From NCBI GenBank assembly GCA_039680605.1, contig JBDKTA010000044.1:62001-126000 (forward strand): a DNA stretch of 64,000 nucleotides, in the 5' to 3' direction. Both the position numbers and the translations under genes were made by a program. The notes below the pieces were generated by a model, which searched no databases, was not told the origin of the DNA, and saw nothing but the letters and a program-made list of their open reading frames with translations. The stretch comes from Planctomycetaceae bacterium. Lineage in GTDB: Bacteria > Planctomycetota > Phycisphaerae > SM23-33. Shown one piece after another: positions 1 through 64,000 of the stretch. Each line of letters starts with the position of its first letter. The stretch's first letter is position 1.

Positions 1-1
1 C

Positions 2-430
2 GCTCATACCGATGACGCGCTGGCCAACGTGCTGGGGGCACTGCGCCCGATCACCAGCGGGCGCATTATCGTCGTGTTCGGTTGCGGCGGCGATCGCGAC
101 CGCACCAAGCGACCCCGGATGGCGGCGGTGGCCCAGAGCATGGCCGACCGCGTGGTGGTCACCTCCGACAACCCCCGCGGCGAAGAGCCCGCCGCGATCA
201 TCGACGAGATCATGACGGGCTTTGGTCCCGACGCCGCCGAGAAGGTCGAGGTCGAGAGCGACCGGCGATCGGCGATCGCCCTGGCGATCTCGCGGGCCGG
301 CAAGGGCGATGTGGTGCTCATCGCCGGCAAGGGGCACGAGTGCGAGCAGATTATCGGCAAGCGGAGAGTTCACTTTGACGACGTCGAGGTGGCCCGCCAG
401 CTTCTTGCCCAGAGGGACAAGGCGCCATGA
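2..430 (+). CDS. murE: MurE, UDP-MurNAc-tripeptide synthetase, C-terminal part
   Basis: The frame is open from base 2, so only the last 142 residues lie in the window. MurE adds the third amino acid of the peptidoglycan stem peptide to UDP-MurNAc-L-Ala-D-Glu in the cytoplasm. The visible part has the Mur ligase C-terminal domain with the DNPR motif (bases 167-178), which in characterised MurE enzymes selects meso-diaminopimelate, followed by the AGKGHE stretch near the end. Its TGA overlaps the murF ATG as ATGA, so the genes are translationally coupled. The DAP preference is inferred from the motif. Confidence 0.93.
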   Translation, partial: AHTDDALANVLGALRPITSGRIIVVFGCGGDRDRTKRPRMAAVAQSMADRVVVTSDNPRGEEPAAIIDEIMTGFGPDAAEKVEVESDRRSAIALAISRAGKGDVVLIAGKGHECEQIIGKRRVHFDDVEVARQLLAQRDKAP

Positions 431-1857
431 AACCGTTGTTGGGCGAGGAAATTCAACGCGCCGTCCACGGACGATGGTTGACCCGCGGCGCCTCCGAGAA
501 AATCCTCGGCGTCAGCATCGACTCCCGAACCGCCCGCGCGGGCGAGCTCTTCATCGCCATCGTCGGAAAGAACCACGACGGCCATTCCCACCTGGCAGCG
601 GCGGCCGACGCCGGATGCACCGCGGCGATTATCTCAAAGGACTACCGCCCCTCGGCGAAGATCCTGCAGCGCTTTGGCGTGGGCGTCCTGGCGGTCGATG
701 ACACCACGACCGCTTTGGGCGATCTGGCCGCTTTCTACCGCCGCCACGTTTCGGCGGCGGTGGTGGCTGTCACCGGTTCCAACGGCAAGAGCACCGTCCG
801 GCGGATGATCCACCACATTCTCTCCAAGCGACTGACCGGTTCGTGTGGGCTCAAGAACCACAACAACCACATCGGCGTGCCGCTGACGCTGCTGGCCGTC
901 GAGCCCAAAGACGACTTCGTCGTCAGCGAGATGGGCACCAGCAGCCACGGCGAAATCGCCCGCCTCTCGCAGATCGGCCAGCCCAACGTGGCCGTCATCA
1001 CCTCCGTCAGCCCCAGCCACCTCGAAGGCCTGGGCAGCGTCACGCACGTGGCGGTGGAGAAGGCGGCGCTGCTGACGCACCTGGCCGCCCGCGGCCTGGC
1101 GATCGTCAATGCCGACAGCAAAGAACTCGACCGCGCGCTGTCCAACTACAAGTGCAACGTGATCCGCTTCGGCGCCTCGGCGGGGGCGTCGCTGCGACTG
1201 ACGAATTACACCCCCTGCGGCACGGGGCAGGAGTTCGTCATCAACAACCGCCTCAAGGTGACCCTGTGCGTCTGCGGCAGGCACAACGCCTTGAATGCCC
1301 TGGCTGCCATCGCCGTGGCGCAGCGCTTCGGGTTCGCCCAGGGCGAGGCCGCCAAGGCCCTGGCCGACTACCAGGGCATGGAGATGCGCCTGCAGTTCGT
1401 GGACCTGGGCCACTCGACGCTGATCAACGACGCCTACAACGCCAACCCCGCCAGCATGCTGGCGGCGGCGGACGTGCTGGCCGACAGCGCCGGGCGCCGC
1501 CGCGTGATGATCGCCGGCGACATGCTCGAACTGGGCGGAAAGTCCCAGTCGTTCCATGAAGACGTCGGACGCAAGCTGGCCCAGTTGAAGATCGACCTGC
1601 TCATCGGCGCCGGTCCGCTGGGCGCCCGGATGGCCGCGGCGGCGGCGGAGGCGGGTTTGGCCGCCGAAGCCTTCAAAAGCCCCGAGCACCTCGCCGATCA
1701 CCTCGGCGCCCTGCTGCAGCGGGGCGACACGATCCTGATCAAAGGCTCGCGCGGCGCGCAGATGGAGCGGTTGATCGAGCCCATTGCCGCGGCCCTGGCG
1801 GGCGCCCCGGACACGCTGCGCGCCCGCAAGGGGCGGGCGAAGGACGGCGCCAAGTGA
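427..1857 (+). CDS. murF: MurF, UDP-MurNAc-tripeptide:D-Ala-D-Ala ligase
   Basis: The 476-residue length is normal for MurF, which attaches D-Ala-D-Ala to complete the UDP-MurNAc-pentapeptide. The N-terminal substrate domain carries GVSIDSRTARAGELF (28-42). The ATP-binding loop is TGSNGKST (116-123), with Ser where many homologues have Thr. A NDAYNANP motif typical of MurF lies in the C-terminal half. The start overlaps the murE stop (ATGA) and the stop overlaps the mraY start (GTGA), so the three genes form one coupled operon. Confidence 0.96.
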   Translation: MKPLLGEEIQRAVHGRWLTRGASEKILGVSIDSRTARAGELFIAIVGKNHDGHSHLAAAADAGCTAAIISKDYRPSAKILQRFGVGVLAVDDTTTALGDLAAFYRRHVSAAVVAVTGSNGKSTVRRMIHHILSKRLTGSCGLKNHNNHIGVPLTLLAVEPKDDFVVSEMGTSSHGEIARLSQIGQPNVAVITSVSPSHLEGLGSVTHVAVEKAALLTHLAARGLAIVNADSKELDRALSNYKCNVIRFGASAGASLRLTNYTPCGTGQEFVINNRLKVTLCVCGRHNALNALAAIAVAQRFGFAQGEAAKALADYQGMEMRLQFVDLGHSTLINDAYNANPASMLAAADVLADSAGRRRVMIAGDMLELGGKSQSFHEDVGRKLAQLKIDLLIGAGPLGARMAAAAAEAGLAAEAFKSPEHLADHLGALLQRGDTILIKGSRGAQMERLIEPIAAALAGAPDTLRARKGRAKDGAK

Positions 1858-2969
1858 TCTACTGGCTCTTCCTATCGCCCAAGAACGAAGCCCTCCTGCT
1901 GCGTCTGGCGGGGGCGGGGGTCTTGAGTTTCCTGCTGGTGGTGCTGCTGGCGCCGCGCGTCATCCGCCTGCTGGTGCGCTACAAGGTGGGCGACCGCCCG
2001 GAGTTCGACCACGCCAACCTCAACGAACTGACGAGGCACAAATCCAACACCCCCACGATGGGCGGGGCCCTGATCGTCGCTTCGATGCTCGTCTCGATCC
2101 TCATCTTCGCCAACGTCTTTGGCAACATGTTCGTCCGGATGGGGCTGCTGGTGCTGATCTGGCTGGGCGTCCTGGGCGGCATCGACGACTGGCTCAAGCT
2201 CCGCCACGCCCCCGGAACCCCCACCCGCGACGGGCTGCGAAGCTGGGAGAAGCTCGTCTTTCAGATCGGCCTGGCCCTGCTGGTCTCGATCTTCATGCGG
2301 CACTACTACCGCGCGGTCGAGCCGGCGCAATTCTTCTACTTCCCCTTCCTGGCCGATCCCATCGCCATCGGACTGACCGCCCACATCATCATCACCACCC
2401 TGACGATGGTCGGCACGTCCAACGCCGTGAATCTCACCGACGGCATGGACGGTCTGGCGGCCGGTTGTTTGGGCATTGTGGCGGTGGTCTTTCTGCTGAT
2501 CTCGTTTCTGGTCAGTTCGGTCCGCTTCACCGAGTTGTTCCGCCTGCCGCTGATCGACCGGTCGGTGGTGGAGATGGCGATCCTGTGCGCCTCGATGCTG
2601 GGGGCGTGCCTGGGATTCCTGTGGTGGAACTCGCCGCCGGCCCACGTGTTCATGGGCGACACTGGGTCGCTGCCGCTGGGGGGGATGCTCGGGTATATCG
2701 CCGTCGTCACGCGCCAGGAGCTGCTGCTGTTCATCGCCGGCGGCGTGTTCGTGACCGAGGCGCTGAGCGTGATGATCCAGATATCGGTTTTCAAGATGAC
2801 CAAGGGTCCCGGCGGGCGCGAGGGGCGCCGGGTCTTCCGCTGCGCGCCGCTGCATCATCATTTTCACCTGGGCGGCTGGGCCGAAAGCAAAGTCGTCGTC
2901 CGCTTCTGGATGCTGGGGGTGATTTTTGCGGCCCTGGCGCTGGCGACGCTCAAGCTCAAGATCGAGTGA
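1854..2969 (+). CDS. mraY: MraY, phospho-MurNAc-pentapeptide translocase
   Basis: An integral membrane enzyme that transfers phospho-MurNAc-pentapeptide to undecaprenyl phosphate to make lipid I. It starts with GTG inside the murF stop. The 371 residues form about ten membrane segments. Family signatures are the DD pair (111-112), NAVNLTDGMDG (190-200), FMGDTGSL (267-274) and the HHHFHLGGW block (334-342). The usual murD does not follow; ftsW comes next after 12 bases. Confidence 0.97.
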   Translation: MIYWLFLSPKNEALLLRLAGAGVLSFLLVVLLAPRVIRLLVRYKVGDRPEFDHANLNELTRHKSNTPTMGGALIVASMLVSILIFANVFGNMFVRMGLLVLIWLGVLGGIDDWLKLRHAPGTPTRDGLRSWEKLVFQIGLALLVSIFMRHYYRAVEPAQFFYFPFLADPIAIGLTAHIIITTLTMVGTSNAVNLTDGMDGLAAGCLGIVAVVFLLISFLVSSVRFTELFRLPLIDRSVVEMAILCASMLGACLGFLWWNSPPAHVFMGDTGSLPLGGMLGYIAVVTRQELLLFIAGGVFVTEALSVMIQISVFKMTKGPGGREGRRVFRCAPLHHHFHLGGWAESKVVVRFWMLGVIFAALALATLKLKIE

Positions 2970-2981
2970 CGAGGCATAGCG

Positions 2982-4421
2982 ATGGCAGGGATGCCCGATG
3001 ACAAACCGCTGACCCTGGCGCAGAACGCGTTGGGACGAGGCTTGGCGCTGGTGACGCTGGCGCTGCTGGCGCTGGGGGTGGTGCTCGTACAAAGCGCTCT
3101 GGCGTCGGTGAATGAACCCGGCGCCTGGTACGCGCGAGTTGACGTGCGGCACACGATCTTTGCCGGCGCGGCCCTGCTGGTGTTGCTGGCGGTATGCCAT
3201 TTTGATTATCGGCGCCTTGCCCGCGGCAGCAACGCCATGCCCAGGCTTGCCATCGTGATCTTCTGCATCACGATGGTCGCCGGGCTGCTGGTCTTCGTGC
3301 CCGGACTGGGCAAGCAGATGGGCACGTACTATCGCTGGGTGCGCCTGGGGCCGCCGCAGTACAACCTGCAGTTCCAGCCCTCCGAGTTGATCAAGTATGC
3401 CCTGGTGATCTTGCTGGCGGCGCTGTTCACGATGCGGCCCCAGCGATGCCGCCAAGGCCGGTGGCTGCTGGGGGCGGCGGTTCTGATCGGCGTGGCGATG
3501 GGTCTGGTTATCACGCAGGATATGGGCACCGCCATAATCATCGGCGCCGCGGCGCTGATGACGCTGCTGCTGGCGGGCGTGCCGTGGTATTACCTCGCCG
3601 CGCTGCTGCCCCCGGCGGCGGTGGGCTTCTGGTATTACGTCACGCACCTGGCGACCAAGATGGCCCGCATCGCCGCCTGGCTGGATCCCTGGTCCAAGGA
3701 TAATCCCTCCTCGCATCAGGTGCGAGAATCGCTGCTGGCCATCACCTCCGGCGGGTGGTTCGGCAAAGGGCCCGGCAACAGCGTGCAGAAACTCGGGTAC
3801 CTGCCCGAGCGCACCACCGACTACATCTTCGCCATCTTCTGCGAAGAGTGGGGCTTCATGGGTTCGCTGCTGCTCTTTGTCTTGCTGGCGGCGTGGGCAT
3901 GGTATGTCCGCAGCATCGCCGTCAAGGCCAACAACCGCTTCGGCAGCGTGCTGGCCGCGGCACTGGGATTCGCCATCATCCTTCAGGCCCTCATGCACGC
4001 GGCGGTCAACCTCAACGTTCTTCCCCCGACGGGCATCGGCTTGCCTTTCGTCTCGTACGGCGGCACGCAATTGCTGATCCTCGCCGTGATGGGCGGGCTG
4101 GTCATCTCCGTCTCGGCCAGACGCCACATGACGCCGCAAGAGGGGATGGCCGAGATTCGAGACGACGCGGAGGTCGCCGTCGAGCCGGCGGCGCCTCTGG
4201 ACCAGGCTGTGCCGGCCGACGAACCTCCCGCCGCCGCAGCGCCTGGCGACCCCGATGCCTCAGCCCCGCCGGTGACGGTGGATGATCTCGATGCCTTTCT
4301 TGAGAGCCAGGACCGGGCCGACCACCAGCCGCCCCACACCGACGAACCGCTTTTTGCCCAACTCCAACAAGAGCCGCCCGCGCCAATCAATGATGTGACA
4401 GACGAGCCCGCTGACCGTTGA
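2982..4421 (+). CDS. ftsW: FtsW/RodA-family SEDS glycosyltransferase, probably FtsW
   Basis: A polytopic SEDS-family protein of 479 residues that polymerises lipid II glycan, normally with a cognate class B PBP. A GAGG site lies seven bases before the ATG. About ten hydrophobic segments fill residues 15-385. The signature PTGIGLPFVSYGG lies near residues 350-362, and the QFQPSEL motif near 125. After the last segment is a cytoplasmic tail of about 85 residues rich in Pro, Ala and Asp, longer than in most FtsW proteins. The dcw position supports FtsW over RodA. The 3' end overlaps the convergent GH65-like gene by 35 bases. Confidence 0.92.
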   Translation: MAGMPDDKPLTLAQNALGRGLALVTLALLALGVVLVQSALASVNEPGAWYARVDVRHTIFAGAALLVLLAVCHFDYRRLARGSNAMPRLAIVIFCITMVAGLLVFVPGLGKQMGTYYRWVRLGPPQYNLQFQPSELIKYALVILLAALFTMRPQRCRQGRWLLGAAVLIGVAMGLVITQDMGTAIIIGAAALMTLLLAGVPWYYLAALLPPAAVGFWYYVTHLATKMARIAAWLDPWSKDNPSSHQVRESLLAITSGGWFGKGPGNSVQKLGYLPERTTDYIFAIFCEEWGFMGSLLLFVLLAAWAWYVRSIAVKANNRFGSVLAAALGFAIILQALMHAAVNLNVLPPTGIGLPFVSYGGTQLLILAVMGGLVISVSARRHMTPQEGMAEIRDDAEVAVEPAAPLDQAVPADEPPAAAAPGDPDASAPPVTVDDLDAFLESQDRADHQPPHTDEPLFAQLQQEPPAPINDVTDEPADR

Positions 4422-6219
4422 CGGCCGTCATCTGCACCGGCGCGCCGCGGAGCCACAGTCGGCCGATCTCGATCTTCTCCCACCCTTGCGGAAGCCTGGC
4501 GGGATATCGCGCCCAATCGCCGGCGCTGATGCGCAGCCCGGTGAAGGCATACATAGCGGCCATCAGCATCGCCGCGTGCGTGGTGAGGTGCTCGTCGTGA
4601 GGATGTCCGGCAAGACCCGCGCAGAGACCGTAGGGGGCTGCCCACGTTTCCTGGCAGAGGCGGTGGAACAGTTCGGCGGCCTTGGCGCGATCGCCGGCGA
4701 TGGCGGCGGCAGCGGCGCGGGCGGCAACGGCCGGTCCGTCCGTCGCGGCAGCGGTTTGTTGCGCCTGGCGTTCCAGGGACCGCCGCAGCAGTTCGCCGTC
4801 GAGGGCGCCGTATTCTACCGGATCGTGCAACAGCAGTGGCGCCAGCGAATCGCCGCCGGCGATGGCGCCCGTGGCGCCGTCGACAGGAACCACGATCGCC
4901 CCGGCAAGTTGCGCCCATGCCCCCGGCGGGTCGTAGCCGATCGTCGCGGCGCACTGGCTGGCGGCGGTCAGCGCCATGCGGCAGAGAACGTTCATCTCGG
5001 CGGTGTTTCGCGTTGCGTCGGCGTTGACGATCTCGAAGCCTTCGGCGGTGAAGCGGCCGCGGCTTTCGATCCATCGCGCGTAGTCCGACAGCACCGGCCA
5101 GACCGCGCGGCGGAGGAAGTCTTCGTCGCCGGTGGCGAGGAAATACTCCCAGAACGCCAGTGCCACCCGCGGCGTCGCGCGATGATCGCCGGCGGCGGAG
5201 TCGGCGGGCGGGCAGCCTTCTTCGCCCCCGGCCGCCGCCTGCAGCGGAAACATCGCCCCCTGCAGACCCAGCAAAAGCCCCGCCGCCCGCGCTGAGGGAA
5301 TCGACGCCAGTCGGAACCGCAGCATGGCCTGGGCGGCATCGGGCGCCGCCGGCGCCACGGCGGGCAGCAGCCAGTAGTCCATGTCGTCCAGCACGCGCCC
5401 GCCGTAGGGCCAGGCAGAACTCAAGCCCATCGGGCTGACGCCGCACAGGGCCGAGGCGTGGCAACTGGAATGCACGTAGAAGAAGGCCGCGTCCAGCGCC
5501 CGCTGGGCCTGCGTATCGCCGCTGAGGCGGATGCGGGACTGCCACAGATCCAGCCAGGCCTGACGGTTGAGGCGCGACAGCTCGTTAAAACCAACCGCCC
5601 CCGCCCATGCCGCCATCCGCTGGGCGTGCGCTTGCGGCTGGGGGTGATAAGCGGCGGGCACAACGGCCGCCAGCGTGTGGACGACGCCCGTCTGCCCGCT
5701 TTCGATGCGCAGGCTGCGCTGCTGCGGCTGGGCCAGCGCCAAGCCGAAAGTCGTGGGCGAGCCCACACGGGGGATGATCTCGATCTGCGCCTGGGCCAAG
5801 GCGGTCAGGCGAATCTCCTGGCAGGCCACGCTGGGGGCGCTGCGGGAAAGAAACTGCAGCACCTGGACGTCCAGCGTCAGCCCCTCGGCGGCGAACTTCA
5901 TGTGCGTGGTCAACTCGCCGGTGGCCATGTCCAGGCTCTGCTTGATGACCGTCACGCGCTGGGGGTTGTCCAGCAGGCTGGTCCCCGCGGCGATGATGTC
6001 CGTGCCGAAGGGATAAGCTGCCTCGGCCGAGCCTTCGCCGCTGCCGGGAACCTGCCCGGTCACCAGCGCCGCGGCGGGGCGGAGCGGATTGGCCTGCGGA
6101 CGCAGACCGATCAGGCCGTTACCAAGATACGCGGGGGTGAAGTGTTGCGAAAAATCGATGCAATCCAACTTCGGAATCGGCAAGGTCCCTCGCGGGACCA
6201 TCGGCGTTGGCGTAGGCAT
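4387..6219 (-). CDS. GH65-like (alpha/alpha)6-barrel glycosidase homologue, catalytic motif altered
   Basis: A 610-residue protein resembling the GH65/ATHL1 family of trehalases, disaccharide phosphorylases and glucosylgalactosyl glucosidases. I place the start at the ATG at 6219, which has GGAG seven bases upstream. The LGNGLIGLRP opening and an RFRLASIPSARAAG-type helix followed by GLQGAMFPLQAAAGGEE match the family. In the place of the usual FWDTE stretch is VLDDMDYW (about 272-280), and where the family has a GPDEY-type catalytic Glu the sequence reads NADATRN (about 395). No signal peptide is visible. It could be a divergent or inactive enzyme; substrate unknown. Confidence 0.72.
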   Translation of the reverse strand: MPTPTPMVPRGTLPIPKLDCIDFSQHFTPAYLGNGLIGLRPQANPLRPAAALVTGQVPGSGEGSAEAAYPFGTDIIAAGTSLLDNPQRVTVIKQSLDMATGELTTHMKFAAEGLTLDVQVLQFLSRSAPSVACQEIRLTALAQAQIEIIPRVGSPTTFGLALAQPQQRSLRIESGQTGVVHTLAAVVPAAYHPQPQAHAQRMAAWAGAVGFNELSRLNRQAWLDLWQSRIRLSGDTQAQRALDAAFFYVHSSCHASALCGVSPMGLSSAWPYGGRVLDDMDYWLLPAVAPAAPDAAQAMLRFRLASIPSARAAGLLLGLQGAMFPLQAAAGGEEGCPPADSAAGDHRATPRVALAFWEYFLATGDEDFLRRAVWPVLSDYARWIESRGRFTAEGFEIVNADATRNTAEMNVLCRMALTAASQCAATIGYDPPGAWAQLAGAIVVPVDGATGAIAGGDSLAPLLLHDPVEYGALDGELLRRSLERQAQQTAAATDGPAVAARAAAAAIAGDRAKAAELFHRLCQETWAAPYGLCAGLAGHPHDEHLTTHAAMLMAAMYAFTGLRISAGDWARYPARLPQGWEKIEIGRLWLRGAPVQMTAVNGQRARLSHH

Positions 6220-6590
6220 CGGCGAGCTCCAGATTGCTTCAAACGAACCGACCCCAAAAACCGGCCGGCACCTCAGGGGGCATTCTGGCGGCAACCGCCT
6301 CGCCTGTCAATGAAAAGCGTCGGGTCAAAGGGGAAAAGCCGCGGCGGAGGCACTAAACGAAAGGGCAATTCATTGTGTGAACTCGTCACTGTTAAAAGAG
6401 CCTGCCAGGCGCGGCGAAGTGTTCCTCGGCACTCCGCCGCGCCCTCCGTTGGCAAGCTTGCACCACAACAACCTCCGCACACCTCCCGTCCGTCGCCTCC
6501 GCAATCGACCGCGGCGGCGAGGGTCGGCTCCAAAGCTTTTTCCTCCGGACTCGAATGTGAACCGGCATCATCATCGCCGGACTCAATGTT
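6220..6590. other. 371-base gap with a GC-rich hairpin
   Basis: No convincing gene. The only structure seen is the inverted repeat at 6408-6443, listed separately. The first part should hold the promoter of the GH65-like gene, but no clear -35/-10 pair was recognised. Confidence 0.5.
6408..6443 (-). terminator. Possible terminator hairpin downstream of the small receiver-like gene
   Basis: GGCGCGGCG at 6408-6416 pairs perfectly with CGCCGCGCC at 6435-6443. After one mismatch the stem continues with AGTG/CACT, leaving an eight-base loop. Read on the minus strand the stem is followed by a short TTTT about ten bases later. That makes it a weak rho-independent terminator candidate for the minus-strand island ending at 6591. 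Confidence 0.4.
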
Positions 6591-6959
6591 TTATCGCGCC
6601 TCATCCCCCTCGATCACTCGCGTCCATTGCCCTGCGTTCAGGGGCCCCTGGAGCACGGCCGCCCCGCGGGGCGCCATCTTCTGAGCCAGATCGCCCGTCT
6701 CGACGTAGACCATCGGCCGGTGCTCCGTCTGCAAGGCGATCGTCAAGGCGTCCATTGCGTCGTCGGCGGTCTCGGTCGCGTCGATGATCGTGCGATTGCC
6801 CGAGGCGACAGCCTTAAGGAATCCGTCGGTCGTGCTGCCGGGGTACAGGCACAGGGCATAGTGCTCGTCATTGCGGGCCCAGTCGCCCAGTTGCCGCACC
6901 AGCGACGCCGAGGGGCACACCAGGATGATCTCTTCGAATTGTTGTGATCTGCTGACCAT
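6591..6959 (-). CDS. Small receiver-like protein A, paralogue of the gene at 8783
   Basis: A 122-residue soluble protein of unknown function. The alternating hydrophobic strands and helices (EEIILVCPS, YALCLYP, RTIIDATE, RPMVYVETG, GAAVLQGP) suggest a CheY-like fold. The Asp of IIDAT sits where a receiver phosphoacceptor lies at the end of strand 3. The acidic pair after strand 1 and the Lys after strand 5 are missing, so it would be a pseudo-receiver. It aligns end to end with the protein at 8783-9208. It starts 20 bases after the PEP-CTERM gene upstream, so cotranscription is likely. The fold is an inference. Confidence 0.72.
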   Translation of the reverse strand: MVSRSQQFEEIILVCPSASLVRQLGDWARNDEHYALCLYPGSTTDGFLKAVASGNRTIIDATETADDAMDALTIALQTEHRPMVYVETGDLAQKMAPRGAAVLQGPLNAGQWTRVIEGDEAR

Positions 6960-6979
6960 TGCGGTTCCTGCGGTGAAGG

Positions 6980-7732
6980 TTACTTGCTCGAACGAATCTT
7001 GCGGTTGCGGCGGTTGAACAGCACCAGCGCCCCGCCCAGCGTCAACAGGGCCAGCGTCGCCGGCTCGGGCACCGGAACTACCGGAACCGACGAGATGGCG
7101 CCGATGGCGTCGATGTCGGCCCCGGCGTAGAAGCCGTACATGCCAGCCGCGGGATAATCAAAGCGGTCGTCCTGGATCGCCACGTACTGGAACATCGTCG
7201 TGGTCGCAAGCGAAGCGGCCGCCAGGACCGGATCGATGTCGATCCCGCGGGTGCTTCCGGCGATGCGACCTGCGTACAGCCAGTCGACGTTGTTGGTGCT
7301 GATCCAGACGAAGGAGGCCTCGACCACCGGACCCACTTCGAACACGTACAGGTCGGCACTGGCGGTGCCGCTGCCGGTCAGGGCGTTGTCGACGAACTTG
7401 ACCACCAGGGTGCCGCCGTTGCCCAGCGAGACGAACTGCCCGAGGTTGTGCGTGGCCGCACCGGAAGGCGGCGACGTGTAGTTGGGCGCGCCCAGAGCGT
7501 CGTCGGCGTTGCGCCAACGAGCGTCGGGCGACTGGCCCACCAGCGTCACCGGGTCGGGCGTGTCAACCGCCGGGGTGTAGCTCACGACCGCATCGGCAAA
7601 CGAAAGGGCGCCGGCGGGAAAGTCCACGCCGCCGATAATCTCCGCCCGGGCCGTTGAAGAGAGGATGGCGACCGCCGCGGCGGCGATCAGCAGGCCGCAG
7701 GCACGCATGGCGTTGTTCGTCTGACGAGTCAT
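6980..7732 (-). CDS. PEP-CTERM surface protein B
   Basis: An exported protein of 250 residues. The signal peptide (about 1-30, ending STARA) precedes a beta-rich domain. The C-terminus has VPEPATLALL, a hydrophobic helix and an Arg-rich tail, the PEP-CTERM sorting signal cut by exosortases. I chose the ATG at 7732, which has GGAG eight bases upstream; an in-frame ATG at 7903 would add 57 residues before the signal peptide and is unlikely. The ectodomain is nearly the same as that of the next gene, with shared blocks such as GALSFADAVVSY, GQFVSLGNGG and YGFYAGADIDA. Ligand unknown. Confidence 0.88.
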   Translation of the reverse strand: MTRQTNNAMRACGLLIAAAAVAILSSTARAEIIGGVDFPAGALSFADAVVSYTPAVDTPDPVTLVGQSPDARWRNADDALGAPNYTSPPSGAATHNLGQFVSLGNGGTLVVKFVDNALTGSGTASADLYVFEVGPVVEASFVWISTNNVDWLYAGRIAGSTRGIDIDPVLAAASLATTTMFQYVAIQDDRFDYPAAGMYGFYAGADIDAIGAISSVPVVPVPEPATLALLTLGGALVLFNRRNRKIRSSK

Positions 7733-7944
7733 GGCAGTAGCTCCCAGGGTGGACCTTGAGGGTCGAAATGCCGCTTCACAAACTGTCTTGGCGACTTCGA
7801 TGTTCCTCTCCGATTCGTTGCTGGCCGGAGAGGAGGTTCCCGCGAACACCGCAGCCGCCAGTTGGCCGTTCGTCATGTTGTGTGTTCGCGTGTTCATGGT
7901 CATTCTCAGCGTTAGGGGTTAAGCGTTCCTGTGTCGTTGCAGGG

Positions 7945-8652
7945 TTACAGGGTGTTCTTGCGGGCCTGGCGACGGCGGACGACCAGGATCGTTCCAGCCA
8001 CGCCCATCAGCACCAGCGTGGCAGGCTCGGGAATCGTCGAGGAAATCGCGCCCACCGCGTCGATGTCCGCACCGGCGTAGAAACCGTAGCGGTCGGTGTC
8101 GGGATACTGGGCCGCGTCATCCTGCAGCCGCACGTAGGCAAACTGGGTCGTGTAGGGCAGGCTTTCGGCCGTCAGCACCGGGTCGATATCGATGCCACCG
8201 GTGGCACCGGCGACGAAGCCCACGTAGAGCCAATCGATGTTGTTCTGGCTGATCCAGATGTGGGTCTTCTCAACTTCAGGACCGACTTCAAAGATGTAGA
8301 GGTCGTGCCCAGCGTTGCCGCTGCCGGTGAGCCTGTTGTTGATGAACTGCAGCGTCAGGAAACCGCCATTGCCCAGCGAGACGAACTGGCCTTCGTTGTG
8401 CGTGGTGGCTTGAGGGGCCGGGGGGGTGTAGTTCGGCGTGCCCAGGGCGTCGGCGGGAACCATCCAACGCGGATCGGGGATAGACGGGCCATCGCTGAAC
8501 GGCGCGTACGACACCACCGCATCAGCGAAGGACAGAGCGCCCTGCGGGAAGTCGATCCCGCCGATGATCTCGGCACGGGCGGTCGAGGCGGCGCCAATCA
8601 GAGCAGAGGTCAGGATCAGGCCCAGAATCAGTTTTGTCGTCGTGGTCTTCAT
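7945..8652 (-). CDS. PEP-CTERM surface protein A
   Basis: A 235-residue exported protein with a signal peptide (about 1-27, ending TARA), a beta-rich ectodomain and a C-terminal PEP-CTERM signal (IPEPATLVLMGV, hydrophobic helix, RRRQARK). GGAG lies eight bases before the ATG. It is a close paralogue of the gene at 6980-7732 along its whole length, sharing GIDIDPVL, WIS.NN.DWLY and FEVGP blocks. No Cys or catalytic motif is evident, so it is probably structural or carbohydrate-binding. No exosortase gene is in this window. Confidence 0.88.
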   Translation of the reverse strand: MKTTTTKLILGLILTSALIGAASTARAEIIGGIDFPQGALSFADAVVSYAPFSDGPSIPDPRWMVPADALGTPNYTPPAPQATTHNEGQFVSLGNGGFLTLQFINNRLTGSGNAGHDLYIFEVGPEVEKTHIWISQNNIDWLYVGFVAGATGGIDIDPVLTAESLPYTTQFAYVRLQDDAAQYPDTDRYGFYAGADIDAVGAISSTIPEPATLVLMGVAGTILVVRRRQARKNTL

Positions 8653-8782
8653 TGCAGTTCTCCGGCTAAAGGTCTTATTCGGTTAAGTCCGCAGTGGACT
8701 CTAATTCTCAATTTCTTTCTTTGCAGCCAGTTACGTTTCAGCGTTTGCAGCTCAGTCATTTTCCTAATGCATCGTAGGGGGG

Positions 8783-9208
8783 TTAATTACCTCCTGCCGA
8801 TGCCATAGACTCTTTCGCGGCGGCTCGCGTGGCCGCTCCCAGAAGCGGCTCAAAAAAGCCTTCCCATTCCGCCGGGCTCATCGGTCCGGCCAGCAGCAGC
8901 GACCCGCGAAGGCGGACCTGGATCTCCAGGTCGTCGCGACGTTTTTCGGTGTACACAGCCGCGTGCTGACGCCCGAGGCGTTCGTTGGCGATCTCCAGAA
9001 CGTCCAGCGCCAGGTCCCCATCGCTTGTGGCGTCGGTAATCACGACAGCGGCATTGCTCAAGGCCATCTCGATGGCCACTGGCGTCTTGGCCGAAACGAG
9101 CCTCAACGAGTGCTGGCTGTGCCGGCGGATCCACTGAGCCACCTGGAGTACCAGGCTCTGGCTGGCGTGGAAGAGGACGATCTCGTTGTTGACTGTCGTG
9201 TTACTCAT
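8783..9208 (-). CDS. Small receiver-like protein B, first gene of the PEP-CTERM island
   Basis: A 141-residue protein aligned along its length with the product of 6591-6959: EIVLFHASQSLVLQVAQW matches EIILVCPSASLVRQLGDW, and VVITDAT matches TIIDAT. As in that protein, the Asp after strand 3 is kept while the receiver acidic pair and the strand-5 Lys are absent. The C-terminus has an extra Ala-rich tail. The ATG at 9208 has AAAGGA eight bases upstream; the longer frame to 9256 lacks a site. It is the promoter-proximal gene of the island, 130 bases before PEP-CTERM protein A. Function unknown. Confidence 0.72.
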   Translation of the reverse strand: MSNTTVNNEIVLFHASQSLVLQVAQWIRRHSQHSLRLVSAKTPVAIEMALSNAAVVITDATSDGDLALDVLEIANERLGRQHAAVYTEKRRDDLEIQVRLRGSLLLAGPMSPAEWEGFFEPLLGAATRAAAKESMASAGGN

Positions 9209-9504
9209 GAAGGTGATCCTTTCTAAATCAGCTTCGCCGGCGCCAATCGTCGGCAACGATGTAATAACAACGACCGTGCCAAAGGATCGACTCCGTTAAA
9301 GCGAAGCATATAAGAGGCTTACAAATAAAGACTTATAAAACTGGGGCATGGAAATCAGGCGCGAAAAAGCTTTGAGAAATGCGGTTCAAAGTGCGGCGCG
9401 CGCCGCGATGCGCCACAAGGTCTCTGGTGCAATTTGCGGCGCGGGCGCAGCGAGGTCCGGCGCGGCTGTTGAAAGCGGTTGCGATCCCTGGTTGCCGATC
9501 TGCT
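9209..9504. other. Intergenic region with AT-rich tract before the PEP-CTERM island
   Basis: The stretch at about 9298-9340 is much more AT-rich than its surroundings and contains TTATAT and TTATAA on the minus strand. It is the likely promoter area for the minus-strand gene starting at 9208. No exact -35/-10 pair is claimed. The rest shows nothing recognisable. Confidence 0.4.
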
Positions 9505-10881
9505 TTACCGCGTCGCCCCGACCAGGCCCGTGTAGAGGTCCTTGAGTTTCGCGGCAGAGTCTTTCCAGGAGAGTTTGCGCAGCTCGATGTGCCCGTGCTG
9601 TCGCAGGGCGCGCTGGAGGGGGGCGTGCTTGAGCACGGCCAGGATCTTGTTGGCCATCTCGTCGGTGTCCCAGAAGTCGACCTTCAGGGCGTGCGTGAGC
9701 ACTTCGGCCACGCCGCTTTGGCGCGAGATGATGACCGGAACATTGTGGCTCAGGGCCTCGAGCGGGGCGATCCCGAACGGTTCGGACACGCTGGGCATGA
9801 CGTACAGGTCGGCGAGCTGGAACACGCGGGCGACGTCGGCGCCGCGCAGGAACCCGGTGAAAGCGACATAGCGCCCGAGCTTGAGCTGGGCGACCTCGCG
9901 CACGCATTGGGCAATCATGTCGCCGCTGCCGGCCATCACGAACCGAACGTTCTTGTACCGCTCGACGACCTTCTTGGCCGCGCGCAGGAAATACTCCGGG
10001 CCCTTCTGCATGGTCAGGCGGCCCAGGAAGAGCACGATCTTTTCATTGCGCGTGATGGGGCGGTAGATCTCGTCGCTGTCGGCCTCGGCGGGGAACTCGA
10101 CGGCGTTATAGACCACGTGGCACTTCTCGCGCTCGACGCCGTAGCGAGACACGGCGATATTCTCGGTCAGGTGGCTGACGCACACGACCGCGGCGGCCGC
10201 ATGCATGCCCATGCGCTCGATGTCGTAGACCTGCTGGTTGACGTTCTCGCCGGCGCGGTCGAACTCGGTCGAATGCACGTGTACGACCAGGGGTTTTCGC
10301 GAGGCCGCCGCCACGGCGAGGGCGGCCGGATAGGTCATCCAGTCGTGGGCGTGGATCACGTCGAACTGCTCGGTGCGGGCCAGTTCCAGCGCCAGCCGCG
10401 CGTAGCGGTGTACCTGGCTGATCAGGTCGCCGCCGTAATGGGCGCCGGGGCCTGCGGCGAAGGTGCCTTTGGGCAGGTCCTGCGGACCGTGAGGCTGGGG
10501 CGCGTCGGCGTGGACCTGGGCCGATTGCGGAAAGCACTCGTGCAGGCTCTGGATGTCGAACTCGCTGAGCAACTCGGGGATTCGTTCCGTGGCTCCGGGG
10601 CGGGCGTACGGCTGGAGGACGGCGTCGACCTGGTGAAATTCGACGTTGGGCAGTTCCTTGACGCGGAAGGTGCGTTCTTCCGCGGCGGCGGTGACATCGA
10701 TGATGTCGGCGGGGCTCTTGAGCCGCACGTGGGACGTTTCGCCGCCGGGCACCGACTGGGGCAGCACGAAGACCACCTCGACGCCCACGGCATCGAGACC
10801 CTTGGTCAGTCCGAAGCACGCGGTTCCCAGTCCGCCGGTGATGTGCGGGGGAAACTCCCAGCCTAGCATGAACACTTTCAT
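9505..10881 (-). CDS. GT4-type glycosyltransferase, glycogen/starch-synthase-like
   Basis: A 458-residue GT-B fold retaining glycosyltransferase. The N-terminal half begins KVFMLGWEFPPHITGGLGT, with the Gly-rich donor loop typical of GT4/GT5 enzymes. The C-terminal half has KIVLFLGRLTMQKGPEYF and the E-x7-E motif EPFGIAPLE (about residue 372), which contacts the nucleotide sugar. GAGGGA lies upstream of the ATG. No signal or membrane anchor is seen, so it acts in the cytoplasm. Donor and acceptor cannot be told from sequence; glycogen synthesis or cell-surface polysaccharide assembly are both possible. Confidence 0.85.
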   Translation of the reverse strand: MKVFMLGWEFPPHITGGLGTACFGLTKGLDAVGVEVVFVLPQSVPGGETSHVRLKSPADIIDVTAAAEERTFRVKELPNVEFHQVDAVLQPYARPGATERIPELLSEFDIQSLHECFPQSAQVHADAPQPHGPQDLPKGTFAAGPGAHYGGDLISQVHRYARLALELARTEQFDVIHAHDWMTYPAALAVAAASRKPLVVHVHSTEFDRAGENVNQQVYDIERMGMHAAAAVVCVSHLTENIAVSRYGVEREKCHVVYNAVEFPAEADSDEIYRPITRNEKIVLFLGRLTMQKGPEYFLRAAKKVVERYKNVRFVMAGSGDMIAQCVREVAQLKLGRYVAFTGFLRGADVARVFQLADLYVMPSVSEPFGIAPLEALSHNVPVIISRQSGVAEVLTHALKVDFWDTDEMANKILAVLKHAPLQRALRQHGHIELRKLSWKDSAAKLKDLYTGLVGATR

Positions 10882-11010
10882 TCCAAGAAATCCCTCATCG
10901 ACGATGGAGAATCCCGACCGGGCGGATTATACACTGACACAGGGGCGATGCCATAGCGCCTGAATTTTACGCAAAGTTGGAACCGCCGGCCAGCCGGGGC
11001 GTCAGAGTTC

Positions 11011-11086
11011 TGTGGCATACAGAAGCAGGAGCATGGGCGAGACGCCCATGCCACACGGGAGCATGGGCGAGACGCCCATGCCACAA
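11011..11086. repeat. Two-unit palindromic repeat (CATGGGCG-AGA-CGCCCATG)
   Basis: Two copies of a perfect hairpin, CATGGGCG AGA CGCCCATG, at 11032 and 11062, each followed by CCACA. A TGTGGCAT at 11011-11018 pairs with the ATGCCACA ending the first unit, giving an outer stem. The same unit forms the array at 17120-17265. It lies in the 5' leader of the VIT/vWA gene. Read in frame it would give an artificial ARRPCH extension of that protein. Confidence 0.85.
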
Positions 11087-11105
11087 AACAGCGTGGAGAC
11101 CAGTC

Positions 11106-13391
11106 ATGAACACTCATCTCAGAGCGGTAGCGGCGGCAGTGGTGGCGATGGCGGTATCAACGGCGGCGCTGGCGGACGGCATGATTATCCCGATCCGTCC
11201 GCACATCCAGATCCGAGGGAGCTGGTCCGTCAAGTATCACCACGTGGACATCAAGGTGCGCGACCAGGTCGCCATGGTCAGCATCGACCAGGCCTTCGAA
11301 AACACCGGCCCGGGCGTGCTCGAGGTGGAATACGTCTTCCCCGTGCCGCCCGACGCGGCCATCGACTCGATGACGCTCATGGTCGACGGCAAGGAGTACG
11401 CCGCCAAGCTGTATAAGGCCGACGAGGCCCGGCGCATCTACGAAGACATCGTGCGCACCAAGAAAGACCCCGCCCTGCTGGAGTACGTGGGCTTCGGCCT
11501 GTACAAGACCAGCGCCTTTCCGCTCCAGCCGGGCAAACCCTGCCGCGTGCTGGTCAACTACAAGAACGTCTGCCACAAGGACCGCGACCTGGTGGAGGTG
11601 TGGTACCCGCTCAATACCGAGAAGTTCTCGGCCAAGAAAATCTCCAGCGTAAAGGTCAGCGTCGACATCGAGTCCAGGAGCGACATCACGTCGGTCTACT
11701 CGCCCACGCACGACCTCAACGTCAAACGCAACGACCCGCGCCACGTCGTGGCGACCTTCGAAGTCAAAGACGCCCTCCCGGCGACCGACTTCCAGGTCTT
11801 TTACAAGGCCGCCGACGAAAAGGTGGCCGCCACGCTGCTGACCTCGCAGCCGCAGCCCAAAGAGGACGGCTACTTTCTCATGCTCGTCAGCCCCAACCCG
11901 CGCGACAGCCAGACGAATGTCATGCCCAAGGACATCGTGCTGGCCCTTGATCGCAGCGGCTCCATGAACGGCGAGAAGATCAAGCAGGCCAAGGCCGCCG
12001 CCGCACAGGTCCTCAACAGCCTCAATAAGGAAGACCAGTTCAACGTCGTGGTCTACAGCGACTCGGTCGAGGCGTTCTTCGGCAACGAACTGGTAGCCGC
12101 CGACAAGGCGCACGTGGAGCGGGCGCTGGAGACGCTGGACCGCATCGACGCCGGCGGGGGCACCAACATCCACGAGGCGATGATGCTCAGCCTCAAGGCG
12201 ATCAAGGGCTCGCCGTCGTCGCGCCCCAAGTACGTGATCTTCATGACCGACGGTCTGCCCACCGTCGGCGAGACCGACGAGGGCAAGATCCTCAAGGAGA
12301 TCGCCGCGGCCAACAAGGATGTCAGCGCCCGCGTCTTCGCCATGGGCGTGGGGTACGACGTGAACGTGCGGCTGCTGGACAAGCTCGTCGGCCAGAACGA
12401 CGGGCGCAGCGACTACTGCAAGCCTCAAGAGCCGATGGAGCCCAAGATCAGTTCGCTGTACAACAAGATCAAGAACCCGGTGATGACGGACCTGTCGGCC
12501 GAGTTCGGCAAGCTCAAGGTGCGCGACCTGTACCCGCGCAAGCTCGGCGACCTGTTCGAAGGCGACCAGATCGTGCTGGTGGGGCGCTACGACGCTGACT
12601 CGGTCAAGGATCTCCCCGCCGGCGCCGGCGGAACCTTCCAGACCCAACTGGTGGTGCGGGGCAACTACCTGGGCAAGAGCAAGACGTTCGAATATCCCGT
12701 CAGCGTCTGTGCGCCCGGACCGGATCTGCGGTACGGCTTCGTGGAAAAACTCTGGGCCGTCCGACGCGTGGGATACCTGCTCGACCAGATCCAGCTTCAT
12801 GGCAAGAACCAGGAAGTCATCGACGAGCTGGTCAAGCTGAGCCTCAAGTATGGCATCATCACGCCCTACACGAGCTTCCTGGCCGACGAACGGACCGCCC
12901 TGCATGACGCCCCAAGCGTCCGCGCCAGCGCGAACGAGTCGCTCGAACGGTATAAGGATGTCTCGGGCGCCCACGCCCAGGTGGCCGCCAAGGCCCGGCA
13001 GAGCCTCAATTCGGCCGACGCTCCCGCCCCGGCGGCCGAGGCGCCGGAGTATTCCGCCAGCGGCGCCGGGAAGAGCGCCGGCAACGCCAGCGTCTACGGC
13101 AACACCACCGTGCGGGCGTATGAGGCCGACAAGAAGGAAAAGGCCGACAGCGTCCGCAGCGTCGACAACCAGACGCTCTACCGCCGCGGCAACGTGTGGG
13201 TGGCTGACAGCGCCGCCAAGGTGGACATGGAAAAGGACCGCGACAAGATCCAGACCATCCACCGCTACAGCGACGAGTACTTCAAGCTCATCCACGGCAA
13301 CACGGTCGAGCAAAACCGCCTGATGGCATCCCAGCGCGCCGACGAGGAACTGCTGGTGACCCTGCGCGGGCAGACGTACAACATCAAGTAA
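11106..13391 (+). CDS. Secreted VIT and von Willebrand factor A domain protein
   Basis: A 761-residue exported protein. The ATG at 11106 has GGAG seven bases upstream and begins a clear signal peptide ending ALA; the longer open frame upstream is only the palindromic repeat. A VIT domain (about 30-165) precedes a vWA domain (about 275-450) whose metal site reads DRSGSMN, a DxSxS motif. The last 150 residues are charged, Ala-rich and without a known domain. VIT-vWA proteins in bacteria are usually envelope or secreted adhesion/scaffold proteins; the partner here is unknown. A hairpin follows the stop. Confidence 0.88.
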   Translation: MNTHLRAVAAAVVAMAVSTAALADGMIIPIRPHIQIRGSWSVKYHHVDIKVRDQVAMVSIDQAFENTGPGVLEVEYVFPVPPDAAIDSMTLMVDGKEYAAKLYKADEARRIYEDIVRTKKDPALLEYVGFGLYKTSAFPLQPGKPCRVLVNYKNVCHKDRDLVEVWYPLNTEKFSAKKISSVKVSVDIESRSDITSVYSPTHDLNVKRNDPRHVVATFEVKDALPATDFQVFYKAADEKVAATLLTSQPQPKEDGYFLMLVSPNPRDSQTNVMPKDIVLALDRSGSMNGEKIKQAKAAAAQVLNSLNKEDQFNVVVYSDSVEAFFGNELVAADKAHVERALETLDRIDAGGGTNIHEAMMLSLKAIKGSPSSRPKYVIFMTDGLPTVGETDEGKILKEIAAANKDVSARVFAMGVGYDVNVRLLDKLVGQNDGRSDYCKPQEPMEPKISSLYNKIKNPVMTDLSAEFGKLKVRDLYPRKLGDLFEGDQIVLVGRYDADSVKDLPAGAGGTFQTQLVVRGNYLGKSKTFEYPVSVCAPGPDLRYGFVEKLWAVRRVGYLLDQIQLHGKNQEVIDELVKLSLKYGIITPYTSFLADERTALHDAPSVRASANESLERYKDVSGAHAQVAAKARQSLNSADAPAPAAEAPEYSASGAGKSAGNASVYGNTTVRAYEADKKEKADSVRSVDNQTLYRRGNVWVADSAAKVDMEKDRDKIQTIHRYSDEYFKLIHGNTVEQNRLMASQRADEELLVTLRGQTYNIK

Positions 13392-13404
13392 GAGCTCGGC
13401 GCGC

Positions 13405-13476
13405 CGCATGTGGAGTGCGGCAGCGTCCGCCAGAAGCATCGAAAGCGGCGGCTGAGGCCGCCGCACTCCACATGCG
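13405..13476. repeat. Long inverted repeat with a competing inner hairpin
   Basis: CGCATGTGGAGTGCGGC (13405-13421) is exactly complementary to 13460-13476. Inside, GCGGCGGC (13445-13452) pairs with GCCGCCGC (13457-13464) around TGAG. The two stems share bases 13460-13464, so they cannot both form fully. The element lies 13 bases after the VIT/vWA stop and is followed by a T-rich tract (13494-13503), so it may terminate transcription before pyrD. Confidence 0.85.
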
Positions 13477-13532
13477 ACGCACGTTAGTCGACGCTTTTCT
13501 TTTGCTCGCGGATTAGGGTATCATCGGCGTGC

Positions 13533-14477
13533 ATGACGGATATCGCCAACAAGCCTGACCTGTCTGTTGAAATCGCGGGTGTCGCCTTGCAGAACCCGCT
13601 GATGACCGCCAGCGGCACGTGCGGCTACGCCGACGAGTACGCGGACTTTCTGGACCTGGGCGAGCTGGGCGCCTTCGTCACCAAGAGCATCACCGTGGCG
13701 CCGCGGCAGGGCAATGACTACCCCCGCGTCGTCGAGACGCGAGCCGGGACGCTCAATGCCATCGGGCTGGCCAACGTGGGGCTGCAGGCGTTTATCAGCG
13801 AAAAAGTCCCGCTGCTGGAGAAGCTCAAGCTGCCGGTCTTCGTCAATGTCGCCGGTACGACGGTCGAAGATTACATCGCCGTCGCCGAGGCGCTGGAAGG
13901 CGTCGCGGTGGTGCGCGGGGTGGAACTGAACATCTCCTGCCCCAACGTCAAGGAAGGCGGGATCCAGTTCGGAACCGACCCGGCGCAGGTGCAGAAGGTG
14001 ACCTCCGCGCTGCGCAAGGTCTGCCGCAAGAACATCCTGATCGTCAAGCTCTCGCCCAACGTCACCGACATCAGCGCCACCGCCCGCGCCGCCGTCGAGG
14101 CCGGCGCCGACGCCCTGAGCATGATCAACACCTTCACCGCCATGGCGATCGACATCGAGAAGCGCCGGGCGATCCTGGGCAACCGCACCGGCGGTCTGTC
14201 CGGTCCGGCGATCCGCCCCATCGCCGTGCGAATGGTGCATGAGGTCTACACCAAAGTCGCCAAGGCGGCGGGCATTCCGATCATCGGGATGGGCGGGATC
14301 CAGTACGCCCGCGACGCCGTCGAGTTCCTGCTCGCCGGAGCGACCGCTCTTGCGGTGGGAACCGCCCTGTTCGTCAACCCCGCCTGCATCGTGGAGATCA
14401 AGAACGGGATCGCCGATTATCTCCGCCGGCACAACTGCTCGTCCATCCGCGAGATCATCGGAACGCTGAGTCACTGA
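13533..14477 (+). CDS. pyrD: Dihydroorotate dehydrogenase, class 1 catalytic subunit
   Basis: Catalyses oxidation of dihydroorotate to orotate in pyrimidine synthesis, using FMN. The 314-residue TIM barrel has no N-terminal membrane extension. The conserved ELNISCPN motif carries the class 1 catalytic Cys (136); class 2 enzymes have Ser. GMGGI and a C-terminal phosphate-binding region (VGTALFVNP) are present. The sequence resembles class 1B, which normally works with the iron-sulfur subunit PyrK, but no pyrK is adjacent. No strong ribosome site precedes the ATG. It converges with the aroDE gene 35 bases downstream. Confidence 0.92.
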   Translation: MTDIANKPDLSVEIAGVALQNPLMTASGTCGYADEYADFLDLGELGAFVTKSITVAPRQGNDYPRVVETRAGTLNAIGLANVGLQAFISEKVPLLEKLKLPVFVNVAGTTVEDYIAVAEALEGVAVVRGVELNISCPNVKEGGIQFGTDPAQVQKVTSALRKVCRKNILIVKLSPNVTDISATARAAVEAGADALSMINTFTAMAIDIEKRRAILGNRTGGLSGPAIRPIAVRMVHEVYTKVAKAAGIPIIGMGGIQYARDAVEFLLAGATALAVGTALFVNPACIVEIKNGIADYLRRHNCSSIREIIGTLSH

Positions 14478-14512
14478 AGTGACCAGTCCAAAAACGCGCA
14501 CACTTGCAGAGA

Positions 14513-16048
14513 CTAGCTTTGCAGCTTCTTCAATACCACGCTGCGCATGATCTCTCGGGGGGCTTGAATCCCTGTCCAGGTTTCGAATTGCGCGACCGCC
14601 TGGTTGACGAACATGTCCACGCCGCTGACGGTCCTGCACCCGGCGGCGCGGGCAGTCTTCAGCAGCTTGGTCTCGATGGGGTTGTAGATCGTGTCGAAGA
14701 TGACTTCGACGCCCGGCGGAACCTGCGCCAGCGGTGAGTCGTCCACGCCCGGATGCATTCCGATCGACGTGCAGTTGATCACGACCTGCGCCTCCAGCGA
14801 CGCGACGCGGCTCCAGTCCTTCGCCGTGCAGAAGAACTCCTCCGCCAGCGCCTTGGCGCGGGAGAGCGTGCGATTGTAGACGGTGACCTGCGCCCCGTAA
14901 TGCACCAGCGCCGCCACGACCGCCCGCGCGGCGCCGCCGGCGCCGAGCACGGCGACCGGACGGTCGAGCAGTTCCTCGCGACGAAGTGACATGGCGTTGC
15001 ACAGCGCGTCGATGGCGGCTGCATAATCCGTGTTGCGCCCGCTGAGGGTTCCACCCGGTCCAATGGTGATCGTGTTGACCGCGCCGATCATCGCCGCCAG
15101 CGGTTCGCAGTTGGCCGGCCCGACGTACGCCAGGGCGGCTTCCTTGTGCGGGATCGTCACGCTGAGCCCGCGCCAGTCCAGCCAGGGGCGCTCCAGCAAC
15201 GCGTCCATGAAGCGGTTGAAATTGTCCGCGCCGCTCTGCACCAGCATGGGCACGTACACGGCGTTGACGGCGGCCGCTTCGAACGCCGCGTTGTGGATCG
15301 CCGGGCTCAGTGAATGGGCGATGGGACAGCCGACAACGCCGTAGACGGCAGTGCGTTCGTTAATGCTCTGCCAGCGGTACAGGTTCCGCATGAGGTCGAT
15401 GTTGACCTGCCCCGGCGCGGTCGAGGCGGTGTCATTCAACGTGGTGAAGGTTCCGTACGCGCCGAACTTCCGCCCCAGGATGCGGCTGACAATGCCCGCC
15501 TCGCCCATCGCCAGGGCGATCATGTCGCGCGACCGTGACCGCAGCAGGTCCAGCGGGCGAAAGCCGTCTTCCGCTCGCGAGGGCGTGAAGACGATCTTGG
15601 TGACGGTGCCGGCCGACTGCTCCATCTCCGCGACGAGCTGGTCGAGATTGTCGGGCACGGCGTTGAAGTCGTGATGGCTGCGGATGATCTGCGACTGCCG
15701 GGCTGCGTTGGCGACGGCCAGGGCTTCAGCGACGGGCACGTCTCGTTCGATATCGACGGTGGCGCCGAGGTTGGCGGCACGGCAGAGCACGCGGAGGCGG
15801 GCGTATTCGTCGCCGTCGTAGCGTCCGCCCTCGCGCGTGGGGCGGCAGGTGACGATAACGGCGGCGGGGGGTTCTTTCAACAGGCGTTCAAGCTGTGCGT
15901 CGTCGGGCAGGCGGTCGAGGTAATCGAGGCGGCACTCGACAGTGTCGGCCCCGCGCGCGGCGGCGGTTTCCATGTCCTGGCGCATCTGGCGCGCGGTGGG
16001 CGAGGTCAGGCAGCAGATCAGTCGCGTGGGATGTTGGTCGCTCTGCAT
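14513..16048 (-). CDS. aroDE: AroD-AroE fusion: 3-dehydroquinate dehydratase / shikimate dehydrogenase
   Basis: A 511-residue bifunctional protein for two successive steps of the shikimate pathway. Residues 1-228 are a type I dehydroquinase with ECRLD (38-42), catalytic His in RSHHDF (His125/126) and Schiff-base Lys151 in TKIVFTP. Residues 233-508 are shikimate dehydrogenase with SLSPAIHN (247-254), Lys302 in VTIPHKE, Asp341 in GRNTDY and the NADP loop GAGGAA (369-374). The same order is found in plant DHQ-SDH enzymes. It starts four bases after the gene upstream, so it is probably the last gene of the ABC operon. Confidence 0.95.
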   Translation of the reverse strand: MQSDQHPTRLICCLTSPTARQMRQDMETAAARGADTVECRLDYLDRLPDDAQLERLLKEPPAAVIVTCRPTREGGRYDGDEYARLRVLCRAANLGATVDIERDVPVAEALAVANAARQSQIIRSHHDFNAVPDNLDQLVAEMEQSAGTVTKIVFTPSRAEDGFRPLDLLRSRSRDMIALAMGEAGIVSRILGRKFGAYGTFTTLNDTASTAPGQVNIDLMRNLYRWQSINERTAVYGVVGCPIAHSLSPAIHNAAFEAAAVNAVYVPMLVQSGADNFNRFMDALLERPWLDWRGLSVTIPHKEAALAYVGPANCEPLAAMIGAVNTITIGPGGTLSGRNTDYAAAIDALCNAMSLRREELLDRPVAVLGAGGAARAVVAALVHYGAQVTVYNRTLSRAKALAEEFFCTAKDWSRVASLEAQVVINCTSIGMHPGVDDSPLAQVPPGVEVIFDTIYNPIETKLLKTARAAGCRTVSGVDMFVNQAVAQFETWTGIQAPREIMRSVVLKKLQS

Positions 16049-16052
16049 GGGT

Positions 16053-17018
16053 TCAGCGTTGCCGTCGCGCGTCGGGCTGCTTCTGGGATTTGCGCGGGCG
16101 CGGGTTCTGCAGCGCCGGTTGCCGCGCCGTCACCGCGAGCTGGTTGAGCACCTTGAGCAGCCGCTCGCCGGCGTTGTCCTGGTGCGTCACCTCTTCCGGC
16201 GCGCCCTCGGCTGTGATCTTGGCGGCCGCCGGGTCGGCGTACTTCCGCACTCGGTCCTGGCGTTGGAGCACTTCTTTCCAAAGCGTGTAGAACGCCTGAT
16301 AGAATCGGTCCGAGCGCTCCTTCTTCATGGTGGCCGACTCGCTGCGGACGGCTTCGAGCATGACGGTGTAGTCCCACAGCCTGTCGCTCTCGGCCGTGAT
16401 GATCATCTCGATGAGTTGCTTGTCGGTCTCGGCCTGGTCGGCATAGACCATCAGTCGCCCGAGGGTGCGGGCCAGGACGGCGGCCTGCTCGTTGTGGAAT
16501 TTGGCGGCGAGATCCTTCTTAAGTTTCTCGATGCGGGCCTGGCGCAGCTTGGCGGGGTCCTGGGTTTTGTCCTGGGGATTGTCTTTGAGCTTGTCGAGTT
16601 GAGGGGGGGTGTACTGGGGCATGGGCTCGTACTTGCCCAGGCGCTGGTGGAGGGCCTGCACCGCGGGCATGGCCTTGCGGACGACATCGGTCTTGGCGTT
16701 GAGCAGCGGTCGCAGGAGGCAGTTGGCGGCGTAGAGATCGGCGGGGGTGGCTTGGCGCTGGCGAAGAAGCGTCTCCAGGATGCCGACCGACTCGCCGTCG
16801 TACCACAGGTCCTTCATGAGCAGTTCAAGCCTGGAACTGGCGGGGCGCTGCTTGATCCAGTTATCCAGGGACTGCCGGGTCGCAGGCCCGTCCAGCCATT
16901 TCTGCGCCAGGGACTGGGCCTGCTGGGCGAGATCTTTCATTTCTTCCGAGCGTGCGCCCTCGGCTGCCAATGCGGCGCTCGCCAGAGCCAGAACGATCAG
17001 AGATGCCAATGTTTTCAT
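16053..17018 (-). CDS. Exported protein of unknown function
   Basis: A 321-residue protein with a signal peptide (about 1-20, ending ALAAEG) and a mostly helical, charged body without a recognised domain. I use the ATG at 17018 because AAGGGA lies nine bases upstream; an ATG at 17024 is also possible. The open frame extends further to 17219, but that part is the palindromic repeat array and encodes only repeated GVSPML units. It lies between the DUF4340 gene and aroDE on the same strand. It may be an accessory part of the ABC system, by position only. Confidence 0.75.
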   Translation of the reverse strand: MKTLASLIVLALASAALAAEGARSEEMKDLAQQAQSLAQKWLDGPATRQSLDNWIKQRPASSRLELLMKDLWYDGESVGILETLLRQRQATPADLYAANCLLRPLLNAKTDVVRKAMPAVQALHQRLGKYEPMPQYTPPQLDKLKDNPQDKTQDPAKLRQARIEKLKKDLAAKFHNEQAAVLARTLGRLMVYADQAETDKQLIEMIITAESDRLWDYTVMLEAVRSESATMKKERSDRFYQAFYTLWKEVLQRQDRVRKYADPAAAKITAEGAPEEVTHQDNAGERLLKVLNQLAVTARQPALQNPRPRKSQKQPDARRQR

Positions 17019-17119
17019 AGCCATGCGTCCCTTTGTGCGACAACCCGGTATCATATCAAACGAACGGCGCGGGGGCACTATTTCAGGGTTGTGCGTCTTC
17101 CTGAGATGCAAGAATTCGG

Positions 17120-17265
17120 GGAGCATGGGCGAGACGCCCATGCCACACAGCAAGAGCATGGGCGAGACGCCCATGCCACACAGCAAGAGCATGGGCGAGA
17201 CGCCCTTGCCACACAGCAAGACATGGGCGAGACGCCCATGCTACTCACGGGCGAGACGCCCGTGC
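17120..17265. repeat. Tandem palindromic repeat array, five hairpin units
   Basis: Units with the core CATGGGCG AGA CGCCCATG start at 17124, 17157, 17190 and 17222 (period 33, 33, 32), and a fifth at 17246. The linkers are CCACACAGCAAGAG. The third unit has one change that breaks a pair (CGCCCTTG). The fifth reads CACGGGCG AGA CGCCCGTG, where both arms changed so that pairing is kept. The array separates the DUF4340 gene from the gene downstream on the minus strand. The same unit occurs at 11032-11080. Confidence 0.92.
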
Positions 17266-17267
17266 TG

Positions 17268-19496
17268 CTACGGTTTGGCTTTGAGGTCGCCGAGCTTCTT
17301 GATCAGGCTCGCGGCGGTCTTTGATGAGATCGTGAAGATGCCGTCGAGCCCTTCGACGACCGCGTAGCGATTGTCGCGGTTGTTCTGGCCGATGTGGGAG
17401 ACCATGACGCGTCGGATCTTGCCGTCGGTCTGCACCAGTTCAACGCAGAACCAGGGGTTGTCCAGGCGGTACTTGGGCAAATCGCGGGTCTTGTAGTCGA
17501 CGAAGGCGTCGGCCTGCAGCTTGCCCGCCTGGGCCAGGAAGGCGCTGATCTCGCCGGTGTCGAGCTTGACGTAGGGATCCTTGGGATACGTCCAGGCCTG
17601 GCCGTCTTTTCGCACCGCCAGCGTCTCGTCGCCGGCGATAAAGCGAATTTCGCCGACGGTCTGGGACTGGATATTCCAGACCGAGCGGCTGCGCAGTTCG
17701 GTCGAGAGTTCATCGAAGAACGTCGCGGGCATCTCACCGACGGCGGCGGGCGTCGCGCCGGTGTGGATGGCGTAGATCTTGCCCTCCTGCCGCACGACCT
17801 GAAGGGCATAGGTCCGGTTTTTCGGCTGGGAGGCGGCCGTTGCCGGCCCGGTGGCCGCGGGCGCCTCGCGGGTCGTCAGCGTCAGCGTGATGCTCTCAGG
17901 AGCCTTGATGAACTTCTCGGGCGGCTCGTTTCCCAGGAAGATGATCTTCGATGCCGCCAGCTTTCGCACGCGGCGGGCGAGCTTGTCTATGTTTCCGTCG
18001 TCGGCCGCCGCGGAGATCGGGGCGAGCATCTTCCAGCCCGCGTCGTCTTTGCGGACGGAGAAGACGCTGCCGGAGCGGTTGACGTCGATCTGCACGATCT
18101 GCTCTGAGGCAGGAATATTCAGCAGCACGTTGTCGCGATAGGCAGCCGGTTCCAGCGCCAGGGGGTCGATCGTCCGCGTGGGCACCACCGCCACCGGCGC
18201 CGTCTCGCCGGCCTGAACGTAGGTCATCTCGCCCGAGGGGCTCTTGCCGCCGATGCGCAAGGTCAGGCGATGCTTGGAGCCCTTCAAGGCCAGCGAAATC
18301 ACCGCCCGCGGGGTTGTCAGGCCCGCGGTGAGACTGTCGCTGAAGTCCTCTGCCCGCAGCCCCGCCAAGCCCGCCAGCAGCGAAGCAATCTGAGCCTCAT
18401 TGGCAGCCGTCGCGTACGGGGCGGTCATGGCCCAGCGTCCCGTCGTCGAGACGAGCGTGGCGCTCTTGCCTTGGGCTTCGATCACGATCTCGTTGACGGC
18501 GTCGGCGTCGAAGTCGAGCACCTGCCTTTGCCGCAGCGCCATCAGCGGCGGCTGGAGGGCGTCCATCAGCGAGGCGGGCACCAGGAACACGCTGGGCGAG
18601 TCGGTGCGGCGGGCGTAGATTTGGTCTGTGCTCTTCGCGCCCAGGGCGATGGTCAGCGGCGTCTGGGCCGGCGCCGAGGCGCGCGTCGAGGCCGGCTGCG
18701 TTGCAGCGCCCTTCTGCCACAGCGTCACCAGCAGCGACTCCTGCCCCGCCGCCAGACCGTACAAGGCCAGGTCCGACTCGCCGCTGGCGACCACGTCGTC
18801 GGCTTCGATGCGGCAGGCCCGGCGCAGCAGGTCGTCGACGCCCTCGTCGCTGGCCTCGGCCACGACGGGGGCGACGATCTGCCATCGGCCGCCCCGGCGG
18901 GACAGTTCAAAGCTGTTCTTGCCCCTGACGCTGACGCGGGTCACGGCGGTGGTGGGCAGGTCTACGAAGACCTTGTCGCGGTAGACGCTTGCCGGCTGGT
19001 CGAGGTCCCGTGCGAAATCGTACGCCACCCATGCCGGGTCATGCCCGGGGACATGCACGTAGGTCCGCGTCTGGCTGACGCCCATGATCGGGGTTTGGCG
19101 CCCGACCTCGATGACGTGGTTCTTGCCCGCCTCATCCGTGAAGGTGAGGATCCACAGTGGCTTGTCCAGCCCCGACAGGTCGTTGTCGATTCCGGCGGCG
19201 GTGGTGGCTTTAAGCGACTGGATCTCGTCGATCATGCGGTTGACGCGCCAGGACTGGGCCTTGGCCTGGTAAGGCCGCTCGACGTGCCACTCGTTGCCGC
19301 GCCGGGAGAAGTCGATGGAGGCTCCGGCGGCGTCGGTGATCCGGACGGCGACGATCTTGCTCGTCCCCGGGCTCAGGAGCCGCTCGTCGGCCGGGGCGTC
19401 GTCGGCGACGTTCAGCAGGGTCGAATGGCGCACCAGGATGTATCCCAGGCACAGCACGAGGATCAGCGTCAGAGCGATAGCGGTTTTGGGTTTCAT
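17268..19496 (-). CDS. DUF4340-domain membrane-anchored protein
   Basis: A 742-residue protein with one N-terminal membrane anchor (about 5-24) and a long extracytoplasmic region. It contains two or three repeats of the DUF4340 type, in which short blocks like ISLALKGSKHRLTLRIGGKSP and YRDNVLL recur (compare YRDKVFVDLP with YRDNVLLNIP). DUF4340 proteins typically sit directly after GldG-type proteins in ABC-2 loci, as here. Its role is unknown; it may be the periplasmic part of the exporter. Gap to the GldG-like gene is 43 bases. Confidence 0.85.
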   Translation of the reverse strand: MKPKTAIALTLILVLCLGYILVRHSTLLNVADDAPADERLLSPGTSKIVAVRITDAAGASIDFSRRGNEWHVERPYQAKAQSWRVNRMIDEIQSLKATTAAGIDNDLSGLDKPLWILTFTDEAGKNHVIEVGRQTPIMGVSQTRTYVHVPGHDPAWVAYDFARDLDQPASVYRDKVFVDLPTTAVTRVSVRGKNSFELSRRGGRWQIVAPVVAEASDEGVDDLLRRACRIEADDVVASGESDLALYGLAAGQESLLVTLWQKGAATQPASTRASAPAQTPLTIALGAKSTDQIYARRTDSPSVFLVPASLMDALQPPLMALRQRQVLDFDADAVNEIVIEAQGKSATLVSTTGRWAMTAPYATAANEAQIASLLAGLAGLRAEDFSDSLTAGLTTPRAVISLALKGSKHRLTLRIGGKSPSGEMTYVQAGETAPVAVVPTRTIDPLALEPAAYRDNVLLNIPASEQIVQIDVNRSGSVFSVRKDDAGWKMLAPISAAADDGNIDKLARRVRKLAASKIIFLGNEPPEKFIKAPESITLTLTTREAPAATGPATAASQPKNRTYALQVVRQEGKIYAIHTGATPAAVGEMPATFFDELSTELRSRSVWNIQSQTVGEIRFIAGDETLAVRKDGQAWTYPKDPYVKLDTGEISAFLAQAGKLQADAFVDYKTRDLPKYRLDNPWFCVELVQTDGKIRRVMVSHIGQNNRDNRYAVVEGLDGIFTISSKTAASLIKKLGDLKAKP

Positions 19497-19539
19497 CGTC
19501 TGGTCTTTCTGGAGCAGAAACAGCTTTCTTGAAATCCCT

Positions 19540-22500
19540 TCAGCGGCGCAGCGTCATGATCGTCACGCCGGCTACCACCACCAGCAGCGGCAGCACGCCG
19601 ATCAGCAGCACCGCCAGGAGGCGGCGCGACTGGTCGTTGATGACGACGACATCGGCGTTGGCCGGTCCGGTGGCGATGTAGTTCGTCTGCCCGATCAGCC
19701 AGTAGACGCTGTTGATGACCAGGTCGGCGTTGGTCCACGGGGCGGGCTGACGGTCGGCCAGGCCCTTGGCGTCTATGAATCCCACATCCTGGTCGAGATA
19801 ACCGTCGATGAGCCCCAGCGTCAGCCCCAGCACGACGATGCGCCCGGAACCGGCGCCCGCGGCGCTTTGCGTGGTCGCCGAGGGCTTGGACTGGGAGTTG
19901 GCTGCGCTATCCCGCGAGGCCGCCAGGGCAACGGGGAAGGGTGTAGGAAGATCGCCCTTCTGGTAGTCGGGCCAGATCTGGCTGTCGTTGGTGCTGCGGA
20001 AACGATCGAGCAGTTCGGGCAGTCGCGCGGTGGCCCAGGTGTCGTTCCTGGCCGGAACCGCCAGCAGCGGCGTGACCGTGACATTCGGAATCTTCGTCGA
20101 GACCTGATCGAGAGGGCAAATGGCCTGCCAGAGCGTTCGCTGCCCCTGGAGCGGCTTACCGATGGGGTGATTGCTGTACTCGTTGAGCGGCGTGTAGTTG
20201 ATGCGTTGGAGGTTGATCCTGAACCGCTGGGGGTCGCTGGGATCGGTCGCGGCGGGTATCACCAGGAACTCGCTCTTGACCTCGATGCCCCAGTCATCGC
20301 GCAGGTAATCGTTGAGCATGTACGCCGGGCTCATCGGCGGCACGCCGTACATCGTCTGGCGCGGCTGCAGGAACATGCCCATGAAGACCGCCCCGATGCC
20401 CGAGTCGATCGCCTTCTTGAGCCGATCGACATGCACCGCGCCAAAGCGGCTGTTGGGATCCCGCGGATCGGCCGGCCCCGACGGCGGCGGCAGAATCAGC
20501 AGCACCTGCGCCGGCGGGTCTCCTGCCGCCAGCGCCGGTTTGGGCTGGGCCAGGTTCCATCGCTTGACGACGAAGTTGCTCTCCTCGAGCCGCTGCGTCA
20601 AGGCGCTGAACTGCTCTGGTGACAGCGGCGGGAATCCCTCAGGATTCCGCTGGGGCGAGGGGATCTCACAGTACGTCAGCCACACGGTCGCGAAAGGCGT
20701 GACGCTCCTGGCCAGAATCGCCGAGGCGATGGCGGTGTCGCCGTTGAATGCCCGCGGCGTTTCGTCCTTGCCGGGCAGGGCGGGCCCCGCGGTGCGAGGC
20801 GGCCAGACCTGGTCGAAGTCGATGACCTTGTTCTTGCCGTCGACCTCGACGATGATGATGTTGTCTTTGCGCAGATCCGCCGCCAGCGACGTCGACTCGA
20901 CCTTGGGCAGCGCGTTGACCTGCTCGACCAGTGCCTTGAGGGTCTTGTGGGCGGGGGCAAAGAGCGTGTCCTCGCGCGCCTGGCGGAAGAAACTCTGGGA
21001 CAGCTTGTCGGGGCTCGAGAGCGTGGCCAGAGCCTGTTCGAGCTTCTGTCGCGACTGCTGCAGTGAGCGGGCCATCCACACCACCCGCGTGCGCATGCGC
21101 GTGACGGTCTGCGTCTGGAACTGCGTGTTGGCGGCGGCGATGTTATCCTCGGCCTCGGTCACCATGGCGTTGATCAACTCGGCCCGCTGGCGATAGATCA
21201 CCGCCAGCATTGCGCGGACCTTGTCGGGGCGGTCCGGAGATTCCTCGACCTCGTCCTGCATTGCCATGCAGCTATTGATGATGCGGCTGTTTTCTTCGCC
21301 ACCGGCGCGGCCGATGGCGGCGGTGACCGCGGCGGTCTTGGCGGACGCTTGACGTGCGGCGGTGATGAACTGGCCCAGGACCGCTGAAGGGTTCTCGGGG
21401 ACGGGCTTTTCGGGCGTTCCGATGGCCCGAGCCATCGCCATGGTGGCGGTCAGCGCCTCGTCGGCCGCTTCGAGGGTTCCCTTGGTGTTCTTGGTTAGCA
21501 TGGTGGGCAGTTGTTCGAGGTGGACCATCAGGACGGAGAGTTCTTCGAGGGCCTGGTGGGCTTGCTCAAGGGAGGTCTTGGCCTCTTCGGTCAGCTTGGC
21601 GTAATCGGGCAGGCCCGAGCCTTTCAGATCGGCCTGCACCTGTCGATGGGTCTGCGAGAGCTGCTGGGACTGGTTGTTGAGGACGACGGCGACGCGGGGC
21701 GTGAGGCTCCAGAGGTTCAGGAAGGCGGCGCCGGAGGCCTTTTCCCACTGCTGGCGGTTCTGGAGGAGCTGGTCGCAGATGGACTTGCCCTGGGCGTCGA
21801 AGCTCTTGAGGAACCTGGCGTGAGCCTCGAACTTTCTGGACTCCTCGGCGCTGAGGCGGGCGATCACGCGGGCCCTGACGACGTCGCTGGTGGCGTCGAC
21901 GACCTTGATCTTATCGCAGCGGTCGGCCATGTCCCTCAGCAGCTCGAGCGTGCGCGGGCCGTACTGGCGCGACAGCTCGGCGCCGGCCTTGTCCGTCGCC
22001 GCATACGCACACGTCAGCGTCACGGGCTTGTCCAGCGACGCGAGAATCTGCGCGGTACGGTCCGAGACGTCGGCGCCGGTGCTTTCCATGTTCCAGCGGG
22101 CGTAGTCGCTCTGGGCGATGAGGTTGATCACGAACGTCACCGCGACCGCCGCGGCGATCGTCACGCTGACCATCGCGGCGTAGCGCAAGCGCGTGGCGGC
22201 CGCCGCCGCCCGCACCATCATCACGCTCATGATGGCCGCGGCGCCCAGCAGGGGAATCAGCAGCATGATGACATCGCCGGGCAGGGCGGTGTCCTTGACC
22301 AGGTCCGTCCACCACGCCGGAGATGGGCCGGCCTTGTCGGCCGAGAGCATCGCCCCGACCAGGGCCACCATCGCTCCGCCGGAGACTACCAGGTAGAAGA
22401 TCAGGCTCAACCACAGCCCCCAGATCTGGCCCCTGAACATCTGCAGGCCGCCCGCCAGCACTAGCGCCAGCAGCAGCAGCCAGACGAGCATGTACGTGGT

Positions 22501-22653
22501 GAGGGCGGCGTTGAGCTTGGCGGAGAGGATCATGCCCGTCACGATGGCCGCGATGGCCAGCAGCGAAACAGCCATCGACGCCATCGCCGCCAGGTGCGAG
22601 GCGGAGCGGTCCATCAGGCTGGTGGGGGCATGGGAGGGATGCGTTATCGCCAT
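19540..22653 (-). CDS. GldG-like ABC auxiliary protein fused to N-terminal membrane domain
   Basis: A 1037-residue protein. The first 185 residues hold about six membrane segments. They are followed by a large soluble region with a GldG/DUF7088-like fold that begins near residue 190 (DVSDRTAQILASLDKPVTL) and includes a coiled, helical insertion (about 330-560). One C-terminal membrane helix ends the protein. GldG family members act with GldA/GldF ABC components; in Bacteroidetes these support gliding and secretion. GGAG lies eight bases before the ATG, inside the permease gene, which it overlaps by ten bases. Confidence 0.83.
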   Translation of the reverse strand: MAITHPSHAPTSLMDRSASHLAAMASMAVSLLAIAAIVTGMILSAKLNAALTTYMLVWLLLLALVLAGGLQMFRGQIWGLWLSLIFYLVVSGGAMVALVGAMLSADKAGPSPAWWTDLVKDTALPGDVIMLLIPLLGAAAIMSVMMVRAAAAATRLRYAAMVSVTIAAAVAVTFVINLIAQSDYARWNMESTGADVSDRTAQILASLDKPVTLTCAYAATDKAGAELSRQYGPRTLELLRDMADRCDKIKVVDATSDVVRARVIARLSAEESRKFEAHARFLKSFDAQGKSICDQLLQNRQQWEKASGAAFLNLWSLTPRVAVVLNNQSQQLSQTHRQVQADLKGSGLPDYAKLTEEAKTSLEQAHQALEELSVLMVHLEQLPTMLTKNTKGTLEAADEALTATMAMARAIGTPEKPVPENPSAVLGQFITAARQASAKTAAVTAAIGRAGGEENSRIINSCMAMQDEVEESPDRPDKVRAMLAVIYRQRAELINAMVTEAEDNIAAANTQFQTQTVTRMRTRVVWMARSLQQSRQKLEQALATLSSPDKLSQSFFRQAREDTLFAPAHKTLKALVEQVNALPKVESTSLAADLRKDNIIIVEVDGKNKVIDFDQVWPPRTAGPALPGKDETPRAFNGDTAIASAILARSVTPFATVWLTYCEIPSPQRNPEGFPPLSPEQFSALTQRLEESNFVVKRWNLAQPKPALAAGDPPAQVLLILPPPSGPADPRDPNSRFGAVHVDRLKKAIDSGIGAVFMGMFLQPRQTMYGVPPMSPAYMLNDYLRDDWGIEVKSEFLVIPAATDPSDPQRFRINLQRINYTPLNEYSNHPIGKPLQGQRTLWQAICPLDQVSTKIPNVTVTPLLAVPARNDTWATARLPELLDRFRSTNDSQIWPDYQKGDLPTPFPVALAASRDSAANSQSKPSATTQSAAGAGSGRIVVLGLTLGLIDGYLDQDVGFIDAKGLADRQPAPWTNADLVINSVYWLIGQTNYIATGPANADVVVINDQSRRLLAVLLIGVLPLLVVVAGVTIMTLRR

Positions 22654-23393
22654 CGTCGGGACTCCAGTGTTTTGATGCTCAAAAACAGGAACAGCGCCGC
22701 GGTGGTCAGGAAGAACGCCAGCCCCCGCGTGTCGAGCGTGCCGCGGGCGAATGAGCGGAAGTAGTCCAGCGCGCTGAGGCGGGCGGCCAGCAGATTCCAG
22801 GGCTCGCCCAGGTGCGTCATCAGGAACTGCGTCAGAAGGGCGAAGGCCGACAGCATCGCCACGCCGACGATGACGGCCACGATCTGGTACTCCGTCAGCG
22901 TCGAGGCGAACAGGCCCACCGCCAGGAACGCCGCCCCCAGCAGCAGCATGCCGATGTATCCGCTGGCGGCCACGCCCAGATCGGGCTGCGAGTAGACCGC
23001 CATCACCGCCAGCAGCACGGTGGTGCCGGCCAGCAGGGCGGCGTAAAAGCCCATCACGCCCAGGAACTTGCCCAGCACGACCTGCGCGTCGGTGACCGGG
23101 GCGGTCATGAGCGTCTCGATGGTTCCGCTGCGGAACTCCTCGCTCATCAGACGCATCGTCAGCAGCGGGGCGGCGAAGACCATGATCGCGGCCATCGCTT
23201 CAAAGAGAGGTCGCAGCGAGGCGGTCGCCCCCGAGGCCAGCACGGGCTCAAAGATGGGGATGCCCAGCGGGCTCAGTCCGAAGAAGAAGACCGCGGCGCT
23301 TCCGGACAGGAACAGCGCCCCGATCACGTACGCCACGGGCGAGAAGAAGTACGCCGCCAGTTCCCGCCGGGCTAACACCAGGGTCTTGAGCAT
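22644..23393 (-). CDS. ABC-2 type permease, GldF-like
   Basis: A 249-residue polytopic protein with six membrane segments, the usual size for an ABC-2 permease of the GldF/NosY type. The motif MRLMSEEFRSGTIETLMTAP is diagnostic: it is the EEKRSGTIE-type coupling helix of these exporters. It lies 20 bases after the ATPase gene and overlaps the GldG-like gene, so the three are one operon. The substrate is unknown. Confidence 0.92.
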   Translation of the reverse strand: MLKTLVLARRELAAYFFSPVAYVIGALFLSGSAAVFFFGLSPLGIPIFEPVLASGATASLRPLFEAMAAIMVFAAPLLTMRLMSEEFRSGTIETLMTAPVTDAQVVLGKFLGVMGFYAALLAGTTVLLAVMAVYSQPDLGVAASGYIGMLLLGAAFLAVGLFASTLTEYQIVAVIVGVAMLSAFALLTQFLMTHLGEPWNLLAARLSALDYFRSFARGTLDTRGLAFFLTTAALFLFLSIKTLESRRWR

Positions 23394-23413
23394 CGCTTCA
23401 TCGCTCCTTCGGG

Positions 23414-24391
23414 TCAGGCACCGGTGGCAACGCGGTTGCCGGCCTGCATGTTCTGCTGATAGGTGATCTGGACGAAGTAATCTTCCACCGACCCAACCTC
23501 GCGTCGCAGCTCGCGCAGGGCGTAACCGGCCTCGGCGGCCATCGCCGCCACGTCGGCGCGCAGGTCGGCGTCGGGGTCGCCGGCGATCACCAGGCGCGTC
23601 CAGTTTCCGTGGGCGGAATGTTCGACCTCGCGCACGCCCTTGAGGGCCTTGACGGCCTTGGCCAGGTCCGCCCCTTCGGCGCCGCGCAGTTCGGCGATGA
23701 CCCTGGAGGGACCGGTGACTCTCTGGCGGAGCTGGGCGGGGGTTCCGCTGGCGGCCAGCCGCCCGCCGGCGATGATGATCAGGTGGTTGCAGATCTGCTC
23801 GACCTCGGCCAGGATGTGGCTGGAGAGGATGACGGTGTGCTCTCCGGCGAGTTCCTTGACCAGCTCGCGCATCGACCGCACCTGGGCGGGGTCCAGGCCG
23901 ATGGTCGGCTCGTCGAGCACCAGCACCGGCGGGTTGTGCAGCAGCACCTCGGCCAGGCCCACGCGCTGCTTGTATCCGCGAGACAGTTCGTCCAGGCGGC
24001 GCCGCATCATGTCTTCAGGCTGGCTCAGCCAGCACCGCTCGGCGACGCGCTCGACCGCAGCCTTGCGCTTGGCCGAGGGAATGTCGCGCAGCGCCGCGCG
24101 GAACATCAGGTAGTCGCGCACGCGCATTTCGCCGTACAGCGGGACCGACTCGGGCATGTAACCCACCTGGCGCCGCACCTCCAGCGACTGCGAGAGCACG
24201 TCATGCCCGGCGACCGTGACCTTGCCGCTGGTGGCGGGCAAATAGCAGGTGAGGATCTTGAGCGTGGTGCTCTTGCCCGCGCCGTTGGGGCCCAGGAAGC
24301 CGACAACGGCGCCCTTGTCGATGTGGAAGGAGATGTTGTCGACCGCCAGCACCGGTCCGTACCACTTGGTGAGGTTCTTAACGTCAATCAT
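23414..24391 (-). CDS. ABC transporter ATPase, GldA/NatA type
   Basis: A 325-residue cytoplasmic ATPase that powers the permease encoded next. Walker A is GPNGAGKST (34-42), Walker B VLVLDEP (156-162), and the signature is LSRGYKQR (136-143), the form seen in GldA-type ATPases instead of LSGGQ. The H-loop is SSHIL. A C-terminal 80-residue domain follows the nucleotide-binding domain. GAGGAC lies just upstream of the ATG. It is the first gene of the minus-strand operon running down to 14513. Confidence 0.95.
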   Translation of the reverse strand: MIDVKNLTKWYGPVLAVDNISFHIDKGAVVGFLGPNGAGKSTTLKILTCYLPATSGKVTVAGHDVLSQSLEVRRQVGYMPESVPLYGEMRVRDYLMFRAALRDIPSAKRKAAVERVAERCWLSQPEDMMRRRLDELSRGYKQRVGLAEVLLHNPPVLVLDEPTIGLDPAQVRSMRELVKELAGEHTVILSSHILAEVEQICNHLIIIAGGRLAASGTPAQLRQRVTGPSRVIAELRGAEGADLAKAVKALKGVREVEHSAHGNWTRLVIAGDPDADLRADVAAMAAEAGYALRELRREVGSVEDYFVQITYQQNMQAGNRVATGA

Positions 24392-24682
24392 GGACTGTCC
24401 TCAACGAGTCGTGTTCTTTGTACGCTCCCCGGAGGAACGCTGTTCTTGGCGGCGTGGTATGAGCTTCTGCCCGCCTCCCGCGGGGGGAGTGTAGATCTTT
24501 ATAAGTAAGGAAAGCGCTCGCCCATGTCAAGGCTGATCGCGCGCAGTCCCGTCCTGGGCGGTGTAAATGCCCCGGCATCTCAGTGCCGGGGCCTTCAGAA
24601 AATGCCCGCGCCCCAAAGAATGTTTCCGCCGCCGCGGCGGAATCAGTATCATCCGTTAGTCACCACTGAAATGGAGCATCGC
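24392..24682. other. Divergent intergenic region between the ABC operon and phosphoesterase gene
   Basis: It should hold promoters for both directions. The TATAAGTAAGG tract at 24499-24509 is AT-rich, and the hairpin at 24569-24592 is listed separately. No coding sequence is supported, although one frame stays open into the phosphoesterase gene. Confidence 0.45.
24569..24592. repeat. Perfect hairpin GCCCCGGCA / TGCCGGGGC
   Basis: Nine-base arms (24569-24577 and 24584-24592) flank TCTCAG. It is placed in the leader region about 90 bases before the phosphoesterase start. There is no T-run, so it looks like another intergenic palindrome, not a terminator. Confidence 0.75.
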
Positions 24683-26188
24683 ATGATGTCCAAGCTTCTG
24701 GTCGCCTGCCTGCTGCTGACCTGTGCGCCCGCGATGGGCGACGATCCGCAGATCAAACTCCCCCTGACCAACGCCGCCTGGACGTACTCGGCTGACGAAG
24801 GCAAAACCTTCACCCTCGCCAGGCAGGAGATCAAGCCCCTGGCCGTGGTGTCGGTGGCCGCACAGGCGGAATTCGTCGTCGACGATCTCGACGCCTGCGG
24901 CGGGATGTTCCTGGCGGCCGACCCCAACCTCGGGGCGGCGCCGAGCTATACGATCAACGGCAAGGCCGTCGCCGGTCCGCTGGATGGCATGCTCTACCAG
25001 TCGATCCCGCTGGACTGCAGAAAGTACCTCGTCAAGGGCAAGAACGTCCTGGTCGCCACGGGCAAGTACACCAATACGCTCGATGTGGCGGCCGCGGTCG
25101 CGGTGGCCCCTCGGCTGGAACTGCTGCCCCCGGCGGCCGTGGCCATCCAGTCCGGTCCGGTGCTGGGGCATGTCGGGGCCGACTACTTCACTGTCACCTG
25201 CCGCACGAACGTGCCGGCGGAAGTGACGGTAAAGACCGACATCTCTTCGGTCGTCAGCGAGCGAGGCTACATTCACCGGCTCAAGGTGGCGATCCCGCCG
25301 GGGGCCAAGAAGTTCTCGTACACGCTGACGGCCCGCGTCGGGACGGCCTCGAAGAGCGAAGGGCCTTTCGACGTGATCGTGCCGGGACACAACCCCAAGG
25401 GCTTTCGTTTCGTGATCGCCGGCGACAGCCGCTCGAATCCCGGCGGATGGAGGAACGTGGCGACGGCCTCGCTCAAGGCCGCCCCGGAAGCGTTCTTCTT
25501 CACCGGCGACACGGTCAGCAGCGGTCCGCTCGATGAGCTTTGGGACAGCGAGTTCTTCGCCCCGGCGAAAGAGCTCTTTGCGACGGTGCCCCTGTACTCG
25601 GTGATCGGCAATCATGAGGACCACGCCCCGATCTACGCCGAGATGATCTACAGCCCCGGCGGCGACGGGCGGGCGATGAACTGGTCGCAGACCATCGGCG
25701 GCGTGCTGTTCATCGGCATCGATGGCGCGGAGGACTGGAATGCCGGATCAAAGAATATCAAGTGGCTCGAGGGCGTGCTGGAGGCGTCGAAGGAAAAGTT
25801 CGTCTTCTTCCTGACGCACTACCCGGCGTGGTCGTCGGGCCCGCACGGGCGCGGCGAAGAAACCATGTACGCCTGCCAGAAGGTCATCATGCCGCTGCTG
25901 GCCAAATACAAGGTGCAGGCGATGGTGGCCGGCCACGACCACGACTACGAACGCTCCGAACCCCCCGCCGATAAGGGCGTCCCGTGCATCGTCGCCGGCG
26001 GGGCCGGAGCGCCGCTGTACAAAAAGAGCGGCCGCGCTTCTGCGGGCAACCCGTACTCCAAACTCTTCGTCGCCGGCTCGCTGCACTACTGCGTCTTTGA
26101 TCTCAAAGACAACACGTGTACGATGAAGGTCTACGATCTGCAAGGCAAGATCATCGACGAGAAGACCTTCGAGGCGCGGAAGCTATAG
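24683..26188 (+). CDS. Secreted metallophosphoesterase, purple-acid-phosphatase-like
   Basis: A 501-residue exported protein. GGAG precedes the ATG at 24683 by six bases (the ATG at 24686 is also possible), and a signal peptide ends at PAMGDD. An N-terminal beta region (about 25-240) precedes a calcineurin-like domain with GDSRSN, GDTVSSG, GNHED, LTHYP and GHDHDYER motifs. The second motif lacks the Tyr that binds Fe(III) in true purple acid phosphatases, and motif I lacks the His of other calcineurin-like enzymes. It probably hydrolyses phosphoesters outside the cytoplasm; substrate unknown. A second phosphoesterase follows. Confidence 0.88.
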   Translation: MMSKLLVACLLLTCAPAMGDDPQIKLPLTNAAWTYSADEGKTFTLARQEIKPLAVVSVAAQAEFVVDDLDACGGMFLAADPNLGAAPSYTINGKAVAGPLDGMLYQSIPLDCRKYLVKGKNVLVATGKYTNTLDVAAAVAVAPRLELLPPAAVAIQSGPVLGHVGADYFTVTCRTNVPAEVTVKTDISSVVSERGYIHRLKVAIPPGAKKFSYTLTARVGTASKSEGPFDVIVPGHNPKGFRFVIAGDSRSNPGGWRNVATASLKAAPEAFFFTGDTVSSGPLDELWDSEFFAPAKELFATVPLYSVIGNHEDHAPIYAEMIYSPGGDGRAMNWSQTIGGVLFIGIDGAEDWNAGSKNIKWLEGVLEASKEKFVFFLTHYPAWSSGPHGRGEETMYACQKVIMPLLAKYKVQAMVAGHDHDYERSEPPADKGVPCIVAGGAGAPLYKKSGRASAGNPYSKLFVAGSLHYCVFDLKDNTCTMKVYDLQGKIIDEKTFEARKL

Positions 26189-26216
26189 CTGGTGATATGG
26201 ATGAATGGATGGCTAC

Positions 26217-26254
26217 ATGAGCCTCGAAGAGGCTCCGGAGGCTCATGCCTCCGG
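26217..26254. repeat. Overlapping palindromes between the two phosphoesterase genes
   Basis: ATGAGCCTC (26217-26225) pairs with GAGGCTCAT (26238-26246). A second perfect stem, CCGGAGGC (26235-26242) with GCCTCCGG (26247-26254) around TCAT, uses some of the same bases, so only one can form. There is no T-run. Confidence 0.8.
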
Positions 26255-26320
26255 CTAAATCCTGGCGTCCCTGCGGGATGCATCAGGAGCGTGTGGTCTA
26301 TGTTATGAAGGAGAAATCTC

Positions 26321-27892
26321 TTGTCCACGAAGCCAACGCTTTCATTCGCTCTTCTTGCTGCGGGCATATTGCTGATAGCCTCTGTGTGCTCCGCGGCTGC
26401 GCCGAAAACCGTCAGCGGCAAAGTCTTTCTCGACGCCAACGCCAACGGAAAGCTTGACGCCGGCGAGAAAGGGCTGGCCGGCGTGCGCGTCACCGACAGC
26501 GTCAAGTTCGTCACCACAGGTCCCGACGGGTCCTACACGATCGCCGTCAGCGACGACGAGATGTTTCCCCGCAAGGCCTCGCAGGTAGTTTCGGTGAGCT
26601 GGCCCAGCGGGCACTGGCCGGTGGGGACGTGGTGGGCGCGGCTGGACCAGATCAAAGATGCGGCGGCTGTGAATTTTGCCCTGCGCGAGGACAAAGAGAC
26701 CGGACCCTTCATCTTCGCGCATATCACCGACGATCACAGCAGCGGGGCGGTGGTCGAGAACTGGGGAAAGCATTTCCCGCAGATGGGTCAGACCCTCTCC
26801 TTCGTCGTGGAAACGGGCGATCTGGGATACGCCGGCCCCGACAGCGCCGAAAAAATGTTCAGTGACATCGTCGCGCACGGCCGCACGCTGCCGGTGCCGA
26901 TCTTCTATGTGCCGGGCAACCATGACTACGTCGGTGTGCATCAGACCGAGTGGTCCAAAGACGATCCGATCTTCGGCGGCGGGGCGTACACCAAACACCT
27001 GGGCCCGGTGCGATGGTCGTTCGACTATCGCGGGGCGCACTTCGTGGGCATCGACTGGGTGAGGCCCGAGGGCGGCAAGATCGAGTGCGGCATCCCGGAT
27101 ATCGCCCTGGCGTTCCTCAAGGCCGACCTCGACGCCGTCAAGGCCGGAACGCAAGTCTTCGCCTTTGTGCATTTCCCCAACATTCCGCCCCAGGCGCTGC
27201 AGCCGCAGAAGTTCGCGGCGGTCTATGTCTTCGGCGGGCACAGCCACGACTACGCCTCCTGGGAACAGGCCGGCGGCAAGATCATCAACACCACGCAGAT
27301 CGCCCTGTGGGGCGCCGGGGCCTGCGGGCTGGTACACGTCGATGGCGGCAATGTCGAGTTTGTCTACCGCTGCGCCGGGTGCAAATGGGGCAACTGGCAG
27401 GACATGGCCCAGAAAGGCCAGCATATCGGCTTCTGTCCGCTGTTTGATCTGGCCTACAAGATCATGCCGCAGATTGAAAAGGTCCGCCAGCCCATCGCCA
27501 AACTCGCGGACAAGTCCCTGGACGTTCCAGCCGGTGTAGACGTGCCCAAGGGCACGGCCGGCGCGATGGTCGAAGCCGAGATTGTTCCGGCGGACGCCAA
27601 GACCCTGACCCTGAAGCTGCAGGGCGACAGGGCGCTCGAGCTGACGTGGGACGGTAAGTGGCTCACCTGCGACGGCATCCGCGTGCCGATGCCTTTGCGC
27701 CAATGGGAGAAGTCGGTGCGGGTTCGAGCGATCGTGGTCGGCGGCGTGATGCAGATGCAGGTCAACGGCATGTACCAGTTCGCCCGCCCGCTCAAGGACC
27801 TGGCGAAGGTGCAGGCCTCTGCCGCCGGTGGAGCGGCCACGCTCAAGACCCTCGACGTGTACAGCTACGACCCGTCGAAGATCAAACCCTAG
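26321..27892 (+). CDS. Secreted calcineurin-like phosphoesterase with N-terminal SdrD-B-like domain
   Basis: A 523-residue exported protein. The start is TTG, supported by a perfect AAGGAG seven bases upstream and an immediate signal peptide (ending SAAA). Residues 30-75 (KVFLDANANGKLDAGEKGL) resemble an SdrD/Cna-B-like beta domain with a Ca-binding type repeat. The phosphoesterase domain has TDDH, ETGDLGY, GNHD, FVHFPN and GGHSHDY. A C-terminal region of about 130 residues may be a second beta domain. It is probably cotranscribed with, and functionally related to, the preceding gene. Substrate not evident. Confidence 0.87.
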   Translation: MSTKPTLSFALLAAGILLIASVCSAAAPKTVSGKVFLDANANGKLDAGEKGLAGVRVTDSVKFVTTGPDGSYTIAVSDDEMFPRKASQVVSVSWPSGHWPVGTWWARLDQIKDAAAVNFALREDKETGPFIFAHITDDHSSGAVVENWGKHFPQMGQTLSFVVETGDLGYAGPDSAEKMFSDIVAHGRTLPVPIFYVPGNHDYVGVHQTEWSKDDPIFGGGAYTKHLGPVRWSFDYRGAHFVGIDWVRPEGGKIECGIPDIALAFLKADLDAVKAGTQVFAFVHFPNIPPQALQPQKFAAVYVFGGHSHDYASWEQAGGKIINTTQIALWGAGACGLVHVDGGNVEFVYRCAGCKWGNWQDMAQKGQHIGFCPLFDLAYKIMPQIEKVRQPIAKLADKSLDVPAGVDVPKGTAGAMVEAEIVPADAKTLTLKLQGDRALELTWDGKWLTCDGIRVPMPLRQWEKSVRVRAIVVGGVMQMQVNGMYQFARPLKDLAKVQASAAGGAATLKTLDVYSYDPSKIKP

Positions 27893-28311
27893 CCGATCTC
27901 AGAAGAGCAGCGGATATCTGCCAGTTCGTGCTTGTATAGCCTGCGCTGGTCTGGTTCCCGATGAGGGTCGTCAAGCTCGATCCATGGCCGGTTTGGGCTT
28001 GACCCAGAAGTTCACACTGAACGAGCCGCTGCCATCGCCCGTTGCTTGGTAAACGCCCGCCGATAATGTCGCCGTCTCCATCATCTGAAAGTTCATTCAG
28101 CACGTCTGAAGTCTACGTCGAGCAGCCGAATGCGGCAAGTAATCAAGCAATATACTCTTGTCCTCAGGCCATCGTGGCTCTTCGGGCCTTCGGCCCTGCG
28201 CGCCACGGCACCCGGCGCGGGCGGCATCGGGGACACGCACAACGGAGTTGTGCGTGGCACCCTTCCGGCTCCCAGTCCCGGTTCCCGGTTCCCTGCTCCC
28301 GGTTCCCATCT
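27893..28311. other. 419-base gap with hairpins and a simple repeat
   Basis: No gene is supported. It holds GGGCC TTC GGCCC near 28180, a perfect ten-base hairpin CACGCACAAC GGA GTTGTGCGTG (28234-28256), and a GGTTCCC repeat (about 28274-28310) next to the stop of the minus-strand URO-D family gene. Confidence 0.7.
28234..28310. repeat. Hairpin CACGCACAAC/GTTGTGCGTG plus GGTTCCC repeats
   Basis: The hairpin arms are 28234-28243 and 28247-28256 with a GGA loop. They are followed by imperfect repeats of GGTTCCC and related CTCCCGGTTCCC units up to the end of the minus-strand coding region at 28312. Confidence 0.7.
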
Positions 28312-29352
28312 TTACCGATGCAGCCGGCAGGCGTCGAAGTAGGCCTGCAGGTTTTCGACCGGGACGTTCTGTGGGGCCTCGCCGCCGAGGCAGATGAAGA
28401 AGCCCGGGAGGCGCTTGGCTTTCTTTAGCGTGGCGGCCACTTCGGCGGCGATGGTCTCGGGCGTGCCGGTGGTGAGAGTGGTCGTGCTGGCGCCGCCGAC
28501 GATCTGGCCGCGCGGGCCCACCGCGTCAATGATCGTGTCCGGGTCGTTCATGGCCTCCATGAACAGGCCCGTCGCGCCGGCGGCAATGAAGTCCTTCGCG
28601 ATCGGCTCGATCAGCCCGTCGCTGGTGGCCAGCACTTTCTTGCCTGCCTTGATCGCCGGTTCGTAAATGCGCTGGTATCGCGGAAAGACTTCGCGCCGCA
28701 GGAACGCCGGGCTGAAGATCGGCCCGCGAGCGCTGCAGAGATCTTCGTGCGCCATCAGCATCGGCGCGTCGGTAGCCGCCATGGCGGTCAAGGTGTCGAC
28801 GGAGTAGTCGGTGCAGCGGTCCAGCATCGGCCTAAGAGATTCAGGCTCCGTAGCGACCATCTCCATGAAGAGCGTCCAGTCGCAGTAGTACGGCATGTAA
28901 TGCAGGACGAGCATGAAGTGACCCGGCACCAGCAGCGACCGCTCGCCCAGCAGCGCCTGCGTGTCGCGATAGTTCCGGCACCATCCGTCGATGCGCTGGG
29001 CGAGGCTGATGTCGTCGTGCCTGCGGGGGTCGAAGTCCAGAATCTCCTGGCGCGTCTTGTAGATCGGGTTGGTCATCCACTGCGTCTCGCGCATGCCCCA
29101 CGCCGTGCGGACGTGGTGGTCGCCCGCGGCCGCCACTTGCCCGTCAGTCAGGTCCGTCGCGCCGAAAGCCGCAAAGAGCGTCGCGTCGATGTCGAACTTC
29201 TCCAGGTACGCCAGGTAGCTTTCCGTGGGCTTGGTCCGCGGGTCAATGCCCGTGGCGCTGCGAAAGAACGCCTCGTGCGTGAGGAACTCGAACTGCGCGA
29301 CACGGTCGACCTTTTCGCCGGCGATCGCGGCCAATGCACGTTTTATGGACAT
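28312..29352 (-). CDS. Uroporphyrinogen decarboxylase (URO-D) superfamily protein
   Basis: A 346-residue TIM-barrel protein of the URO-D/MtaA superfamily, which includes heme-pathway decarboxylases and corrinoid methyltransferases. The N-terminus MSIKRALAAIAGEKVDR is the standard opening of the group. The stretch LMAHEDL and the C-terminal VGGASTTTLTTGTPETI match the methyltransferase-like branch better than true HemE. The start at 29352 was chosen because the upstream frame is a heptamer repeat. The ribosome site is weak. Substrate unknown; it is not likely to be HemE. Confidence 0.82.
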   Translation of the reverse strand: MSIKRALAAIAGEKVDRVAQFEFLTHEAFFRSATGIDPRTKPTESYLAYLEKFDIDATLFAAFGATDLTDGQVAAAGDHHVRTAWGMRETQWMTNPIYKTRQEILDFDPRRHDDISLAQRIDGWCRNYRDTQALLGERSLLVPGHFMLVLHYMPYYCDWTLFMEMVATEPESLRPMLDRCTDYSVDTLTAMAATDAPMLMAHEDLCSARGPIFSPAFLRREVFPRYQRIYEPAIKAGKKVLATSDGLIEPIAKDFIAAGATGLFMEAMNDPDTIIDAVGPRGQIVGGASTTTLTTGTPETIAAEVAATLKKAKRLPGFFICLGGEAPQNVPVENLQAYFDACRLHR

Positions 29353-29365
29353 AGAGCAGTAACCA

Positions 29366-29400
29366 GTAATCGGTAATCGGTAATCAGTAATCCGTAATCG
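29366..29400. repeat. Five tandem heptamers GTAATCN
   Basis: Exact seven-base period: units at 29366, 29373, 29380, 29387 and 29394 read GTAATC followed by G, G, A, C, G. They lie immediately upstream of the URO-D family start. A degenerate copy in the same minus/plus sense relation is found at 29498-29528. Confidence 0.9.
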
Positions 29401-29439
29401 GTGAGGGGAAATCAATGTACCCGATTCAGGGGCCGGGGC

Positions 29440-29490
29440 AACAAAAAGAACAGCGGGCGGCTGCCTCACTGGGTAGCCGCCCGCTGCTCA
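29440..29490 (-). terminator. Rho-independent terminator of the PEP-CTERM gene
   Basis: CAGCGGGCGGCT (29451-29462) pairs perfectly over twelve bases with 29475-29486 around a twelve-base loop. On the minus strand the stem is followed directly by TTCTTTTTGTT. It lies about 35 bases after the stop of the PEP-CTERM gene at 29523. Confidence 0.9.
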
Positions 29491-29497
29491 ATTGCCA

Positions 29498-29528
29498 CTG
29501 ATTACAGTTTACTGATAACGGATTACTG
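29498..29528. repeat. Degenerate GTAATC heptamer repeat overlapping a stop codon
   Basis: On the minus strand the sequence reads GTAATCC GTTATCA GTAAACT GTAATCA, four imperfect heptamers related to the array at 29366-29400. The first unit supplies the TAA stop of the PEP-CTERM gene. Confidence 0.7.
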
Positions 29529-30140
29529 TTTCTTCCTGCGAATCAACGCCGCCAGGCCGCCGATGGCCAGCAGGCTCATCGTCGCCGGCTCGGGGATGTT
29601 GGCCATATTGATATTGCTGAAGTGCAGGTTGTCGAAGACGGGTTCGCCGCTCCAGTGGGAGACCTGGATGGATTTGCCGGTCCCGGAGAACGTAGCGACA
29701 GCAGTGCCGGAGCCCATGCCCCAGCCCTGGGTAAACAGCACGGTTCCTCCCATGTCGACATCGCTGTAAATAGTGATGGCAGACCCGACCGGAACAGACA
29801 CGAAATCCAGGGTGATCTCCGTGTCGAACCCGTTGGGCATATTGGCGATGAACTGGCGAACGCCGCCGTCTCGGACGGTTCCAGGCCGGCTGCCGTTGCC
29901 GACGACGAAAGAAATATCGTAGTCCGGCCCGCCGACGCCGTTGTAGTACTCGCCCACGGCCGTTCCCGCGGGTATGCCGTTGAAATCCAGCGTGATAACG
30001 GCAGCGCCGACCGGGGCGGTCAGCAGCCCGCAGAACAGGACAACAGCGACCACTGCCAGAATCGTCTTGAAACTTGTCATCTTGCACCATCCTTTTCTTG
30101 AGTTACTGTTACGGGCCAACACCAGAGTGTACTTGCGCAT
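29523..30140 (-). CDS. PEP-CTERM surface protein C
   Basis: A 205-residue exported protein. The ATG at 30140 has AAAGGAG seven bases upstream and gives a long positively charged N-region before the signal helix; a shorter start at 30080 is also possible. The ectodomain is beta-rich (DFNGIPAGTAVGEYY near the start resembles secreted lectin-like PEP-CTERM proteins). The C-terminus has NIPEPATMSLLAIGG and RRKKQ, the exosortase sorting signal. It is not closely related to the PEP-CTERM pair at 6980-8652. A strong terminator follows. The gene diverges from a XylR-like regulator. Confidence 0.88.
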   Translation of the reverse strand: MRKYTLVLARNSNSRKGWCKMTSFKTILAVVAVVLFCGLLTAPVGAAVITLDFNGIPAGTAVGEYYNGVGGPDYDISFVVGNGSRPGTVRDGGVRQFIANMPNGFDTEITLDFVSVPVGSAITIYSDVDMGGTVLFTQGWGMGSGTAVATFSGTGKSIQVSHWSGEPVFDNLHFSNINMANIPEPATMSLLAIGGLAALIRRKKQ

Positions 30141-30567
30141 TTTGCTGCTCCTTTACAATAAATGCCGTTATCTGCAAGCAGGCATCCGCGAACGCGTCTC
30201 GGACGCCGCCAAGTCGTTTGTGGTTCAGCCGCGCGTCCTGCCAAGCCGCGGATGGGCCAGAAGGCTTATCGTTGCCGGCTCGGCGACCGGAGTACATTGG
30301 ACCTTGCCGGCACGAGCCCGCGTACCGGTCCTTCTGACGCGCCTCCTGTCGGGGGGCAGCCGCCAGATCGACTGCTGCCCAGCCCGGCGCGTCAAGGCAG
30401 AACGAGCATACCATGAGTCTCCATTTTGTATACGGACATTTACGAAAAACATGTAAGACATTTTTACGACAGGGATCATGGGAAAGCTAGTGATGATAGG
30501 ATGCTAGATCGGACATTTTCGACAAATGGTTCTTGACCCAGACCGCTTCGGCGGTAACAATCTTGCC
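30141..30567. other. Divergent regulatory region between PEP-CTERM and XylR-like genes
   Basis: No coding sequence is supported. The left two thirds are GC-rich without visible structure. From about 30420 the DNA becomes AT-rich and carries three direct repeats, listed separately. Confidence 0.6.
30434..30527 (+). promoter_or_regulatory. Three phased direct repeats, candidate operator of the XylR-like regulator
   Basis: The motif GGACATTTACGAAAA (from 30434), AGACATTTTTACGACA (from 30456) and GGACATTTTCGACAAA (from 30511) share GACATTT followed by ACGA or CGA. The GACATTT cores start at 30435, 30457 and 30512, spaced 22 and 55 bases, multiples of 11, so they fall on one helix face. The array ends just upstream of the regulator start. 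Autoregulation or control of the divergent PEP-CTERM gene is inferred. Confidence 0.65.
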
Positions 30568-31743
30568 ATGAGCTCAGCGACACAAAAAGCCACACGCGTA
30601 CTCTTGTTGGGAATCCCGGACGGGGCTCGGGATGCAGCTTACGAATATGGGCATTCGGCCGGGTGGGTACTGACGGCCACCAACTGGGACAACGCCCACC
30701 AGAGAGCCTCCGACTACGCTCGCCGATGGGATTGCGCGGGTATTATCAGTTCGTTGCCATTTGGTCCCGGCGACAAGCCCATGCCCGGTTGGGCCGACAG
30801 CCCCGTGCCGGTGGTCGAGACGTCGATGACGCAACCTGCGTTGAAAGTTCCCCGCGTACTTTGCGACCACCGCCAAACCGGGGTTCTGGCGGCGCGGCAC
30901 CTGATCGAGCGGGGGTTTCGCAACCTGGCGTATTGCTGGCTGGGTTCGGTTTGGATTCTAAACGAGCAGGAGTCCGGCGTTCGAGAGGCGGCCCAGGCGG
31001 CAGGGGCGGCGTACACGCGCATGGATTTCCCCGCGCGAGGGGCGGCGCAGTTTGGATGGGACGCCGCACGCTTTCGCCTTTGGCTGGCGCAGGAGATCGC
31101 GGCGCTGCCCAAACCCGCCGGCGTCATCTTTGACAGTGGTTGGATCGCCCTGGAGGGCATTGAGGCCTGCCAGGAAGCGGGCTTCATCGTTCCTTCACAG
31201 GTGGCCGTGGCGAGCTGCATGGACGAACCGACCCTCTGCGAGAACGCTACCGTCCCTATCACCGCCGTGCCGCTCAATCAGCGCAGGCAGACCGGAGAAG
31301 CCGCTGCCCTGCTCGATCGCCTGATGCAGGGGCAGGCGCCGCCCGTCGAGCCGATCAAGGTCGCCCCTGAGCCGGTCGTCGTCCGCGCCAGCAGCGACAT
31401 TCTCGCCACGTCGGACGAGCGCCTCGCCAGAGCCTTGAGGCTGATCTGGAGCGGGTTCACCAACCCGCGCCTGGGCCTGCCCCAACTGGCGGCCGAGGCG
31501 GGGCTGTCTGTCACCGGGCTCAACATCCTTTGCCACAAGCATCTTCACTGCACCGCCGGTTCGCTGCTGCGAGGCAAGCGAGTCGAGCGGGCGATGGAAC
31601 TTCTGGCCTCATCGACGATGAACGTTTCCGAGGTGGCAATCGCCAGCGGATACGCCACAGAAAAGCAAATGCGCCGCAGCATCGAGGCCCGGACCGGCAT
31701 GACGCCCCGCGCCTGGGGCAAGGGTCAGAAACAGCAGTTGTGA
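30568..31743 (+). CDS. XylR-like transcription regulator (LacI-type sensor, AraC-type HTH)
   Basis: A 391-residue protein. Residues 8-270 look like a periplasmic-binding-protein ligand domain of the LacI kind (VLLLGIP, CDHRQTGVLAARHLIERG, PAGVIFDSG). The C-terminal 100 residues are an AraC-type double helix-turn-helix (LPQLAAEAGLSVTGL and VSEVAIASGYATEKQM). The same order is found in E. coli XylR, which activates xylose genes. The ATG at 30568 is preferred; the ATG at 30526 overlaps the third operator repeat. Neither has a good ribosome site. Probably senses a sugar. Confidence 0.88.
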   Translation: MSSATQKATRVLLLGIPDGARDAAYEYGHSAGWVLTATNWDNAHQRASDYARRWDCAGIISSLPFGPGDKPMPGWADSPVPVVETSMTQPALKVPRVLCDHRQTGVLAARHLIERGFRNLAYCWLGSVWILNEQESGVREAAQAAGAAYTRMDFPARGAAQFGWDAARFRLWLAQEIAALPKPAGVIFDSGWIALEGIEACQEAGFIVPSQVAVASCMDEPTLCENATVPITAVPLNQRRQTGEAAALLDRLMQGQAPPVEPIKVAPEPVVVRASSDILATSDERLARALRLIWSGFTNPRLGLPQLAAEAGLSVTGLNILCHKHLHCTAGSLLRGKRVERAMELLASSTMNVSEVAIASGYATEKQMRRSIEARTGMTPRAWGKGQKQQL

Positions 31744-31885
31744 GTTGTGTGTGGTCCTATGCTCGCACCGAACATGCCTTTCCCGCTGTACGACCGGGAT
31801 TCTTCTGGCGTGAGGGGAAATTAAGGCACAATAGCATTCTGCCGGCCACTCATGGTATATTCAGTTTTCAACATCCGGAGTTGCC

Positions 31886-32746
31886 ATGACCTCATCAGCT
31901 AATCCCGAGACCCCGATACCGCAGGATGGCCACTTCAGTGCGCCGGGCTCGAACGACCGCTTCGTCACCTGCCAGGAATTGCCCCAGTTGTCCGCCCATC
32001 ACATTCACATGGTGGGCATCTCGACGTGGACGACGCATTCGAGATCGTTCTCGCGATGCCACCAGGTGCCGCAGTTCGCGGCCGTCATCGGCGGGCGGTG
32101 CGAGTTCTGGGTCAACGGCGAGTGGCGCAGCGCCCGGACGGGCGACTTGTTCCTGTGCCCGGCCGGCTGCGCCGGCGGCGTGCAGGTGCGGTCCAGGAAG
32201 GCGACGTTCGTGGCGGTTCTGTATTCGTCTGCTGCCGTCGAGACTTGGATCGGCCCCCAGAGCGTTCTTCACCCGGTGGACGTCTGGGGACTCGATCACG
32301 CCGCCAGCGGTCTGCTGCGCGAGTGGTCTGCCCAGGCCCCGGCCGACGTGGTCGAATGCCTCGTCGACCTTCTGCATGCTCAAGCCGTGCGGTTGATGCG
32401 CCAGCAGCCTCTGCCGGGTCGCCTGGCGGACTTGTGGGAGACGATCGAGCAGGATATCGGCGGGCAGTGGACGCTGGAGCGCATGGCGGGGCTGGTGGAT
32501 CTGTCCGAGCAGCACCTCACGCGCCTCTGCCGCAGCGAGTACAACGACAGCCCCGTGGCGTATCTGGCCAAGCTGCGCATGCGCCGCGCCGCCCAGTTGC
32601 TTCAGGTTACCGAGTCCTCCATCGCGATGCTGGCCTCGCTGGTCGGCTACCAGTCGCAGTTTGCCTTCAGCAACGCCTTCAAACGGCACTTCCAGATCTC
32701 TCCGATGGGATACCGTCAAAGACTTCGCCAAGCCGAGGCGACGTGA
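31886..32746 (+). CDS. AraC-family transcription regulator with cupin-type N-terminus
   Basis: A 286-residue protein. The N-terminal half (about 40-125) looks like the AraC cupin sensor: FAAVIGGRCEFWVNGEWRSA and TGDLFLCPAG. The C-terminal 100 residues are the AraC DNA-binding domain, with LERMAGLVDLSEQHLTRL and a second helix pair ending YQSQFAFSNAFKRHF and SPMGYR. CCGGAG precedes the ATG by six bases. It follows the XylR-like gene on the same strand and may regulate it or the copper operon downstream; neither link is shown. Confidence 0.92.
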   Translation: MTSSANPETPIPQDGHFSAPGSNDRFVTCQELPQLSAHHIHMVGISTWTTHSRSFSRCHQVPQFAAVIGGRCEFWVNGEWRSARTGDLFLCPAGCAGGVQVRSRKATFVAVLYSSAAVETWIGPQSVLHPVDVWGLDHAASGLLREWSAQAPADVVECLVDLLHAQAVRLMRQQPLPGRLADLWETIEQDIGGQWTLERMAGLVDLSEQHLTRLCRSEYNDSPVAYLAKLRMRRAAQLLQVTESSIAMLASLVGYQSQFAFSNAFKRHFQISPMGYRQRLRQAEAT

Positions 32747-32904
32747 CCGGGCATTTGTCAGCGTATAAGCGTGAGCAACATCCAGAATGCCTGACGGGGC
32801 CCAAGAAAAGACGCGGGCTCAGTTGGGAAACGCTGGCCTGATCCATAGAATCAGTGTGTTCAATGTGGTCGCAGTACGCTTAGCTGTTAACGTAGGGAGG
32901 CCAG

Positions 32905-33237
32905 ATGGGGGCCAGGGCAGGACTTGCCGGAGCATTGCTTTTCCTGGCGATGCTGGGGACGGGATGTTCGCAGGCCATCATTGCCGACTCCCTTAAGGCC
33001 AATGATCCCGGGATTTCGCAGTCCCCGACCGGACAGCCTCCCGTGCCGCCTGAGTCGTTGACGATTGCGCCGACGGGCATGTCTCCGGTGGCGACGTCTG
33101 CAGTCGAGCCCGACGCCATCCTTCCGACTATGGACGAAGCCTACCGGACGCGCCGCCTGCCGCGCGGGGCTGCCTCTATGCCGGCGACGCGCCCATCCCC
33201 GGCGCAGCATCACCGCCACATGGGAGGGGCGCCATGA
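32905..33237 (+). CDS. Small lipoprotein, first gene of the copper-handling operon
   Basis: A 110-residue exported protein with a lipoprotein-type signal (LAMLGTGC, Cys21). The mature part is Pro/Ser/Thr/Ala-rich with a His-rich end (QHHRHMGGAP) that could bind metal. GGGAGG lies just before the ATG. Its TGA overlaps the ATG of the TolC-family gene as ATGA, so the two are coupled. No family recognised. Confidence 0.8.
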   Translation: MGARAGLAGALLFLAMLGTGCSQAIIADSLKANDPGISQSPTGQPPVPPESLTIAPTGMSPVATSAVEPDAILPTMDEAYRTRRLPRGAASMPATRPSPAQHHRHMGGAP

Positions 33238-34958
33238 TGTCTTCACCGGACGGAAGAACCTATCGCATCGCCGTTGGGCTGTCGGCCCTGCTGGCGGTCC
33301 TGCTATGCTGCCTGAGCAGTTGCACACCGCCGGAGACGGGATTCGCCCAGGTGCGCAGCCAGTCGCAGCGGCGCAGCGGATATGGCCCGTCCTGGACGCG
33401 CGGTATAGCGGAAGACGAACTCGTCAATCGCATGGTCGCCGAACTGCTCAGCGACGAACTGACCCTCGACAAGGCCGTCCAGATCGCCCTGGTCAACAAC
33501 CGCCGCCTGCAGGCGACGTTTGAAGAGCTCGGCGTCCGTCGCGGAGCCCTGATTCAGGCGGGCCTGCCGGAAAACCCCGTCTTCTCCGGCGACTGGCGGT
33601 TCTTCAGCAAAGGGGTGGCCTTTGAAGGCGTGCTGACGCAGAACGTCATCAGCATCATCACGATCCCAATGCGCCGTGAGCTGGAAGGCAACCGTTTTGA
33701 GGCCTCCAAGCTTAACGCTATCGAACAGACCATCCACCTGGTGGCCGACATCAAACGCGCCTTTTTCAGGTATCAGGCCAGCAAGCAGATGGTCGAGATG
33801 CTCCAGCACGTTGTCCAGGCCACAAAGGGATCCTACATGCTGATGGAGCGTCTGCGCGAGGCGGGCAATACTCGCCAGCTCGACGTCTTCCGAGAGCGGG
33901 CTCTGTATGAGGAAGCCAAAGTCGCATTAAATCATGCGGTAGCGACCGTGGCGGCCAATCGTGAGCAACTCAACTCGCTGATGGGGCTTTGGGGTCCGCA
34001 GACCCAATGGGAAACGCCCACGCGCCTTCCGGAACCGCCGGGGCATCTGGGATTGCGGCCGCACGAAGATTCTCAGGGCGTGGCGGCTATAGACCTTGGC
34101 CAGTTTCCGCCAAAGGGCAAAATGACGACCACAGCACCCACGGCCACAGCGACGGGTCAGGTTCAGACGCTGGCCCAGCGGTTGGCGGGGCCCCCGACAT
34201 ACAAGCAGATTGCCGGTGCGAGGGCAGGAATACTGGGTCCCGGCGAGGTCAAACAGGAAGACGTCCCGGTGGAGCAGCTATGGAGGGTAACAGGACCATC
34301 TTCAGAGCGGTTCATCCAAGTCGAGCGGCGGGCGATGGAAGAGAGTCTCAACCTGGCGATCGCCTGGCGACTGGTGCAGGCACAATCTGGACGCCTCAAA
34401 CTCGACACGACACTGGCGATCTTTCCCTTCCTGGACGCGGGGGGCACGGCTGAGCGCAACCCCGAAGGCAAATGGGGGGCAGGTCCGGCTGTCAGTTCCC
34501 CTATCCCGTTGTTCGATTGCGGTCAAGGCCAGGTTACACAGGAGAGCTCGCGTCTGCGTCAGCGTGTGGAGCAGTATGCGGCACTGGCGACGGAGATCCG
34601 GGCGATTGCCCGCTCGGCCGAAGCTGGCTTCCAAGCCAGCCGCTCCCGCGTTTTGTACGTGCGCGACGTGATCATGCCATTGCACGCGGCTTTGGTGGCC
34701 GAATCACAGCTGCAATACAACGCGATGCAGATCACGCCGTTCCAGCTTCTATCGGCCAAGGTGCAGCAGATTCAGGCCGGTCAGCAATACGTGCTGGCGC
34801 TGGCGGAGTATTGGCTGGCGAGGACGGATCTCGAGCAGGTGCTTGACGGCTCGCTGCCGCCGGGTGTTTCCAGCCACCTCATGGCGATGCCTGCGGCAGG
34901 AATGCTTCCTGATGCACCCGGGCCGGGCGTGGGGCGACAGGAATCGCGGAATCCTTAA
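33234..34958 (+). CDS. TolC-family outer membrane efflux lipoprotein, CusC-like
   Basis: A 574-residue protein with a lipoprotein signal (LCCLSSC) and the long alpha-helical hairpins of TolC/OprM proteins (for example LTLDKAVQIALVNNRRLQATFEELG near 80, then NQEL-like helices in the second half). These form trimeric channels across the outer membrane and periplasm for RND-type export. No RND pump or adaptor is in the window. The stop lies 11 bases before the multicopper oxidase ATG, so a copper export/detoxification role is inferred. Confidence 0.88.
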   Translation: MMSSPDGRTYRIAVGLSALLAVLLCCLSSCTPPETGFAQVRSQSQRRSGYGPSWTRGIAEDELVNRMVAELLSDELTLDKAVQIALVNNRRLQATFEELGVRRGALIQAGLPENPVFSGDWRFFSKGVAFEGVLTQNVISIITIPMRRELEGNRFEASKLNAIEQTIHLVADIKRAFFRYQASKQMVEMLQHVVQATKGSYMLMERLREAGNTRQLDVFRERALYEEAKVALNHAVATVAANREQLNSLMGLWGPQTQWETPTRLPEPPGHLGLRPHEDSQGVAAIDLGQFPPKGKMTTTAPTATATGQVQTLAQRLAGPPTYKQIAGARAGILGPGEVKQEDVPVEQLWRVTGPSSERFIQVERRAMEESLNLAIAWRLVQAQSGRLKLDTTLAIFPFLDAGGTAERNPEGKWGAGPAVSSPIPLFDCGQGQVTQESSRLRQRVEQYAALATEIRAIARSAEAGFQASRSRVLYVRDVIMPLHAALVAESQLQYNAMQITPFQLLSAKVQQIQAGQQYVLALAEYWLARTDLEQVLDGSLPPGVSSHLMAMPAAGMLPDAPGPGVGRQESRNP

Positions 34959-34969
34959 GGGTGATGCTT

Positions 34970-36520
34970 ATGCCAGCGTCGCGACAAACGAATCCTTCGT
35001 CTGATCCCAGCGCAGCCCCCAAGACGCGTCGAAGCGTGCTCAAGGCCGGCGCCGGCGTGCTGGCCGGGGCGGCGCTGGCGGGAGTCGACAATGCCCATGG
35101 GCAACTGCCCACTGCGCCGGCGACCACGGCGACTTCACCGGCGACCACCGCCCAGACGCAAAGGACGAAGTATGACCGGTATCTTCACGATACCCGCAAC
35201 GACGCATGGCGGGCCAAGGTGCTGGAGGGCGAATCGCTCGAGCGGCAACTGACGCGGACCGAGCGGATCGATCCAGCCCGCCCCCTGCCGCCGGGGCTGC
35301 CGGGGCAAGACTATCTGCCGGTCATCACGCCCAATAACGTTTCGCTGCCTTTTAAGATCGTCGACGGGGTCAAGGTCTTCCACTTGGTTGCCCAGGAGAT
35401 CCGCCACCAGTTCGCTCCGGGGATCGAGGCGTTCACCTGGGGCTATAACGGACGCGTCAATGGACCGACCATTGAGGTCGTCGAGGGCGATCGGGTCCGG
35501 ATCTATCTGACCAATCATCTCCCCGCTCCGACCAGCCTGCACCCACACGGATTCCTGCTGCCCAACGGTTTGGACGGCGTCAGCGGGCTGACTAACCCGC
35601 CGGCCCTGCCCGGCGAGACATTCAAGATCGAGTTCACCATCCGCCAGCACGGCACGTTCATGTACCACAGCCATCATGACACCATGACGCAGGAAGGCAT
35701 GGGTCTGACGGGGATGGTCGTGATGCACCCGCGGCGTCAGTTGCATACCGTCGAGGAGATCGGCCTGCCGGTGGACCGGGATTTTGTCATCCTGCTCCAG
35801 GAGTGGCGCGTGGAAGTGGGGGCCCATCGCATCAACCCCTTCAGCATGGACTTCAATCTTTTCACGATGAACGGGGTTGTTTTTCCAGCGACCGAGCCGC
35901 TGGTCGCCCGACTGGGCCAGCGGGTGCGCCTGCGATTCGGTAATCTCTCGCCCATCGACCACCACCCGATCCACCTTCACGGCTACGAGTTCGCCATAAC
36001 CGCCCACAACGGCTTTCGTGTGCCCCCGGCCCAGCAGGTCATGCAGGTGACGGCGCTGATTCCGGTGGGGCGCACGCAGGAATGGGAGCTGCTGGCGTTG
36101 AATCCCGGCGACTGGATTTTCCACTGCCACATGACCCACCACACCATGAATCAGATGAACCACCTCTTTACCAACCTGGTCGGAGTGGCCCCCGGCGAGA
36201 CGGATAAAGAGATTCAGCAGCTTCTGCCCAACTACATGACCATGGCCACTGGCGGGATGAATGATCGTACCGGGCGCCCCATGCACCCGATCCCGCCCAA
36301 CTCCATCCCGATGAAGAACGAGGACGGGCCGTTTGGGCCGATCACCTTCGGCGGCATGACCAGCCTCTTCAAAGTTCGCGCCCAGATCAGCGATGAAGAC
36401 CTGGCACGCAACGCCGATCCGGGATGGTACGATCATCCGCCCGCAGAGATCGCTCAGCCGGCGACGGGCGACGAATTGCGGCGCGACGGGATCAACCCCT
36501 CAGGCGCCAGCCGCTCATAG
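34970..36520 (+). CDS. Tat-exported multicopper oxidase
   Basis: A 516-residue laccase-type oxidase. The twin-arginine signal reads TRRSVLKAGAGVLAG. Copper ligands are in HPHG (about 190), YHSHHD (about 231), HPIHLHG (about 332) and HCHMTHHTMNQM (about 384). The last contains the T1 Cys and an axial Met, typical of lower-potential enzymes. Related oxidases detoxify Cu(I) in the periplasm. I choose the ATG at 34970, which has AAGG nine bases upstream; GTG at 34961 and ATG at 34964 are in frame. Pairing with TolC and lipoprotein genes supports a copper role. Confidence 0.92.
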   Translation: MPASRQTNPSSDPSAAPKTRRSVLKAGAGVLAGAALAGVDNAHGQLPTAPATTATSPATTAQTQRTKYDRYLHDTRNDAWRAKVLEGESLERQLTRTERIDPARPLPPGLPGQDYLPVITPNNVSLPFKIVDGVKVFHLVAQEIRHQFAPGIEAFTWGYNGRVNGPTIEVVEGDRVRIYLTNHLPAPTSLHPHGFLLPNGLDGVSGLTNPPALPGETFKIEFTIRQHGTFMYHSHHDTMTQEGMGLTGMVVMHPRRQLHTVEEIGLPVDRDFVILLQEWRVEVGAHRINPFSMDFNLFTMNGVVFPATEPLVARLGQRVRLRFGNLSPIDHHPIHLHGYEFAITAHNGFRVPPAQQVMQVTALIPVGRTQEWELLALNPGDWIFHCHMTHHTMNQMNHLFTNLVGVAPGETDKEIQQLLPNYMTMATGGMNDRTGRPMHPIPPNSIPMKNEDGPFGPITFGGMTSLFKVRAQISDEDLARNADPGWYDHPPAEIAQPATGDELRRDGINPSGASRS

Positions 36521-36529
36521 GAGACTCGC

Positions 36530-36772
36530 ATGGCGGGGACATTGCGGAATCTTGCGACGGTCCTGGCACTGCTGGCGGCGTCCATCTTTGCCGGCTGCGG
36601 CGACCATGCGGGCGGGGCAGAAACCGATTCAGGAAGACAGGGCTTGCCCGAAGCCCAGGGCGTGCCGCCCGGTCCCTTGCGGGCAGCGACGCGCCCGAAC
36701 GTGGCCAGTCATCCCAATTCCCCCGCCCCGGCTAACGCTCCGAATGACAAACCTGCACCAATAGTCCCATAG
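36530..36772 (+). CDS. Small Pro-rich lipoprotein, last gene of the copper operon
   Basis: An 80-residue protein with a signal and lipobox IFAGC (Cys at 23). The mature part is short, Pro/Ala/Asn-rich and probably disordered. AGGAG lies seven bases before the ATG, nine bases after the multicopper oxidase stop. No family recognised. Confidence 0.75.
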   Translation: MAGTLRNLATVLALLAASIFAGCGDHAGGAETDSGRQGLPEAQGVPPGPLRAATRPNVASHPNSPAPANAPNDKPAPIVP

Positions 36773-36830
36773 GCGCATGCAGGTTTCTCTGCGGCCTTTG
36801 CGGGCTCTGCGATTCGTGCAGTTTTCGCGG

Positions 36831-38135
36831 TCAGCCGGCGCAGCGGGCGGCTTCTTCTTGGGCGATGGCGGTCCATTCCCACAGGCGCTGGGGCTGGTAG
36901 CGGACGGTGGAGATGTCTTTGAAGATCAGTTCGATATGGCAGCGTCCGCCCGCCAGGTCCAGCACTTGGCGGATGTGAGCCCGCGCTGCCTCGGGGCGCC
37001 AGTGGTCTTCGGCCAGCAAGGCGGGGTTGGGTTTGAAGCTGAAGATGTAGCGGTCGCCGACGGCCTCGACGGCCTTGGTCAGGTCTACCCACGGGCTCAT
37101 CGAGACCTTCCGCAGGTTGGGCACGCGCTGGAGCAGGCCCATCTTCAGGTGCAGCGGTTCACAGCAGCCGTAGTACGTCAGGCCCCAGCGGCTGAGCCAT
37201 CGCAGGTCGTGTTCGAGGGCGAACTGCCAGTGCATCTCGGGCGAGACTTGCGCGAAGATCTGGGCGTTCGAGCAGCCCCACATATTGTGAGGCCGCACGC
37301 GGGCGGGGTCGTAGTCGCCGCCGGGCAGGCCGCTGACGTACCCGTATCCGCCTGAGCCCACGCGGATGTTGCGGTTGTCCAGGCTCAGGGCGTTGAGTGC
37401 GACGAATTGGTCGAGCTCGACCATCCAGGCGTCGACCATGCGGTCGACGGCGGCATGGACCATCTCCGGTCGGTTGACCAGGTCGACCATCGCCTCCTCG
37501 ACGCCCCACCAGCGGATGAGGTAGTCCCACGGGGTGAACCAGATGTGGGTCTGCCCGACCTGGCGCACGGGCATGATGTCCTCGTAAAGGTCGCGCATCG
37601 TCTCCAGGGCGATGCGGCTGGCCGCTTCGTTGTGGGTGACGGTGGGCATGCGGATCTTCTCGATGTCCTCCGGCCCGGATATCTGGCGGTGGAACCGGCG
37701 GCTGTAGATGCCGCTGGCGGCGTCGGTGGTGGCGATATCGACCTCTTCGATGATCCCGAAGTCGCTGGAGTGCAGGGCTAGCGGGCATTCGAGGAAGTCG
37801 CTGACGACCATGTCGGCGGGCATGTGCTTCCACTGGTAGAGCGTCTGGCGCATCTGGGTTTCCTGCTCGCGCGCCCAGGGGTGGCTCGTGCGCAGGGCCA
37901 GTTCGCCGTCGACGTCCATCTCGTGCCAGGGAATCTCATTCACCCAGACCATCGGGCGCAGCGAGTCCAGGTCGTTTAGGCGCGTCCAGAGCGCTGCCGT
38001 GTCACGGTGGACGCTCATCGCGGCGACCTGGGCGACCCGCTCGGCCAGCTCGCGAAGGACCGCGCGGTCGGCGGGCGGCAGTTCGATCGGTTCGGTGGTC
38101 GGGGCCGGCGTGACGTGGCTGGGGTCATGAAGCAT
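36831..38135 (-). CDS. URO-D-like TIM-barrel protein
   Basis: A 434-residue cytoplasmic protein distantly similar to uroporphyrinogen decarboxylase-type methyltransferases found in anaerobes and Planctomycetota. GAGGAG precedes the ATG by seven bases. Features include WVNEIPWHEM near 75, FTPWDYLIRWWGVEEAM in the middle and the YYGCCEPLH motif, where two adjacent Cys and a His could bind a metal as in corrinoid methyltransferases. The substrate is unknown. It lies 15 bases after the M20 peptidase gene on the same strand. Confidence 0.75.
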   Translation of the reverse strand: MLHDPSHVTPAPTTEPIELPPADRAVLRELAERVAQVAAMSVHRDTAALWTRLNDLDSLRPMVWVNEIPWHEMDVDGELALRTSHPWAREQETQMRQTLYQWKHMPADMVVSDFLECPLALHSSDFGIIEEVDIATTDAASGIYSRRFHRQISGPEDIEKIRMPTVTHNEAASRIALETMRDLYEDIMPVRQVGQTHIWFTPWDYLIRWWGVEEAMVDLVNRPEMVHAAVDRMVDAWMVELDQFVALNALSLDNRNIRVGSGGYGYVSGLPGGDYDPARVRPHNMWGCSNAQIFAQVSPEMHWQFALEHDLRWLSRWGLTYYGCCEPLHLKMGLLQRVPNLRKVSMSPWVDLTKAVEAVGDRYIFSFKPNPALLAEDHWRPEAARAHIRQVLDLAGGRCHIELIFKDISTVRYQPQRLWEWTAIAQEEAARCAG

Positions 38136-38150
38136 GTGGCATCTCCTCTG

Positions 38151-39533
38151 TCAACGGTTGCCCAGGTGCTCCAGCAGGGCGGCCGAGGCGATGGATCCGC
38201 GGTAGAGCTGGTCGAGCTTGAAGTGCTCGTTGGGACTGTGGAGGTTGTCCTCGGGCAGACCAAAGCCCATCAGGACCGCGTCGAGCCCCAGGACGCGCTG
38301 GATCAGCTCCGTCACCGGTACCGACGCCCCGCACCGGATCAGCACCGGGCTCTTGCCGAAGGCCTCGCTGACAGCCGCCTGCGCTGCCGTCATCGACGGG
38401 CTCTGCGTCGCCAGCATCACCGGCCGCGAGGAGGCGTGGAACACCAGGTCGCTCGCCAGGCCCGGCGGGGTGTTGGCGGCCACGAACTCGGCCAGCGCCT
38501 GTTCGATCTTCCAGGGGTTCTGGTTGGCGACCAGTCGCATCGAGAACTTGGCCGAGGCGCGGGCCGGGATGATCGTCTTGGAACCCTTTCCCGTGTATCC
38601 GCCGACGATGCCGTTGCAGTCGAGCGTGGGCCTGGCCCAGAGGCGCTGCAGGGCGGGCAGGTTCTTCTCTCCGCCGCCCAGGCGCCCGTCGCGCACGCCC
38701 AGGAACGTCGCCATCGCCGATTCATCGAAAGGCAGGGTCTCCCACGCCCGGCGCTCGGCATCGGTCAGCGGCAGCACGTCGTCGTAGAAGCCCTTGAGCG
38801 TCACGCGGCCGCTCGCGTCGTGCAGCGAGGCGATCATGGCCGTCAAGGCGTTGACGGGATTGGCAGCCGCGCCGCCGTACTCGCCGCTGTGGATGTCGCG
38901 ATTGGGTCCGGTGAGGGTCAACTCGGCGTAGACCAGCCCTCGCAGGGCGTAAGTGATGCTCGGGATGCCATCGGCGAAGAAGGACGAGTCGCTGATGACG
39001 GCGGCGTCGGCGGACAGCTCGTCTTTATGTTCGAGAATGAACGGCTCCAGGTCGGGCGAACCGATTTCCTCTTCGCCCTCCAGCAGCAGCGTGACGTTGA
39101 CGGGCAGGCCCAGCGTCCGCTGCCAGGCCTCGATGGCCATCACGTGCGTGAAGAGCTGTCCCTTGTTGTCATTGGCGCCGCGGGCATAGACGGCGCCGCC
39201 GCGGACGGCGGGCTCGAAGGGGGGGCTGGTCCACTGGTCGAGCGGGTCGGCCGGTTGGACGTCGTAATGACCGTAGATGAGCACGCGCGGCGCGTCGGGC
39301 CCGGCGGCGGCCGGTGCGTGGGCCAGCACGTTGGGCTTGCCGGTGGTGGGCACAACGCGTGCGGAGCATCCGGCGGCGATGAGCCGCTGCGCGAGCCATT
39401 GGGCGCAGGGCGTGCAGGCGTCGGCGTCGCCGCTGACGTTGGCGATCGAGGGGAAGCGAAGCAGATCCATCAGCTCGTCGAGGTGCCGCGAGCGATGGGT
39501 TATCAAGTATTCGGCGACGGCGGGGGCAAGCAT
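38151..39533 (-). CDS. M20-family metallopeptidase / dipeptidase
   Basis: A 460-residue zinc-dependent dipeptidase of the M20 (CNDP-like) family. Metal and catalytic motifs are GHYDVQP (about residue 90), GANDNKGQLF (about 122), LEGEEEIGS (about 152) and DSSFF. The dimerisation (lid) domain occupies about 200-320. GAGG lies six bases before the ATG at 39533; the frame further upstream is a shadow of the next gene. It probably hydrolyses peptides in the cytoplasm. Its stop is 15 bases before the URO-D-like gene. Confidence 0.93.
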   Translation of the reverse strand: MLAPAVAEYLITHRSRHLDELMDLLRFPSIANVSGDADACTPCAQWLAQRLIAAGCSARVVPTTGKPNVLAHAPAAAGPDAPRVLIYGHYDVQPADPLDQWTSPPFEPAVRGGAVYARGANDNKGQLFTHVMAIEAWQRTLGLPVNVTLLLEGEEEIGSPDLEPFILEHKDELSADAAVISDSSFFADGIPSITYALRGLVYAELTLTGPNRDIHSGEYGGAAANPVNALTAMIASLHDASGRVTLKGFYDDVLPLTDAERRAWETLPFDESAMATFLGVRDGRLGGGEKNLPALQRLWARPTLDCNGIVGGYTGKGSKTIIPARASAKFSMRLVANQNPWKIEQALAEFVAANTPPGLASDLVFHASSRPVMLATQSPSMTAAQAAVSEAFGKSPVLIRCGASVPVTELIQRVLGLDAVLMGFGLPEDNLHSPNEHFKLDQLYRGSIASAALLEHLGNR

Positions 39534-39544
39534 ATCGGACCTCA

Positions 39545-40144
39545 TCAGACAGTTGGTTTGGGTTTCCAAAATTGCCACCAGGCCCGCCGCGGCGGCGAGG
39601 CGGACGCGGGCGGGGGCATCGACGGACCGGGGCTGGGGAGTCTGGCCAGCAGGTCCCGCAGGTGGTCTTGGGCGAACTGCTCGGGGGCGGCGTGGTAGGG
39701 GACGTCGGAGTGGAAGAACGCCCCGGGCGGGGGCAGTTGCTCGTGCGGGGCGTAGAACTTGAGGGCTTCCTGCAGACAGAGGGCGGCCTGGCAGGCGGCC
39801 AGGCGCGCCTCGGCGGGCGAGGCGGCCTTGCGCGACTCGATCATCATCAGATCGCTGAGGCTGAGCCATTGGCCCAGGTCGACGATGCGGCTGGGCTGGG
39901 GCTTGGGGTTGATGGTCAGACACTGGCCCTGTTCGTCGTGGGGCAGCGGGTCGCAGATGAAATCGAAGTCATGGCAGGCGTTGCAGGCTTTGCACCGGGC
40001 CTCGACACGGACAGGTCCGCTCTGCGAGGGGGCCACCGGCTCGCCTTGAATTTCAAAAGGCCCCTTGCCGCAGGCGCTGCAGAGGCGAACCATCAGGCAG
40101 AGGCGAATCTCGTTGAAACTATGTGCGTGTGGAAGGGAATCCAT
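39545..40144 (-). CDS. Zinc-ribbon protein of unknown function
   Basis: A 199-residue soluble protein. The N-terminus has two Cys pairs, CSACGKG and CKACNACHDF, about 30 residues apart, which would form a zinc ribbon. A helical middle and a Pro-rich end with a basic Trp-rich terminus (RRAWWQFWKPKP) follow. The start is uncertain: ATG at 40144 is used, GTG at 40156 is possible. It is 11 bases upstream of the M20 peptidase start. No family recognised. Confidence 0.72.
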   Translation of the reverse strand: MDSLPHAHSFNEIRLCLMVRLCSACGKGPFEIQGEPVAPSQSGPVRVEARCKACNACHDFDFICDPLPHDEQGQCLTINPKPQPSRIVDLGQWLSLSDLMMIESRKAASPAEARLAACQAALCLQEALKFYAPHEQLPPPGAFFHSDVPYHAAPEQFAQDHLRDLLARLPSPGPSMPPPASASPPRRAWWQFWKPKPTV

Positions 40145-40238
40145 CTGTAATGTCACGTGCCGCTACAACCACTGACCGGACTTTTCGCCCCGGTCCCTCG
40201 AGTGCCCCGCCCGTCTGGCGCTATTGGCGGTCTTGTGC

Positions 40239-40721
40239 CTACTGCTGCGCCGGCGGGGACGCCTCGCCGGGAAGATCGAACTCGCCGCTACCGGTCTTCG
40301 GGGCCGGCGCCGCGCCCGCGGGGTCGGCCCCGCCGGTCGCGCCGCCCGGCGCTGCGGGCTCCGGCGTCGCCGGGGCCGGTGCCGGCGGCGGTGTCGCGTC
40401 GGGCAGCGGCGTCGGCTGTGTCGTCGCCGCCGCGGCGTCAGTGGTGGGAGCAGTGGCCGGTTGCGTCGTCGCCGGGGCGGTTGTCGTGCTGGGAGGCAAT
40501 GCCTCCCCAATGGCCGGAACGGTCTTGCGCCGGTTGATCTCGGCAGCCAGTTCCGCCTGGTCCGCCGCCAACGCCGGATCGACAAAGTCGCTGACGGTGC
40601 TGACAGGAGTGTCCTTGGTCGCGTCATGTTTCTCGGCGCGAGGCGGAACAGAGTCGTTTCGTCTGCAGCCGGCCATCGTTATGACGGCCGCCAGAAGCAG
40701 TAATGTTGCGTATCTCGTCAT
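40239..40721 (-). CDS. Pro/Ala/Thr-rich lipoprotein
   Basis: A 160-residue lipoprotein. The ATG at 40721 has a perfect GGAGGT eight bases upstream; the longer frame to 40763 has none. Lipobox is TMAGC (Cys19). The mature part begins charged, then becomes a low-complexity stretch of Pro, Ala and Thr-Gln repeats, typical of a flexible spacer anchored in a membrane. No domain recognised. Confidence 0.8.
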   Translation of the reverse strand: MTRYATLLLLAAVITMAGCRRNDSVPPRAEKHDATKDTPVSTVSDFVDPALAADQAELAAEINRRKTVPAIGEALPPSTTTAPATTQPATAPTTDAAAATTQPTPLPDATPPPAPAPATPEPAAPGGATGGADPAGAAPAPKTGSGEFDLPGEASPPAQQ

Positions 40722-40773
40722 TGACCCGTACCTCCTGGGCACATTATACATCGGCAGGGGCATGGCAGGTCCA

Positions 40774-41682
40774 TCAGCCCGTGATGATGTTCCAAAATGT
40801 CTTGGCCAATCCGCGGACCAGGGCGAAGTTGGCCACTCCGGCGGCCACCAGCGCCGCCAGCATCGTCAGCACCAGCGCTCGCAGTTCGATCTCATTGATG
40901 CCTTCGCCGGCCGGGGCCCAATAGATCGTCACCAGCAGCAGGTAGACGGCGCCCTGGACGAACCAGAGCCACACCGGCACTTCGGTGAACAGCGACCACT
41001 CGAAAAACCGCGGCGCTTTCTCGGTGCTGAAGAAATTGGCCAGTTCCTTGCGCTGGGCAGCGTCCTGCAGTTCCAGCGGCTGGATCTTCACCACGTACGG
41101 CGAAGTAGGCGCGACGCGTTTGTGGATCTGCAGCGCCAGTTCCTGGGCTTTGAGAGCTTCGGCGGCGGCGGCCTCGGTGGCCTGCTTGAACTGTGGCGAG
41201 ACGGTCGGGGCGGTGTTGTAGTTCGAGGCGATGTTGCGCATCAGCACCGCGGCCAGTTCGGCGACCTTGCGCGCCTCGGCGTCGAGTTTCTCCGCCTGCA
41301 GCATTGCTGCCGCCGGCGCCGTCGCGGGGCGCGTGGCGGAGTCTTTGTGAACCTCGACAGGAACGGCGAGGGTTTGCGCCGCCGTCAGCAGTCGCCTGGC
41401 GGCGGCGACCATCTCCTTCGCCGAGCGCGGTTCCTGCTCGAAGACGTCGACCCCGGAGTATTCCTCCTTGGCGCCGGCGTACTTGAGGGCCTGCTCGTTG
41501 CCTTCATCGAGGGCGCCGCGATTGCGCATGACGACATAGAGGCTCGATATGGCTACGAAGTACACCACCGACAGCACCCCGAAGAAGACGGCCACCTCCA
41601 CCATCGACAACAGCGTGTATCCGATCGACTCGGAGAGCGACTGCGGCTTTTTCAGGATTCCTGCCCGGGACAGCAGACTCAT
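40774..41682 (-). CDS. Integral membrane protein of unknown function
   Basis: A 302-residue protein. One membrane helix lies near the N-terminus (about 28-52), a large extracytoplasmic helical domain follows (about 55-215), and two or three helices end the protein (about 230-298). GGAG lies six bases before the ATG at 41682. The middle resembles an Ala-rich coiled region (KVAELAAVLMRNIASN, EAAAAEALKAQELALQIHKR). No family recognised. It is part of the minus-strand run from the pseudopilin to the URO-D-like gene. Confidence 0.78.
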   Translation of the reverse strand: MSLLSRAGILKKPQSLSESIGYTLLSMVEVAVFFGVLSVVYFVAISSLYVVMRNRGALDEGNEQALKYAGAKEEYSGVDVFEQEPRSAKEMVAAARRLLTAAQTLAVPVEVHKDSATRPATAPAAAMLQAEKLDAEARKVAELAAVLMRNIASNYNTAPTVSPQFKQATEAAAAEALKAQELALQIHKRVAPTSPYVVKIQPLELQDAAQRKELANFFSTEKAPRFFEWSLFTEVPVWLWFVQGAVYLLLVTIYWAPAGEGINEIELRALVLTMLAALVAAGVANFALVRGLAKTFWNIITG

Positions 41683-41772
41683 CGGATGCTCCTCATACTC
41701 GCAGCCCCCATTATTGGCAGAGCGAGCCCCAATGACAAGGCCAAAAAGCAGCTCCCCGTCCACTCGCGTTGG

Positions 41773-42423
41773 TCAACGCAGCGGCGCGGGGATCAAGGCT
41801 GCGATATTGTCGGCCGTTAGAATCGTGTAGTGGTCGCTGACGCTGTGGCCTGTGCTGGGCGCTGCGGCGGCGAGAGCGGCGCGGCGGGCGAGGGCAATGG
41901 CGCTGCCGCGGCGGATCAGTTCCAGCGCGGGCGAGGCGGCGTGATCGGCGTTGCCGACGAAGACCGCGCGCCCGCCGGCGTCAAAAAAACGCCGCAAGGG
42001 TGCGGTCATCTGCACGTGCGTAAAACTCCCCGGCGACGAGACCACCACCACCTGGGGCGAATGCGCCGCGATCGCCTGCTCCAGGGCCGGCGTGTAATGA
42101 TCGTCAATGGCTACGCCTTGGATGAAGGGGTTGAAGACGGACACCTCGTGTCCGGCCTCTTTCAGCAGCGCGGTCAGCCGCCGCTCGCGGCGGGCATAAA
42201 CGCCGTGGGGGTCCTCGACGAAAGCCACAATCGAAATGCGCTTCGGCGGCGAGCAAAAATCTGACATGGCCCGCGCCACGTGCTCGGACAGTTCCTCCTG
42301 AAACGCTGCGCCCGTCAGCACGCCGCCGGAGCGGCCGCCCATCGTGCATACCACGATCGTCACCGCCACCGCCAGCAATACCGCCGCAAAAATCAGGCCA
42401 CGATTCTGTGAAACAAACGACAC
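41773..42423 (-). CDS. Single-pass membrane-anchored protein of unknown function
   Basis: A 216-residue protein starting at GTG (42423), which has AAGGAAAGGG six bases upstream. The hydrophobic anchor is about 10-30, and the rest is a Rossmann-like alternation (ISIVAFVEDP, HEVSVFNPF, PQVVVVSSPG, AVFVGNADH) resembling the GldG/DUF4350-type fold. No catalytic motif is clear. It follows the pseudopilin gene by 28 bases on the same strand. Confidence 0.7.
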   Translation of the reverse strand: MSFVSQNRGLIFAAVLLAVAVTIVVCTMGGRSGGVLTGAAFQEELSEHVARAMSDFCSPPKRISIVAFVEDPHGVYARRERRLTALLKEAGHEVSVFNPFIQGVAIDDHYTPALEQAIAAHSPQVVVVSSPGSFTHVQMTAPLRRFFDAGGRAVFVGNADHAASPALELIRRGSAIALARRAALAAAAPSTGHSVSDHYTILTADNIAALIPAPLR

Positions 42424-42451
42424 AAGGATCCCTTTCCTTAAAATACCGCCT

Positions 42452-43270
42452 TCAATCTGTGAACAGCGTGATCGACGAGTCATAGAAACCGTTCCACAAC
42501 GAGGGGTCACCCGTCCCGCCCACAGCCGTAGGGTCTTCGCTGTCGTATCCGGCCTCCGTCATTGTCAGCGACCGCACGTTGCCGTCGGCGAAGACGACGT
42601 TGAATTTGGACCCGTGGCGCGGGTCGGCCGGGCACTGCAGCCCTGAGCCCGAGTCGCCCCAGCGCCCTTGCAGCGCCACCGGCGGGTCGAGGGTGTAGGC
42701 GTGTGGCTGGCCGGTCATGGCGTTGTCGCCGAAGGAGTCGCCGACGAGGATGGTCTGGGCGGGCTTGGCGATCTGGCTGCGCACCACGGGACCATATCGC
42801 CGCAGTCCCGTCGCCTGCGGGGCGAAGGGGCCAAACGTCATCCAGTTGTATCCGTACGAGCCGGTGCGGGCGTAGTCGCCGCGGTTCTTGCCTGGCGGGA
42901 GCTGATACTTTGAAGCCGCAATATTCGGGCAGCGAAACCCATTGCTGATAATCATGTTTCCGTTGGAAGGAAGGCTTTCGATGTTCGGATCGACCACCGA
43001 CCCGCCGATATAGGGCCCCAGCAGAGTGATCCATCGCACCTGCGGGTTGGTCTTGGACCGCACCGTGGGATAGCTGTCATTGTTCGCCCGAGTGTAGGCA
43101 TTCATGGCTCGGCCGATCTCTTTGATATTGGTGGCACAAACGACACGCCGGGCATCCTGAAGTGAATTGCCTACCACCGGAACCAGGATCGAAACCAACA
43201 CCGAGATGATCGCCACCACGACCAGCAACTCCACCAGCGTGAATCCTCCTGTTCGATACTTGTCGTTCAT
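42452..43270 (-). CDS. Type II secretion-type pseudopilin with H-X9-DG domain
   Basis: A 272-residue protein with a prepilin peptidase signal: GGFTLVELLVVVAIISVLVSI, where G precedes the F at +1 and E sits at +5. The C-terminal domain ends with HGSKFNVVFADG, the H-X9-DG motif that is common in Planctomycetota and usually annotated DUF1559. AAGGAAGG precedes the ATG. It is likely assembled by a type IV pilus/T2SS-like machine encoded elsewhere. The anti-sigma protein at 45575 has a related ectodomain. Confidence 0.92.
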   Translation of the reverse strand: MNDKYRTGGFTLVELLVVVAIISVLVSILVPVVGNSLQDARRVVCATNIKEIGRAMNAYTRANNDSYPTVRSKTNPQVRWITLLGPYIGGSVVDPNIESLPSNGNMIISNGFRCPNIAASKYQLPPGKNRGDYARTGSYGYNWMTFGPFAPQATGLRRYGPVVRSQIAKPAQTILVGDSFGDNAMTGQPHAYTLDPPVALQGRWGDSGSGLQCPADPRHGSKFNVVFADGNVRSLTMTEAGYDSEDPTAVGGTGDPSLWNGFYDSSITLFTD

Positions 43271-43319
43271 AGGCCTTCCTTTTGTTGAAGCAGAATATTT
43301 TCAATCAGTCCCTCGATCG

Positions 43320-43349
43320 AGAAAGTTCACCATAGTGAACTTTCTATGG
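43320..43349. promoter_or_regulatory. Overlapping palindromes upstream of the pseudopilin
   Basis: AGAAAGTTCAC (43320-43330) is exactly complementary to 43335-43345 around CATA. A second palindrome, CCATAG (43330-43335) with CTATGG (43344-43349), overlaps it. The element is AT-rich relative to its surroundings and about 50 bases upstream of the pseudopilin ATG. There is no T-run in the gene direction, so an operator is more likely than a terminator. Confidence 0.6.
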
Positions 43350-43547
43350 TACGCCAAACAAAAACACAAAAAAATTATGGCGTGGTCGGTGGTGATCCTG
43401 TGGCCGCACTCCCTGTCCCGTCCTCGCTCCCGTTCCGCCCCATGGCGCACCACTGCGCGTGTCGCCATCTCTAAATCCTCTTAATCCGTTTCTAATCCCT
43501 CAATCCCGAACTCCCCGGCCCTGTCCCCGAAGGCTTATGCCACTGGT

Positions 43548-43817
43548 CTACACCTGCGTCTCATCCTCCAACTCGCCGGTGGCTGTCAGCGACCCGTCGG
43601 CGTTCTTGGACAGCAGTTGGATTTTCTTTTCGGCCGCATCGAGGATGACGCGGCACTGCTGCACCAGCCGCGTGCCCTGGGCGTACATTTCGATGGCCTG
43701 TTCGAGGGGTACCTGTCCGGACTCGATTTTTTCGACGATGCCTTCGAGCTGGGCCAGGGCCTGTTCGAAGGACAGTCTGGCGGTTTCGTTCTGCGGTGCG
43801 TCGCTTTGCGTGCTCAT
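43548..43817 (-). CDS. xseB: Exodeoxyribonuclease VII small subunit
   Basis: An 89-residue protein, normal for XseB, which binds XseA to form the exonuclease that degrades single-stranded DNA. The core LSFEQALAQLEGIVEKIESG and LEQAIEMYAQGTRLVQQCR are family-diagnostic helices. The start ATG overlaps the xseA stop as ATGA and has GAGGA upstream; the longer open frame inside xseA is a shadow. Confidence 0.95.
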   Translation of the reverse strand: MSTQSDAPQNETARLSFEQALAQLEGIVEKIESGQVPLEQAIEMYAQGTRLVQQCRVILDAAEKKIQLLSKNADGSLTATGELEDETQV

Positions 43818-45442
43818 GAGTGTTCCTCTGTGGGAGGTTGCGTCGGTTCGTCGAACAATCCCGGACCGGCGTCGCGGGAAGGTTTTCTGCCGCGGCGCGT
43901 TGCCGCCGGCGTCGGAGGCGGTTGGCTTTCGCCGCGGCCGACCACGCGGCTGGCGATGGCGCCGTCGCAGACCTGCGTGTTCAAGATGTCGCCGGCGGTC
44001 ACGGCGACGGCGCTGCGGACGATGCGTCCCTGCGAGTCGCGCGTGACGGAGAACCCGCGGGCCAGCACGCTGCGGTAGCTCATGGCTTCGAGCTGTCGCG
44101 AGGCGGCCTCGACGCGTTGGCTCGCCAGCGCCAAACGGTGGCGGGGGATCGCCCCGGTCAGCCGGCCCTCGAGCCGCAGCAGCGCTTCGCTGCCGCTCTT
44201 GGCACGAGCGCCGAGATTCCATCGCAGCGACGCCTGAAGCGAATTGACCGCCGCTCGGGCGCGCTCGACCAACCGCACCGGGTGCAGGGCGCCCAGGCCC
44301 GCCGCCGGGGCCTCCAGCGCCCGCCGCGCCCGCGCCAGCCGCCCGGCCAGACCTGACGCCAGGCAATGCGACAGTTCGTCCACGCGCCGCATGTGCGTGC
44401 GCACGGGCCCCTGCGGGTCGCGAAAGACGCTGCTGCGAAGCAGCCCCGTCAGCTCCGCCCGCGCCGATCGCAGCGTTTCCGCCGCCCGGCGCGTTATCCG
44501 CGCCGACAGCGTGCCCAGCCCGCGCCGGACCGCGGCGCCGTCGGGGACGGCCAGTTCGGCCGCCGCTGTCGGCGTCGGGGCTCGAACGTCGGCTACCAGG
44601 TCGGCGATGGTTACGTCGACTTCATGCCCGACGCCGCAGACGACCGGCGTGCGCGCGGCGAAGATGGCGCGGGCGACGCCCTCTTCGTTGAACGCCCAGA
44701 GATCCTCCAGGCTGCCCCCGCCGCGGGCGACGATCAGCGTGTCGATGCCGAGGCGATCGGCCGCCGCGTCCAGCAGCGCCACCGCCTGGGCGATCTGGCC
44801 GGCCGCTTCGGCGCCTTGCACCATGACCGGCAGGAGGTACACGGTGGCCGCCGGCCAGCGTCGCGCCAGCGTGCGGGCGATGTCGCGTACGGCCGCCCCG
44901 GTGGGGCTGGTGATCAGACCGATCGCCCGCGGGTACAGCGGCAGGGGCTTTTTGGCTTCGGGGTCGAAGAGACCTTCAGCCTGGAGTTTTTGGCGAAGTT
45001 GCTGGAAGGCCAGTTCCAGTTCGCCCGCGCCCTTGGGGCTGAGGCGGTCGATGCAGATCTGGAGCTGCCCGCGCTGATCGTAGACGTCGATGCGCCCCTG
45101 GGCGACGACCTCGAGCCCGTCGGCGGGCTCGAACTTCAGCCGCGCCGCGGACGTGCGGAACATCACCGCGTCGATGGCGGCGTTGGCGTCTTTGAGGCGG
45201 AAGTACAGGTGCCCGCTGCTGTGACGCTTGAAGTTGCTGATCTCGCCGAGGACGCTGACGGCCGCGGGAAAACATTCGCTGAGCGATTCTTTGATGTGGC
45301 GCACCAGCAGCGAGACCGGCCACGGCGCCGGGGGTTGGGCGGCCGCCTCGTCGCCGCCGACGACCGGCGTGGAGCGAGGACCTTTGGCTTTGCTGAAGTC
45401 AAAACCGGGCAGACTGTTCTTCCTGGCGGCCATTGAGGGCAT
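43814..45442 (-). CDS. xseA: Exodeoxyribonuclease VII large subunit
   Basis: A 542-residue XseA homologue, somewhat longer than the usual 400-460 because of an N-terminal extension of about 40 residues and a C-terminal extension. An OB-fold (about 45-135, SVLGEISNFKRHSSGHLYFRLKD) precedes the catalytic domain, with ARGGGSLEDLWAFNEE (about 244-259) and CGVGHEVDVTIAD. The coiled-coil region follows. Start could also be the ATG at 45433; neither has a good ribosome site. XseB follows with an ATGA overlap. Confidence 0.94.
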   Translation of the reverse strand: MPSMAARKNSLPGFDFSKAKGPRSTPVVGGDEAAAQPPAPWPVSLLVRHIKESLSECFPAAVSVLGEISNFKRHSSGHLYFRLKDANAAIDAVMFRTSAARLKFEPADGLEVVAQGRIDVYDQRGQLQICIDRLSPKGAGELELAFQQLRQKLQAEGLFDPEAKKPLPLYPRAIGLITSPTGAAVRDIARTLARRWPAATVYLLPVMVQGAEAAGQIAQAVALLDAAADRLGIDTLIVARGGGSLEDLWAFNEEGVARAIFAARTPVVCGVGHEVDVTIADLVADVRAPTPTAAAELAVPDGAAVRRGLGTLSARITRRAAETLRSARAELTGLLRSSVFRDPQGPVRTHMRRVDELSHCLASGLAGRLARARRALEAPAAGLGALHPVRLVERARAAVNSLQASLRWNLGARAKSGSEALLRLEGRLTGAIPRHRLALASQRVEAASRQLEAMSYRSVLARGFSVTRDSQGRIVRSAVAVTAGDILNTQVCDGAIASRVVGRGESQPPPTPAATRRGRKPSRDAGPGLFDEPTQPPTEEHS

Positions 45443-45499
45443 TCTAGCGGCGCCGGCGCGTAACGGAAGAGTTCAAATCCAAAAGCGGGGAAAGAACGC

Positions 45500-45515
45500 G
45501 CGGGGCAAGCCCCGC
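45500..45515. repeat. Short hairpin GCGGGGC AA GCCCCGC
   Basis: Seven-base perfect arms separated by AA lie in the 132-base gap between the anti-sigma and xseA genes. A weak inverted pair (AGCGTTGTCCCT-type) may follow. No T-run is present. Confidence 0.55.
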
Positions 45516-45574
45516 CGCTATCGACTCCGTTGCCGGCGAGCGACAGGGACAACGCTCATCGCTTGTGGAAGCAT

Positions 45575-46597
45575 CTAGCGCTGCGCCGAGGTGCAGAAAT
45601 CCGGCAGGAGGAAGCTGTCGGTTTCGTTGACGGGTTTTTCGTCGCCGCGGTAATCGGTGAGGTCGCCGGCGAGGAAGATGTTGTCGCCGTTGACGCCCAC
45701 CAGCGGGCCCTTGGTCCAGGCCACGTGCTTGTCCATATAAAGGACGTTCTGGCCGGCCTCGCTGTGGTTGGGGCTGACGAGCCTGGCCGCCCGCTGATTC
45801 GTCACCGTGCTGCGGACGAAGCGTCCGCCGGAGAAGACCGGCGTTCGGTCGGCCAGGATTGCCATTGACCTGACCACCTTGTCGCTCTGCTGAACCGACA
45901 GCCCCTGCGGGGCCAGGCTGTGCTGGTACGAATACGTTACATCCCGCGGACTGGGAAAATCGGTCAAGCCTCGTGGGTCGTAATCGCCCGCCGGCGCGTC
46001 CGGGCTTTGGGCGGCGGGGCAGCGAAACGCCCGCTGCGTGGCGTACCCCAGCGACACCAGCCGGAACAGCGCGCTGGAGTTGCTCGCCGCCGGCGGAGAG
46101 GACCCATCGAGCCATTGCCCCGCCGCGGCGCGGGCCGTCGGAAGACGATTGCCGTTCTCGTTGGCATAGGCGGTCATCGCCGTTCCGATCTGTCCCATCT
46201 GAACGGCGCAGAGCACCTTGAGCTGGTTCTGGTGCGCCTCGTGGCGCCACATCGCATAGACGCCGACGAGCGCCAACAGGACAGCCGCGACGGCGGAGAG
46301 TTCCTTCACGGAGAACGTCGGGCGGCGAATGACGCGACCGATCTGCTCGCGGGCGAGCAGTTCGTTGGTGTGCTGATACTGGCGGATGCGGTGAAGGGTC
46401 TTGGCGACCAGGTCCGCCGGCGGATCGGCGGGGGGAAGATGTTTGGCGGCCGAGAAGGCGTTGGCGATGCTGTCGTGGAGGTTTCTGAAATCGGTTTCGG
46501 CGTCGAGGCGGCGTTTGACTTCGTCGCTCGATGGCGGATCGCACTGGCCCAGGAGAAAGTCGATCAACAGCGCCTGGTCTTCTTGTCCTATCGCCAT
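45575..46597 (-). CDS. Membrane anti-sigma factor with pseudopilin-like ectodomain
   Basis: A 340-residue protein. A cytoplasmic N-terminus (about 1-95) follows directly on the sigma gene; one membrane helix is about 98-120 (LSAVAAVLLALVGVYAMW). The extracytoplasmic part starts QLKVLCAVQMGQIGTAMTAY, strikingly like RRVVCATNIKEIGRAMNAY in the pseudopilin at 42452, and ends with NHSEAGQNVLYMDKH, an H-X9-D variant of H-X9-DG. AGAGGTGA lies upstream of the ATG at 46597. The sigma/anti-sigma role comes from gene order; no zinc-finger motif is visible. Confidence 0.8.
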   Translation of the reverse strand: MAIGQEDQALLIDFLLGQCDPPSSDEVKRRLDAETDFRNLHDSIANAFSAAKHLPPADPPADLVAKTLHRIRQYQHTNELLAREQIGRVIRRPTFSVKELSAVAAVLLALVGVYAMWRHEAHQNQLKVLCAVQMGQIGTAMTAYANENGNRLPTARAAAGQWLDGSSPPAASNSSALFRLVSLGYATQRAFRCPAAQSPDAPAGDYDPRGLTDFPSPRDVTYSYQHSLAPQGLSVQQSDKVVRSMAILADRTPVFSGGRFVRSTVTNQRAARLVSPNHSEAGQNVLYMDKHVAWTKGPLVGVNGDNIFLAGDLTDYRGDEKPVNETDSFLLPDFCTSAQR

Positions 46598-46602
46598 GTC
46601 AC

Positions 46603-47199
46603 TCACCTCTTTGCAGAGGCCCTCCATTTTTGTGCAAAAAGCGACACTGCCGCATGTATCCTCGATTTGATTGTGCCAAGCGGTGCATCCAGTATTTCCG
46701 CGATTTCTTTGTAGGGCATCCCGTGGAAATAACTCATCAACAGCACCACGCGCAGATGCTCCGGCATCTCATCGACGATATTCTGTACGGCCTCCTGCAC
46801 CTCCAGGTTCGAAAGACTTTCTTCCGGCGCGGGAACGTCTGAAGGAATCAGGTGCCCGTACGAAATGCTTTCGGCGCTGGAATCGACCGCCACGTCGAGC
46901 GAGACCGCCCGCCGACGCGAGCGGCTGCGAAGGGCGTCACGGGCCTTGTTGGCGGCGATCGTGAACAGCCACGGTTTGAGCCGCTTGGACTGGTCGAAGA
47001 GGGCGGCCGAGAGGTGCAGTTGCAGGAAGGTTTCCTGAAAGATATCTTCCGCCAGCGCCGGATCGCCGGTGAAGCGGGCCAGGAAGTTATACAATTCGTT
47101 GCGGTAGAGGTCGATCAGTGCAGCGAAGGCCTCCTGGTCGCCATCGAGATAGCGCTGGAGAAGCTGAATATCCTGCGGGATGTTCTCGGTTGTGGGCAA
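46603..47199 (-). CDS. ECF-type RNA polymerase sigma factor
   Basis: A 198-residue ECF sigma. Region 2 is about 20-95 (AEDIFQETFLQLHL, RLKPWLFTIAANKARDAL), region 4 about 135-190 (LRVVLLMSYFHGMPYKEIAEILDAPLGTIKSRIHAA). It is followed five bases later by the membrane anti-sigma gene. The frame offers only TTG at 47199 as an initiator and no good ribosome site is seen, so the start is uncertain. Target promoters unknown. Confidence 0.93.
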   Translation of the reverse strand: MPTTENIPQDIQLLQRYLDGDQEAFAALIDLYRNELYNFLARFTGDPALAEDIFQETFLQLHLSAALFDQSKRLKPWLFTIAANKARDALRSRSRRRAVSLDVAVDSSAESISYGHLIPSDVPAPEESLSNLEVQEAVQNIVDEMPEHLRVVLLMSYFHGMPYKEIAEILDAPLGTIKSRIHAAVSLFAQKWRASAKR

Positions 47200-47369
47200 A
47201 AGTCGGGTCCACCGCTTCAGACGGCTGCACTGTATCGCTGCTACCCATTATACCGCCGCTGCGGACCATAGCGGGGCGCACCACGATACCACAGCGGCGC
47301 GCGGGGCAAAAGCCTTTGCCTTTTTCGCCCGGCGGGCTATCCTGAGCGAAGAAGACGAGTTGGCTTGCG

Positions 47370-47460
47370 AGATCGTCCTCGTCCTCGTCGTCGTCCTCGG
47401 TTTTTGGTGCCGGGAAAACGACCGACGACGAGGACGAACGACGACGACGAGTACGAGGAT
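47370..47460. repeat. Low-complexity inverted repeat CGTCCTC / GACGAGG, left copy
   Basis: A TCGTCCTCGTCCTCGTCGTCG-like tract is followed by GTTTTTGGTGCCGGGAAAAC and then a GACGACGAGGACGAACGACG-like tract. The two arms can pair imperfectly into a long hairpin. It ends at the ribosome site of the heparinase-like gene. A longer related element lies just after that gene (49320-49526). Confidence 0.8.
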
Positions 47461-47463
47461 ATT

Positions 47464-49296
47464 ATGCGACGAGGTTTGCTGGCAACGCGTGACGAACTGA
47501 CCGCCCTGCGCGAAAAAATTTCGCAGCGGCCTTTCGACCAGATCTACCAGCGCCTGCACAAGCGATGCGGGCTGATCCTCGAGACCGCCCCCATTACGCA
47601 GATGCAGTGGCAAGCCAGTTGGCGCGGCGGGCAGTGGTGCTCGGCCGTCCTGGCCGCACGGGCCACCCAGGGGCGCATCCTCGACCTGGCCGTGGCGCAC
47701 CATATCGACCCCAACACCGCGTTCCGCAACCGCGCTATCGAGGAGCTCAAGAACCTCGCCTCGTGGGGAAATTGGATCGACCCCTGTCATAACGAGACGG
47801 GCGCCGATCTGTGTACCGCCGAAGCGGCGGTGGCGGCCGTGATCGGCCTGGACTGGCTCTGGGAAGACATGCGCGACGCCGACCGGCGCCGGGTGCTCGA
47901 GGCCGTCTCGAACAACGCCCTGGGACCCTATCGCGGCGCTGTGGCCCAGGATGCCTGGTGGCACACGAGCTATCATAACTGGAACGCCGTCATCAACGGC
48001 GGGATGGCCTTGGCGGCGATGGCTGTCGAAGACGACGACCCGCTGGGCGCGCCCGTGCGCGAGCTGGCCATGAGCGGGCTCAAGCATTTCTTCGACGCCC
48101 TGGGCAGCCAGGGCGGCTGGGACGAAGGCCCGGACTTCTGGGGCTACGCCATGCGGTACGTGCTGCTGCTGGGCGAGGCGACGGCGCGCCTCAAAGACGA
48201 CCAGCGCATCCTCCATGCGCGGGGCATGACCACTACCGGCGAGTTTCCGGTCTATTTCTCGCCCAACGCCCACCCCGTCAGTTTTGGCGACGCCTGGTCG
48301 ATGCCCCTGTACGGCGCGCTGTACCTGCTGGTCAAGCACCACCAGTGCCAGCCGCTGCTGTGGTGGCTCGACACCTACAGCTCTCCGCATGACGTCTCGG
48401 CCAGCGGGTATTCCACCGGCGCCTTCGCGATGCTGATGCGACCGGCCGGTGCGCCCACGCCCGAAACCGTGCCGATGGAACCGGTCAAGGCCTTCACCGA
48501 GGCGGGCCTGGCGGCGATGGCGGACCATTGGCCGCGCCCGTCGTTCTACGCCGCCATGCGCAGCGGCGACCTGTCGGCCAATCATGCCCACCACGATATC
48601 AACAGCCTGCAATTGCAGGTCGACGGCGAGTTGCTGCTGATCGATCCGGGCAGTCCGTCCTTCACGGCAGAGCATTTCGGAACGCAGCGAGCCAGCCTCT
48701 ACCACGTGCAGGCCCGCGCGCACAACACCCTGACGGTCGGACGCCGCGACCACCAGATGGACAGCCAGGGCAGCATCGCCGCCTGGTCGTCCGACGCCGC
48801 CAGCCGCTGGGTCTCCTGCGACGCCCAGGGCGCCTGCGGCGACAACGTGCGCTTCCTGCGTCAGATCGTCATGCTGCTCGACGCCAAGGGCGCCGGCCAG
48901 AAGCTCATCGTGCTCGACGAGGTCGACAACGCCGTGCCCGAGCCGGTCGAGCTGTTCTGGCACACGCTGGGCGAACTGGACCTGGTCGAGCAGTCCGGCG
49001 CTATCATCGGCGCCAAGGCGGCTGTTCATTTCGCCATCGCCGCCAGTGTTCCCGTCGAGATGGATATCAGCACGCGGGGCGCCTTCCACGGCGGGCGGCA
49101 TACGACGCTGTGCGCCTCGGCCGGCGGCGTCTCGCGCCTCCACATCGCCAGCGTGTTCTCGCGCCACAAGATCGCCGGCAAGGTCAGCATGGCCGAAACC
49201 GACGACGGAAAGATCGTTATCCATGCCGGCAAGGCGGCCGTAACGTTCGGGCGAATCCGCGGCGGGCTCAAACTCATTGAGGCGAAATTGGGCTGA
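47464..49296 (+). CDS. Heparinase II/III-family protein, probable polysaccharide lyase
   Basis: A 610-residue protein of the heparinase II/III (PL15/PL21-like) group. The first 320 residues form the alpha-toroid, with TSYHNWNAV (catalytic-type Asn/His) and GGWDEGPDFWGYAMRY. The C-terminal beta-sandwich has NHAHHDINSLQLQVDGELL and a HNTLTV strand, matching the His-containing substrate cleft. It would cleave uronic-acid-containing polysaccharides. GAGG lies five bases before the ATG at 47464. No signal peptide is seen, unusual for a lyase. The gene is bracketed by related inverted repeats. Confidence 0.83.
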   Translation: MRRGLLATRDELTALREKISQRPFDQIYQRLHKRCGLILETAPITQMQWQASWRGGQWCSAVLAARATQGRILDLAVAHHIDPNTAFRNRAIEELKNLASWGNWIDPCHNETGADLCTAEAAVAAVIGLDWLWEDMRDADRRRVLEAVSNNALGPYRGAVAQDAWWHTSYHNWNAVINGGMALAAMAVEDDDPLGAPVRELAMSGLKHFFDALGSQGGWDEGPDFWGYAMRYVLLLGEATARLKDDQRILHARGMTTTGEFPVYFSPNAHPVSFGDAWSMPLYGALYLLVKHHQCQPLLWWLDTYSSPHDVSASGYSTGAFAMLMRPAGAPTPETVPMEPVKAFTEAGLAAMADHWPRPSFYAAMRSGDLSANHAHHDINSLQLQVDGELLLIDPGSPSFTAEHFGTQRASLYHVQARAHNTLTVGRRDHQMDSQGSIAAWSSDAASRWVSCDAQGACGDNVRFLRQIVMLLDAKGAGQKLIVLDEVDNAVPEPVELFWHTLGELDLVEQSGAIIGAKAAVHFAIAASVPVEMDISTRGAFHGGRHTTLCASAGGVSRLHIASVFSRHKIAGKVSMAETDDGKIVIHAGKAAVTFGRIRGGLKLIEAKLG

Positions 49297-49319
49297 CCGG
49301 GTTCTTCTCCGCATGGGGA

Positions 49320-49526
49320 AGAAACCGACGACGAGGACGAGGACGACGACGAGGACGACAGACGCGTCCCGCCTCGATGTTAGCGGCGGAGCTTGCTCCG
49401 CGCGTTGGCATCGAGGAAACAACCGCGTCGAGCATCAGCCTTCGCCAAGGCTACGGCCTGACAAGAGCTCGCCCGCTAACGTAACGCCTCCTGGCACATC
49501 GCTTCGTCCTCGTCCTCGTCGTCGGT
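49320..49526. repeat. Low-complexity inverted repeat with 24-base arms, right copy
   Basis: GAAACCGACGACGAGGACG (from about 49320) is complementary to the region ending CGTCGTCGGTTGTTTC near 49526, with one extra base. The intervening 150 bases contain a GGCGGAGCTTGCTCCGCGC hairpin. The element resembles the one at 47370-47460. No gene is supported within it. Confidence 0.75.
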
Positions 49527-49596
49527 TGTTTCCCTCCCCCCTGCGCCGGCACAACTCTCATTGCACTCCCCGCGCGAGAGGGGTATATTCTTCTAC

Positions 49597-50232
49597 ATGG
49601 ACGCTGGCACATACAGTGCGTTGGACAGTAATGTGCTGGTGCTGAACAGGCACTATGCAGCCGTTCATGTCGTCTCGGCCCGGCGGGCGATCACGATGTT
49701 GTTCAAGAACATCGCCGAGATCGTCTCCGTCGAGGACAGCCAGTACCTCTCCTACGACTTCGATTCCTGGCGCGCCGTCAGCGAGCACCGCGCCAAGTAC
49801 CAGCGCGAGCACTACGACTGGGTGCGCTGCGTGAAGTTCGAGATCGCCGTGCCGCGCATCGTGCGGCTGCTGTTCTACGATCGCCTGCCCAAGATCCCCG
49901 TCAAGTTCACGCGCCGCAACATCTACGCCCGCGACCGCAACCGCTGCCAGTACTGCGGCAAGAAGTTCCCCACCACCGAACTGAGCCTGGACCACATCGT
50001 CCCGCGAAGCCGCGGCGGCGGGGCCTCCTGGACCAACATCGTCTGCTGCTGCGTCGCGTGCAACAGCCGCAAGGGCGGCCGCCTGCCCGACGAGGCCGGA
50101 ATGAAACTCATTACCGAGCCCATCCGCCCCAAACGCTCCCCCGCCGTGACCCTGCGCCTGACGAGCATGAAATACGCCTCCTGGAAACAGTTCCTCGACG
50201 CGGCGTACTGGAACGTCGAACTCAAAGACTAA
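49597..50232 (+). CDS. HNH endonuclease-family protein
   Basis: A 211-residue protein with an HNH domain in its second half: RCQYCGKKF, LDHIVPRSRGG, WTNIVCCCVACNSRKG, giving the Zn-binding Cys pairs and the His-Asn catalytic core. The N-terminal half (NVLVLNRHYAAVHVVSARRAI) is the typical opening of the stand-alone HNH family common in bacteria. No intein or intron partner is adjacent. The ATG at 49597 gives the family-typical N-terminus. Confidence 0.92.
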   Translation: MDAGTYSALDSNVLVLNRHYAAVHVVSARRAITMLFKNIAEIVSVEDSQYLSYDFDSWRAVSEHRAKYQREHYDWVRCVKFEIAVPRIVRLLFYDRLPKIPVKFTRRNIYARDRNRCQYCGKKFPTTELSLDHIVPRSRGGGASWTNIVCCCVACNSRKGGRLPDEAGMKLITEPIRPKRSPAVTLRLTSMKYASWKQFLDAAYWNVELKD

Positions 50233-50320
50233 CGATGCTTGGCACTGAGTTCTGCTTTGCCCTTGCGGCTTAGCGTCTTTCTCTTCTCGTTCAGTGCCTC
50301 CGCCGCTACTATTGCTCCCC

Positions 50321-51205
50321 ATGAAAGCTGATCCCGATATCGCACCAGCAAAGCGTTCTCGCCTCAAGCGACTGATCCGATCGTTCTGCATTCTGGTGGT
50401 TCTTGCCGCGGCGGCCTGGGGCGGTTTGACGATCTGGATGCGCCAGGCGTCGCCGATGAAGGACCTGCCGGCGTGGATCACTCAGCGGCCGATCGCCCAT
50501 CGCGGGCTGCACAACGCCGCCGCCGGGGCGCCGGAGAATTCGCTCGCCGCATTTCAGCGCGCCGTCGATGCGGGATACCCCATCGAAACGGACGTGCATC
50601 TGCTGACCGACGGGCGGCTGGCGGTCTTCCATGACTTCACCCTCAAACGCATGACCGGCGACCCGCGCGACGTGGCTGTTTGCACGTCGGCTGAAATCGT
50701 CGCCCTGCGTCTGGGCGGGACCGACCAGCACGTGCCGCTGCTGGAGGAGGTCTTGGCCCTCGTCAACGGCCGCGTGCCGATCCTGATCGAGATCAAAACC
50801 CGCAGCCGCACCGACCGCCGGCTGGAGAAGGCCCTGGCTGCCGCGCTGGACAAGTATTCCGGGCCGGTGGCGGTGCAGTCGTTCAATCCCTATTCGCTGA
50901 AGTGGTTCGCCAAGCACCGTCCCAATATCGCCCGGGGGCAACTGGCCACGGACTTCAACTCCCCCGACACCGCTGAACTGGACCTGCCCTGGTATCAGAA
51001 GACCGCTTTGCGACACCTGCTGCTGAGCGGGCAGAGCCGCCCGTCGTTCATCGCCTACGACGCCCGCGCCCTTCCGGCCTGGGCGGTGAACCAGAAGAGG
51101 GCCGCCGGCCTGCCCGTCCTGGCCTGGACGGTCCGTGCCAACGCCGACAAGTCCGCCGCGGCCGCCTACTGCGACAACATCATCTTCGAAGGCTGGATGC
51201 CGTAA
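50321..51205 (+). CDS. Glycerophosphodiester phosphodiesterase
   Basis: A 294-residue GDPD that hydrolyses glycerophosphodiesters to glycerol 3-phosphate and an alcohol. A short N-terminal membrane anchor (about 24-44) is followed by the TIM-barrel: IAHRGLH, ENSLAAF, ETDVH, FHDFTL and EIKT, covering the metal and catalytic residues. The anchor suggests action on the outer face of the membrane. It converges with the cstA-like gene, 27 bases apart. Confidence 0.92.
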   Translation: MKADPDIAPAKRSRLKRLIRSFCILVVLAAAAWGGLTIWMRQASPMKDLPAWITQRPIAHRGLHNAAAGAPENSLAAFQRAVDAGYPIETDVHLLTDGRLAVFHDFTLKRMTGDPRDVAVCTSAEIVALRLGGTDQHVPLLEEVLALVNGRVPILIEIKTRSRTDRRLEKALAAALDKYSGPVAVQSFNPYSLKWFAKHRPNIARGQLATDFNSPDTAELDLPWYQKTALRHLLLSGQSRPSFIAYDARALPAWAVNQKRAAGLPVLAWTVRANADKSAAAAYCDNIIFEGWMP

Positions 51206-51232
51206 ACGTCAGGATCTTTGCCGATGCCGTCT

Positions 51233-53269
51233 TCACGCGCTGGCGGGTTCCTTTGCGGGCTGGGGCGGGGCGTTGGCGCTGATGAACCGCACCGCCGCGG
51301 CGGCGCCGGCGGCAAACAAGTACAGCGCCAGGATCATCAGTACGATGTTGGCGATGATCAGGGTGAGATTGCCGGGCACCGACAGCTTGAACGAGCCGAT
51401 CGCGAAGGTCTGCCAAGGGGACTTGAAGTATCGGATCAGGAGCAGGATCAAGGCCGCTGCGGAGGTGATCAGCATGAGCACCGCCGGAACAATGGCGTAC
51501 CAAGTCCGGCGTTTTCGCTGCAGTAGCCACAGGGCGGCCATCGACAGGACCATTGCCGCCAGCAGTTGGTTGGCCGTGCCGAAGATGCTCCAGAGGGCGT
51601 TGGCGCCGCCGGTCATGGCGAACAGCAGCATGAGACCCACCGCCAGCGCCGAGTTGACCCAGTAATGCCGCAGGATCAGGAAGAAGCCCCGCAGGGCGCC
51701 GGCGGCAATCCTGGGCGCCCGCGCGGGCATCGAACCGGTCGCCTGGGGCGTGGCGGGAATTCCGCCCGCGCCGCTGGGTCCGGATTCGCCTTCCGGCCAG
51801 TCCTGCCGCTCGCCGGCGCCTACCGGAAGGGCGAACACGTCGTAGTGGCCGAACATCGCCCGCCAGATTTCCTCGATGAGATACCGCATGAGGCGCACGG
51901 CTGTATCCAGCGTGGTGACCAGGAACCCCTCCAGCAGCACCATGCCCGCCAGCGCCCCGGCGACGATGGGAATGCCCAGGGCCATGTGGGCGGTGGTGCC
52001 CACGGCCATGGCGAAGACGACGACGGGATTGCTCGCGCCGGCCTTGGGATACACGTCGGCGATGTAGGGCTTCATGTCCATGCCGATGATGCACACGGCG
52101 ATGACGCACACGGCCAGGAAGCTCTCCAGCAGCATCGCGTAGTAGCCGATCTGGCGGCTGGCGGTTTCGCTGGTGAGTTGTTTGCAGGTGGTTCCGCCGG
52201 CGCAGAGACTGTGGAACCCGCTGACGGCGCCGCAGGCAATGGTGATGAAGAGCATCGGCCACATCGGCAGACCCGAGAGGGCCTCGCCCTGGCTGATCGA
52301 AAGTGGGGGCACTTCGCGGGTCATCTCGACGGGCGCCGCCATGCGGGCGTGGCCGGCGGAGAAGACCTCGCCGCCGGCGGGCAGATGCAGCCCGCCCACC
52401 GCCGCTACCGCCAGCACCGCCACCAGGACGACCATGCCCACGTAGAGAATATGCACGTTGATGAAGTCGCGGCTTTGCAGGAAGATCCACACCGGCACGC
52501 CGGCGGCGATCAGCACGTATGCCGCCAGCATCAGTTGCCAAACCTGCGGCGACAAACTCACGGGGTAGTACAGCCCCGCCATGATCGAGACGGCGCAAAC
52601 GCCGATGGCCAGCAGGCTGCACTTCCACACCCGGACCTTGCGCTTGATGTACAACCAGCCCACCAGCGGACCAAACGCCGTGATCAGAATGACGCTGGTC
52701 GAGGCGATCCCGCCGATCACGATCGCCGGCTGACCCTGAGCGCCGACGACCTGGCGAAACAGCGATGTCTCGGTGATCCCCAACCGCGCCATCTCCACCG
52801 TGCTGGTCAAGGCCGACGCCGACAGGTTCAGGAAAATCGCCGTCACCAGCGAGAGCATGACGATCAGGCACAGCACGAAGGCCACGAACGGCCCCGCGCC
52901 GAGCATCCGCCGCGCGATTCCGGCCATCGACTCCCCGTGCGTGCGCGTGGACATATACGTCGCCAGGTAGTCATGCACCGCCCCGAAAAAGATGCCGCCC
53001 ACCAGCACCCACGCCAGCGCCGGCACCCAGCCGTAGACGATGGCCAGCACCGGTCCGATGATCGGTCCGGCCCCGGCGATGGAGGCGAAGTGATGAGCGA
53101 ACACCACCGGCGTGGGCGTCGGCACGAAATCCAGTCCGTCGGCGTGCAGGGTGGCCGGCGTGGGGCGGGCGGGGTTCTCGCCCACCATCCGCGCCAGGAA
53201 CCGCGAGTAAAAGCGCCCCGCCAACAGCAGCGCCGCCCCCGACAGCACCAGGATCCACAAGACACTCAT
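51233..53269 (-). CDS. cstA: CstA-family pyruvate/peptide transporter
   Basis: A 678-residue polytopic protein, the normal size for CstA (carbon starvation protein A). Sixteen or more membrane segments are visible. Family motifs are FASIAGAGPIIGPVLA, GAVHDYLATYMSTRTHGESM and CAGGTTCKQL. CstA proteins take up pyruvate or peptides on carbon starvation. The ATG at 53269 has GGAG eight bases upstream; the open frame further upstream is the inverted repeat at 53300. Confidence 0.95.
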   Translation of the reverse strand: MSVLWILVLSGAALLLAGRFYSRFLARMVGENPARPTPATLHADGLDFVPTPTPVVFAHHFASIAGAGPIIGPVLAIVYGWVPALAWVLVGGIFFGAVHDYLATYMSTRTHGESMAGIARRMLGAGPFVAFVLCLIVMLSLVTAIFLNLSASALTSTVEMARLGITETSLFRQVVGAQGQPAIVIGGIASTSVILITAFGPLVGWLYIKRKVRVWKCSLLAIGVCAVSIMAGLYYPVSLSPQVWQLMLAAYVLIAAGVPVWIFLQSRDFINVHILYVGMVVLVAVLAVAAVGGLHLPAGGEVFSAGHARMAAPVEMTREVPPLSISQGEALSGLPMWPMLFITIACGAVSGFHSLCAGGTTCKQLTSETASRQIGYYAMLLESFLAVCVIAVCIIGMDMKPYIADVYPKAGASNPVVVFAMAVGTTAHMALGIPIVAGALAGMVLLEGFLVTTLDTAVRLMRYLIEEIWRAMFGHYDVFALPVGAGERQDWPEGESGPSGAGGIPATPQATGSMPARAPRIAAGALRGFFLILRHYWVNSALAVGLMLLFAMTGGANALWSIFGTANQLLAAMVLSMAALWLLQRKRRTWYAIVPAVLMLITSAAALILLLIRYFKSPWQTFAIGSFKLSVPGNLTLIIANIVLMILALYLFAAGAAAAVRFISANAPPQPAKEPASA

Positions 53270-53299
53270 CGCAAGATCTCCATAGAATTCCGGCAAGGG

Positions 53300-53438
53300 T
53301 TCACCGCAGAGATCGCAGAGGCCGCGGAGAAAGAATGGAAGAAGGGAAGGTGGAATTATTACATTCTTCCAACATTCCACCGTTCCAAGGTTTCTTCTAC
53401 GTTTCTTACTCTGCGGTCTCTGCGATCTCTGCGGTGAA
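53300..53438. repeat. Large inverted repeat between cstA and the SPOA gene
   Basis: The first 30 bases from 53300 (TTCACCGCAGAGATCGCAG...) are complementary at 28 of 30 positions to 53409-53438. The centre holds a second perfect inverted pair, GGTGGAAT / ATTCCACC. It fills the whole gap between the cstA leader and the SPOA gene stop. No coding capacity is supported. A mobile, non-autonomous element is possible. Confidence 0.85.
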
Positions 53439-53441
53439 TAC

Positions 53442-54194
53442 CTAGAACAGCTTGCGCGTAATGACGATCGCGCGGCGGCCTTTGAACTGGCCCAGGCGGC
53501 CGGCGAACTTCGGCACGCCCGCCACGCGGATGATCACCTCGCCATCCGTGTCCAGGTCCGTCGCCAGCACGTCGCCGACCGACAGCGTCGCCAGCGTCTC
53601 GTCGCTGACGTTGAAGTCTTCCGTCGTCACGCGCAGCTCGATCGGTCCAGCCGGCGCCGGCGCCGCGGGGGCGTCGCCGCCGACGGGCAGGGCGTTTCGC
53701 ATCGCCAGCCTCAGCACGCCGCTGCTGCGCCCCAGCGACACGCCCAGGCGCAGCACCGTCAGCAGATCGGCGGCGCCGCCGGGAGTCGTCGTCGGCGAGG
53801 CGCGCCATTGGCGGGAGTCGTCGGCGGCCTGGGCGGCCGCCTCGGCCGCGCGAGCCCCGAGACGCCGTTCGACCTCCGTCAGCGGACGCTGATCGATTGT
53901 CTCGGTCTTATCGCAGCCCAGCAGGCGGCAGGCGATGGCCAGCGCCAGGGGCGGCTCGATGTCGCACCAGGCGTCGGCCTGGGCGCCCTGCCCGGCATGC
54001 AGCGCATAACAGGCGCCCTGGCACGACTGGAAGAACTGTTCAGCAGGCTCGCGGGACAGGGCGGGGAAGAATATCCGCACGTCCGCGGCCAGCAGCTTTC
54101 CTGCCGCGGCGGCGAATGCCTGGGCAAATCCGCCCGCCGGATCGGTCGATCGTGCGGCTTCAGTGCCAACGTTTGTTCCTGACGAGTTGCTCAT
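53442..54194 (-). CDS. Orphan SPOA (FliN/FliM C-terminal) domain protein
   Basis: A 250-residue protein. The C-terminal 75 residues are an SPOA domain: IELRVTTEDFNVSDETLATL, VGDVLATDLDTDGEV and FAGRLGQFKGRRAIVITRK, the flagellar C-ring / T3SS sorting platform fold. The N-terminal 150 residues resemble a reduced FliM-like domain with two Cys (CQGACYALH). No flagellar or secretion genes are next to it. It may belong to a switch complex encoded elsewhere. Confidence 0.8.
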   Translation of the reverse strand: MSNSSGTNVGTEAARSTDPAGGFAQAFAAAAGKLLAADVRIFFPALSREPAEQFFQSCQGACYALHAGQGAQADAWCDIEPPLALAIACRLLGCDKTETIDQRPLTEVERRLGARAAEAAAQAADDSRQWRASPTTTPGGAADLLTVLRLGVSLGRSSGVLRLAMRNALPVGGDAPAAPAPAGPIELRVTTEDFNVSDETLATLSVGDVLATDLDTDGEVIIRVAGVPKFAGRLGQFKGRRAIVITRKLF

Positions 54195-54330
54195 AGCGGA
54201 CAGCCCTGTCTGTGACGCGATTGTAGCGATGGCAACATCGGCTTTCCAGACTGTGAGTTAATTGCATCACCGCCGGGAAAAACCGAAGCGCCGGCTATAA
54301 TTCCCCGACTCACCTCGTAAGGAATTCGAC

Positions 54331-56583
54331 ATGAGCGCCGACGGCGGAACAAAACTTCTGCGGAACATCGTTATCGCCGCGTTTATCGTGGCCGTGGCCA
54401 TCATCCTTGTCGGCGGGTACTACGCCCGCGACAAGGTCCCGCCGATCCCGCAGCGGGTCGAAGGCCCCGGCGGAACGCTCAGTGACCGCGACGCCATCAT
54501 GCGCGGGCAGGATGTCTACCAGAGCCACGGGCTCATGGACCACGGCAGCCTCTGGGGGCACGGGACGCTGCGCGGGATGGACTTCTCGGCAGATACGCTG
54601 CACCTGATGGGGCAATGGGCCCGCGACTTCCACGCCGGCGGCCAGGCGGTGGCGTACGAGAACCTTCCGCCAGACCGCAAGGCGGCCGTCGACCAGCGGG
54701 TCATCGGCGAGATCAAGCACAGCCGCGTCGACAATGGCGTGCTGACGCTGACGCCGGCGCTCGCGTACGCCTTCGAGCAGAACCGCCGCCATTGGGGAGA
54801 TAAATTCCGCGACGGCGACACGGGCGTGGGCTTCTTGCCCAACACGGTCGCCCAACCGCAGCAGCGGCAGGATATCTCCGACTTCTTCTTCTGGGCCGCC
54901 TGGGCCGCCGGCGCCCTGCGCCCGGGCGAGGCGGCCACCTACACCGTCAACTGGCCGTACGACCCGACCGTCGGCAACGTCGCGGCGCCCGAGGCGTTTC
55001 TCTGGAGCGTGCTGTCGATCCTGGCCCTGCTGGCGGTCCTGGGCGTCATCGTCTACATCGTACACCGCTACGGGTTCTTCTTCGGCGAGGCCAAGGCCGC
55101 CGATATCTCCCAGAGCCTGCTGGAAACGCCCGTCACGCCCAGTCAGCGGGCCACGGCCAAGTTCTTCCTCGTGGCGGTGCTGCTGTTCCTGGTGCAAATC
55201 CTCAACGGCGGGCTGCTGGCCAATTACACCGTGCGTCCGGGGCAGTTCTACATCCAGACCATCGGCAAACTTTATCCGTATAGCTGGGCCAAGACCTGGC
55301 ACGTGCAGTTGGCGATTTTGTGGATCGCCCTGGCCTGGGTGGGCACGGCGATCTACATCGGTCCGTTCATCACCCATAGCGAACCCCGCCGCCAGCGCCT
55401 GCTGGTGAACCTGCTCTTCTGGGCCGTCGTCGGCGTCGTCGTCGCCAGCCTCACCGGCGAAGTGTTGAGCATCAAGGGGCTCATGGGCGATTGGTGGTTC
55501 TGGCTGGGGCACCAGGGGTGGGAATATCTTGAACTGGGCCGCCTGTGGCAAATCCTCCTGCTGGGCGGCCTGGTGTTCTGGCTGGTCATCGTGTACCGGA
55601 CGATGATCCCCGCCCTGCGCAATCCCGGGGGCGCCGAGATCGGCAGCACCGTCGCCTCCGATCGCCGCTCGCTGATCGTCTTCTACATCATCAGCGCCGT
55701 GCTGATCGTCGTCTTCTTTGCTTTCGGGCTCTTCTACGGGCGCGGCACGCACCTGACCATCGCCGAGTACTGGCGATGGTTCGTGGTGCATATCTGGGTC
55801 GAGGGCATCTTCGAGTTCTTCGGCGTGGCCGTCATCTCGCTGTTCCTGGTCTTCATGGGGCTGGTGCAGGCGCGGGCGGCCCTGCGCGTAGCGTATCTGA
55901 CCGCAACGCTGGTGCTCTTCTACGGCATTCCCGGCGTGGCGCATCATTACTTCTGGGTCGGCGGACCGAGCTACTGGCTGGCCCTGGGCGGGGTGTTCAG
56001 CAGCCTTGAACCAGTCCCGCTGATCCTGCTGGTGGTGCGGGCGTGGATGGAGTACCGCGCCATCCGCCGGCAAGGCCGCGAGTTCCCCTACAAGTGGCCG
56101 CTCTACTTTCTGGTCGCCAGCAGTATCTGGAACTTTGTCGGGGCGGCGATCTTCGGCTTCATCATGAACCTTCCGATCATCAACTACTACACCCACGCGA
56201 CGTACCTGACCGCCAACCACGCGCATACCGCCTTGTTCGGCGTGTACGGCATGCTGGCGATCTCGCTGCTGCTGTTCAGTTGGCGCGGGCTGATCGACGA
56301 AAAGCACTGGTCCGACCGCCTGCTGAAGGTCAGTTTCTGGGGTCTCAACGGCGGATTGTTCCTGATGTTCTCGACCAGCCTGCTTCCCATCGCCCTGATG
56401 CAGATCAACGAGGTCGCCACCAACGGGTTCCACGCCGCCCGCAGCGCCGCCTTCTGGCAGTTGCCCCACGTGCGGGGCCTTGCCGAGTGGCGCATCGTGC
56501 CGGACATGGTGATCATCATCTTCGGCGCCCTGCCCCTGCTGTGGTTCCTGATCAAGACGTTCCCGAAGCTGCGCACGAAGTAA
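54331..56583 (+). CDS. norZ: Quinol-dependent nitric oxide reductase (qNOR)
   Basis: A 750-residue single-subunit NO reductase that reduces NO to N2O with electrons from quinol. One N-terminal helix and a soluble region (about 40-215) precede about thirteen membrane helices. There is no CxxCH, as expected for qNOR. The heme and FeB ligands are visible: WHVQLAILW (about 322), HIWVEGIFEFFG (about 487, with the conserved Glu), VAHHYFWVG (about 536) and NHAHTALFG (about 629). No other denitrification genes flank it, so NO detoxification is likelier than full denitrification. Confidence 0.95.
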   Translation: MSADGGTKLLRNIVIAAFIVAVAIILVGGYYARDKVPPIPQRVEGPGGTLSDRDAIMRGQDVYQSHGLMDHGSLWGHGTLRGMDFSADTLHLMGQWARDFHAGGQAVAYENLPPDRKAAVDQRVIGEIKHSRVDNGVLTLTPALAYAFEQNRRHWGDKFRDGDTGVGFLPNTVAQPQQRQDISDFFFWAAWAAGALRPGEAATYTVNWPYDPTVGNVAAPEAFLWSVLSILALLAVLGVIVYIVHRYGFFFGEAKAADISQSLLETPVTPSQRATAKFFLVAVLLFLVQILNGGLLANYTVRPGQFYIQTIGKLYPYSWAKTWHVQLAILWIALAWVGTAIYIGPFITHSEPRRQRLLVNLLFWAVVGVVVASLTGEVLSIKGLMGDWWFWLGHQGWEYLELGRLWQILLLGGLVFWLVIVYRTMIPALRNPGGAEIGSTVASDRRSLIVFYIISAVLIVVFFAFGLFYGRGTHLTIAEYWRWFVVHIWVEGIFEFFGVAVISLFLVFMGLVQARAALRVAYLTATLVLFYGIPGVAHHYFWVGGPSYWLALGGVFSSLEPVPLILLVVRAWMEYRAIRRQGREFPYKWPLYFLVASSIWNFVGAAIFGFIMNLPIINYYTHATYLTANHAHTALFGVYGMLAISLLLFSWRGLIDEKHWSDRLLKVSFWGLNGGLFLMFSTSLLPIALMQINEVATNGFHAARSAAFWQLPHVRGLAEWRIVPDMVIIIFGALPLLWFLIKTFPKLRTK

Positions 56584-56660
56584 AGGGATGGGTGTCCTCG
56601 ACTGCGATCAAATGCATTCCTGGACTGGTTTTTCCCCCGCGCGCCGCCCATAATGACCTC

Positions 56661-57770
<1,110 letters not shown>

Positions 57771-57798
57771 ATAGAAGCGGAGAATTTGGTGTTGGGGC

Positions 57799-58188
57799 TC
57801 AGACGTTAACTTCTTCCATCGCCGGCTGCAGCGATGCCAGACGCCGCTGCCGGACCATCACGATGATGATGCCGACGATCAGAATTCCCAGAAGCACGGA
57901 CGAGGGCCACATCGCCGTGCCGGCCGTGCTCGTTGCGACGATGACGCCCCAGAACAGGAAGGGAATGTATCTCTTCCACCACATCTGCAAAGACACCAGC
58001 ACCAGGAACGAGCCGAACAGGACCAGGGAGGTCGCCGCGTAGCCGAGATTAACGTCATGTGACAAATAGTCTGCCGCCGTTTCGCCCAGCGTGGTAGCCG
58101 AGACTTTCAGAAGCCAGAACCCCACAGTGATCAGAGGCAGCTTGTTAAGCATTGACGGTTCGTCCAGAGCGGTTGGATTCTTCATCAT
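57799..58188 (-). CDS. Short DUF347/COG4705-like membrane protein
   Basis: A 129-residue membrane protein with four hydrophobic segments. The N-terminal part, PLITVGFWLLKVSATTLGETAADY followed by LNLGY-type residues and ATSTAGTAM, is typical of COG4705/DUF347 proteins, which are normally about 250 residues with two such halves. Only one half is present here, so it is truncated or naturally single. GGAG lies eight bases before the ATG at 58188. Function unknown. Confidence 0.7.
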   Translation of the reverse strand: MMKNPTALDEPSMLNKLPLITVGFWLLKVSATTLGETAADYLSHDVNLGYAATSLVLFGSFLVLVSLQMWWKRYIPFLFWGVIVATSTAGTAMWPSSVLLGILIVGIIIVMVRQRRLASLQPAMEEVNV

Positions 58189-58421
58189 CGGCGGATTCTC
58201 CGGTGGGGGGTGGTTCGCGACAGACAGAAAGTCTGCCAAACGAAAGCTGAAGAGAAGATGAAGTAGAATCTTTCCCCTTCACGCCGGCGGCAGTCAGCCA
58301 CAAACGACTCGCCCCTGTGACAGGGGCAAGAAGTGCAGAAAGTGGCGCGGCCGATAGCGGATGACTTTCTTTTCAACTCCATTGACTTGTCGCCGCAGGT
58401 CGCTTACGATTGTTACACGAT

Positions 58422-58495
<74 letters not shown>

Positions 58496-58787
58496 TGTAA
58501 ACTGGCCGCAGTGGCCTCGGAGTCTTCCGAGGCCACTGCTGTTTTTAGGCCAAATGGATGAATCAGGCCGTCAGAAGTGATGTGAATCGGGGCATCTGGC
58601 TAACGCATCTCATCTGTCTCTTGCCATCCATGGCTCCCTGCCGCTACGATCCCGGGCCCTATGACCAGGACACCATGGCAGTTGATCATGGTGGCGATGG
58701 CGGGGTGGACGAACCGCCATCGGCAGGGAAGTTATCGAGTGTCTCAGGGAAGAGAACCGCATTCTGCGGGCAAGCGAGACGGGTCGA
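58496..58787 (+). pseudogene. Possible transposase/integrase N-terminal remnant
   Basis: Upstream of the MFS start the frame reads TAIGREVIECLREENRILRA (about 58716-58775), which resembles the EVIEYLREENRVLREQL opening of an IS481-like transposase family known in Planctomycetota. A stop lies about 30 residues before it, and no transposase body follows. The frame runs directly into the MFS start. This is a motif-level resemblance only. Confidence 0.4.
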
Positions 58788-60047
58788 ATGGATCAGCTTG
58801 AGTTTCGAAATGCGACCTTCAACGCCATTGGCGAGTCTTTGTGGGGCTTGATGACCGCGATGGTCTCGTCGATGACGGTGCTGGTGGTGCTCCTGAAACG
58901 TCTGGGCGCCGGCGAGCAGATGATCGGCGCCATCGCGGCAATCGACGGAGGAGTACTCATCCTGCCGCAACTGCTGGGAGTGTACCTGTTTCAGCCCGGC
59001 CGTCGGCGCAAACGCCTATTGGTGGTCTGGCACATGGTGGCTTTCGCGCCATGCCTGGCGCTGTCTGCAGTGGCAATCCTCCTGGCGGACCGCATGGGCC
59101 CACAGGCCACTCGCTGGGCCCTGATGGGGTGCTTCGCCCTGCCGCTGCTGCTGGTCGGGGCCGTGGTCCCGGCCTGGATGGACTGGCTCGCTTGGCTGTT
59201 TCCGGCCTCAATTCGCGGCAGGGTCCTTGGTGCGGCGTGGGCGGGGTTTGCCCTTGCGGCCACTGCCGGCCAACTGCTGGCGGGGTGGCTAATCGAGCGT
59301 TTCCCGGGCACCGACATCTACGGAGTGCTATATCTGGCGGCCGCGGCGATATCGCTGGTATCGATGGTTTTCTATGCGATGATTCGCGAGCCGCATATCG
59401 AGGCTCTGCCGTCGCCGCGCATGACGACCCGTGAAATCTTTGCGCGGTTCGCTGGCAGCCTGAAAGACTCCAACTTCCGGGCCTTCCTGATTGGGCGAAT
59501 CCTGGCTACCGGCGGATTCTGCATGCTGCCGCTGGTGGCGGTGCATTTCAGCTCCGCCGGCGCGGGCCGACTGGACAGCGGAACGGTGGTGGCCTGCGGC
59601 GGCGCGATGTCGATTGCCATGGCCGTCGCAAACTTGGTGCTGGGACGGATCGGAGACCTACTCGGGCACCGCCTGGGCCTGATCACCTGCGGAGCCGCGC
59701 AGGTGCTGACGCTATTGCTGCTGCTGTTGCCCGGTAGCATCGCGGTCTGTATCGCGGCATACTTCTGGGCGGGGGTTGCCGTCGGCGGCGCTATCGTCTC
59801 GCACTCCAACATGCTCTTCGAGACCTGTCCACACGACCACCGCCTGGCGCACATCACCATCGCCAACATCGTCCTGTCGGGCCCACTGCTGGCCGCGCCC
59901 CTGCTCGCCGGCACGGTGGCGCAGGCCTATGGAACACGGCCGGTCTTCCTCACCTGCCTGGCCCTCAGCGCCACCGCCCTGGCCTGGTTTATATTCCGCG
60001 TCCGTGAACCCCGCCACCTCGAAGCATATCAACGCAATCTTATTTAG
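58788..60047 (+). CDS. MFS transporter
   Basis: A 419-residue major facilitator protein with twelve predicted membrane segments. The loop after helix 2 reads GRRRKRLLV, and FPASIRGRVLGAAWAG and GRIGDLLGHRLG carry the basic-Gly motifs typical of MFS exporters. The ATG at 58788 has no strong ribosome site; the frame stays open upstream through a possible transposase remnant. The substrate cannot be inferred; the family resembles uncharacterised planctomycetal drug/sugar-type MFS proteins. Confidence 0.88.
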   Translation: MDQLEFRNATFNAIGESLWGLMTAMVSSMTVLVVLLKRLGAGEQMIGAIAAIDGGVLILPQLLGVYLFQPGRRRKRLLVVWHMVAFAPCLALSAVAILLADRMGPQATRWALMGCFALPLLLVGAVVPAWMDWLAWLFPASIRGRVLGAAWAGFALAATAGQLLAGWLIERFPGTDIYGVLYLAAAAISLVSMVFYAMIREPHIEALPSPRMTTREIFARFAGSLKDSNFRAFLIGRILATGGFCMLPLVAVHFSSAGAGRLDSGTVVACGGAMSIAMAVANLVLGRIGDLLGHRLGLITCGAAQVLTLLLLLLPGSIAVCIAAYFWAGVAVGGAIVSHSNMLFETCPHDHRLAHITIANIVLSGPLLAAPLLAGTVAQAYGTRPVFLTCLALSATALAWFIFRVREPRHLEAYQRNLI

Positions 60048-60071
60048 AGGATCGGCGATGAATCGGTGATG

Positions 60072-61889
60072 CTAGATCGTCTTCTCGCTTAAGAAGGTTC
60101 GGATATGCTCGCTGCGGAATTTGGGCGGGTGGGGCGCGGCGGTTACTTTTGTTGCTGGGGCTGGGGTCAGGCGATGGCAGACGATGGGGCCTCGCTTGAG
60201 GCGCCACGCCCAGGACAACATCCGCGGGATCGTGCGCAGCAGGCCCCAGACGCCGGCCAACTGGATGCCCACGTCGCCGAGGAACTCGCTGCTTCGCGGC
60301 CGCACGATCGCCCGCAGGAGCTGCAGCGGATTATAGATATAGCACAGCGTCGTCAGCACGCGAAGCTGCATTTTCCAGGCGTCTGGGCCGGGATTGGCGA
60401 CGATGTAATTCGCGTCGAGCATGTACGGCTCGACGGGGCGCCCGCCGGCGGAGGCGATCATCTGGCCGCTCTCGTATGCGCTTTCGTACGTGCGCGAGCC
60501 GACGGCCGGGGTCATCGTCAGCACCTGCACGTCGACGGCGCCGGCGTTGCGCAGCATGCGGACCTGGTTGAGCAGTCCGTACGAGCTGCCGCGGCTCCAG
60601 AGCGGTTGCCCCTGGTGGTGCATGAGCATGGGCACGGCCATGATGTCGTTGCGGCGGAGCAGGTCGAAGGCGTCGGCGATCTTCGAGACGCTCTGGCCCT
60701 TTTTGACGAAGGTGGCGGTGATGTCCTCGACGCCCATCCACAGGATCAGCGCGCCGGCCTTGCGGAGCGTGGGCAGGTGGTCCTTCATCGCCAGGGTATC
60801 GTGTATGGTGGCCTCAGTGCCCCAGCCTATCCGCTTGTGGAAGGGCTGGCCGTCGATGGTCGTCGCGGCCAGTCGCTCGATGATCTCGACCGTGCGTTTG
60901 GGATTGTTGAAGAAGTTGTCGTCGGTGCCGAAGAAATACTTGAGCCCGAACTCGCGATTAAGGTTGACCATCTCGTCGGCGATGCGCTGCGGGCTCTTGA
61001 GGCGGTGCTGGCGCTGGTTGTACGCGGGGATCGGGCAGTACGGGCAGGAGAACTTGCAGCCGCTGGTGAAGACCATCGCCCCCAGCGGCGAATACCGGGC
61101 CACCTTATTGGCCGCCAGCGGCGCGGCCGCGATATCCTGCCGGCGCGAGGGGGCCTCGAGCAGGCGGTACCCGGCTGCGGGGTCGGGCAGCTCGTCGAGG
61201 TTGTCGACGAGGCGCTGCACGCCGGTGTCGACGAGTTCCTCGGCGGCCGGCGCGTCGGTCGCCGCATACGTCAGGCCCGGGACGCCGGCAAGCCAGCCGG
61301 CGCCGCGCGCCGCCCGCAAGGCCGATCGCAGGCTCTGCCCCGGCGAGCGCCACTGCAGCAGCGTCTCGATCAGGTTCAGCAGCACGTACTCCTCGCCGCG
61401 CACGGCGATGTCCACGCCCCAGGGCGCATCGGCGTCGCTGCCGAAGACGCTCCAGGGCTCGTAAATCACGCGCGGACCGCCGGCGATGATCAGCGGGCGC
61501 ACGGCAGCATCCATCCCGCTGGCGTCTTCGATGAGTCTCTGACAGGCGGCCAGATGGATCTGCATGCTCGAGATGAGCAGCATGTCGGGCACGCGCCCGT
61601 CGATGCGGATGCGGCTGGGAGTGATGTTCGGGTTCCACTGCTGCAGCACGACGCGCGTCTTGACGACGCCGCTGTCGTGCAGCGCCGCCCCGATGGCGCG
61701 GGGGCCTGCCGGCGCCATCCGGGTCGAGGAATAGTGGAAGGGCAAGATGCGCGTACGTGGGTCGAACGCGGCGATAACGGCGGCCGTCAGGTCGTGGCGC
61801 GGCGTGATGCGGCGCAGGCGGCGGCGGATATCGAGGCACTCGCCGGCGGGCAGCAGGCGGTCGCCTTCATCGCGGAGGGGTAGCTCCAA
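60072..61889 (-). CDS. B12-binding radical SAM protein
   Basis: A 605-residue protein that starts at TTG; GGAGGT lies four bases upstream and no ATG is nearby. Residues about 60-250 resemble the cobalamin-binding Rossmann domain (MLLISSMQIHLA, IAGGPRVIYEPW). The radical SAM domain starts near 285 with CKFSCPYC, the CxxxCxxC cluster motif, and YFFGTDDNFFNNPKR. A C-terminal extension has hydrophobic segments, suggesting membrane association. Family members methylate unactivated carbons or modify lipids and peptides; substrate unknown. Confidence 0.87.
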   Translation of the reverse strand: MELPLRDEGDRLLPAGECLDIRRRLRRITPRHDLTAAVIAAFDPRTRILPFHYSSTRMAPAGPRAIGAALHDSGVVKTRVVLQQWNPNITPSRIRIDGRVPDMLLISSMQIHLAACQRLIEDASGMDAAVRPLIIAGGPRVIYEPWSVFGSDADAPWGVDIAVRGEEYVLLNLIETLLQWRSPGQSLRSALRAARGAGWLAGVPGLTYAATDAPAAEELVDTGVQRLVDNLDELPDPAAGYRLLEAPSRRQDIAAAPLAANKVARYSPLGAMVFTSGCKFSCPYCPIPAYNQRQHRLKSPQRIADEMVNLNREFGLKYFFGTDDNFFNNPKRTVEIIERLAATTIDGQPFHKRIGWGTEATIHDTLAMKDHLPTLRKAGALILWMGVEDITATFVKKGQSVSKIADAFDLLRRNDIMAVPMLMHHQGQPLWSRGSSYGLLNQVRMLRNAGAVDVQVLTMTPAVGSRTYESAYESGQMIASAGGRPVEPYMLDANYIVANPGPDAWKMQLRVLTTLCYIYNPLQLLRAIVRPRSSEFLGDVGIQLAGVWGLLRTIPRMLSWAWRLKRGPIVCHRLTPAPATKVTAAPHPPKFRSEHIRTFLSEKTI

Positions 61890-62145
61890 AGGAACCTCCA
61901 GGGACGCTGGTTATGCCCGTGAGAGTTTCCTGTCGTTGGGCAGGCGGATCCTGTTTTTGGCTTTCTTTGGATCCTTGCGAAAGAGGCTGTGATCAGCCGG
62001 GAGCGTCAGGAGCGTCAGGCGAGGGTTGCTGGCGGGAACAACTGAACCGGTCCCGCGACAGACATCTTCGGGCGACGAACCGAACGGAGGCTATTGTACC
62101 AATATCGCCCTCCGCGGCGCGCACTATTTCTTTGAGCACAGTCGA

Positions 62146-62604
62146 TCAATGTCTCGACTCGACATACCGCGTGCCGTCGGGGCCGGTGGCGCTGAGCTGC
62201 AGCACGACCGGCTCGTTGCCGGTGCGGGCGAAGTGGGGCATATTGGCCGGTTCGGTGAAGAAGCTGCCCGGCGGCAGGGGGCGCAGCTTCGTTTCGTCGA
62301 AGGTCTCGCCGTAGGCGAAGTGCAGCGTGCCCGACAGCACCGTCACCACGCGCGCCGAGTTGGGATGGCTGTGCGGCTCGAGGCGGTGGTTGGGCGGCAG
62401 CTTGATGCGCTGCACGTACGGCGCGGGCTTGGCCGGGTCGCCCATCAGCGTGGCCGTCTGCAGCGAATGAAGCGCCGGGCTGCTCTTCCACTGCAGGTCC
62501 GAGGGAACAAGCTGAATGGGCCCGGTTGCATCCGGCTGCGAGCAGCCGCTGCCGGCCGACACCAGGCAAAACAACATGAACATTGAGAGACGGTGCGACT
62601 TCAT
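62146..62604 (-). CDS. Cupin-domain lipoprotein
   Basis: A 152-residue exported protein with lipobox SGSGC (Cys21) and one cupin barrel (about 60-145). Metal-type motifs are RLEPHSHPNSARVVTVLSG and PGSFFTEPANMPHF, giving the usual His-His...Glu-type set. It overlaps the stop of the next upstream gene as ATGA. Its role may be an enzyme or a small-molecule binder at the membrane. Confidence 0.85.
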   Translation of the reverse strand: MKSHRLSMFMLFCLVSAGSGCSQPDATGPIQLVPSDLQWKSSPALHSLQTATLMGDPAKPAPYVQRIKLPPNHRLEPHSHPNSARVVTVLSGTLHFAYGETFDETKLRPLPPGSFFTEPANMPHFARTGNEPVVLQLSATGPDGTRYVESRH

Positions 62605-63218
62605 AGGATTGCTCGCTTTTCTTCACGAGGGGGCAGGAACGGCAGGGCCATGCCGATCATCAGCATCGGGATGATGAACCCGCTCTTGATCGCGTGGATC
62701 TCGTCTGGGCCGCCGATATGGTCGGTGGCCCAAAGCAGGGCGATGGCGACCGGACACGAGGCCAGGAAGATCGCCGCCGAAATCAGCCAAAGCAGCGGTC
62801 GCAGCCTCCACTGCCACAAACCCGCCAGCGCGCAACCCACTAGCGGAATTGCCGCGTAGACCACGTAGATAAGGTAGTGATACCGTTGCAGTTTTTCCTC
62901 CCCGTACGCCAACAACATCAAAAAGTTCTGGGGTGGTCCGCTCCAATGAAAATCAACAGAGTTGGCAAACGCCACCCAACTGCCATACACATATGCAGCA
63001 AATGAGATGGGCAGAAGGACGCGTTTCCAAATTCTGTCGGCCCCGCAGAATATCGCCACCCAGATTGTCAGCAACACCATGCCGGCCGGGACGGCCCAAT
63101 GCCCATATTTCAGCCAAATCAGCCCGTCCCAGCCATGCCAATCGAGTTCGATCCGCCAGCCCGCGGCCGCGAGCAGTCCAACGCTGACCAGGCTCAACCA
63201 TGGGAGGTGCTTCTTCAT
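62601..63218 (-). CDS. Integral membrane protein of unknown function
   Basis: A 205-residue protein with six hydrophobic segments spread evenly along its length, ending in a basic RREEKR-like tail. No family signature is recognised. It overlaps the cupin lipoprotein start by ATGA, so the two are translationally coupled. It diverges from the sulfatase at 63277 across 58 bases. Confidence 0.78.
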   Translation of the reverse strand: MKKHLPWLSLVSVGLLAAAGWRIELDWHGWDGLIWLKYGHWAVPAGMVLLTIWVAIFCGADRIWKRVLLPISFAAYVYGSWVAFANSVDFHWSGPPQNFLMLLAYGEEKLQRYHYLIYVVYAAIPLVGCALAGLWQWRLRPLLWLISAAIFLASCPVAIALLWATDHIGGPDEIHAIKSGFIIPMLMIGMALPFLPPREEKRAIL

Positions 63219-63276
63219 ATGGGAGCATTATCGGGCGCTGCTTGCGTCGGTGCAATCCAGCGGCCATTATGTTGAT

Positions 63277-64000
63277 ATGCGAATTCTCTATCTCGACATC
63301 GACACATTGCGGCCGGACCATCTGGCCTGCTATGGGTATCTGCGGAACACCTCGCCGAATATTGACCGCATCGCCGCACAGGGCGTGCGGTACGATCACT
63401 GCTACGTCAGCGACGCGCCGTGCCTGCCCAGCCGCGCGGCCATGTTCACCGGGCGGTTCGGCATCCACAGCGGCGTGGTGAATCACGGCGGTCTGGCGGC
63501 TGATCCTTTCCCGATCGGGCGCGACCGCAATTTCAACACGCAGGGCCAGCATCCGGGGCTGATCTCGGCGCTGCGGCGGACGGGGCTGCACCCGGTGAGC
63601 TTCAGCCCCTTCGCCGAGCGGCACAGCGCGTGGTGGTTCTACGAGGGTTGGCGCGAGATGACCAACCCCGGCAAGTGCGGCGGCGAGTCGGCCGACGAGA
63701 TCGTGCCGGCGGCGATGCGGTGGCTGGGCGAGAACGCCCGGCGCGACGACTGGATGGTACACATCAACATCTGGGACCCGCACACGCCGTATCGGAGCCC
63801 GGAGGATTTCGGCAACCCCTTCGCCGGCCTGCCCATTGACGGCTGGTACAGCGAGGACCTTCGCCGGCGGCAGTGGGAGAGTTTCGGTCCGGGCGGTCCT
63901 CAGGACCCCGGCGGCGGGTGGGGCCTGTTCGATTTCTCGCGCTACGCCCGCATGTGCAATCAGATCGCCTCGATGGATGACTACCGAACGTGGATCGACG
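63277..64000 (+). CDS. Sulfatase, N-terminal part (runs off the window)
   Basis: The frame is open to the window end, so only 241 residues are visible. The start MRILYLDIDTLRPDHLACYG gives the metal-binding DxDTLRxD of formylglycine sulfatases, and CLPSR (Cys49-Arg53) is the C-x-P-x-R sequence modified to formylglycine. NIWDPHTPY follows the family pattern. No signal peptide is visible, so it may act in the cytoplasm or periplasm after another export route. Planctomycetota carry many such genes for sulfated polysaccharides. Confidence 0.93.
   Translation, partial: MRILYLDIDTLRPDHLACYGYLRNTSPNIDRIAAQGVRYDHCYVSDAPCLPSRAAMFTGRFGIHSGVVNHGGLAADPFPIGRDRNFNTQGQHPGLISALRRTGLHPVSFSPFAERHSAWWFYEGWREMTNPGKCGGESADEIVPAAMRWLGENARRDDWMVHINIWDPHTPYRSPEDFGNPFAGLPIDGWYSEDLRRRQWESFGPGGPQDPGGGWGLFDFSRYARMCNQIASMDDYRTWID

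Follow-up and report, generated by a model that had tools for sequence, protein, structure and literature searches.

In the window, by which we mean the whole 64,000-nucleotide stretch that was analysed, a gene for an ECF sigma factor is followed on the minus strand, after a gap of 5 nt, by a gene for a membrane protein in which a predicted anti-sigma domain precedes a pilin-type subunit (Table 1). Translation of the plus strand over the latter gene is interrupted by an internal stop. The ATG start of the fusion gene at 46597 is backed by a GAGGTG sequence six bases upstream and by the starts of its orthologs; this Shine-Dalgarno-like element lies over the sigma stop codon, from which translational coupling to the sigma gene is probable. 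The pairing of the two genes, proposed in an initial annotation of this DNA, is kept well beyond the window: in all 40 loci fetched from the class Phycisphaerae, the gene immediately upstream, in the same orientation, encodes a sigma homologue, as it does in the loci of the same order with room for it.

Table 1. Features of the sigma factor and fusion protein genes (positions in the window).
Feature	Position	Strand	Basis
Anti-sigma/pilin fusion protein gene, 340 aa	45575..46597	minus	Translation and orthologs
Predicted cytoplasmic anti-sigma domain, residues 1-87	46337..46597	minus	NF052375, AF2 model, Foldseek
T94 at position -1, in prepilins the residue (G or A) of the prepilin peptidase cut	46316..46318	minus	Residue counts
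Pilin alpha-1 helix, residues 95-147 (F95 = F1, E99 = E5)	46157..46315	minus	Alignments, PDB profile matches, AF2
C130 (position 36 in pilin numbering), invariant across fusions and pseudopilins	46208..46210	minus	
Globular pilin-type ectodomain, residues 148-340	45578..46156	minus	hhalign without the helix, AF2
C193, invariant in fusions and pseudopilins	46019..46021	minus	
NHSEAGQNVLYMDKH, counterpart of the DUF1559 pseudopilin H-X9-DG motif	45725..45769	minus	
Shine-Dalgarno-like GAGGTG, over the stop codon of the sigma gene (46605-46603)	46604..46609	minus	Sequence
ECF sigma factor gene, 198 aa, TTG start	46603..47199	minus	Pfam Sigma70_r2 (1.8e-17), Sigma70_r4_2 (1.3e-15)

The anti-sigma character of the N-terminus, also proposed earlier, was borne out by family models and by fold. 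NCBIfam model NF052375 ('anti-sigma factor') was matched by 24 of 24 orthologs (best E = 5.6e-13), and by the N-terminus of the window protein with E = 2.2e-9, a score under the curated whole-protein cut-off. The AF2 model of the domain contains four helices (residues 5-15, 21-33, 35-50 and 63-87) and resembles sigma-bound anti-sigma factors; in a Foldseek search of the PDB, nine of the 14 matches, the top ones among them, were ECF anti-sigma chains (RsiW, ChrR and RslA), all with E > 1. A Pfam search of the 340-residue product and its orthologs returned no anti-sigma family, and no Pfam match of any kind for the window product. The zinc motif Hx3Cx2C was present in 0 of 72 fusions; non-zinc members of the ASDI class of anti-sigma domains exist (PMC7406223). 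Because the window protein scores under the curated cut-off, we base the label on the NF052375 match, the operon and the fold together; on these grounds, the membrane fusion protein very probably restrains its ECF sigma factor. The sub-threshold NCBIfam score, the missing Pfam family and the Foldseek values could instead be read to mean that the domain merely tethers the pilin subunit. We find this hardly credible, since every ortholog matches the anti-sigma model, ECF anti-sigma chains form the majority of the structural matches, and the sigma gene always adjoins.

Beyond residue 87, the protein aligns with pilin subunits. Prepilins encoded in the same genome aligned by tblastn over residues 88-333 (best E = 6.6e-18, 33% identity; the pseudopilin in the window, E = 3.2e-7). 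Profile-profile comparison by hhalign of 57 fusions with 34 pseudopilins, some of which had been found by similarity to the fusion while most of those from the same genome also came from an independent N_methyl search, extended from F1 to the C-terminus with a score of 354 (E = 2.3e-54). Omission of the first 34 columns left a score of 288 (E = 3.5e-46; ≤ 14 in 20 column-shuffled controls), and the helix by itself (columns 1-34 to 1-34) scored 43.5, where 40 shuffles reached 15.6 at most. As both the helix-only and the helix-free comparisons lie far above their shuffles, helix and ectodomain were both inherited from a pseudopilin. The initial annotation had thus correctly derived the outer part from a pseudopilin, the likeness in tblastn and in the DUF1559 profile alignment being far beyond chance, and the two strings that it quoted from the fusion are present in the minus-strand translation of 45575-46597, as is the pseudopilin string in the pseudopilin at 43270..42452 (minus).

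Its further statement that a membrane helix had replaced the N-terminal pilin helix has to be revised: the membrane helix is the pilin helix itself, in exact register (F1, S/T2, E5, A11, P22, C36), and just the glycine of the prepilin peptidase site is gone. In the ortholog and class-wide alignments, the helix opens with F-[ST]-L-[RK]-E-[LV], followed by A10, A11, P22, C36 and N-L-x-x-I-G, as in pseudopilins. Among the 33 rows of the order alignment, a few of them fragmentary, F1 was found in 29, E5 in 30, P22 in 29 and R/K at position 4 in 29; among the 39 rows of the class alignment, F1 was found in 18, E5 in 18 with D in another 15 (E or D, 33), and P22 in 32. In the window protein, position 22 is M. 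This conservation stands beside an identity across the fusion family of ∼40% within the order and lower beyond. When the ortholog profile was compared with all PDB chains, six of the seven matches with E < 1 were type IV pilins; these were singly weak (E from 0.017 to 0.86) and consistent in register, and chains beginning at mature residue 1 put it on profile column 96, which is the F1 column. TIGR01710, for the type II secretion pseudopilin GspG, was matched by the N-terminal helix of 4/24 orthologs, and AF2 gave a continuous helix over residues 97-147 whether run with orthologs alone or with pseudopilins added.

Many of the invariant columns of the ortholog alignment fall in the ectodomain, and a C130-C193 disulfide is possible. 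The 'changed H-X9-DG' noted earlier towards the protein end is H-X10-DK in the window protein, and the exact motif is kept in orthologs L019 and L025 (NHSDGQNVLYLDG). PF07596 was matched in 5/24 orthologs (best E = 0.035). In the window protein, the pilin part is missed by Pfam alone and recovered by profile-profile comparison. With 16 orthologs, AF2 reached a pLDDT of 60.5 and modelled the ectodomain poorly; with 36 aligned sequences including homologous pseudopilins, the whole-chain mean pLDDT rose to 87.9 (pTM 0.68), with a mixed globular domain beyond helix 97-147. Since the gain came from adding pseudopilins, this ectodomain model cannot be taken as separate evidence of homology. None of the 14 Foldseek matches in the PDB had a pilin fold, and viral structures gave nothing of use; thus independent structural support is lacking for the globular part.

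Prepilin peptidase prefers G at position -1. The prepilins of the same genome have G (18), A (14) or L (1) there, i.e. G/A in 32/33. In contrast, this position in the order fusions is T (23), R (4), I (1), V (1) or A (1) and never G (T/R in 27/30); G or A occurs in 1/30 order fusions and in 5/39 class fusions. The short basic leader ending in G (or A) is absent from the fusion, which has T/R at -1 behind an 87-residue anti-sigma domain, and the window fusion is absent among the N_methyl matches of its own genome. With a domain of this size in front and no G at -1, cleavage by prepilin peptidase is unlikely. The most fitting reading of the protein is a pilin left uncleaved, with an anti-sigma domain as its 'leader'. 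We also considered that a cut between residues 94 and 95 might free the anti-sigma 'leader' and send the pilin part to the filament. The anti-sigma domain does stand exactly at the place of a prepilin leader, and prepilin peptidases are present in the genome, but the residues at -1 and the R/K at position 4, which is unlike prepilins, make such a cleavage switch quite improbable.

The architecture is widespread among relatives. It was found in 34/38 genomes of the same family and order, where some of the lowest-scoring matches are fragmentary or pseudopilin-like, and in 20/20 of the high-quality ones; in the class Phycisphaerae, 125/248 genomes matched at E ≤ 1e-40 (106/194 high-quality). Among 392 genomes drawn over the phylum, matches were confined to the same class, an absence elsewhere that is provisional because just five candidates were scored per genome. 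The named loci come from metagenome-assembled genomes of uncultured Phycisphaerae and other Planctomycetota. A search of genome contigs with a single protein as query gave no match; a six-sequence alignment as query did. A tree built from 41 fusions together with 30 pseudopilins placed the fusions in a single clade (100/98), as expected if they arose once. The nearest pseudopilin group, whose support as sister is weak (87/66), includes two genes that lie in tandem in the same genome (L178, 8663-10425; contig C14, about 66.7-68.4 kb). Beside this tandem pair lies a gene for a protein of 1127 aa that has a Golvesin_C domain and, at its N-terminus, a hydrophobic stretch like that of pilins; other neighbours, judged from sequence alone, resemble genes for making polysaccharide and activating sulfate. 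A pseudopilin at L071 4925-5830 has a degenerate helix (TA followed by FSLADLLWMLFFILLL) and a fusion-like C-terminus (GQNVLYMDGH...GVNNDNIY), perhaps representing an intermediate form. Two further copies are divergent or frameshifted: L035 169-1242 has lost the F1/E5 motif (VPRWRQWTS), and L036 710-1884 is split over two frames.

The sigma gene is the sole universal neighbour of the fusion gene. No conserved pilus or secretion gene lies beside it. On either side of 15 orthologs, within flanks of at most 10 kb each, no prepilin gene was found, so that the association with the window pseudopilin (42452) is not conserved. A divergent Hepar_II_III_C-type (heparinase-like) gene lies beside the sigma gene in 6/16 loci (47365-49296, plus strand, in the window), and an HNH endonuclease gene occurs in 9/16 (49561-50232, plus strand). 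Upstream of 30 sigma orthologs, the ECF-type pattern AAC-N-CGT was not enriched (2/30 versus 5.3 expected), giving no sign of ECF-type autoregulation. A sigma70-like TTGACC-N17/18-TATgAT pattern, picked after the sequences had been seen, was found in 14/30 of these regions versus 0.5 expected (e.g. L009, L010, L014, L015 and L016). The operon promoter thus appears housekeeping-like rather than ECF-like, with no visible feedback circuit.

Collectively, the sequence comparisons establish a protein with an anti-sigma-like domain in the place of the leader, the alpha-1 helix in register, a complete pseudopilin ectodomain and a lost peptidase site, in tandem with an ECF sigma gene across Phycisphaerae. 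This suggests that in Phycisphaerae cells gene expression may depend on the condition of a pilus or secretion machinery. We propose, at somewhat less than even confidence, that the protein is a membrane anti-sigma factor with an entire uncleaved DUF1559-type pilin subunit as its receptor half, reading contacts with pilins or secretion components. The anti-sigma domain would retain its sigma factor at the inner membrane, with the outer domain in the periplasm. A subunit that is neither cut nor methylated would stay in the membrane and, having kept E5 and the helix face, could remain able to pack against a filament base or against mature (pseudo)pilins. A change in these contacts (through the pool of subunits, their assembly, or the jamming of a pilus or a type II secretion system) would then alter the anti-sigma domain or open the protein to proteolysis, and either event would set the sigma factor free; the trigger could be that the pilin half gains, or loses, contact with its pilin or secretion partners. 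In pili, E5 pairs with the F1 amine of an adjacent subunit, a contact proposed to drive docking (PMC5059446). An uncut fusion could accept the E5 contact but would have no F1 amine of its own to present to a following subunit, and would thus serve as an end-stop or a probe, not as a unit from which the filament is built. Partners for it exist, as 52 matches to N_methyl were found in the genome and two prepilin peptidases scored above the cut-off. More tentatively, such proteins might be 'frozen prepilins' throughout the class, their leader swapped for an anti-sigma domain, inserted among pseudopilins via E5 and the helix, and reporting filament assembly or blockage directly to RNA polymerase through the ECF sigma factor.

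The retention of E/D5 (63/69 fusions) and P22 (59/69), neither of which a mere anchor needs, supports the proposal that the fusion senses pilin state. Counted against it are R/K instead of a hydrophobic residue at position 4, the missing P22 of the window protein, the lack of conserved pilus or secretion linkage, and a promoter that is not ECF-like; moreover, pilus-grade packing may have relaxed, given F1 in 18/39 class members and D at position 5 in 15/39. Alternatively, the pilin ectodomain may have been recruited as a periplasmic binding domain (e.g. for a glycan, a metal or envelope stress), with pili no longer contacted and the helix an inherited anchor. With no pilus gene conserved nearby and F1 relaxed in the wider class, such a ligand sensor on a pilin fold is almost as likely as sensing of pilin state. 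It would also fit with the many invariant ectodomain columns, the heparinase-like gene in 6/16 loci and, as read from sequence alone, the polysaccharide-synthesis-like genes that adjoin the closest pseudopilins; DUF1559-type domains also occur behind Sec signal peptides, without a prepilin motif (PMC8567305). Against it stand the acidic residue 5, A10/A11 and P22, kept in exact spacing across the class. These same helix residues would be left unexplained if the fusion acted by regulated proteolysis apart from pili, its ectodomain being the target or shield of a site-1 protease. RseA and RsiW are one-TM anti-sigma factors that work in this way, which is common for the type, but the recurrent neighbourhood clusters listed contain no protease gene, and we regard this route as unlikely.

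In the open-access literature, we found no description joining an anti-sigma factor with a pseudopilin, DUF1559 or pilin-like domain, and an earlier mention in planctomycete papers is possible; what is new here is the type of receptor on a membrane anti-sigma factor. Planctomycetales have 41 or more genes with a prepilin motif per genome (PMC8567305), and planctomycetes are rich in DUF1559 pseudopilins of poorly understood function, as the 52 N_methyl matches of this genome illustrate. A conserved regulator built from a pseudopilin is a genetic handle on them: its sigma regulon and trigger would make part of pseudopilin function testable. If our proposal holds, a pilin homologue would be employed here for signalling, as a receptor, and not for building filaments.

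Like the class I (ASDI) anti-sigma factors RseA, RsiW, RskA, RslA and ChrR, the fusion has an N-terminal helical anti-sigma domain and is encoded beside an ECF sigma factor, and like RseA, RsiW and RskA it has a single membrane helix. In contrast to them, its membrane helix and outer domain make up a complete pilin subunit, and it has no zinc motif; a survey of ASDI proteins makes no mention of pilins in its text (PMC7406223). With the N_methyl pseudopilins of the DUF1559/SBP_bac_10 family (PF07596), it shares the alpha-1 helix with F1, E5 and P22, C36-x-x-N-L-x-x-I-G, C193, GQNVLYxDGHV and the ending TDxFLLP, and it departs from them in its paired sigma gene, in R/K at position 4, in T/R at -1 and in the 87-residue anti-sigma domain that takes the place of a short leader. 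GspG of type II secretion and the type IV pilins have the N-terminal helix in common with the fusion, whose globular domain differs and which is probably uncleaved. In Pseudomonas, PilS directly contacts PilA, a precedent for intramembrane sensing of pilin (PMC6058289), and the fusion would likewise couple membrane pilin state to transcription. Whereas PilS is a six-TM kinase that reads the pilin, here the regulator itself is a pilin homologue and would act on an ECF sigma factor.
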